Assembly (NCBI GenBank): GCA_013399875.1
Contig: VXAZ01009368.1
Span: 6,607 to 70,606, forward strand
Length of the DNA stretch: 64,000 bases
Source of the DNA: Gymnorhina tibicen
Lineage: Eukaryota; Chordata; Aves; Passeriformes; Artamidae
Direction: 5' to 3'
Shown one piece after another: positions 1-64,000 of the stretch. The notes beneath the pieces are model-generated. The model was not told where the DNA came from and ran no database searches. It saw only the letters and a program-made list of their open reading frames with translations. Position numbers and translations under genes: made by a program. Each line of letters starts with the position of its first letter. The stretch's first letter is position 1.

Positions 1-310
1 CGGGATGCGGGAGCCCGGGGAGAGGGGGGACGCCGCCCCGGCACCGCTGCACCCCCCGCACCTGCCCCGCGCCCGGAAAGCGGCACCGGCGCCGCCCCGG
101 TGCCGGTCGGGGCTGGTGCCCGCGCCGGCTTCCCGGGGAGCGAGAGCGCCCGCCGGAATCCCTGCGGCGAGGACCGGAGCCGGGGAGAGGCGCTTCCATA
201 ACTTCTATAGCACCCGGATCTCCGGCATCCCGCCCGGGCATTGACCTCCCCGTCTACCCTAGCGGGTTCCGTGGCTCGGGGCCGGGATGTGTGCCTTCGG
301 CTGTCACGCT
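1..310. promoter_or_regulatory. Downstream edge of a CpG island, probably RECK promoter/first-intron start
   Basis: The first 300 bases are very GC-rich with many CpG dinucleotides, and composition drops abruptly to AT-rich after about 310. The first RECK exon found downstream (2119) starts in phase 1 and lacks a signal peptide, so exon 1 must be upstream. A CpG island here fits the RECK promoter/exon 1 area. No reading frame in this stretch gives a hydrophobic leader, and a 79-codon open frame here reads as low-complexity Pro/Ala/Arg, as expected of GC-rich non-coding DNA. The promoter role is inferred from position. Confidence 0.6.
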
Positions 311-2118
311 GCCTGCGGGTGAATTCCTAGGATTGTGGCTTGAAATGGTCCAAATGCGTAAAACCTGACCCCTGGGTTGCCATGTGCAGTGTCAGAACTG
401 GCGGTGTGTTCCAGGGCTCGTATTCCTTGTTTTCAGTAGAAGAGTGCTATCGAACAAGGCATTGAGTATTTTAAAAGGTGAAGGCAAGACTTTTAATAAA
501 GAGAAGGATAGTAGTGAAATAGCTCCCCGAATTAAAGTTGGGATAGCAGATGCCTTGGCAATGTGCACTCGCAGCCCAGAATGCCAGTCATGTGCAGCTT
601 TCCCAGAGGATGGATGCTCCATTCCTGGATGTGTTCAAGCCAGGCTGGAAGGGGCTCTAAGCAGTCTGGTCTAGTGGAAGGCGCCCCTCCCCATGGCAGG
701 GGGCTTGGAACTAGATGATCTCTAAGGTCTTTTCCAACCCAAACCATTCTGGAAATCTGTGTATCTGTAACTTCTTGACAGGACCGAAAAAGAGTGGTGG
801 AAGTAGAAGGCAGCACAAGGACAGATATTGGAAAGCACCTTTTAATAAATAGATCACATTGTTGGAATGGAAAATGCAAAACATGTAATACTTTAAAGGA
901 GGAGACTGCAGTCACTAGGCATTTATGGGCATTTCATTGTTGTTCTGTAGTTTTGGTTTCTAGTGAGGCTTGGTTTTAGGAGGAAGGCAGTAAAAAGCTA
1001 ATGGAATGAAATATGACATACTCTGGCCCAGCTTTCCATTGATAAATCTACTAATATTGCAAGGAATTCATGCCCAAGTTCCTTCTTGATGGTTCAGTCA
1101 AAATGTATTTAGTAAGGTGTTGTGAAGTAAACTTGTTTTTTGTTGTACCAGTGTGATACATAGTTCAGATGCAGCTCAGCAGAAATCTGTAATTGTTAAA
1201 TGATCCTGTGTGTGGAAGTAAAAGTTTTTGAAGGACACTTCCATCTGTTTTCTAAAACACTGGTCCAAACACAGGAAAGTATGGAAGAAAATGAATATCA
1301 AGGCACTGTTCAATTCATTTTCTATTGGCCAAGCTTAACCATGAATGAACAAAATATTTGAATGGTAGGGAGTACAAAGCACAGCAGTGTATAATGCTGA
1401 AAATGCTGCTTTAAACTTCCGTGTTTCATGACTTCTCAGTGCTTTGGTTCTCTTTTTGTTCCCTCTTGATGTGTTCATATCTGTGTTTGCTCTATGACTT
1501 CCATCCAGTCAGGCAAATCCAGTCTTAATTATGCATCTGTAGTGAAACAATTTACGGTTTTGTTCCAAGGTTTTTAGAACCCAGAGTTCAATGAGCAGCT
1601 ATGTGAAAAGAGGTTCCTTCTCTCATTTCCTTCACCGCTTGTTCCTAAATGATTCTTGCACTTTTCACATTCTGTGAGATAATTCAATTTACAAAGGCAT
1701 ATAGTCTCTACAGAGATTTTTGGTGGGTTTTTTGTTTACTTTTTCATATTTATTCTTTTTTTAGTTTCCCCTGAGTTAATAAATTGCGTTGTCTCATGAA
1801 GGAATTTGCCATGTGCCAAGCTAGTGCAAGTTAAGTAGCAGAAATGTAACTAGAGGCAGAAAGGGAGTGAGATCTCATTTTGGTGGCAGTGAGTGTTCGG
1901 GGGTAACTGTGAGACTTCTTGTAAAGATCCGCATCATTTTCAGAACAAAAATTTCTCTTGTTCATTTTTTGCCTTTTGGAAAGGAAAATTTCCCAGGGTC
2001 ATCTGTGGGCCAGAAAATTGCCCTGATAGAACATCAAGTGTGTACTTGTGTTCAGAAGTGATGGTTAAGTGTTTCAAATCTTTTAAATATCTTTTTCCCT
2101 CTCCCTGCTTTTTCATAG
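311..2118 (+). other. 3' part of RECK intron 1
   Basis: AT-rich intronic sequence ending at a T/C-rich tract and AG immediately before the first RECK exon in the window. Apart from one CR1 3' fragment near 596-756 I see nothing recognisable in it. Confidence 0.6.
596..756 (+). mobile_element. CR1 LINE 3'-end fragment
   Basis: The stretch reads like the 3' end of avian CR1: a Cys-rich start, then 'ccaggctggaaggggctc', 'ggtctagtggaaggcg', 'ccatggcaggggg', 'gatgatctctaaggtc' and 'ttttccaacccaaacc', ending in the CR1 terminal octamer-like 'cattctgg'. It is 5' truncated, as CR1 copies usually are. It inserted in RECK intron 1 in the sense direction. Confidence 0.85.
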
Positions 2119-2177
2119 GCTTGTCTTGTTGTTACCATGCAAAGGACAATTTAATGTGCCGTGATGTCTGTGAACAG
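2119..2177 (+). CDS. RECK: RECK exon 2: first CC repeat
   Basis: Preceded by a pyrimidine-rich tract and 'catag', followed by 'gtaagc'. It starts in phase 1 (GC completes a Gly codon) and ends in phase 0. It encodes [19 protein letters not shown], the CC...C...C signature of the first cysteine-knot repeat. The 3818-nt intron that follows holds a CR1 fragment (4470-5141) and otherwise only AT-rich sequence. Confidence 0.97.
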
Positions 2178-5100
2178 GTAAGCTTGTTTTAAATTTAACT
2201 CCATCAGAGTTGGAATTGTGCCTTTAGACAATGATGTAGCAACATTAAGGTTGTAAGCTAATGATCTTCTGTCTGGATGTGTGAATTGTGATATGTAATG
2301 TTATCAAAATGAGAACTTAGAAGTTTTAAAACCGTAGTCCTCTTTCCTTTTGTAGTGGAAAATGGGTTCTGCTGAAGTTGAGGAGAAATAGAGATACCAA
2401 CCTGAGGCCACAATTTGGTCAAGAAGTGATAACCACGTTAGGAAATGAGAGGGGTGAAGCTATTTTACAGAATTTATGAATCTTGTGTGTTTCCAGGTTC
2501 TGGGGAGTTTAAACTGAAGAACAAGATGCTAGTATTATCCTTTCCTCCTTCCAGTTCTTGTTTGTTCACTAAGCATCTCATTATGATACATGGGTTTGTG
2601 AATGCAGCAAAAATCTGCTTACTTACTCTGTTCATAAGGCTGTTTGTTCTAAATTCAAGCTTGGAAAGTATTTTTCCATAACTGATGTTTAGATTTGTAC
2701 CTGTGGGTAGTAATTTGTACAGTTTAGTGTGTGTAGTTACATATATTTATCTACGAAGAGTTTTACATCAGTAAAACTTACATACATGTAGACACAATTT
2801 TTATACTAAAGTTGTGTTCTTATATCACACCTGCCCTCTTTTCTTGTCTTCATTGCCCACTTTGGGACTGTTCAAGCAATAAACCTGGTTATGATTAAGT
2901 TTATATTTGTCTCTGATTGTACTAACAAAACTTTCACTTTAAATTGCACTTTTCCCTCCCTGATATATCTAGAGAATACAACCAAATCCTCTTTCAGCTT
3001 GCATATTGTTAGGCCAAACAAGGAGAAGTCTTACAGTCTCTTTGCATAAGATATTCTCTCAATTCCTGTAGTAATTCTTGCAGCCCTTCCAGCATAAGTT
3101 TATCTCTTTGAATACATATAAGCAAAACTATACATGGCATTGTAAGAAAAAGTACGGTGCTCAGTCGTAAAAATTGTGTTTGAACTTGGATGTAAGAGAA
3201 AGATATCCATTCCTGTATATAAAAAAATTACTGGTGAATTTAGTAGCTGCATTTTACACGGCATTTGGAATAATCTGTCCATTTCTGTCTTGTGTTTCAT
3301 TGGTTTGAAGTTTCCAGCTTATCACGTGAATTCCTGTTGGCTCTTCATGAAAGGCCTCCAGCTTTTTACTGTCAAATTCCATCCCAGTTCTGCTATACTG
3401 GTTCTAATTATTGCATCGTTTTCTGTGGGTTTTGTAAGATACTCTGATCTTGCCTAAGCTGGATGATCTCTCTCTACTCTGATAATCAGCATATCCAGAA
3501 TCTTAGTGGCGAGAGGTCTAGAGCAAGTCTGAGGCAAGACTGGTGCCCCTCAAAGTGTTCTGTAGGGACCTGGCTTAGTTACCTCACGTCAGGCTGGCGG
3601 CATCATTTCCTGAGTGATCCTTTGATACGGTCCGACAGGCTGGCCGAAGGAGCTGTCTGCTGTTATTTTACTGATTTTCATCTTCTGTAACTTAACTATG
3701 TTGTGCTGCTGACAGGAGGAAGAAGTTTCTTGGCCTGTCTTTGGATATGCACTTGCAGATTAGATTTGGGGCCTTAAAGCAGATGAGGAGGAACGAGGTT
3801 CATTGAGGAGCCATCTTGGCCCAACCAGAAGAAACACTCCCTTCTGCAGGGCACGGAGGCACTCACCTGCAGATGAGACTTTCTGGCTAAGGCCATTTGG
3901 TTTTCAGGGGCTCAGATCTAGGATGTTGCAGGTATCACAAGGGTTTTTTGACCCTCAGACTGTTAGCCATTGTCTGCTCCTCTGTGTAGACACCAGCGAT
4001 AGTACTGAGGGAGGCCTTGCATGGGAGCCCAGGGACTAGGGTGAAAGGCACGGGACACCAAGTGGTGTTGCCCTGGATCCTGCCAGTTAAGGAAAAAGGC
4101 TTAGCGGTAAGGAATTCTGCTCACCAGGAAATCAGCTACCATGAGACCTTTGAAAAAGAGAACTTGGATTACAGATTTGTTTGTCAACTTACATGATTCA
4201 AACACCTAGTTATTTTGCATTCTTAATAAGTATTATTCCAATCTTAGCTTTGGTATTATCTGCTTTTCATGATTATTTGATTAAGCACGTCAGATACCGT
4301 AGCAAGGAATCAGTGGGCCTCTCTTTCTTTAATTGACTTTTTTTTCCTAAATGTATTTCTGAGAAGTTTCACAATGATAAGTTTCCTGGCAACATTCACC
4401 TCTGTACCATTCCAGAGGTCTCCATCCATATCCTCCTCCAAGCATAAGGACAGTCCAAGGCAAGTAAGGTTGTATTGGGAAAGAAAAAGCTCAACTGGAA
4501 TCAAGACTTGTAGAGGATGTCAAGGGCAACAAGATATTTTATGGCAGTAGTTAAAGGCTGAAGAAGGAAAAATGTGAAACTGTTGCTGAAGGCAGCATGT
4601 GATTTAGTGTCAGTAAACCATTCCTGGCCAACCTAGTTTGATAATAAGGCTGGATTTCTGGATGAGAGGAAAGGCATGGATGTAGTTTGTGTTGACTGAA
4701 GCAAGTTTTTAAACATTAATTCCCTCAGTATATTTGTATCCATTTTAGGGTCATATGGGTTTGAGGAATGGACAACTAGATGAGTAAAAAACTGATTGTA
4801 AAGTCAGGCTCAGAGACAGAGGTTAGTGGGTCCTAATTAGCCTGCAGGCTAATAAGAAGTGGAATACCAAAGGGGTCTGCCTTGGAACCTGTAGTGTTTA
4901 ACATCTTTGCTAACGACCTGGACAAGGTGACTCTCATTGAGTTTTCAGGCCATATGAAACTGAAAGGAAGTCTGAATGGATGGCAGGTCATCCAGAGGGA
5001 CCTGGACAGATGGAAGGAATAGACACATGGACACCATGGTCTGGTGTCATAGTTGACTCTTCTTTGATCAGGAGGTTGAAATAAATGATCTTCTGAGATC

Positions 5101-8100
5101 CCTTCCAACCTGAATTATTTTACTATTCTATGACCTCAGAAGAGTCAAAATACTAATGCAGTTCTTTTTTTGCTCTCCTTTCTGAAACAAGTGCTGTTGC
5201 TTTCTTGATTTTCTTTCAATAAGTTTATCATGTTAGAATAGAACATAGTTTATCGTGTTAGAGTAGAGCAAATTTAGAATAGAACTGTAATGTACTTTTC
5301 CTTCAGAAATTCATCTATTTCAGTTATATCATTTCCAGTTTCATATCACACATTAATAGGTCTGTTTGCATTCCTCTTGTTGACCAGTTTCTTGTTTTCA
5401 TTTGTAAGTAAATCTTAATTAGACTGCTAAAGGAACAACGTCCTCAACATCTTCAGTTGTATTCCATCCATCCGGTCTAGCCAGCTCCTGGGTGTTCAGT
5501 TTGCCTGTGGGTACTATGCATTTTCCTATTAGTTTTGATTATCTCTTTAACTAGTCTAGGTTTTGTTCTTCCTTTTTCCACAAAAATTCTTGTTTCAGGG
5601 TTTTCTTGAAGTTTAATTGCTTAAGGTCATGTACCATGTAGCAGAAGGTTAATTAAGTAAATAGCATTGTATAGTATTTTGATATGTGTGGCAGAAATCC
5701 TCCAGTTCACATTGCCCTCCCACATTCAGTAGAAACTTTTTGATTGAAATGTTTGAGGAGGAAATTCTCATCCTCTTCTAAACAGAAAAAATTGCTTCTC
5801 TATAAAAAGTGAAACGTATTTGAAAAACTACAAATACATAAAAATAAATCTTAAATTTGCGTTGTATACATACTGTTAGGCAAAGTTGTTGAAGAGTACA
5901 TATTAGAGACACTAAAAATAATGAAGTCAATTGAAAAAAGTATTTGATGTGCCATTACATTCTTTATGTTTTAAGGTGTGTTTTGTTTCTAACAGATTTT
6001 GTCTTCTAAGAGTGACTCCCGTTTGAAGCACTTACTGCAGCGAGCCCCTGAGTATTGTCCAGAATCAATGGTAAGGCTTGCTAGAAAAGCTCTTCAAATG
6101 AGGTTTGAACCTCAAAGTAGGATTTTTTTTTTTCAATAAAGCCATCATAAATTATGCTACTTGCAATAAGATGGCATGTATAAGCTATAAAATGCAATGA
6201 AAATGTTATCTATGTTGTAAAAAATTGTGCTGGGTGATTGTCACTTGGATGTTAATGATAGTGATTTAAATTAGATCATACGTTCCAGCATGTGTATGGC
6301 ACAAAGCCATGAGGTCTTGGGCTAAGACAAGGAGGCCCTGAGAGCTGCACCAAATTGTTTATGGCCTTATCTGAGAAACTGAAGTAATGCTTTTACTGGT
6401 TTTAAATAAGATTATGGTTTCCTAAAAGTTCTTTAGTCTCACTAAAGTTCTTTAGTTTCACTGAAAAAGAACGTAATCTGCTCCCTCTTCTAGGGATGAT
6501 CTAATCAGGGAATAGGTAAGTCCAGTCATTCAGATTGTAAATTTTAGATTCTTATCTCGTGGCAACCTTTTGCAGTCAGAAAAGCCTGCTTTCTTCCGGT
6601 AATTTCTGTTACTTCTGAACAGTATCAATGCTGTTTGCAGCAAGCCTAAAACATATGCTCATTTCAAGTGGGCAATGAGTAGGAGTAGTAAATCTGGGAA
6701 TAACATTTGATAAGCAACTTCACAAGATTGTGTTTGCTTATAGATCCTTTCCTTCTGTGTGTCGAAGTTCCTTGAGTTTTTTGTTTCTGTGGGTCAACAG
6801 CTCTAAGGTCTCGGAAAGTTATAGACAGCTCCTGGTATGAGTAAAACCTGTCATGAAAACCTATCGAGGTGATGAATAGCATTTGGTTTGGTACTGGTTT
6901 TCTTTATCTTTCATTCCCTGATAAGACGAGTAGAATCTTATCTGTATATTAGAGAAGTGCTTTTTATAAGACAGGATTGGAGATTATCTGAAAGGGGGAA
7001 AATGACACAATGATTTTTATAATTCCCAATTGCTATCTTTATAAATGACAAGTTAGCTGTCCAGTGTGGATCCTAAATTAATACCACTGAACTGGTAATA
7101 CCTAAATATGTAAAATGGTTAACAGTCCAACTCAGTACCATATTTGCTGTGTCATTGTGTGACAGTATGGGTTGCTGTATCAGTGTGATTGAAACCCCTT
7201 TTTTAATTTGTTTTCTTTGTGGTTATGTGTGTTTAGGTTATTTTTAAGCTGGTGGAAAGGAACGCTAGGGCAATAAGCTTCTCCACAGGTCTTGGTCCTA
7301 GACAAATCTTACTCTTTGTCTAAGTTGCTGTTTAGTTCTGTAAACACTGATGGAGTTGACTAGCTTGTGTATTCCAGATACCTACATTAGGTTCTGCATC
7401 TGCAAAAATGCTGCTATTGATTCTGTAGTCTGTGCATAGCAGCCTTCCCGTCAAAGGAAATGGTACTCAGCTTCTATCATAGTACTTCTTTAGAAGGTGT
7501 TTAAACATAAGAATTCTTCCAATCAGATATTTAAAACCCAGTGAAAAAATACTGAAATTGCTGGCTTGAGTCTGCTAGAGCTCCCGTATTCTGTCAGCTT
7601 GCCTTTGCTTAATTGCATTTTTACTTTTCAGAGAGAAGTGTGGAGTTGTATAAATTCTTCTTTGCCAGGTAAGAAATACCAGTTGGCTATTGAATCACGT
7701 TGCTTTTTCACCCTGTGTATGTTTTGATGTTGTGTCTACCACCTGCACCTATAGATTTCATGATAATTTAACTTCCATTATGTATCTAATATAAACTGTA
7801 TGTGGTGTCTAATTTCCTCTAGTATATATTGAGTTACCTATGTATTTTTCTTAATACTTTTCCTAGTTAGAAAATATTTAATATGTTTGTATAATTAAAT
7901 GTCTTCTTCCGTGACAAATCAAGGAAATATCAGCAAACTGTTGATTCCAGTGCTTATAAACAGACTTTCTGTCTTATTGGTTAAGTAAAACTGACAAAAT
8001 ATATTATCTTTGGGAGTTGCAGTGTTTCTGTCTCATCTAAAACCTGATAAATTTTTAGCTGATAACGATACTTAATCTTCCTTGAAGTTCAGTAGTTAGA

Positions 8101-11100
8101 TGAGTGGTAATGCTTTTACTGTAAGTGAGAAATACATATTTTATTTTGGATATTAGCTCTGTATAAGCATGTGGAAAAGCACTCGAAATCTTTCTTAATG
8201 AACCACTGCCAAATTGTCTTCCTCTGCTTTCTTTGTACCTTGCACGAAGCCGGTCACTTTCCATCCTTCTTGCGTCTGAAGTTATATTGCTATATATATA
8301 ATATTCTTTCTTGGTGTGAGCCACTTTTAAAATTGCATTCCTGGTGGGATTTTGTAAATTAATGGTAAATTAATAGGACAGCATTATAGTAGAAGCTCTT
8401 ATCCCTTTTCTGGTAAATTGATACAACTGGGTGTGTCAGGGAGGTGCTTGTACAGCAGGGCTCACAGCACGGGGAGCAGACAGAAGGAGCTGGAAACCTG
8501 TGTGCAGTTACAGGGCTTCCATCCTATTGGAGTCACAGAGACACAGCAGAAAGGCTCCCACAGCAGGAGTGCTGGGGGGAGCAGGTACAGGAAGGACAGG
8601 CCAGGAAGGTGAGGAGCGGGAGTTGCCCTTTATGTGAGCATGTTAACTGGATTGCATGGAGCTCTGCCTGGAATGGATGATGAGCCAGTTGAGAGCAGCC
8701 TGTGGGCACTGGAGTGCATTGTTTGGAGAGCCCGACATGGGTGATGATGTGGGTGTCAGCTGCACACTGCCTCATCAGGCTGAAGTAGTAAATGAGGCCT
8801 TCTTTGTACAGCTGGAAGAAGTCATGTGTTCACAGGCCTGGTGTTTATGGGCAGCTTTAATCACCCTGGTACCTTTTGAAGAGAAAACACACGAGGGCAC
8901 AGGCAATCTGCTTGGAAGAATCCCATGGGTTATGGCCCTGGAGAAAAGAAGGGTCCAAGAGAGCTGCTTGACTTTCAAGGATCACCTTATCCAAGCTCCA
9001 CTTAATGCACGGTGGGGTGAGAAAAGCCAGAGCCTCTCAAGAGTTGATCCTGGTGAATTACGTGACGGGCTGCCAGAAAGCTTCTTGAATTACATCAGCA
9101 GAAAAGGAAGACTGGGGAAAATGAGAGCCTGCTGCTGAATGGGGCAGGAAACCTGGTGACAAGTGACACTGAACAGCCCATGGTCTTCTTTGCCTCAGTC
9201 TTTACTGGTAAGATGAGCCTGCAGGAATGCCAGGTCCCTGAGATCAGTCGTGAAGTCCAGAGCAAGGAAGACTTGCACTTGATGGAGGAGGATAGGGCTA
9301 GGTATTGAGAGGGGATGCTGAGGACTGTGAAGAAGAAAAGAAGAAAGCAAGTTCGCTCCTGGCTGTGGAAAGGGCAAGGAGGACCTGAGGAGCTATAGGC
9401 TTGGACAGTTTCACCTCAAACCCTGGGAAGGTAATGGAGCAGATCTTCCTGCAGACATCTTCCAGACACATCAAGAACAAGAAGCTGATAGTGTACAGTC
9501 AGCATGGATATATGAAGAGGAAGCTGTGCTTAACCAACCTGATAACCCTCTATGATGAGATGACTGCCTTTTTAGATGAGGGGAAAGCAGTGCATGTTGT
9601 TTATCTCAGTTTCAGTAAAGATTCTTATCACTATTTTTTATAACTTCCATGTAGACAAGCTGGTGAAGTGTGGGCTGGATAAGTGAGCAGTGGAGGTGAA
9701 GTGAAAACTGGCCAAACTGCTGTGCCCAGAGGTTTGATCAGTGTCACAGAGTGCAGCTGTAGGCCAGTATCCCCAGGGTTGATGCTGGGTCTAATCCTAT
9801 TTAACATCTTCGTTAATGATGGGACAGTTCACCCTCAGTGTATTCACCAGTGATGCAAAAGTGGAAGGAGAGGTTGCTAGACCAGATGGTTGTGCTACCA
9901 TTCACAGGGATGTTGATTAACCAAAGGAACAGGCAGACAGGAACCTCATGAAGTTCCAGAAAAGGAAATGCAAAGTCCTGCACCTGGCACAGGCCCCATG
10001 CTCCATGGGACACAGGAGGCTGGGCACCTGGAAAGCAGCTTGGTAGAAAGGTACCTGGGAATCCTGGTGACCAGCAAGTGGAACATTATCCAGCAATGTG
10101 CCCTTGTAACAAAGAAGACCAAAAACATCCAGACTGCATTAGTGAAAATGTTGCCAGCAGATCAAGGGTGCTGATCCTTCCTCTCTACTCATCATTGGTG
10201 AGACCACATTGGGCATACTGTGTCCAGTTCTGAGCATTTTGGGGCAAGAAAACTATGAACACACTGGAGCAAGTTCAGCAAAGAGCCATTGTAAGGTGAT
10301 TAAGGAGCTGGAACATATATGAGAGCAGGCTGAGAGTCTGTGTTGGCAACTAGGTGATTTGTTATGACTCAGGAATCTGTATTGTACAGATGAATTTGAT
10401 GAATTATCGTAACTATGGGGTCAATTAATTGTGCACTAAAGGTGTATTTTCATCTAGAAAGGCACACATCTTAACTACCTTGATGACAAAATTAATTTAT
10501 AAGTTGCTGTATTAAGATTGAAGTTCAGGGTTTCTTGAGAGTGTGACATCAATTTATTCACGAGCTTGTCTGCTGGTCGGATATAACCTGGAGAGAGGAC
10601 CACTTGCCAAGAAAATATTAACGACAGCTGAAAATTATCCACCTTCTTAATTTGGCATGTATTTGTAGCTTCCTTCATTCTTTTATCACCGTTTAGTTTA
10701 GTTCCAGTATGTCTGAAACCACAGGCCCTGTATTTCACAAGATACGGATGCCTGATTACTCAGTGGTCACTGCTCAGTGGTGACACTGCCCCTAAAGCTG
10801 TCCAGCTGTATTTATCATGTGTTTCTCCTGGATACAGCTAGTTATTGCAGCAGAGATTTCTGGAAATCTCTTTTTCATATTGCACATGATGTTTCTTTGA
10901 TGTTTTTTAGATTGCTTATGCCTTAAATTATCAATCCTACTAATAAATGTTCTATCAAACATAACTGTTCTGATTGAAAGGAATCCCCACGTAGGAATTC
11001 ATGCAAAAATGACTGATGTGTTATTTAATGCCTAAAACGGACCATAGTGAGTGGTTGATTTGACAATTAACTGTATGTATGTAGTCAAACCTAAATTCCA

Positions 11101-14100
11101 GATTTTTGAACAGTGATTGCAAGCTACTGATGTGTGCACAACAATGATCTCTTTGACACTGTCAAAAAGATGCTCAACCTCTGAAAAACTAATTCTGCAC
11201 CCCGATAGTGGAAGTGAAAGGTGAGCTGTACTTGCAGTTGTTTGTGACCTTCACAGCTGCTTTGAACTAGTGTGAATTGGAAACCTGAGCCACTACTCTG
11301 AAGAGGTGTCAAGAGGATTTTGAGAGTCTCCAGAAAGACCTATGGATCACAGGCCTGCAGTGCCTGCAGAGGGTCTGGACCATTCAGATGGTCAGACTGA
11401 CAGAATACAGGCTACAACCAGAAGCTGTTCTGCACCTTTGCCCCTCTGCTCCCTCCACCTGCTGGGCAATGCTGCTACTTTACTTGTGTCAAGCATTAAG
11501 GTTTTAATTTGTATTTTATTTAGGCTTATTTAATTTTGTTAGGCTTATTTTAATTTCCATGGGTAATGTGTTAATTTAGTGGAGATTTTGCTCCTCCTTT
11601 ATTAATTTGTCATTAGTGCATTTTCTTAATTCACCCTTTGGAATGTCATGAAAGACAGGTGCTGGCAAGACTTTCTATGCCACCTGTGTTTGTAAAGCTG
11701 ACAAAGTGTATTTTAAAGGCAGTTTTCTTCATGATAAATACCAATTGGCGATTGTTTTCCATTGATTGCAATTATTTTTTATTACTTTTTTCCAAGTGTT
11801 TTCTTAGCATCTAAATTTAAGATCGCTGGTCTTGCACCTTGCTCTTTCATTTCCCTTTTTTAAAGCTGGACATCCCATGTGGCTCTTCTAAACAGGCATT
11901 TCCACTAGGCTTAAGAGCACTTTTAAATTAAGTTGTTCATTCTTTTACTTTCTGCTTTTTTATTTCTACATAAAGAATATAATTTGTGTATGTAATAAAG
12001 TACTGCTTTATTTTTTAAATATTCATAACAAAAATGAGTGGTTCATTTGAGTTAAATAATTCTACCTCCTGTCCTAAGAAAAAGAATGTAACAAGTTTGT
12101 CACAGCTGCTGGGCAGCTGCATAGATCAAACCTTTGCTTTATTTCTGTCTTTAAAGTTACATGAGAAATAGATACAGGAATGCGTTCTTTTATTTCTGGT
12201 GTCTTGAAAACATTAGAAAATCTGTATTTATTATTAGATTAAGAGGATGAAACAGCTTATGGCAGCAATTTGCTTCTTACCATATTTCTATGTAACTTTA
12301 TGGTAAGAAATGATGATAATGCAAATAGTGAAATAAGTGATTAAGAGACAGGGAGATGGGAAACTTTTATTGGAGATAGTTCTGGCTATGAAACCATGTT
12401 ACTGGGGAGATAAATGACAGAGGAAGTGTCATGAATTAACCCCAGTAGGTAGCTAAACACAGTGTTTGCTCGTTCCTCCATCAGCGGGAGAGGGGGGAGA
12501 ATCAGAAGGCAACAGTGAGAAAACCCATAGGTTGGGATAAAGACAGTTTATAATTTAAAAATAGAAGGAAAATCAAAGAAAGGAAGAAAAAACCCAAACC
12601 CAAGAAAAACAAGTGATGCAATAGAAAATAATTGCCTACCATCAACCGACTGATTACCAGCCAGTCCCCAGGCAGTGGCAGCCCCCGCCATCATCAACCC
12701 CCAGCTTTTATGGCTGAGCATGGTGCCATGTGTTATGGAATGTCAGCTGGGGTCAGCTGTCCTGGCAGTGTCCCCTCCTGACCTCTTGTGCATGCCAGCC
12801 TACTTGTGAGTCCCTATGGAAAACAGAAAAGGCCTTGATGCTGCCTCTGTTACCAGTAACTAAAACATCCCTGTGTTATCAACACTGTTTTAATCAGAAG
12901 TCCAAAACATATCCCCATGCCAGCTCAGCTGAAGAAGTTTAACTCCATCCTGACCAAAACCACCACCACAGGAAGTTTGGAGAGAAAGTAAAGAACATTT
13001 TCTGCGTTGGCAAAGTTGGTAGAAAAATGTGCTATTGAAACAAACAACAGGATGTATCTGTAAGAGATTATGTTCTCAGTTTTAGTGGGACTTTTTTCCT
13101 AATGTTTTTTTGTTGTCTTATATTTCAGATTAGATAGATTATCAAAATCTAATACTTCCATTGAGCATATAAAGTAGTTTGCATAAAGCATCTTTAACCT
13201 CAGGGTATGGAAGGTACTTCATTAATTGCTAGTTTCAGCATTTATGAAAGCACAGGTTTGTTCTTTTTTTGCTTAAAGTTGGTTTGGAATTCCAATAAAA
13301 ATACAATCTGTACATAGGCTTCTTGAATGAGAACAGGATTATCAAATTTGAAAAGTAGAGGGAAGGGAAAATTGTGGCATAGTTTCTCTTTCTACTCTCA
13401 TTAAAGTCTGTCATCTTGTTTCCAAAGGAGTTTTGAAGAAATCTGATGGGTGGGTTGGTTTAGGCTGCTGTGAGCTGGCTATTGCTGTGGAGTGTCGGCA
13501 AGCCTGTAAGCAGGTAAGGATTTCCTCTTACTGACTGAATCCAGACTGATTCTGCAGCTCTCGTTGGTTATGCTAAACTTAATTTTGACTTTTTTTGTCA
13601 CAGTCTCTACATAAAAGTTGTTGCTTTAAAATAATGTTGAGTGGAAGGCAACGTATGGCTGATCCTAAGCTCTTTTTTTGTAGTGCCACGTTTAGTGATA
13701 CAACATTGGAGTTACAGCCCCAAACAGATTTTTGTGCCTCTTCAAAGCGGTTTTTGTTCATCAGATGGAAGAAAGGGGTTTTTTTTTGGTTTTAATAGAA
13801 CCAGCGTTTTTGTCAAGTAACAGTTTCAGGCGTAATACATAAATTCAGCAATGACCTATTTATTTAAAATATGTGGAGAATTTTGTGATTTTTTTTCCCC
13901 CTAAATATGTGTCTGTGGCTTTAAAAACATCTTCAAAATCTAAGAGCATATTCATATTTATCATTCTTGTAATTCATTTGTGGAGCACAGATGTACTTAA
14001 TATTCACACTTATGAATGTTACCTCTGTAGTCTTAATCTTGACCAAGCAGCCTACTGCAAACTGCTGTCATAAGAAAAAAAAAAAATTCTACTTTAACCC

Positions 14101-17100
14101 AAAAGCACAGAGTTTAAACTATGTGGCAAGAGATGAGCAGTGAGTACACAGAGTAGTGTGGGAGAGAGATGAGGAGTGAGTAAACAAACTGGGTACTTTT
14201 GATCTTCTGAAAAGAAGATGTATGTTTATTCTCAAATGCATTTTTTAGCCATGTTTTCAAATTTGTCCTAATGCTTAAGTGTCTTCCAGATCTGATAGAC
14301 ATTTCTCTTTATTGCAGTCTTATTAACTTCTATTAATTTAATCCTATGATTGTTACATCATTTCTCATTATTTTCCGAATCAGATGTTGTATTGTTTGAT
14401 TGCAGACTGTTGTTTCAGAATCTTGGCTATATTTTGTACTTTAGCAGACTCTGGTTAAAACATTTCCTGTTATTCTTCATTTATACTAAAATCTAAATAC
14501 TTGCCAAATATTAGGGATAATGGGAAATATTTGGATTTTAATTTTGGTTCTTGAAACTTGAGGGGATTTTGGAATAATTTTGAAGGCGGTGATATAAAGG
14601 GGTTGTTAGGGCATGCAGGAAAAAAATTAGAGAGGCCAAAGCTCAGTTAGAACTTAATTTGGCAACTTTTGTGAAGGATAATAAAAAATGTTTTTACAAA
14701 TATAATAATGGCAAAAGGAAGAGTAGGAATGACCTCGGTTCTCTACTGGATGCAGGAGGGAATTTCGTGACTGCAGATGGGGAGAAGGCAGAGGTGTTTA
14801 ACGCCTTCTTTGCCTCAGTCTTTATCAGAAAGATGGTTTGTCCTCAAGACAGCTGTCCTCCTGGGCTGGTAGATGGTGTCAGGGAGCAGGATGTTATCCA
14901 GGAGGAAGCAGTCAGAGACCTGCTGAGCTGCTTGGATGTTCATAAATCGATGGGACCAGCTGGGATCCACCCCAGGGTGATGAGGGAGCTGGCAGATGAG
15001 CTTGCGAAGCTGCTCTCCATCGTTTACCAACAATCCTGGATCACTGGTGAGGTTCCAGATGACTGGAAGCTGGCCAATGTGACGCCCATTCACAAGAAGG
15101 GAGGAAGGAGGATCCTGGAAATTATAGGCCCATCAGCCTGACCTCAGTACCCAGTAAGGTAATGGAACAGTTTATTTTGAGTGCCATCACACAGCACCTA
15201 CAGGATGGCCTGGGGTCAGACCCTGCCAGCGTGGGTTTAGGAGGGGCAGGTCCTTCCTGACAAACCTAATCTCCTTTTATGACCAGGTGACCCACCTGGT
15301 GGATGCGGGAAAGGCTGTGGATGTTGTCTACCTGGACTTTGACACTGTTTCCCACAGTAAACTCCTGGAAAAGCTGGCAGCCCATGGCTTGGACAGCTGC
15401 ACCGTTCACTGGGTTAAGAACTGGCTGGATGGCTGGGCCCAGAGAGTGGCGGTGAATGGTGCTGCATCCAGTTGGTGGCTGGTCACTAGTGGTGTCCCTC
15501 AGGGATCAGTGCTGGGGCCAGTCCTGTTTAATATTTTTACTGACGACATGGATGAGGGTATTGAGTCTATTCTTAGTAGATTTGCAGATGACACCAAGCT
15601 GGGAGCGTGTGTCGATCTGTTGGAAGGTAGGAGGGCTCCGCAAAGAGACCTGGAATGGTTGGATAGATGGGCAGAGTACAATAAGGTGAAGTTTAACAAG
15701 TCCAAGTGCCGAGTCCTGCNAGAGGAGGGCAACAAGGCTGGTGAAGGGCCTGGAACACAAGCCCTGTGAGGGATGACTGAGGGAGCTGGGGGTGTTTAGC
15801 CTGGAGAGAAGGAGACTCAGAGGTGACCTTATCACTCTCTACAACTGCCTGAAAGGTGGTTGTAGTCAGGTGGGCGTTGGTCTCTTTTTCCAGGCAACAA
15901 CTGCCAGAACAAGAGGACACAGTCTCAAGCTGTGCCAAGGGAAGTTTAGGTTGGATGTTAGGAAAAAGTTTTTTACTGACAGAGTGATAAAGTTCTGGAA
16001 TTGTCTGCCCAGGGAGGTGGTGGAGTCGCCATCCTTGGATGTGTTTACAAAAAGATTGGATGTGGCACTCAGTGCCACGGTTTAGTTGAGGTGGTGTTAG
16101 GGCATGGGTTGGACTCGGTGATCTTGAAGGTCTCTTCCAACCTGGTGATTCTGTGAAAACAGTTCCAAGGTCAGACTTTACCCAGGTGTTTTAAATTACT
16201 GGAGGGGGAAGTAACATGTTAGTAGTTATTACGGTTTTGAATATCTGCCATATGGGAAAGGAGCACAAGGTTTTGTATAGAACAAAGTGATGTGCAGTTT
16301 AAGGGGAGAATTTCTGCAACTCAGTTTGACAACAGGAGCCATAGAACTGAACATACAGGAGGGAGGAGAATAGAAAGCGACACATAAGTGTTAATTAGGA
16401 TGCAAAATGGGGAGATCTTCGTGCTCAGGCTCTTCTATTTCTTAAATGCTTCCTGTATTCTGCTCTATCTGGCAAACCTTTCACGAAACCAAAGTTGCTT
16501 TGTGTGCTTCCACTATCAACTAACTTGGTGCAGAAATATGAGGGTTTGAGTTTTCATTAAATGTTACATTAACAGTCATGGCTTCTCCTTTTTTTCCTTA
16601 AAGCTTTACATAGATTCTTTAGGTTCTTAAAGGAATATTTTAATAGATCGTAAATCTATGGTTATTACAGTTAATTTAAAATTAGAACTGTCTTTATTTT
16701 GCAACATGATTTTATTATTTTCTACTACAAATGGAAAAATTTATCTGTCTTTCAGGCTTCTGCAAAAAATGATGTTTTAAAGGTCTGCAGGAAGGAATAT
16801 GAGGTATGTTTTTATGTGTCTGAATATATCTGAAAAAAATCAACTGTTTTATAAGTTCTGTAAAAAGTATCCTGTAGAAAAGTCCAGTCTTTTTTGTAGT
16901 TGTATTTCTGAATGTGCTCATATTCATCCAAATGTAAATTATCTCTCTACAGTTTTTATAAAAGTATAATCACCTTGTGTAAAAAAGTTTTGGATTTTTT
17001 AGACTTGCATATACCTTAATTTAAATGAAAAGTGTGCAACTTTCAAAATGGAGACATGGATTCCCAAAAAGTTTATTTCATAGGAGTTTTGATCAAAGTC

Positions 17101-20100
17101 AGCATTGATTGTGATCATTTAATCTGTCAGAAACCTTTCAGCTTGGAGAGTGGGAGACTCAGCTTAAAAGTGACCTAAAGAAATAAACTCAGGAAAGAAT
17201 AGCCTTTTAAGTATCCTATCTGAATATAAATAATTTCAAATGTATAATTTTTTGTAACATCAGTGGAACTGTTGATGCTTGCAGTTATTTTTACTGTTCT
17301 GCTCATAAAATTAATCATCAGGATATCTTCAGAAATCTGCCTTTACCTATGTTCTTTTTAACACAAAATGCTACTCCGCAAGGACTGCTTTTCTTTTGAT
17401 CTTTGTCTTAATTAAAAGCCCGATTCCTCCTGCCCCCTTTCATCTCATTTCCTTCTGCCCTGAGTTAGGTAGTCCTGCATCAGTTCTGCTCATAATCAAC
17501 AGTTCAGGATATCAGACAATTTTCTGTTCTTTGATTTGGGCAGAAGTGGAGTAGCTTTCCTTTTTTTTCCAGGAAGCATTAAATTACTTTTTTAAAAATT
17601 TGTTTTCCATTTGATCCTTTTATCTAAACAATTACAGAGTATTTTCCTAGACTCGTCACTGTGGAGGTTAGTGTAGGTTGAAGTTTCCGTAACTTGTTCC
17701 CTTTAAAATGCATTTTCATTTTAAGTATTTCTGTCTCCTTTCATGCTATAATATGCTATACTGTCAACATCTGCAAGCTTCTCTTCTATTATGCTGGTCT
17801 GTTTCCTTCTTTTTTTCTGGATTTCTGCTTTGCTGTAGGAGGTTGGCCAGTATGGGTTGAAGGAGAACGGGAGAGGAAAGGTAAGAGAATAAAGAATGAC
17901 TTCAAAATGGTCATAGTCATCTTATTTACTTTTCCAGTTTTTATCTGGAATTTTGAAAACTGGGCCTCTCACTCTTGATTAAGAGTGATCTTGCTGTTAT
18001 TGTACAGAAAACCTTAATGCTTTCTATCTGTGCAAGACTGAAAGAGAAGGAGAGGGAGAAAAATCACAGTAGAAGGAATCAATCTTCTGGTTAGGGAAGA
18101 AGGAAATAACTTTTTTTAATGAGGACTAGGTGTAGTAGATACAAATAGTGTGTCAGGAGAAATTAAGTATCTGGTGTGCTAGATCTTCAGATATTATAGA
18201 ATTTTGTATGGCAGTGGTTTTTCATATGTATCCAGGCTTACAGGTGCTCATGAAAAATAGTAATAAGAATGCTCTTAAGAGGATCATTAGTTGTACAAAA
18301 TACAAGGAAATTTATGCCTAAGATTGAAGATTCCAGATAATACTTTTGGAGGGAACCTGCAGTTTCCCACACCAGGTCATTATTTCTCATTAAAAAAAAA
18401 AAACAACCAAAAAAACAGGGTTCTTGCTGCTTTGGTGTATGAGTCCTGCTTCCTCTGTAGTCTGTGAGTAGCTTCCGTGTCCTGTACTGTACTTTGCATT
18501 CGGTGGAGTTGGCTGGGGAAACACTGAGCTGGGGAAGGAGTGGCTACTTCAAACTGAAGGCGGTGACATGAGATCAGAAATAGCATGTGAATCGCATAAA
18601 TACAATGCCATATATACTGTGTTTGCTTTTGCATTTAAGAATTCATTCTTTGCTAAAAATGAGGATCCAGTTAGAAAACTAGTTTGCAAGTATAGATCAT
18701 GGTGCTTGTTCATCAGCTCTCAAGTCTGTTGCTGAGGTATTTAATATATTAAGTACATGACATAAAAGTAAAAACTAGATGAGTTAAGGATGTAAAATAT
18801 AATTTCCTTTTTTGTAAACACTCTCATAGCTTACCAGCTTTCTTAACTTACTTAGCTTGCTCACATAAGGATTTCCCAGAGAATTTTCACAAGCTGCTTA
18901 GAATAATCTGAACTGTGCATAGTACACTTTTGTCATCTTTTGAGATTAGGGAAGCAACTTCATGAGTTACCCTTCAGCCTCCCACTAAGTTAGTGAGGGT
19001 GAAGAAGGAGGTAAATATTCAAGGGTAGGGCATAGTGTTCTGAGCAGTGAAAAAAGCCAAACTCCATGCAGGAAGTGTCACCAAGGTTGAAGTCACTAAG
19101 TGGAGTCTCAGGTTGTGCAGTAGCAGAATCATTTCAGCATTGATGTGCCAGCTTTTCACAAGATTAATCGAAGATGCTTTTTCTGCTGATCGTATGTTTC
19201 TGCATTACTTTTACTGTAAATATTTATGTTTGTTTTAATTTGGAGATTTTACACATCTTAGAAAAGTATTATGTTGGAATAAGAGATTTATTTTTGATCA
19301 GTGCATTGAAGATGGCATGTCCTGTTAAACTATTTTTATTTTCAAGTAGCACTGCATACAGAAATGAATTATTTAACACAACTTGCTCAGTATTTTTGAG
19401 TGTTACCGAAAGGTATTTTATTTGCCTTCTTTTGAAGGTTTTATTTTGATAGTCCTTTTTTCCATCTTCTGCTTCTCGGATACTCATTTTGTCGTCTTCA
19501 TTTTTCCTCTAGTTCTGTGCACCTCAGTTCTTTTATCTTTCCCTACTTCTTCCAGCTTTCTGCTATCCTGTTCATCTTCCTCTAAAAAGAAGGTAGGTAA
19601 TAGTCAAAGGAAGAAGAAAAAAGAAGTGGAGACGGTATGCATTGTATGTAGGATTTTCTGATTTTTGTATTTTTAAAAATTTCATGTAAAGTGGAGGTTC
19701 ATTTTTTAAAAGACCACATGGAATACATGCTTGGAGGAGCAACTTAAAATACTTTATTAATCTTAAAATAAGCTGTAAAGGCTTTTATTACTATGTTTAT
19801 GATCCCTTTTCTTCTGTGCATGGAAAGGGTAGCACTAAAGTTTCCCTTAGATTGCAGCTCTTGAGTCTGTGCACTGCATGTTGTGAGTTCACCTCTCTGA
19901 ATATTAAGAACTCCAGTTTTTACTTCATGTGTTCCAAATAAGACATTCAAATTTATCTAGTTAATTGGCACTGCGAGAGCTTTAGTGCAGCTGAGCAGTA
20001 TTAACATCTGCCAAGCAGTTGAAACGCAACTGGAAATGTCACCAGTTATTTAGTCTCTGCTCTTAGAACTACTTTTGATGCACAGTAGTGAACATTTTTT

Positions 20101-23100
20101 ATGTCCCTGGACTGTTTAAAGGTAATTTTGCTGTCACAGATTTGAGCACTCTTTAGCCTAATCTCACTTTGGTATTTCACAGTTTTTTAAACACAGAAAC
20201 TTCAAATGCAGTGCCTGCAGCTTCAAGTGCTTTAATGGAGATTCAGAAAAGTATTCACTCTGCTATAGTATTGGTTTGGTTTTTTCTTCTAAGGTCATAT
20301 GATCCTGCTTTATGCTGAGATTTTTTAGTGAATGCTGGCTACTAATTACCCCTGCTGAAAAATGCAGTCATCAGTTTTTAGCTCTTATCTAATTGTTTGT
20401 GTGGATTACTCTGAGACAATAGATAATAACTCAAGGAACTGTATAGAACATTGTTTAGCTAAAGGTTCCTAAACAGTTTTAATGAACTCCTAAGGCACAG
20501 GACTGTGTGTGGCCTCTGGAAGTGCTGCTTAATGAATTCAGGATGGACTCTGAGCATACACTACACATTGTAGATAATGTTACTGTCATCTGCTGGTGCT
20601 TTTTGTCTCTATTCTCTGCTGTTCAAAGAAGGTTGATAGAACACTCAATGATCTTGCCAAAATTTGAGTTCCAGTAATTTTGCGCTACCTCACTGTGCAA
20701 GTGTTTTCAATTCTTTACTGGTTTACATAACTGAGGAAAATCTTGACCTTGCTTGTTTATTACTGCAAGTTTTTAAAGTTTTTAACAGATGTTCACCATC
20801 ATTTGACACTTCAGCTGATTCCACTAAGCTTTAGTATGTTACCTTCTGACTTTTATCTTCTCTCAATAAATTCAAAGATTAAATGAAGTCAAGGAGAGAT
20901 CAAGAGGGTTTTCTTTTCTGTGCTTAACTGCACAGAGTTAAGCATTTTACTATTGTGTTTGTTAACTGTAGGTAATACTAATAAATTAAGATGGCCTTAA
21001 TTGGATAGGATCTAGATTCAAATATTTGTCATGGTTGGGTTGCCCAAGACAATAGTACTAAACTTATTCTTCTGCCAAAGTTAGTAGAATATAGATACTC
21101 TGATAATTTTTAGGGAGGAAAATAATTTTTTGTGGTTTTTTTGCAAAATACTCTTAATTCTAACTCTTAAAATTTAAAGAAATTTTTAAATTTCTTGATT
21201 TCTGAAAGAACAGCTTCGCTGTCGATTTTCATTCAAGACACAAGAGGCAGCCATTTAGAGAAAATGTGCTTATAATATGAAAGCATGCCTCACAATGCAG
21301 AGGACTTCTTCCTTCGGCGAAATGTTCTGCTCTATTTGCGTTGGGGTGCGTGCATTTTTGGGTTTTGAGCCGTTACCTGCAGCTGATGAGCTCCAAAAAG
21401 AGCGAAACCAGTTAGGTCCTGCAGTACTGGCTAAAATCTTCCTTCGGGGGAGGTTCTGATGAGGAAGACTGAACAATGTTCTCTGCTGCATAAACCTCAA
21501 CAGCCTTTTTCAATTTCCATAACACCAAAAAGAAATCTTTGAGACTTTTTGCTTTAAGGCGTACGTGGTTGTGTTGCCGGTGTCTGCCTGCCACTTTTCA
21601 CTCCTTCTGCTTATAGTCTCTCTGGCTTTAATCACCAGCTTTGGAAACACCTGGTTTTAAAAAAAAAAAAAGAAGTCTGAAAGATGGGATTTGTGCACAA
21701 GTAAAACAGATCACTGTGTTTGTGGTTTAGAGATTTTGATATTGCCATCTTTGTTCACTTAATTTAGTAATCAACACAAGTTGAAAATGGAGTATCAGAC
21801 TATGTGTGTACACAATATTGCCTTTTTACCATCATTGTCCCAAATCTTGATGACTTAATTGTTCCTTTAAAGAGAACATACTTTTCTCCTCTTTTGGTTT
21901 TTCTGTTGGTTGGCTGGTTTGGTTTTGTTTTTCCTTACCTATACCTATCTTTTATCTTTTGCTTTGTTTTCTGTGTCTTTTTTCACTGCCAGTTCACTCA
22001 AAGATTCAGAAGGAACCTTGAGTGGGCAGAAAAGCTGGTGACTTCTTAAATATGAGTGCTACTTTAGTAGAGATGGACATGAACCTTGTGTTCTGAAAAG
22101 AAGTTACAGTTAGTAATTCAAATCAGACTGACTGTGTAATGCTGTTAACAGCTTTATTTATGAACAGATGATTAGACACTAATTTTCAAAATTTTTTTAT
22201 GATTCATATCTCTGTAGCTATACTGCTCACTATGTACTGTTACATATAAACTGAACAGTTACCCAGACCTACATAAAAAACCAAGTCAGTCCCCTCACTA
22301 GCACTGTATTCTATGGTGGCTACAGACACAGTTTTGTGCAATATGGTGAGTTGCTGTAACAACTCAGTGCAGCTGAAGTTCTTCCCCTGCCTTCCTGCAA
22401 CTGCCATTTTTCCACACACATTCCCTCCCCCTGCTTGCCTTACTCTCCCTCTAGCATCTGGCAGGTCCTTGTAAAAGATGGTATCTAAAAACAGCTTGTT
22501 CTGTTCTGTTCTAACGTAGCTGCTTACCTTTTGATATCACTGACTTAAATTCCTAGGGGATGAGAAAAAATGAATTTTCAGCAGGGTTAGAGAGAAAGAT
22601 CAGACCATGAGAAGGTGATGGTGTAAGGGCATACACAAGACTATACAGCTGGGAACAGAGATGTGGGATTCTGTTTTGAATTCCACCTGTTGGTCTTGCT
22701 ATGCCTTAAATCACTCCTCCCCTGCTGGGGGAGGATTTCTGAGTCCTTGCCTGGATCTTNNNNNNNNNNNNNNNNNNNNNNNNNNNNNNNNNNNNNNNNN
22801 NNNNNNNNNNNNNNNNNNNNNNNNNNNNNNNNNNNNNNNNNNNNNNNNNNNNNNNNNNNNNNNNNNNNNNNNNNNNNNNNNNNNNNNNNNNNNNNNNNNN
22901 NNNNNNNNNNNNNNNNNNNNNNNNNNNNNNNNNNNNNNNNNNNNNNNNNNNNNNNNNNNNNNNNNNNNNNNNNNNNNNNNNNNNNNNNNNNNNNNNNNNN
23001 NNNNNNNNNNNNNNNNNNNTTCTTCCCAGAGAGTTGGCAGCTTTCTCCATGGACGAAGGTCAAAACCAGTGTGTTCCAGGGGGGTAAAACTCCTTAAAAC

Positions 23101-26100
23101 AGGCAGGGATATATTCCCCGCAGGGAAATATTCCCACACAGGGACAAGACGGAAAAGAGAAGCCGGACCACCTCCTCTTAACAGAAATATGAGGATTATT
23201 ACAGCAATTCAGCAGTCTGTGGAACTGTAGTTTCAAAATACAGAAAGAAGATTTATATCAGGTTAGGACTTCCTTCCTGTATAAAATTCGTGTGCAAAAT
23301 TGCTGTGAGAAGATAATTTTGTCTCAATTTGAGCCCTTCTTTAGAGGAGGAACATTAGTAGATACTACTTCTCAAAATTCTCCTTCTGTGTCCTCTGAGC
23401 AGGGCAAGTGACACTATTATCCATGAACTTCATTAGAATCACTTTTTTGTATCATTCAACTTTTAAATAACATGACAGTTTTTATCTGAGTTTATTGCAG
23501 CATTAGCATATGATTCTAAGTATTGTATGTGCTGACAGCATGGTCAAATACTTGGGTATAACCATGACAGACAGACTTTAGACTTTCCAGCAGCCTCCAC
23601 TGTCCCAGTGCATTAATTAATAAAGTTATGGTGTTCATTCTACCTGGCTGGCCTGTGTGCCACCTTCCAGTGCAGGGAAGTCTAATTTCCAGCAGCTTCT
23701 GAGGACAGTCAGTTTTGGGGCAGAGTGATGCTGTGTGTGGTAGGTCCCAAAGAAACCGGGTGGCCTCATCAGACCAGGGCCTTTCTGGTAACCTTTGCTT
23801 GGCATCCACAGAGAAGGATATATGGTGCTACAAAAATGTCATGAGCCTTTAGGCAACAGTATAAATCGATTCTTTACAGCTGTAGGATGGTGACCCCATC
23901 TCTGTGTTCTTGTTCCATTTTCTCTTGTCCCTCATCTGTGTTACATAGATGGATGGGTAGCAGGACTTGGTTTGTGTATAGAAAAGATGGGAAAATCTAA
24001 AGTTAATCGGATGAAAACGTGCTGCTGGGATGAAGAATGTTGCTGCAAATTCATCTTAGTCTGAGAGAAATAATGCAGTATCTGTGCTTTTGGGAGAAGA
24101 GATCTGAAATATTGTAGAGGATATTTTTGGGATGAAAATAAAATGTCTGAATTGCTAGTTTATGAGATTTGGGGCTTTGTTTTATGTAAGGCAGATTTTT
24201 CAGGTTTTGTGTGAGGTGTACCAATAGACCTGTGCCTGTATTTGTGATCACTAGAGTTATAAATATTTGCTGTCTGAGGAAAAATAACTTACATTTTCAA
24301 GTTAGATTTACTTATTCTTTTAGGGTCTTTCGTTGACACATCTGCCATGGCTTACCCAAGGTTTAAATTAATTTCTGAGCGTTAACAGAAGAAATTTGAT
24401 GCTGCTCATTACAGTACTGGGACTGTCCTGTTTAAAATCTTGTGTTCAGAAGAAAGCAAGTAGAAAATACGAATGAAAAACAAATTCCTGCACACTAAAC
24501 AATATCTAAGACAAAAGGAAAAATAAAATCATCAAGTTAATTCCTAACACATTTATATTTTCATCTGTTTGCAGAGTACAGATTTTCACAAAAATAGCCC
24601 AAAGATTATTTGGGTTACCCACTTCTCTGCAATGGAGTGAATAACTAGTAACTAAGATAGATGAAGAATCTGGTGAGCTACTGAGCCTAAACTAGGTCTG
24701 CATTTTGAGCTCTCTGCCTTGTCTTACAGGTAGTAGCACATCTGGTGCTTTCCTGTATTGAAGCAAGACTTTAATCCCACATTATTTGGGATCAGTCTGA
24801 TGGTATTTCTGTTTTCTTCTCCAGATACTCTCTTCCGTATGAAATACAAATTTGTTTAATTATAGGAATAGGGGAAATGGAGATCATAAATTTTATGAGG
24901 ATGGGGATTGTGTTTTATCACTATCTTAATGTATTTGATCATGTTTTATAATGTGGTGTTCTGACAATTGTAGAAGTTAGATGTGGAGGAGGTTCAAATT
25001 TCTCTTTTTTCACAACCATAAAATTGTTAAGTCTTTATAATTGGCAACTACATTTTGGAATTTCAACCGCATGACTTCATGTTTTCATAGAGTTCCAGAC
25101 AGCTTATATGCAGTATCTAATTTTTTTAAATGGGAAATGTGCTTATTCAATGTGGGGAAGACTGTGGTTGTTTTGGCAAGAGTTCAGTAGTTGTGAGGGA
25201 GGGGATTCTGCCCCTCTGCTCTGGTGTGACCCCACCTGGAGTGCTGCATCCAGGTGTGGACTCCTCAGCACAGGAAAGATGTGGACCTGTTGGAACGAGA
25301 CCAGAGGAGAGCCACAAAGAGAGATGGAGCACCTCTCCTATGAAGACAGGCTGAGAGAGCTGGGGTTGTTCAGTGTGGAGAAGAAAAGGGTCCAAGGAGA
25401 CCTTATAGCACCTTCTGGTGCCCAAAGGGGGCCTACAAGAAAGCTGGGAATAAACTTTTTGGCAGGGCTTGTTACGATAGGACACAGGTTAATGATTGTA
25501 AACTAAAAGAGGGTAGTTTCAAACTAGATACAGAGAAGAAATTTTTTTATGATAAGGGTAGTGAGGCACTGGAACAGGTTGCCCAGAGAAGCTGCAGATG
25601 CCCCATCCCTGGAAGTGTTCAAGACCAGGTTGGATGGGGCTCTGAGCAACCTGACCTAGTGGAAGTTGTCCCCGCCCATGGCAGGGGGTTGTGAGTAGAT
25701 GAGTTTTAAGGTCCCCTCCAACCCAAAGCATTCCATTACTGATCTGCAGATTACAGACCTCTGAAACAAACAAGCAGGGTGTGTGTGTGTTTCCCTTCTT
25801 CTGACATTTAACATGTGCATCCCCCAGCTGTGCCTTTTGGATGCAGTTTGAGGGAGTCGGTTGCATGCTTTAGCTTTTAAGGTTTGTTGTCGTGGGGTTA
25901 TTTTGTTGAGATTTACTATTTGCATGTATCCATCAGTGCAGAATTCTTTTTTTCTACATAGAATCTTTAAAATCATTGTCCTTAATAAAAAATCCCACCA
26001 TTTTGGGACACCCTGTTATAGCAGCTTACCCTGTTTCTAAGTTAGTCCAGGAAAGTCTTCCAATTTACTTGGTTCCTTGAATGTTTATCTTTTTTGTTAT

Positions 26101-29100
26101 GAGTGCACACAGAATTTTGGTGACCCTTGATCTTTTAGTTTCCTGGTTTCACTGTTTGTATAGTGGTTTTGTTTTAATGCAATCTAATGGAAGCAAATAA
26201 TACCAAAGATTTATTGGCTCATTATAACAAATGACTGGATACTTAAATATTTATTTGAAGTTTTCTGGCTTGTAACACTGCTTTTGTTTTGATTTCAGAA
26301 TGCTCTCTTTAGTTGTATTAACAGAAATGAAAGTAAGTATATAATGAGTAGTTTGTCTTGTTTTTCTTTTGTATCATTCATTTTTTCTCTAAACTGTAAG
26401 AGATTCTATGGGTGAACATATACACAAAGGATTTCAAATCTGAAATCCTTATATGGATTTCAGATCCGTATAAGGAAAAACCACATGAGTAAATTGCCTT
26501 ACTCAAGTAATAAAGGGATTGGGCTGTTTGTATAGTTAATATCAGTTTTTAATTTGTGTATCCCTATTAGTTTTTTCTGTCATCTTTTTCTTCTGCTTAT
26601 TCATTTGATGCAGGCTAAGTAGCAAAATTAAATGTGTAGTTGAAATTTTGAAGAACCATGCAAGTGTTTTGTTGCCTGATACCTGTTTATATAAAATGAA
26701 ATCAGTGCCTCAGAATTAATTCTAGTAGAAGTTGTTCTCCAGAACTACTATGTATTTAACAACATAGCAAAAATGGGTGAATCACAATACCATCTGTCTG
26801 GGTTTTTTGAATGATACTACTCTCATATTTGTTTGTTTATTAGCAGTATTTCTCTAATAATTCAATTCTTGGACACGTCTGGTTACCTAAAATAAGAACA
26901 AAATAGTTGAAAATGAGATTCAGCTGGCTTGCTCATGTCTTGAACTTGAGTTCAAGGCGGCTTTAGTAGTGACTTTTTTCTCCTGCCAGACAAACAAATG
27001 TAGTTTGGCTAGTTACAGGTATTTCCAGTCATTCTGTAGACAGAGATATTTCAATAGAGCATAAAATTTCTTCTTTTTTTTTTTTTCCCTTGAGCATCCT
27101 TGTGTGTTGTACAGACATGCTCATCTCTTCATTTCTCTGTGCAGGAACCCATAGATTTCCTGTTGTTTGTTTGTTTGTTTGCCTCCCCAGTGGGGTCAGT
27201 CTGTTGCAGCTACGCAGGTCACCACACCAACTGCCGGGAATATTGCCAAGCAATTTTTCGGACAGACTCCTCTCCTGGTCCTTCACAAATTAAAGCAGTT
27301 GAAAATTACTGTGCATCTATTAGCCCTCAGCTTATACACTGCGTGAATAACTACACACAGTCATATCCAATGAGAAACCCTACAGACAGTAAGTAGAAAC
27401 AGATCTTCCTTTACTGAAAGTTATAGAAGATACTGAAAATGTACTTCATATACGTTTTATATCAGATGTGTTATTGTAGAAGTCTATCGTATAAATTGTT
27501 TTACTGTAATCGTATGAATTTATATAATGATAACTTTTGGGTGTAGGTGCATTATTGATTTTTACGTACTCTCCATTTTTACATATTGGTTTTGTAGTTT
27601 TTTACCAGGGTTGATTCTGTATGTGTTGAGGAGAAGCAGTGTTATTTGAGATTCTTCAGAGGAGAAGAATCCACCTTGCAGCACTTTTATTTCTCAGGGC
27701 TGTTAATGTTGTGCATCTTCAATGCTGTTTTGTGCTTGACGATTAACTATTTTGTTAACAGGTTTGTATTGCTGTGATAGAGCAGAAGACTATGCGTGTC
27801 AGGCTGCTTGTAAAAGAATTCTAATGTCAATGAAAACAGAGCTTGAAATTGTTGATGGACTTATAGAAGGCTGTAAAACCATGCCTCTCCCTCAGGACCC
27901 ACTCTGGCAATGTTTTCTTGAGAGTTCCAGATCTGTTCACCCAGGAGTCACTGTGCACCCCCCACCTTCAACAGGCCTCGATGGAGCTAAGCTCCATTGC
28001 TGTTCTAAAGCAAATTCTTCCACATGTAGGTCAGTATCTCTCTAACCTCATTTCCGTTTGTGAAAGTACTTAAGAATTTGTCTTATTTCACGCCTTTGCC
28101 TGAATCTTACTATGTACATCAAATGGAAAGTTCCGAAATTCTGAGAAGAAATACAGGTTTAGGTAATCAGACAGTAATCTGTTGGGTAATATTCTGTCCA
28201 ATACTTTGTATCTCAAAACGTACTGTTTTGTGAGAGGAATCAACATTTTCTCACATTTAGCACTGGCTTCTTATAGCAGACACAGTAAGATGATGAAACC
28301 TGTACCATACTTGTGGTTGTAATAGCCAATATTGCAACCCCTGGTTAACAGGTCTTAATGAGATGCTAAAGAGAGACAAGAGGACAATGAACTGCACAAA
28401 CTCTCAAGTGCCTGGTTGCTTCGTGTTAAAACCTTAGCAGTATTCCTTATTAGATGCTCTTCTGGTTTTTGTCAGTTAAAAATAACTTAGGTTATTTAGT
28501 AATTAAATAAGGGAACTAACTATTCTGGCATTTAGAAAAACAAAGGTTTTCAGCAAATTGTTGCATGCTTGCAAATTACTGAGGCATTTTTAGTCTAGGG
28601 TGGTTTTCTGTCCACTTTAAAAATAGATGATGATTGCATTTTAAATGCATCAGTGTGCCTAAATAAGTGGCAAACATTTTTGTGCTATTACTTCCTTTTA
28701 TATCAAAGTTTCCAGTAACAACAGTTCGTGAATGCAGCAGGATTTTTAATGAGTTTAGTAATAGAGCCCTGGAGTTACATTATTTCGTAGAACATTGTAG
28801 CATAGAAAGTTGATAAAATATCTTTTAGTCCCACGCTTTGACAATGAGTTCTAAAACTGGATCCTTCTATCAAGTTTTCAGTAGGCAGGAGATCTAATAG
28901 TACAGTGTAGTTCCATACCTTGGGATGGGAACAGTTGTTGCTTGGAGGATATTGCTGTGAACAAAGTGAGCTGGGTATTGCTGACACCAAGAAGCATCTG
29001 AAACAAAAGCAGTAAAGAGAATCCCTGTTTCAAGCATCAGGGCAAAAGAAGGAATGTATTTTTGCTTGACAGTCACTTCTGTAGGAGGAGGAAGTGTGAT

Positions 29101-32100
29101 TTGAAGCTGAAGGATGGGATTAGAAGTTGTTCATTGTTCAGTTGTTCATCAACTTAGATTTATTACAAGTAAAATTAGCTGGGATAGTTTTCACCTCAAG
29201 GTTGTAAGTTCAGGTTTCCAGGTGTTACATTTTTATTGGATATTGCAGCTTTTATATCCTGAAGTCTTTCAGTCTTACTAGCTTAAAGTTTTGCTGACAT
29301 GCTTAAGCAAAATGGGTTATTTGCTTTGTGCGCTAAATTTGGGTACCCTTGCAGACTTTGTGGGCTCTAACACAATCCTCTGTGGTGAGTGGAGGCTGTC
29401 GTGAGCAGTGAAGAAGTGATGGGCTATATCTGAATGGCTGTTGTTCTTTTAATTTGATTTTCTTCATCTCTTTTTTGTTTTGTTTTGTTTTCAGAGAGCT
29501 CTGCACTAAACTTTATAGCACGAGCTGGGGCAATTCACAGAGCTGGCAAGAATTTGATCGCTTTTGTGAGTATAATGCAGTTGAAGTTTCCATGTTGACC
29601 TGTTTAGCAGATGTACGAGAACCTTGTCAGCTGGGCTGTAGAAATCTTACTTACTGCACTAATTTTAATAACAGGTAGGAGAGAGACACTGAATATTTTA
29701 TAAAGGAATTCCTATGCTTTGATTTCAAAAATAAAATGAAATGTTTTTCAGACTTATTTTGAGATTGTATGTAGCTTTCTTTCTGCAAATATGGTTTCAG
29801 TTAATTTGAAAATAAGTAGTTTTTCTTTAGAATGGATTTTGGAAGTGTATTTTGCAACAGATGTAACAAAACTTACAAGAATAAAAGTTAACCCATGAAC
29901 TTGTAAAATGTCACAGTGTATTATTACCTCTACATATTCCTCTGTCTTACTGTATAGACAAGTAAGTCATGGTTACCGGAATGTTGTGTATTATAAATAA
30001 GGTAAAAGTGTTTGTTGAATTTACATGTTACTCATTTTCAGAATTCCTTTTTTGCAGAGATGTTTCTGTGGGTTTGTACTCTATAGGACAAAATTATTTA
30101 AAAGTGATGTCTTAGTAATTACAAGGTTACAGTAGGATTAAAAAAAATCTAAATTTTGTTAGCTATTAGAGATCGCTGGCTTTTTTTTTTTTTTCTCAAA
30201 TAGTATGTAGTGGCATGAGTGTTATATGAGTAGTAGAATCCCAAGCCTGGCTAAATATAAATGATAAATCAACTTGCATTAGTGATTCACCAAGAAACAT
30301 TCACATAGATATTTGGGCTATCTAAGATATTTGCTCTTAAGTCACCTTCAGGTAAGAAATATTTAAGTGATATTTGATCTAAGAGATAGAGGTGAGAAGG
30401 GAGTTTCAGCCTTGAGTCTTAAAGAGCTTGTCTTCCTTAAAAACAGATTTCAAATTGATTCTGATCTTGCTTGACTGTGGGAGGGATTAATTTCTTGTAT
30501 ACCACAGAAAGCAAGCCATATGATGTAGAATTCGTATGGAATTATGAAATGGGAAAAGGTGTGGTGCTTTCTTTTTCTTTTATACATGCTATATCTTACC
30601 TTCTTCTTTTAAGACCAACAGAACTTTTTAGAAGCTGCAATACTCAGTCAGACCAGGGAGCCATGAATGACATGAAGCTATGGGAAAAAGGGAGTATTAA
30701 GATGCCGTTCATAAATATTCCTGTGCTTGATATTAAAAAATGCCAGCCAGAAATGTGGAAGGCAATTGCCTGCTCCCTGCAGATTAAACCTTGTCACAGC
30801 AAATCTAGAGGAAGTATTATCTGCAAGTAAGTACTTGGGGAAAACAAAAAGCAATTTAGAGGTTTTACTAAGGATTTTAATGAAAACTATAAAGGTGTAG
30901 GACTGTGTTTGCTATGTTAGGAAAACATGGCAAGGCAAACATGGAAGGAATATGAAATTGCATGGTTGCCATTGTTTGAATCTCCATCACTGTAAATGAA
31001 GGTATTTGCCTGTTAATGAGATGGATGTATATACTTGCGTTGTAAAGTGTGAAAAAAAATGGTTTATTGAAGGGTTTTTTTGGCTCTCTGTGGTGTCTTA
31101 AACCTTTTCTCTTTTTTGGTTTTGGGATCTACTGATGGTTTTCAGCTGACAGAAAGGTCTGAAAAAAAATAAAGGTTTATTTTCTTAAAATAAATTTTGA
31201 AAGTAGGCGATTGGGTAGAAAAAAGGGCAGTTAATAGTGCAGGTAGTGAGGTAGAGTTCAACCTGTATTAGACATCAGTAAAGCAAGGAAAAGCCTGGTC
31301 TTGGAAGATACATGCATATGATGCCATAGAAAATGAAGATCACCAAGCCCGAAGTCAAAGAGGAGTAGTGTCAGCAGTAGTTTCTTTGTGCCACAGATTT
31401 GTTCCTCCCTTCTATGTAAAATGTAGCACGTGTATGAACACTCTGCTACGAGGCAGATTCGGAAAGTTGTGACTTCAGGGAACGGAATAACACAGAAAGA
31501 AATCTTTTTCATACAAGACTTTTTTTCTTCAAATAGTCTTCATGAAGTTCTGTCTCTTTGTCTGTAGATCAGATTGTGTGGAAATACTGAAGAAGTGTGG
31601 AGATCATAATAAATTCCCTGAAGGCCACTCAGCTGAGAGTATTTGTGAGCTCTTGTCTCCAACAGATGACCTGGAGAACTGTATACCTTTGGATACTTAC
31701 CTGAGTAAGTACTAACAGTCCTATGCAACAAAATTAGAAAGCAGGATACTTTGAATGCTTGTCATTACTTTTAAGAATCTTTTTTTGTTTTTAAAGAAAA
31801 TTGTATTGAATCTGTGACATTTTATTTAGTGTATTAGAGAAAATTGAAATTTTCAAGTTGCCATAGTTCATTGCTTCTACTCCTTCTTGTATTGGGCATA
31901 TGTGGCAAGAAAATTATTGGGCAGACAAGATAGAGGAAATATATTTTGCATGTGAAGGATCATCTGGGTCATTATTTCCAGGACTGAGGATTAAACTACT
32001 GAAATAAGTTAACTACCTGGTCATATCAAGCTTCTACATCTATAATTAGAGTAAAAAAATTTCACAGAATTGTCAAAAAATGTGATTTTACTGGACATAA

Positions 32101-35100
32101 GAAATGCCATGCTTTACTGAAGAAAAATAAACCTAATTTAAATCAGTATAGATGATATATATTCTGTTTTCAGGCCCAAGTTCTTTAGGCAACATTGTAG
32201 AAGATGTTACACATCCATGTAATCCAAATCCATGTGCAGCTAATCAGCTATGTGAAGTAAATAGAAAAGGATGTCAGTCTGGAGAGCTGTGTCTTCCATA
32301 TTTGTGCGTGCCAGGTAAGGTTGTTTGGGCTTCTCTTTACTGAATTTTGCTGATAAACATGTCATTGAAATGTTGTTGAAGGTTTTAAAGTGAATTGCTG
32401 TGCCATGGTTGAACCCGGCTGGCACCGGAGTACCACGCAGCCCTGGCTCCCTTTCCCCTCCGGCCTGGGGAGGAACAGTTTAGTCATTGAAATAAAGTTA
32501 ATACTTGTGATGGCGCTGATGATGAAAAGGGAGATAACAAAGAGAGAGGAATACAACCCAGGGGAACCAAGAGATGCACAGCTCCCCTCCCACTGACCCA
32601 GTGCCCAGCCCTTCCCACCAAAGGGGTCTGGACATGCAGCCGACAGCGTTTCTGCTTCTGCTCCCTTCAGTGACACTTTTAATGTGGTTGCGCCTCACCA
32701 GAAAGGCATTCCTGGTCATTTGGGAGCTGCTCTTTTAAAACACTAGTCTTGTCTAACCTCTGCACCATGTGTAAATGTGAGCTGACTGGGGACAGAGCCT
32801 CATGCACAATAAGTTTCAGGTACCTAACTTTGAAATGGCAGAGTTGTGTGGTGTTAGTAACAAGGATCAGACCTACCAAAGGAGGTGTGAGACTCTGCAG
32901 CATCCAGCTTCTACAACCCCTTCACTGTTCTGCCCTAGGCACTGGTAGTTTTTCCCTTTCCTTTAACGCAGAAGGTGTCATTCAGTGACTTGAGAGGTCA
33001 GCTGTGGTTCTTGAAGCAGAGCAGAAAGTGTGCATTTGGTGACCACTTGAACATGTGTGTGGCTGAGCAAGTGAGAGCAACGCTGATTTTTACACTGAAT
33101 GCATGGAGCAGCCTCCTTTCTAGAGGAGGTGGTAGAGAACATTGCCATAGCTGTCTCACATCAGTTCCCTGCGCCTCTTTTCTTCCAGCAGTTCTGTGGC
33201 TGATCAGCAGTTTCCCCAGTGGTTCCTAATTAAAGGGAGGACAGCTGGATTTTGCTTCTCTCATACATCTGCTCTACTTGTGCTCTTTTAAAAGTGAGGA
33301 TAGACTTCAACTCATTCTTTGTGTGAGCCTAGGGACATTGGTTTGGTTATGCTTCTATGACCCTTACAAAATATTTTTGTTTTCCTGGAAAGCTGAGCCT
33401 TATTACTATAGAAGTTGTATTGTCTTCACTTGCTGCAAAAGTCATTCAAAGTCATCTGAAAACAAGCTCACACAGAGCTTTTGAAGAGATAATTTGATTC
33501 CTGTGAAGGTTGGAAAGTGACTTTTATGTTTTAATTCAGTCTTTTTATTGGCTGAAAGTTTCAGGGAGTTTGTTGCAGTTCACCCCTTGTAGGGTTATTT
33601 CAATCTGCTATTTATTTTATTATTTTTCCTTGCAATTTTTAAAACAATTTTTTTTCTTTTCCATTCTTTCTTTCTTAAATCCACTTTTCCTGCTTTTTCT
33701 CCCTTTCTCCCCTCTTCACATCTACTTGTAAGAATCCTTCAGTGTTCACTTAGGAGGTACAAGTAGGGCAGAAAGGCACAATAAAGTATGTGAGAGAGGG
33801 GAATGACTAGGCTTTGCTTGTGAGACCCTTTAATTCAAATCCTGTACTGGAGAGAGTGAAGCGTGTGTAGTACTTGTCATAGAACATGTTTCATACTACC
33901 ACAGAGCTGAAAAATTAAATTACTTGAGAATTATTGGAATTTCAAGTCTATTTCTCAGAAGTAACATCTTTACAGGTACTTCAGAACTTTGTCTCAATCA
34001 AGTATCTTCTATTTTTACTACTTGTTGCCTCTGTGAAATGGGTGAATTTGTTTTAAGGGCAAGAGTAAGGCTGCTCAAGAACACCGTATGTATTTTGCAA
34101 GTCAGAGTAGTAATTCATTTCAGTAGTGGCACTTGCCCACGCGTTCACTACTTATGAGCTAAAATTTCTCCTTTTATGCAGGCTGCAAACTGGGAGAAGC
34201 CTCCGATTTTATTGTCCGTCAAGGTACACTTATCCAAGTTCCATCCTCAGCTGGTGATGTTGGGTGTTACAAGATTTGTACCTGTGGACACAGTGGGTTG
34301 CTGGAGAACTGTATGGAAATGCGTTGTGTTGACCTCCAGAAATCATGCATCGTTGGAGGACAAAGAAAAAGTAAGTAATAGAGCAGTGATGTATCCAGCA
34401 CCTGCTCCTTACCTAATGAATTTTGAGCTACATGAGAAGACACAAAGGATCTGAATTCAGAGTTTATCAGAAAATACAAAAGCTGATGATTGCATCCCTG
34501 TATTTAATACTGGGTTAGGTCTTACATATGCTGGAAGGTTCCGCTGTTGAAATTGGTACTGAACTGTGTCTGTCTCAATCAATCACAGTCCCGTGTGAAG
34601 GGTGTTCTCAGTACACCATTTCTTTTTAGAAACCATGGGCTGGTTTCTTTACTAGCTCCAAATGGTTTGGGGGGGTTGTTTTGGATTTGTTGGGGTTTTT
34701 TTTCTTCCTTCCAGTGGCTTGTGGCATCTGGACCCATGAATTCCCAACGTCTGTGTTTCCACTCCAGTGGCTGGCACAAAGACCTCTTACCCTACTTACT
34801 GGTTCATCCAGTTTAAGGTCTGTTAGTACTCATGCACATCTTCAGAGTAGGAAGCACACACCTTAAAAGGTTAAAAATAGGACTGAATGAAAATACAGGA
34901 TAGGTTGTGGTGATCAAGTGCAGGGTTCAGCGAGAAAGGCAGGCTGTCCAGCTACCTGTCGACACTGAACCATTCCCTTTTCCCCCTCTTCCCTTTGCTT
35001 TCCCACACATCTTCCTGCTTGATTCATCTTAATTCCTCCTTTTCCTTATCTTTGATCCTTCCACTAAATGTCCCGCAATAAGTTTTGCACAATCCCAACA

Positions 35101-38100
35101 TTAAATAAGAATTACAGTTTAAGATATTCATCAATGGGGCTAACATATGCCTAAAAATAAACATGTAAGCAAATACATGATGATGATAAAGGTATATTGA
35201 ACACTGTGGTTCTTTAAAGTCTTCCTCACCATGGCAGCTCTCTGTTTAAATTGGCGTAGGTAACAAGGATTCATTTTTTTCTTTTCTTTTCTTTTTTTTT
35301 TCAAAATTGGTACTATTTGTTCATGGAAGCGGAATACTGAAAACATCTTAACATTAACAATATATTTGATGGACAGTTGTAAAAAGTATCTGGAGAAAGT
35401 AGATACTTTTAAGATACAGTTGTTAGCAAATACAGGTTTTAAATGGTGACTGTAACTTTTTATGCACCATTCTATCCAAGAAAACTTGCAGATTTTCAGA
35501 TTACTGGTGAAAATAATCACAAAAATGTCTGATGCTGTATTTGTATTTTATGGTGGCACAGTGTACAGCCCTCGCTTGTTCTGGTAGCCATAACAGTATG
35601 TGTAGCTGTAGGTATTCAGTAAGTGCTGTCCATTTAAAAACAAACAAATGAACTACCGCAATCCCAAAACCAGACAGCTTCCTCTCTTTTGCCAGTGACT
35701 CATGAAGTGTTTGTGGTGATTAAGCCACTAGGTATTATGTAATAAAAGATTAAAATTACTAGGTTCCAAATTTGTTAGATGATGCACTGAAAACAAAGAA
35801 TTAAAAGTTTATGGTCACAATGTAAACATTTGCAGTAACTATATTTAATTGCTTTATATGTCAGTTGGACATAACATCTGAACTGTGTTTTTTAAAACCA
35901 TTCTCTGTAAAGAAAACAACCCTGAATGTATTAAATGATGCTGGATTTTTTTGTGTTGTGAGTTGACTCCAGCTAATGAAGTGATTACTGATGAGGACAG
36001 GTTGCTGTGTGCACTCTTTGACAGTGAAAGACAATAGCCTTGCAAAGTTTTCAGGTGGCTCCTAAGTCAGGTACTGTGAAGAATCACCTGAGATCCTGTG
36101 TTTGGCATTCCCATCTAACCTTTTCTTCTTCCCTGCTGGCAAATGCCTTGGTCCTTTGAGTAGTACTGTGGTGTAGAGAGCTTTTTGTGCTACAGAGGCT
36201 TTCTCACCCCCTCTTGTTCTGCCCTCATTTGTCTCTGAGCACCTCTTCTGAATTGCTCCAGTGCTGAGGGGTTTCCTTGTGCTTATGTAATATTTTATCA
36301 AAAATTCTAATTCTCAATCTCAACCCTTTGAAAAGAGATTAGAGGGAATGACTTTATTTTGTAAGGCATGATTACTATTACGTTTTCCTCAGGAGCTGTG
36401 TATTTGTTGGTAGTCTTTGATAACCAGTTTGGTTATGGATAGATCAGAGTCTGTCATCAACATGAATTGGTTTTATACAAAACATACATCACAGTGAAGT
36501 GCACTCATTTGGACAGTTCAAAAAACTTAACTGGAGTTGCTAAACTGAAGAAAGATCCCCTGAGTTTGCAGTTTGATTCTTAGATTCAGGTGTGAAAATG
36601 TTACTGACTTATAAAATACATTCCAATCCAATGAAGGCTGGAATGAAGCATTGGCACTTTTACTTCTTGACAAACACAAATGTGCTTTGTGTGAGACTAT
36701 GTCTAAAAGTTTAGCAGTCTTAGGTAAATTTAATTTAGGAGAAGGATGTGTCTTTACAAAAGCTTTACCTTTAAAAAAACATGAAACGTGCTAGCCAGAA
36801 TTTATTGTTCTTAAAAAAAAACCCGGAAAACCTAATTTATACAGGCTTTGAAAGGACAAAGTGCTTGCTTCTCTGGTTAACTAATTAATCAAAACCACAT
36901 GTGAACAGACTTTTCCTTTGAGTTAATAAAGCAAAACTTGACATCTCAAAAAAAAAAAAAAAAGGATATTTCAGTGGGAAAATATATTGAATAAGGCAAA
37001 TTACAGAAACAATTAATGAGAATGTAATTTCTATGTAGTGCATATGAATATGTAGTCTTCTGGTATATTTGCATTAATTGTATGTATTTACTTAATTCAT
37101 TTTAAGGCCATGGAACGTCCTTTAATATAGATTGCAATGTCTGTTCCTGTTTTGCTGGAAACTTGATTTGTTCTACACGTCAGTGTCTAACTGAGCACAG
37201 TTCAGAGGATGAACGTCGGAAGTTTACAGGTAACTTTCCAAACCATGAAAACTGTAAGTTGAATATTTTTAGAGCAGGGATTATCAACTAAATCATTTCT
37301 ATTAATGGAAAACACCCAATAACTTGTTATTACTGTGGTTTTTTAACTATTTCTTTTCCTCATGTCCAACCTGCACTGCAGGAAAAGCACATACTTTAAA
37401 AAAGAAAATCAATACTGAAAAATAAAACCTCAAATAATACGTAAAAATATGTAGAGACAGGATACACTGGGGATGAGAGGTAGGAGTTTAGGGGGGAAAT
37501 GGAGAAAGCTGAATAGAATGAGCAAAGAGGCAAGACACGAACTTCCCTTCCTGCTCCCTTTAAGTGCCTGTGTGCTCCAGCATTGCTAAGTGACAGGTGG
37601 GAGGAAAGGGCTGAGGGCACTTTGCCGGAAGGCGGAGATGCTCAGTGACCCCCTGTGCATCTTGTGTCGCAGAAGATGAGTGTGCAGCCAGCCCCTGTTG
37701 TGTGTTGCTCTTGCAGGTTTGCCCTGTAACTGCGTGGACCAGTTTGTCCCAGTCTGTGGCCAGAACGGGCGCACGTATCCCAGCGCTTGCATAGCTCGCT
37801 GTGTGGGCCTCCAGGACAACCAGTTTGAATTTGGATCGTGTATTTCCAAGGATCCTTGCAACCCAAACCCTTGTAATAAAAATCAAAGGTAAAAGCAGAA
37901 TATATATATATATATATATATATTAAGCTTTTCTTTGGCTTCGTCCACTCATAAAGCAGATTTATGTGTTCTTTGAATGTGTTGTATATTGTAGTAATGT
38001 TCTACTTTGGGGCTATTCCAATAAAAATAACTGTTTGAAGTAGCTGCTTTATATTTATCGTAGTTAGTAATATTGGACTGTAATAACTGCCAGTTTTTGG

Positions 38101-41100
38101 TTCCATTTTTGTAGTGCTATGTCAATTAAATTTATTATGCAGATCTCAGTTTAGCCATAAAAGAGACTTCATGTACACTTTCAAAAGTGGGAGAATCAGA
38201 TTTTGTCAAAATGACAATAACTGTCATTCTACTACTCTGTTTCACACCTTCTTTTAATAGTTTACAAAGAAGACCCACATCTGAATTCAAGACTTAGAGT
38301 CACTCTTGCTTATTCAGTCAATAATCTGTGCTTTTTGTCTCTAAAATAGGAAAATATCAATCACCGGTTTTTTTCTTAGACTGAAATCTTGTGAAAACTA
38401 TGTCTGTACAATCTCTGGTTTCTCAGTATCAAGAAAAGCAAAATCTGCATAGACAAATACATTAAAACAAAAATATGCTTTGTACTAATGTCAGGCAAAA
38501 AGAAATCTGACCTTTCTTACGGAGATCAAAGTCTGTGGCTCACAATATTGGTCTCTGTCTTCAATTTTCTCAGTGTTGTGCAATACTGCAGTCTCCTTTG
38601 AATTAGTGCATTTTTCTGTTTTGAAAGAAAGCCATCAAAATAAGTTGTGTAATATTGTGCTTTCATGAAAGTTGATTGTAGCAATTTTAAGGTTTTTTCC
38701 TTTTTCTGCACTTAAAATGCCATGATGCAGAAAAATACTGAGAAAACACTGTAGTTTTGTAGCTGTAACAGCCATTATGGCATTCAAAATTGGAATTTCA
38801 AAGCTGCATTGTGGATAAATATTTTTTACTTTTTGTTTGAAATATGGATAGTACAGAGAGGCTTTCCAGTTTTTCAAAATACCATTATGCTGAGAACCTC
38901 AACTTGTAGTTTCAGTAAAGGACTGTACACAATACATTTTTCTGGGTCAGTTTGATAACGTAGCTCAAACTCAACATGCTCATCTGAAAATGCCCCTGAT
39001 GCACTTGGAATCTTTTTAGGATCTTACATTCTGCTTGTGAAGTGTTTAAATCTGAGACTTTCTGAGCCTGCCCTAATACCGAAGGCGCATCTGTAACGCA
39101 TGGGAGCGCAGCTCTCAGAGAGAATAAGGACGTATGGTGCATAAACCAGTGGCAGCAGCACTGCTGTCACTCATAGGAGGAGGGGGTTGTCCAAAAAGGC
39201 CATGAGGCCTTTCATCAATCTGTTTATCAGACTGCACTGGCTGGCATTTGTCTAGCAGAGGGATGCCTTGCAGGCCCTGTGCCAGGTGTTTTGCAGATAA
39301 GATCATGGAAGGTACACGTTTAATACAAAGGGGAAAGAATTTCTGCGTTTTTTCTGTCTGTACTTGTCTGTGAAGGCTGCGGAAGAATGGATGCCAAGGA
39401 AGTGTAAATATGAGATTTTTCTGTTTGTTTGCAGTCGTCCCCTAGATGGGATGTCATACAATATTCTGAACCTACAAAGCTAGAATCCACTCAGATATTT
39501 GTAATTGAAACCATATAATCTTGTAGGTCTTGTTTTCACCCCTATCTCAGAGAAGGGTGACACCAGACCTCTGCAACAGAATCTTTTCCCCTTACTCACT
39601 GTTTCCATGTTTTTTCTAGCCTAGCTGTTCTTAAATATTCATTTACAAAATGAAGTATGGGAGTAGGTAAGAAGTTTATCCAAGCCTTTTTCAATAATCC
39701 ATTGAAAAATACTTGGTAAAAGATAAATGTTAGTGGAAACGGTAGTTGTGTTCACACTCATTGAGTAAATGTGGTGTGAAACTGTTCCAGGTTTGTGATG
39801 AGACCTGAAATGGGCCTATTCAGAGTGTTTTATCACTTGTATTTCCTGCAGCTCTGCTGAACCACAGTTAGCTCTAAAGCACTGGAGAAAATTCCACTGA
39901 AAATATTTTCCTTGAATATTTTGAGACTTAAATAAATCCTATGACATGATATGAAATTATTATTACTTTCTGCAGGTGCATACCAAAGAAACAAGTTTGC
40001 TTGACCAGTTTTGAGAAGTTCGAATGTAGCCAGCATGAATGTGTGCCAAGGCAGTTAAATTGTGACCAGACACGGGATCCTGTTTGTGACACAGACAATG
40101 TGGAATACACTAACTTGTGTACTTTGTACCAAAAAGGAAAAAGTTTAGCATACCGAGGACCATGCCAGGTAGGAAGTGGTTCTAGCAATAAATGTCAAAT
40201 CTTCTTTGTTCCTTGGTGTTCAATTTCACAACTTATATTTTTCTTTTTTTCAATATTGTTTGTTTGTTTAGGTCTTTTTAAAGTATTCTGTTTGAGGTTT
40301 ATAGCTTATAAAATGTTCTAATAGAAAGTAGTCATTTAAAATTTTAATTTTAACTAGTATAAAAAATACTCTCACAGTCTTCAGAATTTTGTCAAGTGTT
40401 TCTCTGCTTTAGTTAACAATTGTCTCAAAACCAATCAAAAGCTCTACTTATGCTTTCTTGGGGGTCATACTCTTGATATTTATATCTTCCTATATATGCT
40501 ATTAAAGCTTGCACTAGGGTGTGTTTGCAGTAATTAGTGCAGTTCCTTGGTTACTTAAATGCTATTTCTTACCAATTTTAACTTCTCTAAATATAAAAGA
40601 ATGCCTGGTCATAGAAAGTCTTCGGCTTTTTGTGTGATTGTGCCCCAGGTTTACCAAGTTCATTGCTCAGGATCTAGTTACAGACTAGGCAGTCTGTAAT
40701 ACTTTTCTAGTTAGTCTGCATTGCATTAGTCTTCATGTTAATCCTTGAGAAGGATTCAGATTAGGTTTAGTTTTTCCATCCCACCGCTCTCTCCGGTGGT
40801 GTTAGACAAGCTATTTCTGTCACCTGGCAATAACACATACACAAGTACAAGTAAGATAGGTAAATAAGTAGTTTATAAAAATATACAATTATGTGTTAGA
40901 AATACATGTGCATGCACACTAAATTTTAAGCACACAAAACCACACTAAGATGAATTAATAAATTACTAATGAGTTGTTAACAAATTAGTTTTATTAATAG
41001 AATATTTTAAGGTATAGTGAAATTATAATGATTTTAATTGATTAATAAGTTGATTAAAATATGGTCATTTTATTAAGCGTTAGCACAGAACAAAAGGCGT

Positions 41101-44100
41101 TAGTTTCTAAAACGTGTTTTATTGTACATTTCTCAGACTCTGTCACCTTCTTGAAGTACCTACCCTTTTCATTTATGGTCCATTCATAAAGTGGCAGGTT
41201 ATTTCCTCTGGATTTCCTACCTTTCCAAATGTTTGACAGTATTAGTAGTGGATTCCCGAAAGCTTTGGTTTCCCTCATGCTGGAACTGCTGTGAAGTTCC
41301 CGCAGCGCGGCGGAGTTGCTGTTGTGAGCACTGTGTGTGTTTCAGCCGTTCTGCAGGTCGGCGGAGCCCGTGTGCGGGCACAACGGGGAGACCTACGGCA
41401 GCGTCTGCGCCGCCTACTCCGACCGCGTGGCCGTGGACTACCACGGGCCCTGCCAGGCCGTGGGCGTGCTCTCCGACTACGGCTTCCACTCCGAGTGCGC
41501 CTTCGTCAGGTGTCCCCAGCTCTCTGCCGCGGGCTGCAAACCCGTCGTTGCGCCAGGTGGGGAAGCTCGCCGCAGAGCGGGGAGAGTCTCTGGGTTCTGG
41601 GTATAAATAGGGCGATACTTGGAACAAAACCTAGGCTTTAAAATGTTACTGCAAGAGAAAGCATAAATAGTGACTCTGCTGAGGGCTAGAACAAGCCAGT
41701 ATCAGGACTCAGATGAGTAAACCTGAATTGGAAAGGCCTTGGCTTTAGGAGTCATGCTCCTTCGGTCTTTAGAGACTGGCAACTGGGATGGGTTTGGGAG
41801 AAACAAATGAGGTCTGCGGTGTCCAGGGCAGGATGCCTCTAGGAATCCGGTGAGTAATTTTTTGGAAGCGGCAGCTCAGATACCACAGCGGAATGCTGAG
41901 CTGTCACCAACGCAGAGTTCCCAGAAGGGCAAAGACGGTATCTAATTAGAAGACAGAGTAAAATAGCAGCTGTATTCACAGTACTGTGGAAGACAGCAGG
42001 AGTAGTTTTGCAGTGTGCTGGTTTGAACCAGGTTTTTTTGTTTTCACAAGTGCTTCCTTTATGAAACGATAACTAATCACAGGTAATACACAGAGCAGGG
42101 AAAGCTCTGTTCTTAAAAAGAAAGTTTTATTCATTTTTCTCGTTTCTCACCCCCTTTGAAAAAGGGTCTTCATGCTTTGTAATAACATTTAGTACCGTAA
42201 AAGTCACTCTGTGAATGTGAATTACATGTAAGTTGGAGAGTGAATTTTATACACAGGCATGGATAGAAAGTTGAAATATTATCCCTTTGGTTTCTGTCAT
42301 GGTGAGGAAGAACAGTAGGAGAAATATGACATCTGTCAGACAAGCACTTTTTCTCCCATGTTACTTAAAGATTCTAAGCTCCAACATGGTGTAACTGCAG
42401 AAGTTAATGCTTGTAATGTGCGTAAATGCTTCTGTCATGTTCTGGCTATATCAGCTCTTGAAATCCATCATTTCTGTAGTTGATATGCCTGCATCCATAC
42501 AAAATCTTGGCTTGTGCTACACACAGTGCCTCCAGTTTTTAGCTTACACTAATGAAGTATGTTAAAACAAATGAAAATTCATCTTGTTGATTCATGCTAA
42601 TAGCAGTAAATGTGTGTTGACAGGTGACTGATTTTGCATTATAAATGTTTTCAATATTAAAAAAATATTAGAAATGTGCAATTCTGCTGTCAAATTGAAA
42701 CATTTACTTTGCTTTGGTAGTTTTGCTATTTTCATTCTCAGTTAATATTCAAATTTTGACTCCTGCTTAATTAAAAGTGAAAAGACTACTTGTTTTTATT
42801 ACTGAGATTTCTTTAATTCATATAGGAGCCTGCTGTCCACTATGTGCTGGAATGCTGAGAATCTTATATGACAAAGACAAGCTGGATAATTTTGCAAGGG
42901 TAAACATTTTAATCATGGCTAATGTTAAATGGTATATGAAAATTCAAGTTACTGTGCACTTTCTCCTGAAAGGTTAACATGTTATAAAAGCCATTATTTT
43001 TTAGTAGTTACTTGTGATTGTTGGGGGTTTTTTTTCTTTATACTGCTTATACTTTCCTTTATTTCTTTATCCGAGACATAAATTGAATTACAATGCAAAG
43101 CAAAACAGAGTAGGCACAAACAAGCAGACTCAGGTTTGCAGTTTATAATGACTTGTAATAGTGCAGACAAATTATATGGGAACAGCATCTATGGTTCCAC
43201 TGCTTTCCTCTCAGGTTTTGTTTGTAGATGCTGTGTGTGTGTGTGTGTGTGCGCGCTGACTGGCTTTGCTGAGTAACAGGGTCTGTTAGGTCCTGATGCA
43301 TCCTGGAGTGTTGTCCAATTGTCATCTCTAATGGTGCCAGGGACACAGTGGCTACTGCAGCTTCTCAGTTCATACATTACAACATGTGACTGTGAATAAG
43401 AATTTTTCGTTTCTGTTAGAAGAAGGCTTTCTAGTTAAAGAATGTATTGGTCTTATTGAAGTAGTTGGTGATTACTCTCCTCTCACCTACTAAGCACCCT
43501 AATACCTGGATTGTAGTGTCTTCCCCTTTTAGTTCAGACAGCTGGTTCATGTGAGGAAAAACTACTTCAAATACTAGAATTCAATAAATCTAGGGCTGCT
43601 CTGCCTCTTGTTTCCCAGTGTGGGAGCACAAACCACTGTAACAGATAACCATTTACATTATTTTGAGGTACGTGATACATAGACACATGAACCATGAAGG
43701 TGGAGAACAACACATATCAAAACCATGGTTAATATAAGAAGTAAAATATTTTTTCCCTCTTTCTTTCATCTTTTTTTTTTTTTTTACATTTATGGAAGGG
43801 TTGGTTTTCAGTTTTTTTTAGAATCAGTGAATCATTTTTTAGAATGATGTTTTGGAAGCATTGAATCCTTTAGGATCTTTTGCTAGCGTTTAGAGTAGAG
43901 TTTAGAACTGAATAGCTTAATGGCTGAAACACATTTTGTGGCATGACATCATGTCATGAGGAGGAGAATCTCCCACACTGTCACATCATCTGCAGAGTTC
44001 TTTATTTTCTTCCAGGTAACAAATAAAAAGCCGATAACAGTACTGGACATACTTGAAAAAATCCGCCTGCACGTGTCAGTGCCACAGTGTGATGTGTTTG

Positions 44101-45386
44101 GATACTTAAGCATAGAATCCGAAATTGTGATTCTCATCATTCCTGTGGATCAGAACCCCAAACCATTGCAGGTAGATGACGTTATTATTTTAGTTAACCA
44201 GCATGGATTTGCTTCACTTTTGTACATGTACAGTGGTGCTTGTTTCTCAGGCAGATATATTGTGTTTTGATTGCCCTGTTATGTCCAACTCAGCTCCAAC
44301 TTCTGTCTCCTTCTCTAGCAGAAATAGCCCAAAATGTGACCAGGACTTAGGAAGGGAAGCCTTGCCAGCCTGGTCAGCCAGCCTGGTCAGCCAGCCTGGT
44401 CAGCTCTCACTCCATCTGCAGCAGGTGCTGTCAGATTCCTGGGGGGAGGAGGACTCTGAAATCAGAGAGGCCATCCCTGCGTACCTCATTGGTGGCACCA
44501 TTGCTGAGCTAGACACTCCTCAACTTTCAAAGCTTTGGACCTCCAGATATTAAGCTTGTCAAGTTTAAACTTCACCAAAGGCAGCTTCCAATGCTTTTAA
44601 AGAGACTTATTACTGAATGCCTTTCTGGGGTGCAGTAGAAAGTAAAGTGGAAAAAATGAATTTTCTAACAGAAATTCATTATTATCATCATGTCAGTGGG
44701 GGAATGGAAACCTGGGGTTTCTCAAGTTCTAGTACTTCCATTCTTTTCTTCCTTTCCCATAAACAAAATCAGTTTTCTCTGATTTGGAAGAAAAAGCCCA
44801 GTAAGGAGAAAATCTTGATTTTTGCACTGTTGCAGACTTCAGGGAAGTAAGTTGGTCAATCAGGAAGGAAGTCCTCAGTTTTAGAGGCACTTTTTTTTTT
44901 TAGTGATAATTCACTGTGGGCTTTTTGGCATGAACATTCAAAACACATCACTCCATGATAACTTGTATATAGCTTTCTTCCTTTTCCTTTTCTACTACTC
45001 AGGGCTTCCACAAGAGTTTTCATAGTACCAAAGTCTATGATGAGACCTCTGATCTGTTTTCCAAGTGCTCCCCAAAATTATGTAAATCTTACATGCCGAT
45101 GGGAATATTTTTGCATTGGCATTTTACATGATAAGAAGAGAAATAATAACTTTTTTTTCCCCTCTAGATTGAAGCCTGCAATAAAGAAGCAGAAAAGATA
45201 GAGTCCCTGATCAATTCAGACAGCCCAACGTTAGCATCACACGTGCCACTGTCAGCTCTAATTGCATCTCAAGTACAAGTTTCATTTAGCATTTCTTCTG
45301 CTTCTGCTCCAGTGGTGCCTGCTCTGCACTCCCTGTTCATAAGCCTTCCATTCACCTTGGCATCAGCATTGATATATTACATATAA
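2119..45386 (+). CDS. RECK: RECK, GPI-anchored Kazal-motif metalloprotease inhibitor and Wnt7 co-receptor (all exons but the first)
   Basis: RECK is a glycoprotein tethered to the outer face of the plasma membrane by GPI. In mammals it inhibits MMP2, MMP9, MMP14 and ADAM10, and partners GPR124 as the Wnt7a/7b co-receptor. Twenty coding exons are spliced here: 2119-2177, 5996-6070, 7632-7668, 13428-13513, 16756-16803, 26299-26332, 27191-27388, 27762-28029, 29495-29674, 30614-30826, 31568-31704, 32174-32314, 34182-34370, 37107-37229, 37717-37888, 39976-40168, 41346-41556, 42826-42899, 44016-44171 and 45168-45386. Together they give 2813 nt and 936 residues with consistent phases and GT-AG junctions throughout. 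The order is five CC-type cysteine-knot repeats (residues about 3-270), a cysteine-rich Frizzled-like region (about 320-445), EGF/VWC-like segments (about 450-595), three Kazal modules (about 599-752) and a C-terminal hydrophobic GPI signal. Length matches human RECK (971) minus about 35 residues of exon 1. No breaks were seen. Confidence 0.97.
4470..5141 (+). mobile_element. Degraded CR1 LINE, RT remnant plus 3' end
   Basis: Stretches matching the CR1 reverse-transcriptase region are visible, such as 'gatgtcaagggcaacaag', 'tttaacatctttgctaacga' (the coding for FNIF.ND) and 'ggtcatccagagggacctgg'. The copy ends in 'gatcttctgagatccc', 'ttccaacctgaa' and 'attctatga', the CR1 3' terminus. Internal parts are deleted. 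It lies sense in RECK intron 2. The 5' limit is approximate. Confidence 0.8.
5996..6070 (+). CDS. RECK: RECK exon 3
   Basis: Acceptor 'taacag', donor 'gtaagg', phase 0 at both ends, 25 codons (residues 20-44). It encodes [14 protein letters not shown] followed by [11 protein letters not shown], very close to mammalian RECK. I saw nothing recognisable in the 1561-nt intron that follows. Confidence 0.97.
7632..7668 (+). CDS. RECK: RECK exon 4 (37-nt small exon)
   Basis: Acceptor 'cttttcag', donor 'gtaaga', entering in phase 0 and leaving in phase 1. It encodes [12 protein letters not shown] and the first base of a Gly. The NSS is a likely N-glycosylation sequon. The first residue is Arg where the mammalian protein has Val. 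The following 5759-nt intron contains a CR1 copy (about 8430-10345) and an ERVL solo LTR (12427-12970). Confidence 0.95.
8430..10345 (+). mobile_element. CR1 LINE copy with endonuclease and RT remnants, lacking its 3' end
   Basis: Positions 8500-8900 resemble the 5' (endonuclease) part of CR1 ORF2, for instance 'ggaaggacaggccagg', 'gggagttgccctttatgt' and 'catggagctctgcctgg'. Positions 8935-9005 match the CR1 linker ('gggtccaagagagctg', 'tcaaggatcacctt'), and 9180-10110 the RT region (FFASVF, then FNIF.ND). Positions 10195-10340 match the post-RT part ('gagaccacattgggcatact'). Several internal deletions and frame breaks are present; a 160-codon open frame at 8656-9138 is a relic, not a host gene. 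No CR1 3' terminal octamers follow. Limits are approximate. Confidence 0.8.
12422..12426. repeat. Target-site duplication (left), GGAAG
   Basis: GGAAG directly precedes the TG that starts the LTR at 12427 and is repeated exactly after its terminal CA at 12971-12975, the 5-bp duplication expected of an ERV-type integration. Confidence 0.8.
12427..12970 (-). mobile_element. Solo LTR of an avian ERVL-type endogenous retrovirus, antisense to RECK
   Basis: The 544-bp element starts TG and ends CA with short inverted termini (TGT...ACA), and is flanked by GGAAG duplications. Its sequence reads like the common avian ERVL LTRs: 'catgaattaaccccag', 'gggataaagacagtttat', 'ggtcagctgtcctggcagtg', 'aaaacatccctgtgttatca' and 'gtccaaaacatatcccca'. 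The TATA-like CATAAAAGC (near 12709-12717) and the family's usual sense orientation lie on the - strand. No gag, pol or env remnant adjoins it, so it is a solo LTR left by recombination. Confidence 0.88.
12971..12975. repeat. Target-site duplication (right), GGAAG
   Basis: Exact copy of the GGAAG at 12422-12426, immediately after the LTR's terminal CA. Confidence 0.8.
13428..13513 (+). CDS. RECK: RECK exon 5: second CC repeat
   Basis: Acceptor 'ccaaag', donor 'gtaagg', enters in phase 1 and ends in phase 0. It encodes [13 protein letters not shown] then [16 protein letters not shown] (residues 57-85), the second CC...C...C repeat. The 3242-nt intron that follows carries a long CR1 copy (about 14605-16157). 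Confidence 0.97.
14605..16157 (+). mobile_element. CR1 LINE, 5'-truncated, with extensive RT remnant and 3' end
   Basis: Two long open segments carry CR1 ORF2 sequence. The first (14659-15141) includes [32 protein letters not shown] and [13 protein letters not shown]. The second (15287-15769) includes [40 protein letters not shown] and the RT active-site box FADDTKLG. They lie in different frames, so the ORF is frameshifted. After an internal deletion near 15740 the 3' part follows ('gcctggagagaaggagact', 'ctgcccagggaggtgg'), ending 'ttccaacctggtgattctgt'. One unresolved base is at 15720. This is the best-preserved LINE in the window, and it is non-functional. Confidence 0.93.
16756..16803 (+). 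CDS. RECK: RECK exon 6
   Basis: Acceptor 'tctttcag', donor 'gtatgt', phase 0 at both ends, 16 codons: [16 protein letters not shown] (residues 86-101). It opens the largest intron of the window (9495 nt), which holds the hammerhead ribozyme, a candidate cassette exon, a 260-base assembly gap and a CR1 3' fragment. Confidence 0.97.
17839..17880 (+). other. Candidate unannotated 42-nt in-frame cassette exon in RECK intron 6
   Basis: A strong pyrimidine tract and 'gctgtag' precede 17839, and 'gtaagag' follows 17880. The 42 nt between are 14 codons, open in the phase 0 frame of the surrounding intron, and would insert [14 protein letters not shown] between residues 101 and 102 of RECK. Mammalian RECK has no such insert that I know of. 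It may be a chance pair of splice-like sites. Confidence 0.3.
21177..21196. repeat. Short perfect AT palindrome
   Basis: AAGAAATTT and AAATTTCTT face each other across two T residues, giving a 9-bp perfect stem about 170 nt upstream of the ribozyme. No function is evident. Confidence 0.4.
21306..21329 (+). repeat. Left copy of an imperfect direct repeat bracketing the ribozyme
   Basis: The block starting TCTTCCTTCGGCGAAATG at 21307 aligns with TCTTCCTTCGGGGGAGG at 21438, each followed by TTCTG. The two are 131 nt apart and flank the hammerhead. They may be remnants of a retroelement unit or chance similarity. Confidence 0.45.
21363..21436 (+). ncRNA. Type I hammerhead self-cleaving ribozyme (HH9-like) in RECK intron 6
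   Basis: All invariant parts are present. Stem I is CTGCAG (21377-21382) paired with CTGCAG (21419-21424). It extends past an internal loop (GTTAC opposite TACT) by AGCC (21368-21371) with GGCT (21429-21432), and by TTTT with AAAA. The core CTGATGA is at 21383-21389. Stem II is GCTC/GAGC (21390-21393, 21400-21403) with a CAAAAA loop. GAA (21404-21406) follows, then stem III ACC/GGT (21407-21409, 21415-21417) with loop AGTTA. The cleavage-site C is 21418, so the cut falls between 21418 and 21419. The short stem III and the open stem I ends make it type I, and the stem I internal loop and stem II loop can make the usual tertiary contact. Amniotes carry a highly conserved hammerhead called HH9 in an intron of RECK; this is its evident counterpart. 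It would cleave the sense pre-mRNA. Confidence 0.94.
21437..21462 (+). repeat. Right copy of the direct repeat, UUCG hairpin and a stray CTGATGA
   Basis: Directly 3' of the ribozyme, CTTCC and GGGAG can pair across TTCGG to form a small hairpin, and the block repeats the 21307 sequence. It ends with a second CTGATGA (21456-21462) that is not followed by a stem II or GAAA, so it is not a second ribozyme as it stands. Confidence 0.45.
22760..23019. other. Assembly gap (260 N) in RECK intron 6
   Basis: A run of 260 unresolved bases. The flanks are slightly GC-richer than the intron but show no recognisable repeat end. Reading frames spanning the gap are artefacts of the N run. Confidence 0.99.
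23020..25190 (+). other. Intronic stretch without recognisable features
   Basis: AT-rich RECK intron 6 sequence between the gap and the next CR1 fragment. A more GC-rich patch at 23560-23820 has a 97-codon antisense frame, but I see no family motif in it and no splice context. Confidence 0.5.
25196..25738 (+). mobile_element. CR1 LINE 3'-end fragment
   Basis: Continuous CR1 3' sequence: 'gattctgcccctctgctct', 'gaccccacctggagtgct', 'gaggagagccacaaag', 'gacaggctgagagagctggg', 'ggtgtgg'-type spacer, 'caggttgcccagagaagc', 'cccatccctggaagtgttca', 'gacctagtggaagttg', and 'ccctccaacccaaagcattc' at the terminus. Sense in RECK intron 6. Confidence 0.92.
26299..26332 (+). CDS. RECK: RECK exon 7 (34-nt small exon)
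   Basis: Acceptor 'gatttcag', donor 'gtaagt', phase 0 to phase 1. It encodes [11 protein letters not shown] plus the first base of Met (residues 102-113). This is the first coding exon 3' of the intronic ribozyme. A two-hairpin structure lies about 100 nt downstream in the 858-nt intron, which is otherwise unremarkable. Confidence 0.96.
26429..26475 (+). other. Tandem hairpins downstream of the 34-nt RECK exon 7
   Basis: GGATTTCA (26429-26436) pairs with TGAAATCC (26441-26448). Sharing its last two bases, CCTTATATGGAT (26447-26458) pairs with ATCCGTATAAGG (26464-26475) across the loop TTCAG, a 12-bp stem with a single T-G wobble. The two are alternative or overlapping folds. It sits about 100 nt after a small exon, where structure can affect splice-site choice; no function is shown. 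Confidence 0.45.
27191..27388 (+). CDS. RECK: RECK exon 8: third CC repeat
   Basis: Acceptor 'ctccccag', donor 'gtaagt', entering and leaving in phase 1. Residues 113-178 begin [19 protein letters not shown], the third CC repeat, and continue through a stretch almost identical to human RECK, including the N-Y-T sequon. A 373-nt intron follows with nothing recognisable. Confidence 0.98.
27762..28029 (+). CDS. RECK: RECK exon 9: fourth CC repeat and start of the fifth
   Basis: Acceptor 'ttaacag', donor 'gtcagt', phase 1 to phase 2. It encodes [19 protein letters not shown] (fourth CC repeat; the mammalian fourth repeat is the one tied to Wnt7 recognition), then the linker with [19 protein letters not shown], and the start of the fifth repeat ([12 protein letters not shown]). 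Residues 179-267. The intron of 1465 nt holds nothing I recognise. Confidence 0.98.
29495..29674 (+). CDS. RECK: RECK exon 10: fifth CC repeat, linker to cysteine-rich domain
   Basis: Acceptor 'tttcag' after a long T-rich tract, donor 'gtagga', phase 2 to phase 2. It completes Arg 268 and encodes [18 protein letters not shown] and onward to [13 protein letters not shown], including an N-L-T sequon. The intron of 939 nt contains nothing recognisable. Confidence 0.98.
30614..30826 (+). CDS. RECK: RECK exon 11: cysteine-rich (Frizzled-like) region
   Basis: Acceptor 'ttttaag', donor 'gtaagt', phase 2 to phase 2, 70 full codons (residues 328-398) starting [19 protein letters not shown] and ending [10 protein letters not shown]. 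The sequence is near-identical to mammalian RECK. The 741-nt intron holds nothing recognisable. Confidence 0.98.
31568..31704 (+). CDS. RECK: RECK exon 12
   Basis: Acceptor 'ctgtag', donor 'gtaagt', phase 2 to phase 1, 45 full codons (residues 400-444), starting [18 protein letters not shown] and ending CIPLDTYL. The junction codon with the next exon is AGC (Ser) where human RECK has Arg. A 469-nt intron follows with nothing recognisable. Confidence 0.97.
32174..32314 (+). CDS. RECK: RECK exon 13: EGF-like segment
   Basis: Acceptor 'tttcag', donor 'gtaagg', phase 1 to phase 1. It encodes [20 protein letters not shown] and then a Cys-spaced segment ending CLPYLCVP (residues 446-491). The 1867-nt intron that follows contains a degraded LTR (about 32398-32690); the rest (32700-34180) shows nothing recognisable. 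Confidence 0.97.
32398..32690 (-). mobile_element. Degraded ERVL-type LTR fragment in RECK intron 13
   Basis: The stretch starts TG ('tgccatggttgaaccc') and shares layout with the LTR at 12427: GC-rich 'ctccggcctggggagg', an A-rich central block, 'aagagatgcacagctccc' and 'gacccagtgcccagcccttc', which parallel 'aagtgatgcaatag' and 'ccagccagtccccagg' of the intact LTR. No clear right terminus or target-site duplication was found. Orientation is by analogy; the limits are approximate. Confidence 0.5.
34182..34370 (+). CDS. RECK: RECK exon 14
   Basis: Acceptor 'tatgcag', donor 'gtaagt', phase 1 to phase 1, 62 full codons (residues 493-554), starting [18 protein letters not shown] and ending CIVGGQRK, with regularly spaced cysteines. 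The 2736-nt intron that follows has an AATAAA/A16 tract (36925-36963) and otherwise nothing recognisable. Confidence 0.97.
36925..36963 (+). repeat. AATAAA followed by A16: possible retrocopy tail
   Basis: AATAAA at 36925-36930 is followed 17 nt later by 16 consecutive A residues (36948-36963), the arrangement of a polyadenylated mRNA 3' end copied back into DNA. Upstream sequence is AT-rich with no open frame that I recognise. Confidence 0.35.
37107..37229 (+). CDS. RECK: RECK exon 15
   Basis: Acceptor 'tttaag', donor 'gtaact', phase 1 to phase 1, 40 full codons (residues 556-595), [18 protein letters not shown] then [19 protein letters not shown]. The VWC-like cysteine pattern leads into the first Kazal module. 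A 487-nt intron follows. Confidence 0.97.
37717..37888 (+). CDS. RECK: RECK exon 16: first Kazal module
   Basis: Acceptor 'cttgcag', donor 'gtaaaa', phase 1 to phase 2. It encodes [24 protein letters not shown] (residues 597-620), the classic Kazal PVCG...TY...C pattern closing at Cys637, then [13 protein letters not shown]. In mammalian RECK this module is linked to protease inhibition. An (AT)n microsatellite begins 12 nt after the exon. The intron (2087 nt) otherwise shows nothing recognisable. Confidence 0.98.
37900..37923. repeat. (AT)n microsatellite next to a RECK splice donor
   Basis: About twelve AT units, beginning 12 nt after the end of exon 16 (37888). Confidence 0.95.
39976..40168 (+). 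CDS. RECK: RECK exon 17: second, divergent Kazal module
   Basis: Acceptor 'tgcag', donor 'gtagga', phase 2 to phase 0, 64 full codons (residues 654-717). The segment [15 protein letters not shown] with GPC near the end is a degenerate Kazal module lacking the usual G.TY. Codon third positions are mixed, in contrast with the next exon. The 1177-nt intron contains nothing recognisable beyond AT-rich sequence. Confidence 0.97.
41346..41556 (+). CDS. RECK: RECK exon 18: third Kazal module, extremely GC-rich
   Basis: Acceptor 'tttcag', donor 'gtgggg', phase 0 to phase 1, 70 full codons (residues 718-787). It encodes [20 protein letters not shown] with [17 protein letters not shown], a canonical Kazal module. 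The first 55 codons all end in G or C, and only 5 of 70 end in A/T, while flanking introns and neighbouring exons are AT-rich. The GC enrichment extends about 50 bases into each intron. The following intron (1269 nt) has a weakly LTR-like stretch near 42018-42160 that I could not confirm. Confidence 0.96.
42826..42899 (+). CDS. RECK: RECK exon 19
   Basis: Acceptor 'atatag', donor 'gtaaac', phase 1 to phase 0. It encodes G then [18 protein letters not shown] and LDNFAR (residues 788-812). The 1116-nt intron contains a TG/CG alternating repeat at 43232-43256 and nothing else recognisable. Confidence 0.96.
43232..43256. repeat. (TG)n with CG tail
   Basis: Alternating TG (43232-43251) passing into GCGC, a purine-pyrimidine alternation able to adopt Z-DNA. 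It lies in RECK intron 19. Confidence 0.9.
44016..44171 (+). CDS. RECK: RECK exon 20
   Basis: Acceptor 'ttccag', donor 'gtagat', phase 0 at both ends, 52 codons (residues 813-864): [18 protein letters not shown], then the conserved [20 protein letters not shown] segment. The 996-nt intron carries a triplicated 13-bp repeat (44365-44403). Confidence 0.97.
44365..44403. repeat. Three perfect tandem copies of a 13-bp unit
   Basis: CCAGCCTGGTCAG is repeated exactly at 44365, 44378 and 44391 in RECK intron 20. It is a minisatellite seed; an open frame of 116 codons spans it but lacks any recognisable motif. Confidence 0.9.
45168..45386 (+). CDS. RECK: RECK exon 21: C-terminus with GPI-attachment signal and stop
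   Basis: Acceptor 'cctctag', phase 0, 72 codons and TAA at 45384-45386. It begins [18 protein letters not shown], conserved with mammals. It then becomes Ser/Ala/Pro-rich (a plausible omega site region) and ends in the hydrophobic tail [20 protein letters not shown], as expected of a GPI-anchor signal removed on transfer to the lipid. Confidence 0.97.
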   Translation: MEACNKEAEKIESLINSDSPTLASHVPLSALIASQVQVSFSISSASAPVVPALHSLFISLPFTLASALIYYI

Positions 45387-45810
45387 CTGCTTGGGAAATA
45401 TGCATGGACATTGTCGCATTTGCATTGTGAAGGACATTTGGAGTTGTTGATCACTGAACCAGAAAACAAAAAATGTGCAAGATTTGATGAACTTAACATT
45501 TTTCAGTGAAGAACTAGAAGTATTTGAATAATGTGAAAAGATGATTCTCTTATTCATAACTAGTCAGATGACTGTTTCAGCACAATTAGATTGTTTTCCA
45601 TGGATCTTGGAAACATAAATATGCTCTGGAAGGTTCTGACATTATGGATTTATGATTTTGAGGAGAAGTGATCTTACAGGGTTTTTTCAGCAATGAACTA
45701 AACAGTGTTTTGAGTTTACTGAAGGATGCTAATTTTTTATTATTCAGATGCATATCAGTGACAACAAAAGCATGCACCTATTTTAAACATCATTTTTGGA
45801 AGAAACAGAT

Positions 45811-45818
45811 TGCTGCTA
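45811..45818 (+). promoter_or_regulatory. miR-15/16-family 8-mer seed match in the RECK 3'UTR
   Basis: TGCTGCTA is a full 8-mer match to the miR-15/16/195/497 seed. Mammalian RECK is a reported target of miR-15b/16. Whether it is used here is inferred. Confidence 0.5.
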
Positions 45819-45856
45819 CTTAATTACCTTACCAAAAATTTAAGAGTTTATTCTCA

Positions 45857-45864
45857 TGTAAATA
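45857..45864 (+). promoter_or_regulatory. Pumilio response element in the RECK 3'UTR
   Basis: TGTAAATA fits the Pumilio consensus UGUANAUA. It lies 38 nt after the miR-15/16 site. Confidence 0.45.
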
Positions 45865-46390
45865 TGGTTTCATATTTTATTATGAAGAAAACTAACTAGC
45901 CCTGGACCTATTTCAGTAGGTGTCTTTCCTTGGACTAGTGAAGACTTGCAGGACATTGGGCTCACTGCTTGTAAAATGACAATCAAGCTCTATGCTAGTA
46001 CCTGACTTCAGTGAAGAGATGTGTTCTTTTTATAGTTTTGTACATTTCAGAATCTCATATTGGATGCAAAATTATAAAGAATCTCAGTATCTATATTTAA
46101 GTGCCATTTAAAATATTGCAGTATTTGCATGTTATCTAATGAAATTTATACTTTAAATGTTTATACAAACAGTATGTTTTATTACTTATTGTATTTTATG
46201 CACCTGACTTTACTCTACATGAAGTATTTTATATCAGTATTATGATAGCCAAGTTTTGAAGTATATACAGAAAAACTTATTTTTGCCAAAATGCTGAACT
46301 TTGAAAGAAAGCACTGAAAACTTTTTGAACATGTATGTTGTAGCATGTTTGTAGCAATTATTTTCTGCTAAATCTTTTAAATGCAAAAGT

Positions 46391-46414
46391 ATTAAAGCTT
46401 TTTATTTTAATAAA
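46391..46414 (+). terminator. RECK polyadenylation signals
   Basis: ATTAAA (46391-46396) and the canonical AATAAA (46409-46414) lie 12 nt apart, followed by a GT-rich downstream element. Confidence 0.8.
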
Positions 46415-46431
46415 CACTTGTGTCATGTGTC

Positions 46432-49020
46432 CTTGTGTAGAATGCATGTAATTTTATGGAATGCAGCAACACTGCATATATTTTCCTTTCTCTCTCAAAA
46501 TAAGCACTTAAAACTAACTGCACTTACATCCATGCGTGACTCACAGATAATGTTCCCAAAGAGATGTCAAGGGGGTCTCAAGGGTAAAGGGGTTCTTGCC
46601 AAATACCTTGAGGAGGACTCATGCACATGCTCATCCAAGTCTTGAAACAAAAAACTTGAGTATATTGATAATCCATCTGTTTCTGAACTTTGTTATGTGG
46701 ATTCTTTAGACTTGGACATAGAAATGGAATGAATGCATTTTTGAAAAGCTTTTTGAACTGAAATGGCTCAGATGATATCCCCAGAAACTTCAAACAATTC
46801 AGATTGTTTATTTTTTCCAAGTCATTAGCAAATATCTCTTCAATGTGTAGCCTGTTAGCTTGCTTAGCATTTAGCTGAAGCAAATGTGATGCCTATTAAA
46901 AAGAGAGCAATTATAAATGTCTTAAGAAAATACATACACAAACACACATGTGTATGTATATATATGCACCACACTGGAAAACTTAGTAAAGAGCTTTAAA
47001 AACATACCCTCTGTGGAACAGAATATACGTCTGTGAAAATCTTCTATGATGAGAAATTATAACAAAAAAGTCACCTTAATTTGTACGATGAATCTGGGAG
47101 AAGCAGAATTTCAGCCCAGAGATTCTGTGATTCTGTAATTTATATGTCAGTGTTCATTGCTTGCTAGAAAGGAGTGATCTGAGGCAACAGTGAAATTCAA
47201 CATGTACAGAATCAATGAGATTTTGTAGAATCCTAAATTCTGAAACTGAAGTCCAGCATTCAGAGTGTACAGGGTTTATGTTCTTTTCTCTGGATGAACA
47301 AAAGCATTTAAGTATTTTCTAGGTTTTCTCAAGACCTTGGGCTACCTCAAAGGCATGAAGAAACTGTTTTCTTGTGGGTTTTGAATTCAGTTGAACTGGG
47401 ATAAAAAGTAGAAGAAACCAAGGCCAGTCTTAATTGCAACTTACGAAATTTGAACCTGAGGGGGACAAATCATATACAGGTTTCAGAGGAGTTTTCCATC
47501 AAAGTGCTAATGATCTTCTGTCACCATCTGTGTGGAAATCTGGGTTCACTTAGAAGGAATGGAGACAGCACAAGGGCACTTCAAAGCAGCACAAGCCTGT
47601 TTGTTGCTTTTATAACAGGACCCAGATGAAACATTTACAAAACTTTATTTGCTTCTCTGCTGAAAACCACAGTTAATGGCAGTAACTGGCTCCAGAGAGA
47701 TGCCTCCATCCTCCTTCAGTTTGCTTAGCTTGGCTCTTCCCAGCAGGGTGGCACGGAAGCGGAGATGCCAGAGGTGCCACTTTGTACACCCCCAGGAGAG
47801 GATCAGCCACAGGGGCAACTACCAGAGCAAGTTAAAGCAAGAGATTTCTGGCTGAGTTCTGAGTCCAGCAGGAGCTGGCATCTCTGAACTTGAGAGGTGA
47901 GGAAGAGTCAGTTCTGTGAGCGGGCACAAAGTCACACCTGGAACTTCACAGCCCCGCTCCTCTCCCATGCTCTGCTCTTACGGTGCTTTACCCACTGTCC
48001 TCACTTGGAGACTTGCACGTGTGTCTCTCGATTCAAAGGTTAAATGTTATTTACACATCTCTACTGAGTTTATGACACTTTTCCAGCTCTTCCTTTTATG
48101 CATAACAAAGAATATTTCAAAACTTTTCCCCACTATTTCTATTCCTAGGAAGCCCTGGGAGCATTAACATGAGCAAATGCGAATACAGGAATGCTCTGTG
48201 AGACTGTGGCCTAGGTGTTTCATATCTGAAGTCTGAACTGTAAGGTGACCCTATACTGAACTGAATCCCAAAAAGTAACATTGAGGGGAAAAAAGATTTC
48301 TCTGCCAGGGTTGTGCAAGACCTGATTGCAACGTCCTGCAAATTCTTTAACTGGTGCTTTTATACAGTGAGAGAGGCTCCAGCTGCTCCATGTGGAGCAG
48401 TAATGAAGGTGACAGCTGCAGATAACTCTGTCACCTCCTAAGAGTGGCTGCACCTACCACTGCCAAGGCATTCTGCCTCCCATGTATGTGTTTAGGCACT
48501 GCTTGTTTTGTCCTCTCTCCCAGCCCCTCCCTGGGCTGCAAAGTTTTGCAGAGCCCGTTGCATAAGCCGAAGAGAATCTTAGCCCATAAATAAACAAAAA
48601 CTCTCTGAGAAAATTGTTTCCAAGCCCTAGCAGGTTTGGTTGTCTCAAGTTATCACAACTACAGTCAAAAGGATACGCTTCTAGCATTTAGTAGTAAATC
48701 AGCTTTTGCTAATTAATACCATGAAGCTGAAGGTTTCAGTTATATTTAAAGCTATAATTCTATGTAAGTTCAATGCTACCAACATCTGCATTATGGGAGG
48801 CCAATTGTGTATACACAGTATTGAAAGCAAAGGTGCTTACTTTGAAAGTTGGGGAAACAACAATTGCCCAAAACCTTTCTTAATTTTAATGGACTTTGTA
48901 CGTGCACTGCTGAATGGAAAAAAGTGTGTGCATTTCATCTCAATATAAGAAAGACATTTTTAAACATTTTTTAAAGACATTTTTATTGTTAAGTGGTAAC
49001 AACAAATCCCTTGATCAAAC
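46432..49020. other. Intergenic stretch after RECK
   Basis: No gene seen. It contains a short CA/TA alternating tract at 46930-46967, and two octamers like a CR1 tail near 47112-47133 without a recognisable body. The short open frames here have no family signature. Confidence 0.5.
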
Positions 49021-49120
49021 TCCCCAGGGACATGCTGAAGTCCCCCCAACTGGAGGTTTTCAAGATACAACTGGACATGGTTCTAAATGAAGCACCAAAA
49101 GGTTGGACCAGATGATCTTC
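49021..49120 (+). mobile_element. Short CR1 3'-end fragment
   Basis: 'tccccagggacatgctgaag', 'ggaggttttcaag' and 'ttggaccagatgatcttctg' are the terminal part of a CR1 copy, lacking the last octamers. Confidence 0.7.
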
Positions 49121-49344
49121 TGAGGCAACAGTGAAATGTCTAAGTAAAAGCTCTTGTAAAAGGATTTTTTTGTGTTTCAGTTCCTAGGACATTAAGGAGA
49201 ATAAAAAATAAAGGACAGCCTTCCCTGAAGATGCAATAACTCATGAAATAGTGCGGTAACCCTGCCATTACTTACATAAAGACAGGTTGTGAACCTTAAA
49301 TTTTTCATTAGATAATCATATATATGAGAAAAGTTCTGATTAGA

Positions 49345-49424
49345 GGTGTGTGTGTATATATATATATACTTATTTATATATACTTATATATTTATTTATT
49401 TATGCATATATATATATATAACAC
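49345..49424. repeat. Compound TG/TA/TTTA microsatellite
   Basis: Alternating TG passes into TA runs, TTTA units and another TA run. Confidence 0.95.
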
Positions 49425-52280
49425 ATCTGTGAACCTATAAATTATTTTCAAACTTTTATTAACAGATACCTGTTAATTAGATCTCAGTCCTTTCTTAAAA
49501 CAGAATAAATCTATTATTCCCCCCAGAGCATTCTCTGATTTGCTTTCCTAAAGCCGGATTCTGCTTCATTTTGCCAGGTCCAGTAAGGAGAGTAACCTGA
49601 GCCAAAGGGTGTTGATACCTCTGTAATTCTGACAGTCCTTAATAATTCCATAGATTCTTGCTGTAAAGAGCCACCCCTGTGTTTTTGCAAATGCTTTCTG
49701 TTGTGCTTGGCAAGGTTTCTCAATTTGCTCGTTTGTGCTCAGTTCTCAGCAGGAGCTGCATTATATACAAAGGTTTTCAATCTGTTTTATCCAGTTCTGA
49801 CTCTCCTTCTAAGCCAGCATTCCTCTGCATCACTGCTGAATAGTCCCAGGGGGTTAAATGATTCAATCAGTGGGTTATGATATACATCAGAACAGAAGTT
49901 CTCACCAGTGCTGATGTGGCAGATTTCAAATTAAAGCCTGCTCTTCAGCTTGGTCTTCTGCAATTCTGCACTGTTTGCTGACAGTGGAACAAGTGGATGT
50001 GATGGTACTACTGTTTGGTGTATAAATTTACTTTTTAGCCAAGTTTTAAGCTGTAGCAGCAGGAGAAACATTCAGTAAATATAAATAAAGATATATTTAT
50101 ATGCACATATATGCAGGTATACACACAGATATACATATATATGCATAAAAATACATTTATATCACAGTGCCCTGTATCAGGCTCCATATCAGCCTCTTCA
50201 GGACAAGTACATTTGGCCATTGTAGAGAATTTAGCAATTTATTTCAGTAAAGAATCCAAATATGAGGGGTTAATACTTCTAAGTTTGAATTTCAAGTACA
50301 AATGGCAGTCAAAGATGCAGGATCACACTGCCTTATTACATCATTTATACATGGTGTTGTCTGGCTATAAGCATGCAAAAAGGTTAAAAAGATAACTCTG
50401 GATGGTTTCATTCTCAAGTGCACTCAGCTGCAGCAGTTCATTTTCCTCTGAATTAACAACACTCTGGTCCCCCTCTTCCTCAGGGCAGCAAGAGCAGCTT
50501 CCGAGTTCCAGTGGAATTCCTGGCATGAGTCAGGAGCAGCCATCAACCCCCGACCGCTGCATCACGTTTGGGGCCTCTGGCATAACAAATGAAGTTTAAA
50601 TATTTGCAGCCATTAATTCCATGCAGCAACTGAGCTGCTGCCAGCAAGGCTGTGTCTGTATTGCCATTAGCACTGGCTGTGGGCACCACCAGCTTCATCC
50701 AGATCAGAAGCGGGGACATGTCTTGGCCAGAAAACAAGACAGAGCAAGCAGCCCGTCTGGCTTTCATGCTGGAAAACAAATCGTGTCACACACACATTCT
50801 CTGTGCATGTGTTGAATATGGCAGGTTGTGCATTTTGCTTCTTTAACAGGCTTGAAGTGGCAGTGTAAACTCTGGATCGGCATCTTGGGGCTGCAGTACT
50901 TTCTGAAGTGCTGCTCAAACCCATAATGCAGGACTTACTGTGTCCCTGCACCACAGCTTTAAGACCTCAGTCAAGGCCAAGATGAGCCAAAGGAGGTGTG
51001 AGAAATGCAAATACACGTTTCCAAAGTAGAAAAAATTAAATCGATCATATTTTCCTTTCTGGCTTTGGAAGATTTCAACAGGAGAAACTGTACAGGCAGA
51101 AAGACTCAAAGGGATGAAACCATGTAACAGAATGCTTATGAAGACTAGCAGAAAAGAGAGGTGGAAACTGTTTCCATCCATAGGTGATGTAATAAGGATG
51201 TGCCACCACAAACAACCTCAACACAGACTTCCCAGCCCTGCTCCAGGAGACAGCAGAGCAAGGCAGTGCTGGTGACCACAGCATGCCAACAGAGCAGGCA
51301 AAGCTGTGGCCTGCGGAGGGGATCTGAGTTACCCTTCTCCCAGGTCAGCCAGTTGTGATGGCAAAGCAGCTAACACAGTCCAGACTGTAGCAACAGCGAT
51401 ACACGGAATTGAAATGCTTTTCATTATTCTGAGAAGGATTTTTAGTCAACTTTAAGCACACTCAAAAGTATGCAAAGGCTTGATTACAATGCAGTAACAA
51501 GCATCTGTTATGTTCATGTGAAGAAGTTTCTCTTGGCAAGTGTTTAAAAAACTCCAGAGGTAAACATGGGTGTGAGCAAGGGCCAGAGCCTCGGAAATGC
51601 TCTTTGAACTTTTCACATCATTGTTGCTGCATCAAGAGCATGTGCAGCACAGAAACACAGCATGTTAACCATTACCGTGGCCCTTCTTGCTCTGATGGTG
51701 TCACCCATGACCCATCACACCTTGTGCTCATTTTCTGTTATGTAGTCAGAAGCAGCACACTCACACTCGCACTCAACAAGTAAATAAATAGCAAATACAC
51801 ACAGTTATAAGCAGACTGAGCTAACATCACTGGGCCAAGCTCTGGCAATGAAACAATTGTTCAGTCCCTGCTCTCAATGCCAAGTTTCCCCAAACTGAAT
51901 AGTCCACCCGAGTTTCCTTTGTACAGCAGTGCTGTACATCAGCCATGAACTGATCCAGGTGACGATAAAGGCATTGGCAGGGTGGATGTAGCAACTGTGC
52001 CATCCTGTGATGCTCCAAGTTTTTAACAGCACAGAGAAGTTTCCTCCCAGAACAGAGCAGGAACATTTATTCTTAGCAAACGGATGTGCAGCTGCTTCTG
52101 ATCTTCGATACATTTTTACTGCCTACTGCAGTAGACTTTTAACTACTTTGTTACTGGCAGATGCCATTTTCCAAGGACACATTCATTATCTAGAAGTGTT
52201 AGGAAAGGCAGAGCCTGCTGGCAGGACAAGGGGCAGTGGCACAAATGAGAAACCTCAGACTCCATCTGAACATCACTTTT
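49425..52280. other. Intergenic stretch
   Basis: No gene recognised. A degenerate AT/CA-rich alternating tract lies at about 50085-50155. Open frames of up to about 100 codons at 50402-51284 and 51827-52297 lack start context, splice sites or family motifs. Confidence 0.5.
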
Positions 52281-52472
52281 ACTGTGAGACTGGTTAAAAC
52301 AGCATTTGGTACAAATTGCCCAGAGAGGCCAAAGTTATCTTCCATCCTTGAAGATACGCAGCACATGATGGGACACAGTCCTGGGCTCTAGGTGGCTCTG
52401 CTTGAGCAAGAGGTTGGATTAGATGGTCTGAAGAGGTCTCTTCCAACATCAACAATGCTGTAATTCTGTAAT
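52281..52472 (+). mobile_element. CR1 LINE 3'-end fragment
   Basis: 'actgtgagactggtt', 'attgcccagagaggcc', 'gaggttggattagatggtct' and 'ggtctcttccaacatcaac' are followed by the terminal 'attctgtaat'. Confidence 0.85.
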
Positions 52473-52654
52473 AAAGCTCCGACTAGCTGAAAAGCATCAC
52501 TATACATACTAACCATTCTGCTGGTCTCCTCGCTTACCTTGCATTTTTAAAATGTGGTCATTTCCAGCATTTGAATTTGAATTCCATGATGTATTTATTT
52601 TCTCTCTGCAAGTTAATTCTTGATCAACAATGCCATTGCAGCAACACATTATCA

Positions 52655-52870
52655 CAAAATCACAGAGTACCAGGTTGGAAGGGACCTCAGGCCCTCAGGT
52701 CCAACCTTACTTGGCAAAAGCACAGTGTAAACATGGCCCAGAACCCCATCCAGCTCAACCTTAAGTGTCCAGTGTTGGGGAATCCACCGCTTCTTCCCTG
52801 GGGAGATTATTTCAGTGTCTGTTTGTTCTCACTGTGAAAAAAATTCCTCTTGCATCTACTCATAACAAAT
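52655..52870 (-). mobile_element. CR1 LINE 3'-end fragment, reverse orientation
   Basis: On the + strand it reads as the complement of a CR1 3' end: 'aaaatcacagagtaccagg', 'ttggaagggacctcagg', 'gtccaacc', 'agctcaaccttaagtgtcca' and 'tcactgtgaaaaaaattcct'. It lies about 180 nt from the opposing + strand copy. The 5' limit is approximate. Confidence 0.85.
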
Positions 52871-55800
52871 ATCAAATATCTTTGAAATGTCTTACTTTGT
52901 GCTTCTAACCCACCTGCAGCCATCCCACAGCGCTGTGCTGCATCCGCCAGGCAGGTACTTGACACCCTTGGAAAAAAATGGCACTCACTCAGCAAGAGGG
53001 TTGAATTTGTCCAGTCCTTCCCTATCAGGATAAAAGTGGTTACTAAACATCCAGCAGCCCTCCTGGCTTGTATGAGAGCTCTGTGCTTTACTTGGGCAAT
53101 TCAACCTACAATTCAGTGACAATAGTTCTGTGTTTGAAAAGAATCAAGTGAGTTGAAAATGCATTCCATACATTATTACTTATCCCTGAAGAGTACATAT
53201 GTTCTCTCACATATTATGGCCTTTTCTGTGTTGTGAAATGGAAGGTCTTGCCCAAAATACACAGGTTAGTAAAAGACTCACAGCCATAACCCAGATGTCT
53301 CTACTTTGAATATTTAACACTCAGGTCACTTGTCTAGAGTTTAGTTGTATCACAGTTTCAGATCTATTTTTTGAAGTTTGCATTGAATTATGGCTTCAAA
53401 ATGCTAATCTTTTAACACAGAAATCCTCTGCTCTCCAAAACACGTATCAATTTCACAGGTTCAAAATTGCTGCTGTGATGTCTGCAGAAACTCACAAGAT
53501 TTTTCATAGACTGTATTCCTCTGATGATTTTTCACAAGGCAGATCTAGTATGCACTAAGCATTTCAGAAACACCTCTGTGGAGAGGAAGCATATGAGGTG
53601 TTGGGCTCAGGTCTGTAATTGCTGACAGCAATGTACCAAAGTTTCTGAGAAGGAACTCAACTTTCCTGAAATTCAATACAGAAATAGCTAAGTACAGTGT
53701 GGGAAACATTTATTTTGATAGACTCAGGAGGACATCATGCTCTTGTGGTTTTAAAACAAACCTTCAACCCTAAGATTAAAAATCTAAACGCTGTGGCCAG
53801 GGTTGTGTTCCCCACAGAAATCCCGTAGGTGGCATCACAGCACAAGGTGAATTACGTTTCAGCTGCTTTTGATTTAGAAGGAATGCAGCCGCCTTGGGAT
53901 TTTTATTTTTCAGTTGTTTTTGTTGCAAGCTAACACTTTTCTACAAGTTCTGCTTTCTGTGCCACTTCATTCTCAAGATCAAATCTGCACAGGCTTAAGT
54001 CTCTCTTGCTTTATGAAAACTTACTTCCTCCTGCAGATGCCTATGAAAACATACTCAGGGCTGCCCCGAGAATGCAATTCTCCAGTTGAGAAGTACACCT
54101 GACATCAAGGACATGTATGGATAGAAATGAGTCAAATCCCCAACCATAATTTTTGTCACCGGCAATCTAAAAAGTTCATTTAACTGGGTACTTCAGGGGT
54201 GAATCAAACACAGGCACATACACAGACACACTCTAAAGGTTTCAGTGCTTGTGAACAAAGAAGTGAGTATTTTGAAGATTTTTTTTTTAAAAAAAACCCT
54301 GGTCGTTCAAAGAACTCTCGTGCAGACCTGAAATTATCATGAATCACAGTAAATTCAGCATTATGTCTTAATTCAGAAGTGGAGGGAAAAGCAAATGAGT
54401 GCATTAATATCTGAACAACGACCACTACATGTCAGCACCATTTTTAATCTGGCATCGGGAAAACCAGCAAGGAGCCCAGGGCACAGACGGGACACAGCCC
54501 CAGTTCACCACACGACCATCCTGGCCCCAACAATGGCCATCAGGCACAGTGCCCCTCGCTCCAATTACAGCAACATCGGTTCACTTGATGTGCAACCACC
54601 TGGGCACAACGTATATCATCTCCTGTTGAAAAGAAAAAGCAGGTAAATTGAGGCAGGGGTGCCCCAGGGCTGAGCCGTGACTGGAAGCCCGACCCCAATG
54701 CTCTGCTTCTCCCTTGCAGCTGACTTATCATACAAAGCAGAATAAGAAAATAGTACATTTTTATTTAGCAGTATGGAGGAAAGGAGGGAGGGGAAAAAAA
54801 AAAAAAAAAAAGAAAAGCCCACTAATTCCCTCACCCTGCTGAGGACTTCTTACCAACGTAGTATTTCCAAGCACAACTTATCCCTCTGCCCCGGGCTGGG
54901 TCTGCTTACGGGGTTTGTGAATTTCTTTGTCTAGAGCTGCCTGTTTAAATTTTTGCCCTCCTAATTCCTTAAGAATCCACCTCCTCTCACCCACAGAGAG
55001 GGAACAGGGAACTGGCCCCACCAGCTAAACATCTTCTAATAGTAATGTTACTGTATTTAGGAGGCTTTATGGCTGCAGATTTCCCAAAGAGAAATCTGTG
55101 TTTCTCAGCATGATACAGATACTCCAGCAAAACCACAAGTAGTTCTAAAAATGCTCAACCACAGAGCAGTACAAAGCAAAAGCTTTATGCAAGTAACAGA
55201 AACCTGCCAGACAGTTAATTTCTCTTCCACCTACTCCAAAACCAGCGGAGAAGATATACAGATTGCAGATTTTTGGTTATTTCAAGATTTTTGCCAAGAT
55301 TTTGGGGTATTTCTATGACAGTTGACCTCATTGCCCCAGAAGAACATGTGGCTTAGGGCAACAGAAACAGTAGGAAGCATCTGCTCTGAGAAAATGTCTT
55401 TTTTTTTTTCTATTAATAGATCATTTTGCTAAGCTCTGTTTCCCCAAGAGCCTTGCACTATTAAGAGGTCTTTATTGCTGCTGCTGTTGTTCGGATTCCC
55501 TCCTCCTCTCCAAAACGAAAGCATTCAGAACAGTATGTGCCATTTTTTGAGTATTTGTATTAGATTATTTTTAAAACATTTTATTTTATAAATATGACAT
55601 TTTATTTCTTAGTTGAATAATTTTTATTAGAAAACCTCCAGTCCAAGCTTTCTAATTCACCTGTTAAAGAACAAAACCACCATCTGAAGAATCCAGTGGC
55701 ACAAGCATCACTTGTGAGATGAACCTTTGCCCTGTCCAAGACTCCGTGGGCCTGGCAGCCCCAGCCCCTTCGGTGCAGCAGCACCAGTTTGGTCTCATGC

Positions 55801-56636
55801 TCAGAGGGGCTCTGGAGAGGCTCCCCCATCGCCACTCCCACAGCACCCCAGTATCCAGGGACCCCAGCTCCTCTTCACGCTCCTCACTTCTACAGGGACC
55901 TGGTCAAGACCACACGTCGGCAAAACCCAGGCCTTTACAAAGAAAATGCAGAGTGTAAGGTATGGCCATCTCTCACAGAGAGATGTTTTGGGAATTCCGA
56001 CAGCAGACATCCCATGTGCAGTGTTTAACAGGGAGCTGCCACTCTGCTTCCAAATGCCACTCCATGCTCTGACCCAGCAGGAGTCCCACCCTTGTTAAGT
56101 GGGCTTTCAGTCTGCTCGCAGGATAGATATTTTTGCAGGACTTGGCAGGTTCCTACAGAGACTGCCCAGCATTGGGCTGTGCTGGTGGGTGCCAGCCCCT
56201 TGGTACCAGGAGCAGTCACCTTATGCACTTCCCCTCCGCTGAAGTTCAACCCAGAATTGTCTTCCTGCCCCAATCACACTCGATCCTTCTCAGTCTCAGA
56301 GCCCTGACCCCTGGCTCTGCACAATCCCACACTGAACGCACAGGTGGTCACACGTCACCCTCCGTTTGTGCCAAGGCCACCCCTGGCCTTGAGCAGCAGC
56401 GGGCTGGGTGGATCTATGCTGGCTGACATTTATCCATGCATGTTTATAAATCATGATGCTGTTGTATGAAGTCCCAGCACTCAAGTTCTTCACACACAAT
56501 ACTGGTTCTTCTCTACATCAATGCTGCCCAGCAGCTTGTCTTCCATTAAGAAGTTTGGTTAATAGACTTGCACTTTTCACAGCATTAATAACATTAATAA
56601 GACCAGTCCAGACAGCTACCTTAAAATGAACTTACT
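52871..56636. other. Intergenic stretch
   Basis: No gene recognised. It includes an A18 tract at 54794-54811. Several overlapping open frames at 55600-56430 in all frames lie in GC-richer DNA but show no family motif. Confidence 0.45.
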
Positions 56637-57063
56637 CCAAAATGCAAAGGGTCACCAAAATGATCAGAAGGATGCAGCACCTCTTCTACAAGGAAAGGCT
56701 GAGAGGATTGTTCAGCCTGGAGAAAGCTTAGGGGTGGTGCAATTGTGGCCTTCCAGTACCTGCAGGGAGTGGAAAGAAAGATGCAGAAGGACCTTTTAAA
56801 AGGGCTTGTAGTGATAGGACAAGGGGGAATGGATTCCAGCTGAAAGAGATCAGGCATCAGGAGGAAGTTCTTTACTGTGAGGGTGGTGACACACTGGAAC
56901 AGGTTGGCCAGGGAAGCTGTGGATGCCCCATCACTGGAAACAGTCAAGGCCAAGCTGGATGCAGCTTTGAGCAACCTGGTCTAGTGGAAGGTGTCCCCGT
57001 CTTTGGCAGGGGATGGGAACTAGATGGTCTTTAAGGTCCCTTCCAGCCCAAAACTTTTATGAG
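56637..57063 (+). mobile_element. CR1 LINE 3'-end fragment
   Basis: 'caaaatgatcagaaggatgc', 'agcacctcttctacaagga', 'aaggctgagaggattgttca', 'cactggaacaggttggcca', 'gatgccccatcactggaaac', 'aacctggtctagtggaaggt' and 'ggtcccttccagcccaaaac' follow the CR1 3' order. Confidence 0.92.
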
Positions 57064-60000
57064 AACAAGCACAAGAAGACAGAGAAGATTTAGCTGTACC
57101 ACTCACACTCTGCAGTCTCTGCTAACAAAACAGCACTGAAGGATCACTGCTGACCAGCCCACCTCACTCCTTCAGCTCTGCTGACGATCCCGTGTAGCCA
57201 CCGGAACATCAATCAGACAGAGCTTGAGCACACAGATGTCCACATGCACAGCACACCAGCAGTGCCTTCAGAAGTGACTACTTCGTTTGGGTTAAGTAAT
57301 GCCCTTACAACCCTTATTACTTAACCACAGGAGAGGAGACCAAGAGCTCTGAAAAACTCGTAATTCAGCCCTTGCTCTCTAGCACAGTCTATGATATCAG
57401 TCCTGTGGCAGACAGATGGCACTGTGTCTATGTGATATGCAAATGACTTATTCAATTAAGTTGCTATGGGCACTTGTCCTTCATGACCTGGAAATAATTT
57501 CACAACACATGAAAAAAGTGCCCAAGTGCCCAAAGTTAGTATTTCACAGAGGCTCCAAGAGCATCCTTTCTGCATCACCTTTTCTAAAGGTGACGCTGCT
57601 GGCATACAACTTGCGTGACAGCACAGCTAACGAGCCCAGTCCACAGGAGACCATCTTCCCCATCTCAGCAGAGACTGGAAACTGCCAGGGGAATTTCTCA
57701 CCCCTTTGACTGTTTTCCTGCAAAGAACAACTAAAAGTCTATGGTGGTTTTGTGTAATCTTTCTTCTGCTACATTTACTAACCGTACTTGAGTGTGATGA
57801 GTTGGTGTCTTGGCCATTTTCCCATCCATCCATAAGTGTGCATTCCTCTTTAGCTATTCATGCAGCAGCAGGCAGTAAGAGAACCACGGAGCAGGTGTGT
57901 TCCTCAGCAAGGCTCTGTCTCACACCCATGCAGCAAAGGGACAGCAATGCTGCTATACAGACTGCTCACTTCGTTCAAAATTTAGTGGTTCTTCTATTTC
58001 CAAACAGACTGTAAGCCAAACCGACACTGACTCTGATAATACAATTAATCAGATCTTTCTCCAGAAATGTCCATGCCTGATGGTTTTCATTGGCACACAC
58101 ACTGTCAGCTGTCCCATACTTGGCTTACTTGGTGCAGCTCAATGCACACACCCCTGCCAGTCTCAGCCTTCAAGGATGGCAGGAACTGCTCTCACTCCCA
58201 CTTAATGGACAAGCAGACAAAATAAAATAACGATACCTGCAATGATACTTGAGACTTCTACTTCCCCTCATTCTATTACAAGCGGCTCTGCAACATACTA
58301 GGTAAAACCTTGATGAACAGTAGTTGATGTGGGATTAAGAGGATGGGCACACGGCCCATGTGTTCCCGATTATCTGCGGACCAACACGCTCCTCAAACAC
58401 ACCGGGCAGCACCGCAAGCACACACACACCACAGACACCCCCTTGCACTCAGTATGTTAAAATGGGCAAGTGCAGAGCAAAAAGAACAATGTCACACATT
58501 TTGGGATCTGGTACTCAAGTAAAAAGAGAAATGGTCACAGCTGCAGGCTGCTTGTCAGATCTGAACAGCCGGAATGAGACACATAGGCACTAAAGCGAGG
58601 TGTTAAGACTTTAAATGCAGCACCACAAAGTCCTCCTTCATTCATGAATACCCTCAATTTGTCCTTTTCACATGCACATTGCAGAGGAGTCAAAAGTCTT
58701 CTGACTTTTAAAAAAAAGCCATGAATGTTTTCATTTTCTTAAGATTTTTTGGGTTTGTTTTTTTTGGGGGGGCAGGGTGGGGGTCCCTTGCTATTAGATT
58801 GCAACTTTTTTTCCCCATGTATCTGTACTTTGCTACCTAGCATTAAGTATCTTTCCCACAAAAAGGTGTCCACAATCAAGTTTGAGAAATACGTTTGGAA
58901 ATGGCACAGCCAGCTACAGTAGAATTATAGCTTTACAGATAATTTTGTTGAGAATTGCACACCCAAAAATTATATTCAACAGCTACCTGAATAAGCATCT
59001 GAGGTTTTCTGAATTTTAAACACTGAAGGGAAAAAAAGTCTGATGTGATAGTGAAGGTAGGTAGCATTCCACACAAGAACGTAGTATTGAAAAACCACCA
59101 CGAAGGTGTTTTGGTTGCTGGCCCCTTCCAAAATGTCAGTTTACCCAACAATATTCACTTAACTCCCAGCACATGAGCGTATACAGAAGAAAGATGACCA
59201 ATATAATAATTACCCTTTCTACTACATATTCAAGTAATAAGTTATCACGCTATTTCACAGGCACAAAACTCAAGGCACCACAGCAAAGTACTATTGCTCA
59301 AACACGGACACCTCTGCAGACCAATGTATTTCAGAAGCAGAATACTTGCAGATTTGGGGCTTTTTCAGTCCCGTATGAAACAAGTACTTGCTACAATCAT
59401 CCTGCAAGCCAACCAGCATTCTTCCCAACTGGGCTTCTTTTACACTGGACCAGAGCTCCCTCCACATGCTTCAAGGACTTGTATTCTTGTAAAGAGGGCA
59501 GCTCCTTGGCTTCCCCATTCCCATATCCCAGGAGTGTGTGGCTCCATCCTTAGAGAAGTGCCAGAGGCATTTACGACACGGAGCCCGAGGCAGGGGCAAC
59601 AGTGTCTTTCCGGACCAACAGTTTCTACACTAATGACTGAACCTGTGAGAAGCCTACAGCTAAAAGCCTGATTTAATTAAAGCCACTGATTTTTAACTCA
59701 GCTGTTTTCAAACTCCTTGGCTTTCCTGAAAACCACGACCATACTGCATTCTCAGTCACCACTTTCACACTTCAAAATTCATCTGGTTTTTATTTCTACA
59801 GTACCCACTTAACGAGAGCACAAGCATTTAATGACAGCAAATTAGTACCAGGATTTAAGAATATCAATCTCTAGGAAAATATGCAGCTATCAATATTTGA
59901 GATAATAAGTAATTACTATAATGCACTAAGATCTACCTGAAGCATCTAGATCCACGTTCCACGTATCGCTTTCTCTTACTTTCCTCTTGTCTCTTTCAAC

Positions 60001-62017
60001 AGCCATTTTGCACCAAAAGAAATGTTCACGTAAAGTTCTCTGAATGTATCAAAAGAGGGAAGGGGATGGATAGGCAATCATTTGCACACACACCTAAGAG
60101 AAAGTTAAAAATCTGGTTTATTTGAAACTGTGAAATCAAAGTCCAATAAATAAAATGCTTAACATCAACACTGGACACAATGTAGGAAAACTCTGGTAAG
60201 ACTGGATTGTGCCCTTGGTGCCCCTAGCATGGATGAACCATGAAAAGACTTCCCAGCCCCCCACAGCCACACTGTTCTCTCAACAATCTTTCCCCATTCA
60301 TGGCAAGCCTTCCCCAGATACACACTGCCAAATTCCCCCATGCTGGAGTCTCACCAGTACCAGCAGAACTGCCCCAAAGATGACAGGGCTCACAGGGCTG
60401 AGGCTGCAGGAGTGAGAATGAGTGCCTGCATTTCAGAACTTCTAGAGAGCATCCCTCTTCCTCACTCAAAGCCCTCTGAACAGGTTTCATGAACTGTGCT
60501 ATGGCCAAGGATATTCTATTTTTTAATTTTTAATGAGCTATTATTAGGCTATAAGAACACACTGTTTCTTAATCACTTTTTGGGGTGGAGGTGCAACTGA
60601 TCCCATAAATGTTGTTTATGTTTGTTTAACGCTGCTATTAAATTACTAGGTTTTTCCAAACGGCAGATTCTCTCCAAGTAACCGTAGGTTACATACACAT
60701 TAGAACTCTTTGAAGCAATCATATGAAAATATTAAAGATTTTTCCAAAATATAACTCCAAACACAACTTACAGAACCTCAGGCAGGAAGTAATCAAATTC
60801 TGCTAAAAATGTCACACCCTTTCAGAAACAGCAATAAAACATTCTGTATCTGCTTTAAAAACTATGGCACAGGGAAAAAGTATGCTTACTATCTCAAAAA
60901 ATAGAATTAAGCTTGGGCATATCACCCTTTGCTTTTAACACTGGCACAAGTGAACTCTATTTTTTTCTTAGAAAGGAGGGTGGGGAGAGGGGGATGAAGA
61001 AGAGGAAATAAAACCAACACATCTTACGCATTATTTATTATGGAACTGGCTGTTAATACTGGAGGCACTCTTTGACAAGCCAGATGAAAACAAGCATATC
61101 CAGAAAGGACAGTGCTCAACAAGGCCTCAATGTGGCCACCAGTTTGTGCTTCAACTCAAGTTCCCGACAGCTTTTCTGTAGTCTGCAACAGAGATGGTGG
61201 TCCATACTGAAGGTAAGTCTATTTGGGGTTTATACTACTGTGATGCTCTCTACAGGCCAACAAGAACCAATCACTACGTTAGTATCATTGGCTCAGGTAC
61301 CCAACAGTTTAAAGTCTTGATGCTACCAATTCATCCAGTTTCAGTTTATACCATTTCTGACCCAAGGGACTTCAAGCCAGGGATCTAATTTGCTGGGGAG
61401 TAGACTCTGCTCAGTTACTACATCATAAAACAGCAATTTAAAATGTCAGATTTTCCACCAAATTCGGGTGGTATTTGGATAGGGCTTCTACAGATAAGTG
61501 ACGTGCACCGAGGTCATACACTCCATGTATCAAAGCAATTTGACAGTCTCCAAAGCAGCTTTGTTTTTTGAAAAAGAAAATAAAACAAATGCTGCTGCCA
61601 AGCTTTGAACAATAGGTATTTAAACAACCAGGCTTCAACACCAAACAAAACGGAAAAACACTTCTGGTTAGCAAGATCTATTTAACAGATAACATAACCA
61701 TTTCAAGTCAGTTCACTGTAACACTTCAATAGGCACCCGAAAGCCCCTCAGTCCTCACCATGTTAATACTCAGCAGGAACTGCAGATCACCAGGCTTAAC
61801 TGGCACAGGTATTTTGACTGAGGAAAGAACCACAATGCCATGTATTTCACTGCTACCAGTGCACTGGGAATTTGAGAGGGCAATGGACGTAAAGGCCACA
61901 ATCACTTCTTGAGTAGATAAACCAAAACTAGGTCAAAATATCAGGACTTAAAAATACAAATAATCAAATACATGTTTTTCACATAGTTTACCTCGTTATT
62001 TTAACCAACATTACACA
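57064..62017. other. Intergenic stretch upstream of the ADNP2 3' end
   Basis: No gene recognised. It may include more distal ADNP2 3'UTR, since further AATAAA signals in the - strand sense lie at 61034-61039 and 60117-60122. A CA-rich run is at about 58420-58440 and a mixed poly-T/poly-G tract at about 58745-58790. Confidence 0.45.
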
Positions 62018-62416
62018 TTTTATTACTTAGAAAAGATGACATTGCAGAAAAATAAAATAAAATTTGGTTTTAACAGGACAAGTGTTTTACACAGTGGTAC
62101 AAAAAATGTAATGGGAGCCTGGAGGGGAAGAAAAAGAAATGGAAGTGGAACAAAAACAAAAAACAAAAACCACAACACTACCCCCAGAAAAGGTAAAAAG
62201 CTAAAACAAATTCCAGATGTTTAAGTCTGAAGGTTTTAGCTTTTAAAATACACAACTACGTGTGCCTTTCACAATAACAGTCACAAGTGAACGATACTTT
62301 TTGTACTACTGCACCCTTTAACAGGCCAGTCTGCAAGTTAAAACAAACAATATAATAAACTGCTAAATTTTAAGTATGCAATTAAGGATTACTTTTAGCT
62401 GTTACAAAAAGCTGGG
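62018..62416 (-). other. ADNP2: ADNP2 3' untranslated region (proximal form) with polyadenylation signal
   Basis: From the ADNP2 stop to the first AATAAA on the - strand (62018-62023). The real 3' end may lie further down, as other AATAAA signals follow. Confidence 0.5.
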
Positions 62417-64000
62417 TTACATATCCAATGGTCCATCTTTTAAATTTAAACTGTGCTTAATGTTTTTTAGTTCAGACATACTGAAACCCATCAGCACAGA
62501 TGGTTTGTGATGTTTTATCGCCTTTAAGCACGTATTCCTCATTTTTGCAAAGAACGATGCAACATCAATTTTCCACGCATATAGCAGCAAGGAAAGTAAT
62601 TCCACCTCTTTTTTAGAAGGATATGGCCTCTTGTGAAAGTAGTCTGACAAAAACTGTTTCTGTGCCTCATATGAATTGTGATCATACTGATTAGGATCTA
62701 CTGCTAGAAAGCGGAGATCCTCACTGGAAGGAAGCTTCCTCATCTCAGTCCTAATCTTTTGTCGTTTGAAAGGCACTACCCCTGAATTCACTTCGTTCTC
62801 TGGAGACAGAGCTATGCCAGTACTTAAGCTCAGAGGCTGCTGTTCCTTATTCCTTTGGTCTTCTGCAACAAAGCAGGAATCTGATTGCTTTCTTTTCAGT
62901 ACCACAGAAACGTGCTTATCACCATTCACAAACAGCAGCTCTTTCCTCTCAGTGCGCTCAAGCTGCATCTTCAGGCTCGAGTTGGTGTCTTTGGGAGCAC
63001 TTCTACAACGGAGCAAATGTACAGCAATAGCTGTCAGCGTCATATTTCCAGTGTACACACCACAACAGTGGATGCACTTGAAAGCAGGAGACTTTAAAAT
63101 CGTATGCACAGTCGGCATTATATGATGCCGCTCTTTCAAATGCTTTTCATAGGTTTCTCTACCAGCAAACGTACCTAAGCAAAAGGGACAGGTGAACATT
63201 TTTCTGGTGCATCTCCTGTTCACTTGTACTGTCTGAGGTTTCACTTTGATGTAAACAGGGACAAGAATTGTTGAATATATTCCAACAAGCACTGCCAAAT
63301 GTACTTCTCTTTCACCCATGTCTTCATCTGGTAGCACTGTGTTGAAATCGAAGTGTGGAAACACAAGGCCACCCTGAGCATCGTTACCTAGCTGAATTCC
63401 TCGGTTGCTGTAACTCGCATGCAACTGCTTTCTCCCATTGTGTGCAGTTTTATTGTGCTCCACGAGGCTTTTTAAGTCATAGAAAGTACCTGTGCAAAAC
63501 AAGCAAGACAAGCCATGCATGAAGATATGTTTCATGAGCTCTTCCTCACAGAGAAAACATTTACAAGCGTAACACCGGATCGCTTTTTCTGTCATCCTCA
63601 GAAAGGGTGCGCAAGCTGCAAGTTTGTGAGGTTCTGGGGTTTCTACTTTTACTTCACGTGGTTTGTGGGCCACCTCCATGTGCACCTCATAGACATTTGA
63701 TGGGAAAAGCTCGTTACAAACAGGGCAGGTCTTCCACTGCTTGGCCTGTCTGACAGCCTGGCTTGTTTCAGGAGCAGGCGGGGAGGCCTGTAAGGATACA
63801 TTCTCAGAGGTCAAAACCACAGGAGGAGAGGGAGCACTGGCTGGCGACTGGGACAGCTGAGTCACTGACCCCGACTGCATGAGCTGGATGGGCACCTGTG
63901 GAGGTGTCACAGTCGCTACTCCACCACCAGAAGGTACAGGCAAAGTAACTGAGATGGGGGCCAGCGTGTACGTAGGTATCCCATTAACCTGCTTGCCAGT
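62417..64000 (-). CDS. ADNP2: ADNP2 (activity-dependent neuroprotector homeobox 2), C-terminal part of the last exon, cut by the window edge
   Basis: The frame is open from the window edge at 64000 to TAA at 62417-62419, 527 residues. The codon at 63941-63943 is TTG (Leu), not a start; coding continues beyond the window. With residue 1 at the edge, it opens TGKQVNGIPTYTLAP, matching ADNP2, then a Ser/Pro/Gln-rich segment. Zinc fingers follow: C92-x2-C95...H107...H112, C143-x2-C146...H158...H162, C166-x2-C169...H182...H187, C271-x2-C274...H287...H292, and C309-x2-C312...H328...C332. A divergent homeodomain (about 440-505) has PYPSKKEVELLSLL, WKIDVASFFAKMRNTCLKA and KPSVLMGFSMSELKNIKH. Human ADNP2 has the same order. 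ADNP-family proteins are nuclear chromatin-associated regulators. The paralogue ADNP was rejected because the linker and fingers fit ADNP2 better and the acidic ADNP tail is missing. Confidence 0.95.
   Translation of the reverse strand, partial: TGKQVNGIPTYTLAPISVTLPVPSGGGVATVTPPQVPIQLMQSGSVTQLSQSPASAPSPPVVLTSENVSLQASPPAPETSQAVRQAKQWKTCPVCNELFPSNVYEVHMEVAHKPREVKVETPEPHKLAACAPFLRMTEKAIRCYACKCFLCEEELMKHIFMHGLSCLFCTGTFYDLKSLVEHNKTAHNGRKQLHASYSNRGIQLGNDAQGGLVFPHFDFNTVLPDEDMGEREVHLAVLVGIYSTILVPVYIKVKPQTVQVNRRCTRKMFTCPFCLGTFAGRETYEKHLKERHHIMPTVHTILKSPAFKCIHCCGVYTGNMTLTAIAVHLLRCRSAPKDTNSSLKMQLERTERKELLFVNGDKHVSVVLKRKQSDSCFVAEDQRNKEQQPLSLSTGIALSPENEVNSGVVPFKRQKIRTEMRKLPSSEDLRFLAVDPNQYDHNSYEAQKQFLSDYFHKRPYPSKKEVELLSLLLYAWKIDVASFFAKMRNTCLKAIKHHKPSVLMGFSMSELKNIKHSLNLKDGPLDM

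Follow-up and report, generated by a model that had tools for sequence, protein, structure and literature searches.

A predicted HH9 hammerhead ribozyme near the middle of RECK intron 6 in Gymnorhina tibicen

The 64,000-nucleotide stretch of Gymnorhina tibicen DNA analysed here (the window) carries exons 2-18 of the RECK gene on the forward strand. Segments of the RECK protein chain in PDB 8tzp (8tzp_C) align to this strand in order (Table 1), with ten more exons after exon 8 reaching to about 41.57 kb and to chain residue about 826 of 971. Exons 3-7 are preceded by AG and followed by GT, and when joined they are open in a single frame. The ribozyme described below is flanked by exons 6 and 7, with 4,615 nt between its predicted cut and exon 6, and 4,880 nt between the cut and exon 7. 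A reading made from the DNA letters alone (the sequence-only reading) had placed it in the largest RECK intron. This holds for the 16 introns that our mapping covers, from exon 2 to exon 18: intron 6 measures 9,495 nt and the next largest, intron 4, 5,759 nt. The human HH9 ribozyme is located in RECK intron 6 (PMC12842694). The intron is orthologous by count, with exons 2-6 mapped upstream and exon 1 assumed to be single. A run of 260 N occupies positions 22760-23019 of the same intron, 1.3 kb from the ribozyme on its 3' side.

Table 1. RECK exons around the ribozyme-bearing intron and the parts of the ribozyme, in window coordinates.
Feature	Position	Strand	Sequence, size or pairing	Basis or remark
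RECK exon 2	about 2119-2177	+		8tzp_C match
RECK exon 3	5996-6070	+		8tzp_C match
RECK exon 4	7632-7668	+		8tzp_C match
RECK exon 5	13428-13513	+		8tzp_C match
RECK exon 6	16756-16803	+	48 nt, 16 residues, in frame	8tzp_C match
RECK intron 6, ribozyme-bearing	16804-26298	+	9,495 nt	predicted cut at 49% of length
Structured part of HH9 match	21368-21432	+		covariance fold
Outer stem I	21368-21372 and 21428-21432	+	AGCCG paired with UGGCU	covariance fold, coordinate check
Stem I internal loop	21373-21376 and 21425-21427	+	UUAC and UAC	covariance fold
Inner stem I	21377-21382 and 21419-21424	+	CUGCAG paired with CUGCAG	covariance fold
Catalytic core	21383-21389	+	CUGAUGA	covariance fold
Stem-loop II	21390-21403	+	GCUC 21390-21393 with GAGC 21400-21403, loop CAAAAA	
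Core GAAA	21404-21407	+	GAAA	final A opens stem III
Stem-loop III	21407-21417	+	ACC 21407-21409 with GGU 21415-21417, loop AGUUA	
C17 and predicted cleavage site	between C21418 and 21419	+		from hammerhead numbering on the covariance fold
Stem I 3' arms	21419-21432	+	CUGCAG and UGGCU with internal loop UAC	
RECK exon 7 (microexon)	26299-26332	+	34 nt (11 residues + 1 nt)	8tzp_C match
RECK exon 8	27191-27388	+		human residues about 147-213

The entire window was searched on both strands with covariance models of 4,227 Rfam families. Hammerhead_HH9 (RF02275) matched positions 21365-21441 of the forward strand over the full length of the model (1-77 of 77) with a score of 99.4 bits (E 8.3e-26), well above the gathering score of 52 bits that defines membership of this family. 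This was the sole match at gathering scores on either strand. At E <= 5 the search listed 12 matches in the window; the 11 besides HH9 fell far under their own gathering scores, and 7 of them coincide with a TA/CA-rich repeat at about 50.1 kb. The element has the CUGAUGA ... GAAA ... NUH core and the three stems of a hammerhead and is open at stem I, which makes it type I. Hammerheads share a set of invariant bases and a common numbering, and the core was assigned on this basis. C21418 is presumably C17 in that numbering, in agreement with the cut that the sequence-only reading had predicted between 21418 and 21419. The other hammerhead elements that it had described at 21363-21436 are likewise present in the sequence and the covariance fold where it put them. 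Its identification of the element as HH9 is supported by the full-length match to RF02275, by the RECK exons on either side and by the intron number, the same as in human.

The core alone is not decisive, because a loose core descriptor (CTGANGA, a stem II of at least 3 bp, GAA) is expected by chance about 0.6 times in a 64-kb strand (0.575; mean of 40 Markov-1 resamplings). Two matches were observed on the forward strand, namely the ribozyme and a site at 55684 that by eye is without the A needed to open stem III, and none on the reverse strand. What decides the matter is that the full model matches, and does so in the gene to be expected. We found nothing in favour of a chance match to a short motif and can give it practically no credence, given an E value of 8.3e-26 over 77 positions within the gene and intron where HH9 is expected. 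On this sequence evidence the element is almost certainly a complete type I hammerhead and the orthologue of HH9, located in RECK intron 6. This HH9 copy is real, complete and already known, and is nothing new in kind.

The window copy differs from the RF02275 consensus at 11 of 77 positions. Of the 65 positions in the structured part 4 are changed, and of the 12 outside it 7. Two of the four structured differences form a compensatory change in outer stem I, A21368-U21432 in place of the consensus G-C pair, and the other two are in loop III, at 21410 and 21411. The remaining seven are in the 3' tail (21433 and 21436-21441). The catalytic core shows no difference at all. The exact conservation claimed by the sequence-only reading is slightly too strong in view of these structured and outer differences. 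A paired change such as that at 21368/21432 is what selection on the fold would predict, with the proviso that this is one pair set against a consensus and not a count over many species. If instead the DNA were conserved for another purpose, as an enhancer or protein site, with ribozyme activity being incidental, the absence of any in vivo cleavage effect from the literature examined (excerpts of PMC12842694, PMC6155905 and PMC3088659) would be as expected. We nevertheless regard such a function at the DNA level as improbable, since the compensatory pair, and the fact that all other changes are in loop III or the 3' tail, are expected from selection on an RNA fold, and since cleavage in vitro has been reported (PMC3088659).

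The RNA of positions 21363-21436 has a nearest-neighbour minimum of -22.4 kcal/mol (z -2.34), and 2 of 200 shuffled sequences folded equally well or better. This lowest-energy structure differs from the hammerhead in that CUGAU of the core is paired with GUUAG from stem-loop III. Folded as a hammerhead, the window copy has an energy of -19.7 kcal/mol, which is 2.7 kcal/mol above the minimum, in a calculation that omits tertiary contacts within the core and between loops. For the Rfam consensus the corresponding energies are -20.8 kcal/mol for the hammerhead as drawn and -26.3 kcal/mol for the minimum. Keeping the core single-stranded gives -26.2 kcal/mol for the consensus and -20.9 kcal/mol for the window copy. 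The pair probabilities of stem III are 0.06-0.08 in the window, compared with 0.35-0.42 in the consensus. These energies suggest that the loop III change may slow cleavage. They predict, but do not show, that the ribozyme is slower or can be switched.

We considered whether the ribozyme lies within the remnant of a mobile element. It is bracketed by an 11-nt direct repeat, TCTTCCTTCGG, at 21307-21317 and 21437-21447 (130 nt apart), which might be read as a target-site duplication. This reading was rejected. The repeat is not evidence of insertion, because 30 of 2,503 window positions (1.2%) gave a direct repeat of at least 11 nt in the same test and this one was found after the fact. Nor would a target-site duplication be likely to persist under neutral drift from the common ancestor of birds and mammals to the present. 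A repeat search of positions 20400-22600 yielded 12 families of direct repeats (two copies each, 14-22 nt) and 17 inverted pairs; no link to the ribozyme could be made for any of them. The locus does not qualify as a retrozyme or Penelope-like element: the window has one hammerhead and no tandem copies, the flanking repeat does not mark element ends, and the forward frames of intron 6 show no element protein. A second CTGATGA nearby, at 21456-21462, was rejected as a further hammerhead: it was missed by the core descriptor, and the Rfam search at E <= 5 lists one hammerhead. In the window as a whole the heptamer has six occurrences per strand. An exact scan of viral contigs with a 27-nt core pattern gave no matches.

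No Pfam family was found in intron 6 at E 0.1 in the three forward frames of positions 1-27500, 260 bases of the intron being N, and ARAGORN found no tRNA. Two matches to solved structures in intron 6, obtained from translations in which stop codons were read as X, were taken as chance because they run through stop codons or are without a Pfam match: a TetR-like match at 19891-20199 (E 0.0059) and a T4 RNase H match at 24942-25289 (E 0.029). The lone reverse transcriptase in the forward frames of positions 1-27500 is an RVT_1 fragment in RECK intron 5 (15221-15718, forward strand, E 4.6e-21). It is followed by a 3' end with GATTCTGTGA at 16147, and fragment and end together occupy 15221-16156. 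An end of this kind is a hallmark of avian CR1 elements and by itself makes a bird the most likely source of the window. On the reverse strand, a 90-residue open frame at 63491-63760 matches PF19627, the family of ADNP N-terminal regions (E 1.6e-14), and is perhaps an ADNP-like gene or a retrocopy.

Human and pig sequences of the RECK hammerhead self-cleave in vitro, and the ribozyme is kept in mammals and birds (PMC3088659). A later paper states total conservation in the two groups, and proposes that the ribozymes were domesticated from retroelements and have a role in alternative splicing (PMC6155905); a 2026 review calls the biological significance of HH9 elusive (PMC12842694). A demonstrated cellular role was not found in the excerpts of the literature examined, in which a splicing role for RECK is a proposal and not a demonstrated effect.

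A splicing role could operate as follows. The nascent intron 6 would fold once RNA polymerase has passed, and would cut itself between 21418 and 21419. Cutting and the joining of exon 6 to the 34-nt exon 7 would be in competition, and the inclusion level of these two small exons would be set by the cleavage rate or by any factor acting on it in either direction. The frame survives skipping of exon 6 alone (48 nt) but is shifted when exon 7 (34 nt) is skipped, by itself or along with exon 6 (82 nt in all); loss of exon 7 in either way would remove full-length RECK. Of the roles considered we find this one the most likely, and put the odds that the ribozyme biases inclusion of exons 6 and 7 by co-transcriptional cutting at roughly even.

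The time available can be estimated. At the polymerase rates of 3.5-4.1 kb/min given in PMC10919898, transit of the 4.88 kb to exon 7 would by our arithmetic take about 1.2-1.4 min. The same paper reports that fast intronic ribozymes lead to unspliced mRNA and that slow ones are without effect, and that the rate of the Cpeb3 ribozyme matches the polymerase travel time to the following exon. The splicing model for RECK needs a slow or regulated rate, because one that cuts fast on the scale of 1.2-1.4 min should impair splicing all the time. In an extension of this model, HH9 would be a timer for a frame-setting microexon: whether intron 6 is cut before exon 7 is joined would decide between full-length RECK and a frameshifted RNA. 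The regulated off-state would be the competing fold in which pairing of CUGAU to bases of loop III masks the core, a fold predicted to be stronger here than in the consensus. We regard this extension as a long shot.

Another possibility is that HH9 is genuine and has a conserved role in the intron RNA, where cleavage releases or trims fragments or speeds turnover and exon joining is unaffected. The position of the ribozyme near the middle of a 9.5-kb intron, distant from both splice sites, would suit such a role, as would two cattle ESTs in which U5 or U6 snRNA sequence is joined to precisely the 3' product of cleavage, in keeping with ligation of free intron ends (PMC3088659). Against this, the flanking exons are reported to be apparently alternatively spliced (PMC3088659), which favours an effect on splicing, and we consider a role confined to the intron RNA rather unlikely. 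To what is known of HH9 the RECK copy described here contributes the compensatory change in stem I and a definite layout of the locus, with the ribozyme about halfway between an exon of 48 nt and one of 34 nt whose loss shifts the frame.

Among known systems, the mammalian and avian Hammerhead_HH9 family (RF02275) is the closest, with a match over the whole model, an identical core, the same gene and the human intron number; the window copy departs from it at the 11 of 77 positions detailed above (two compensatory in stem I, two in loop III and seven in the 3' tail). The Cpeb3 ribozyme is of the HDV-like class and not a hammerhead. Like the RECK ribozyme, it is a self-cleaving RNA in a long vertebrate intron, for which a co-transcriptional splicing model exists (PMC10919898). 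The mammalian C10orf118 hammerhead is also intronic and has identical stretches in common with the RECK hammerhead, but it is located in a 5' UTR intron of another gene and has a pseudoknot, which the RECK hammerhead apparently does without (PMC3088659). The hammerheads of animal retrozymes and Penelope-like elements share the type I architecture and have been proposed as the source of the intronic ones of amniotes (PMC6155905, PMC7229834), but those elements are mobile and multicopy, whereas the RECK locus is a single hammerhead in a gene intron.
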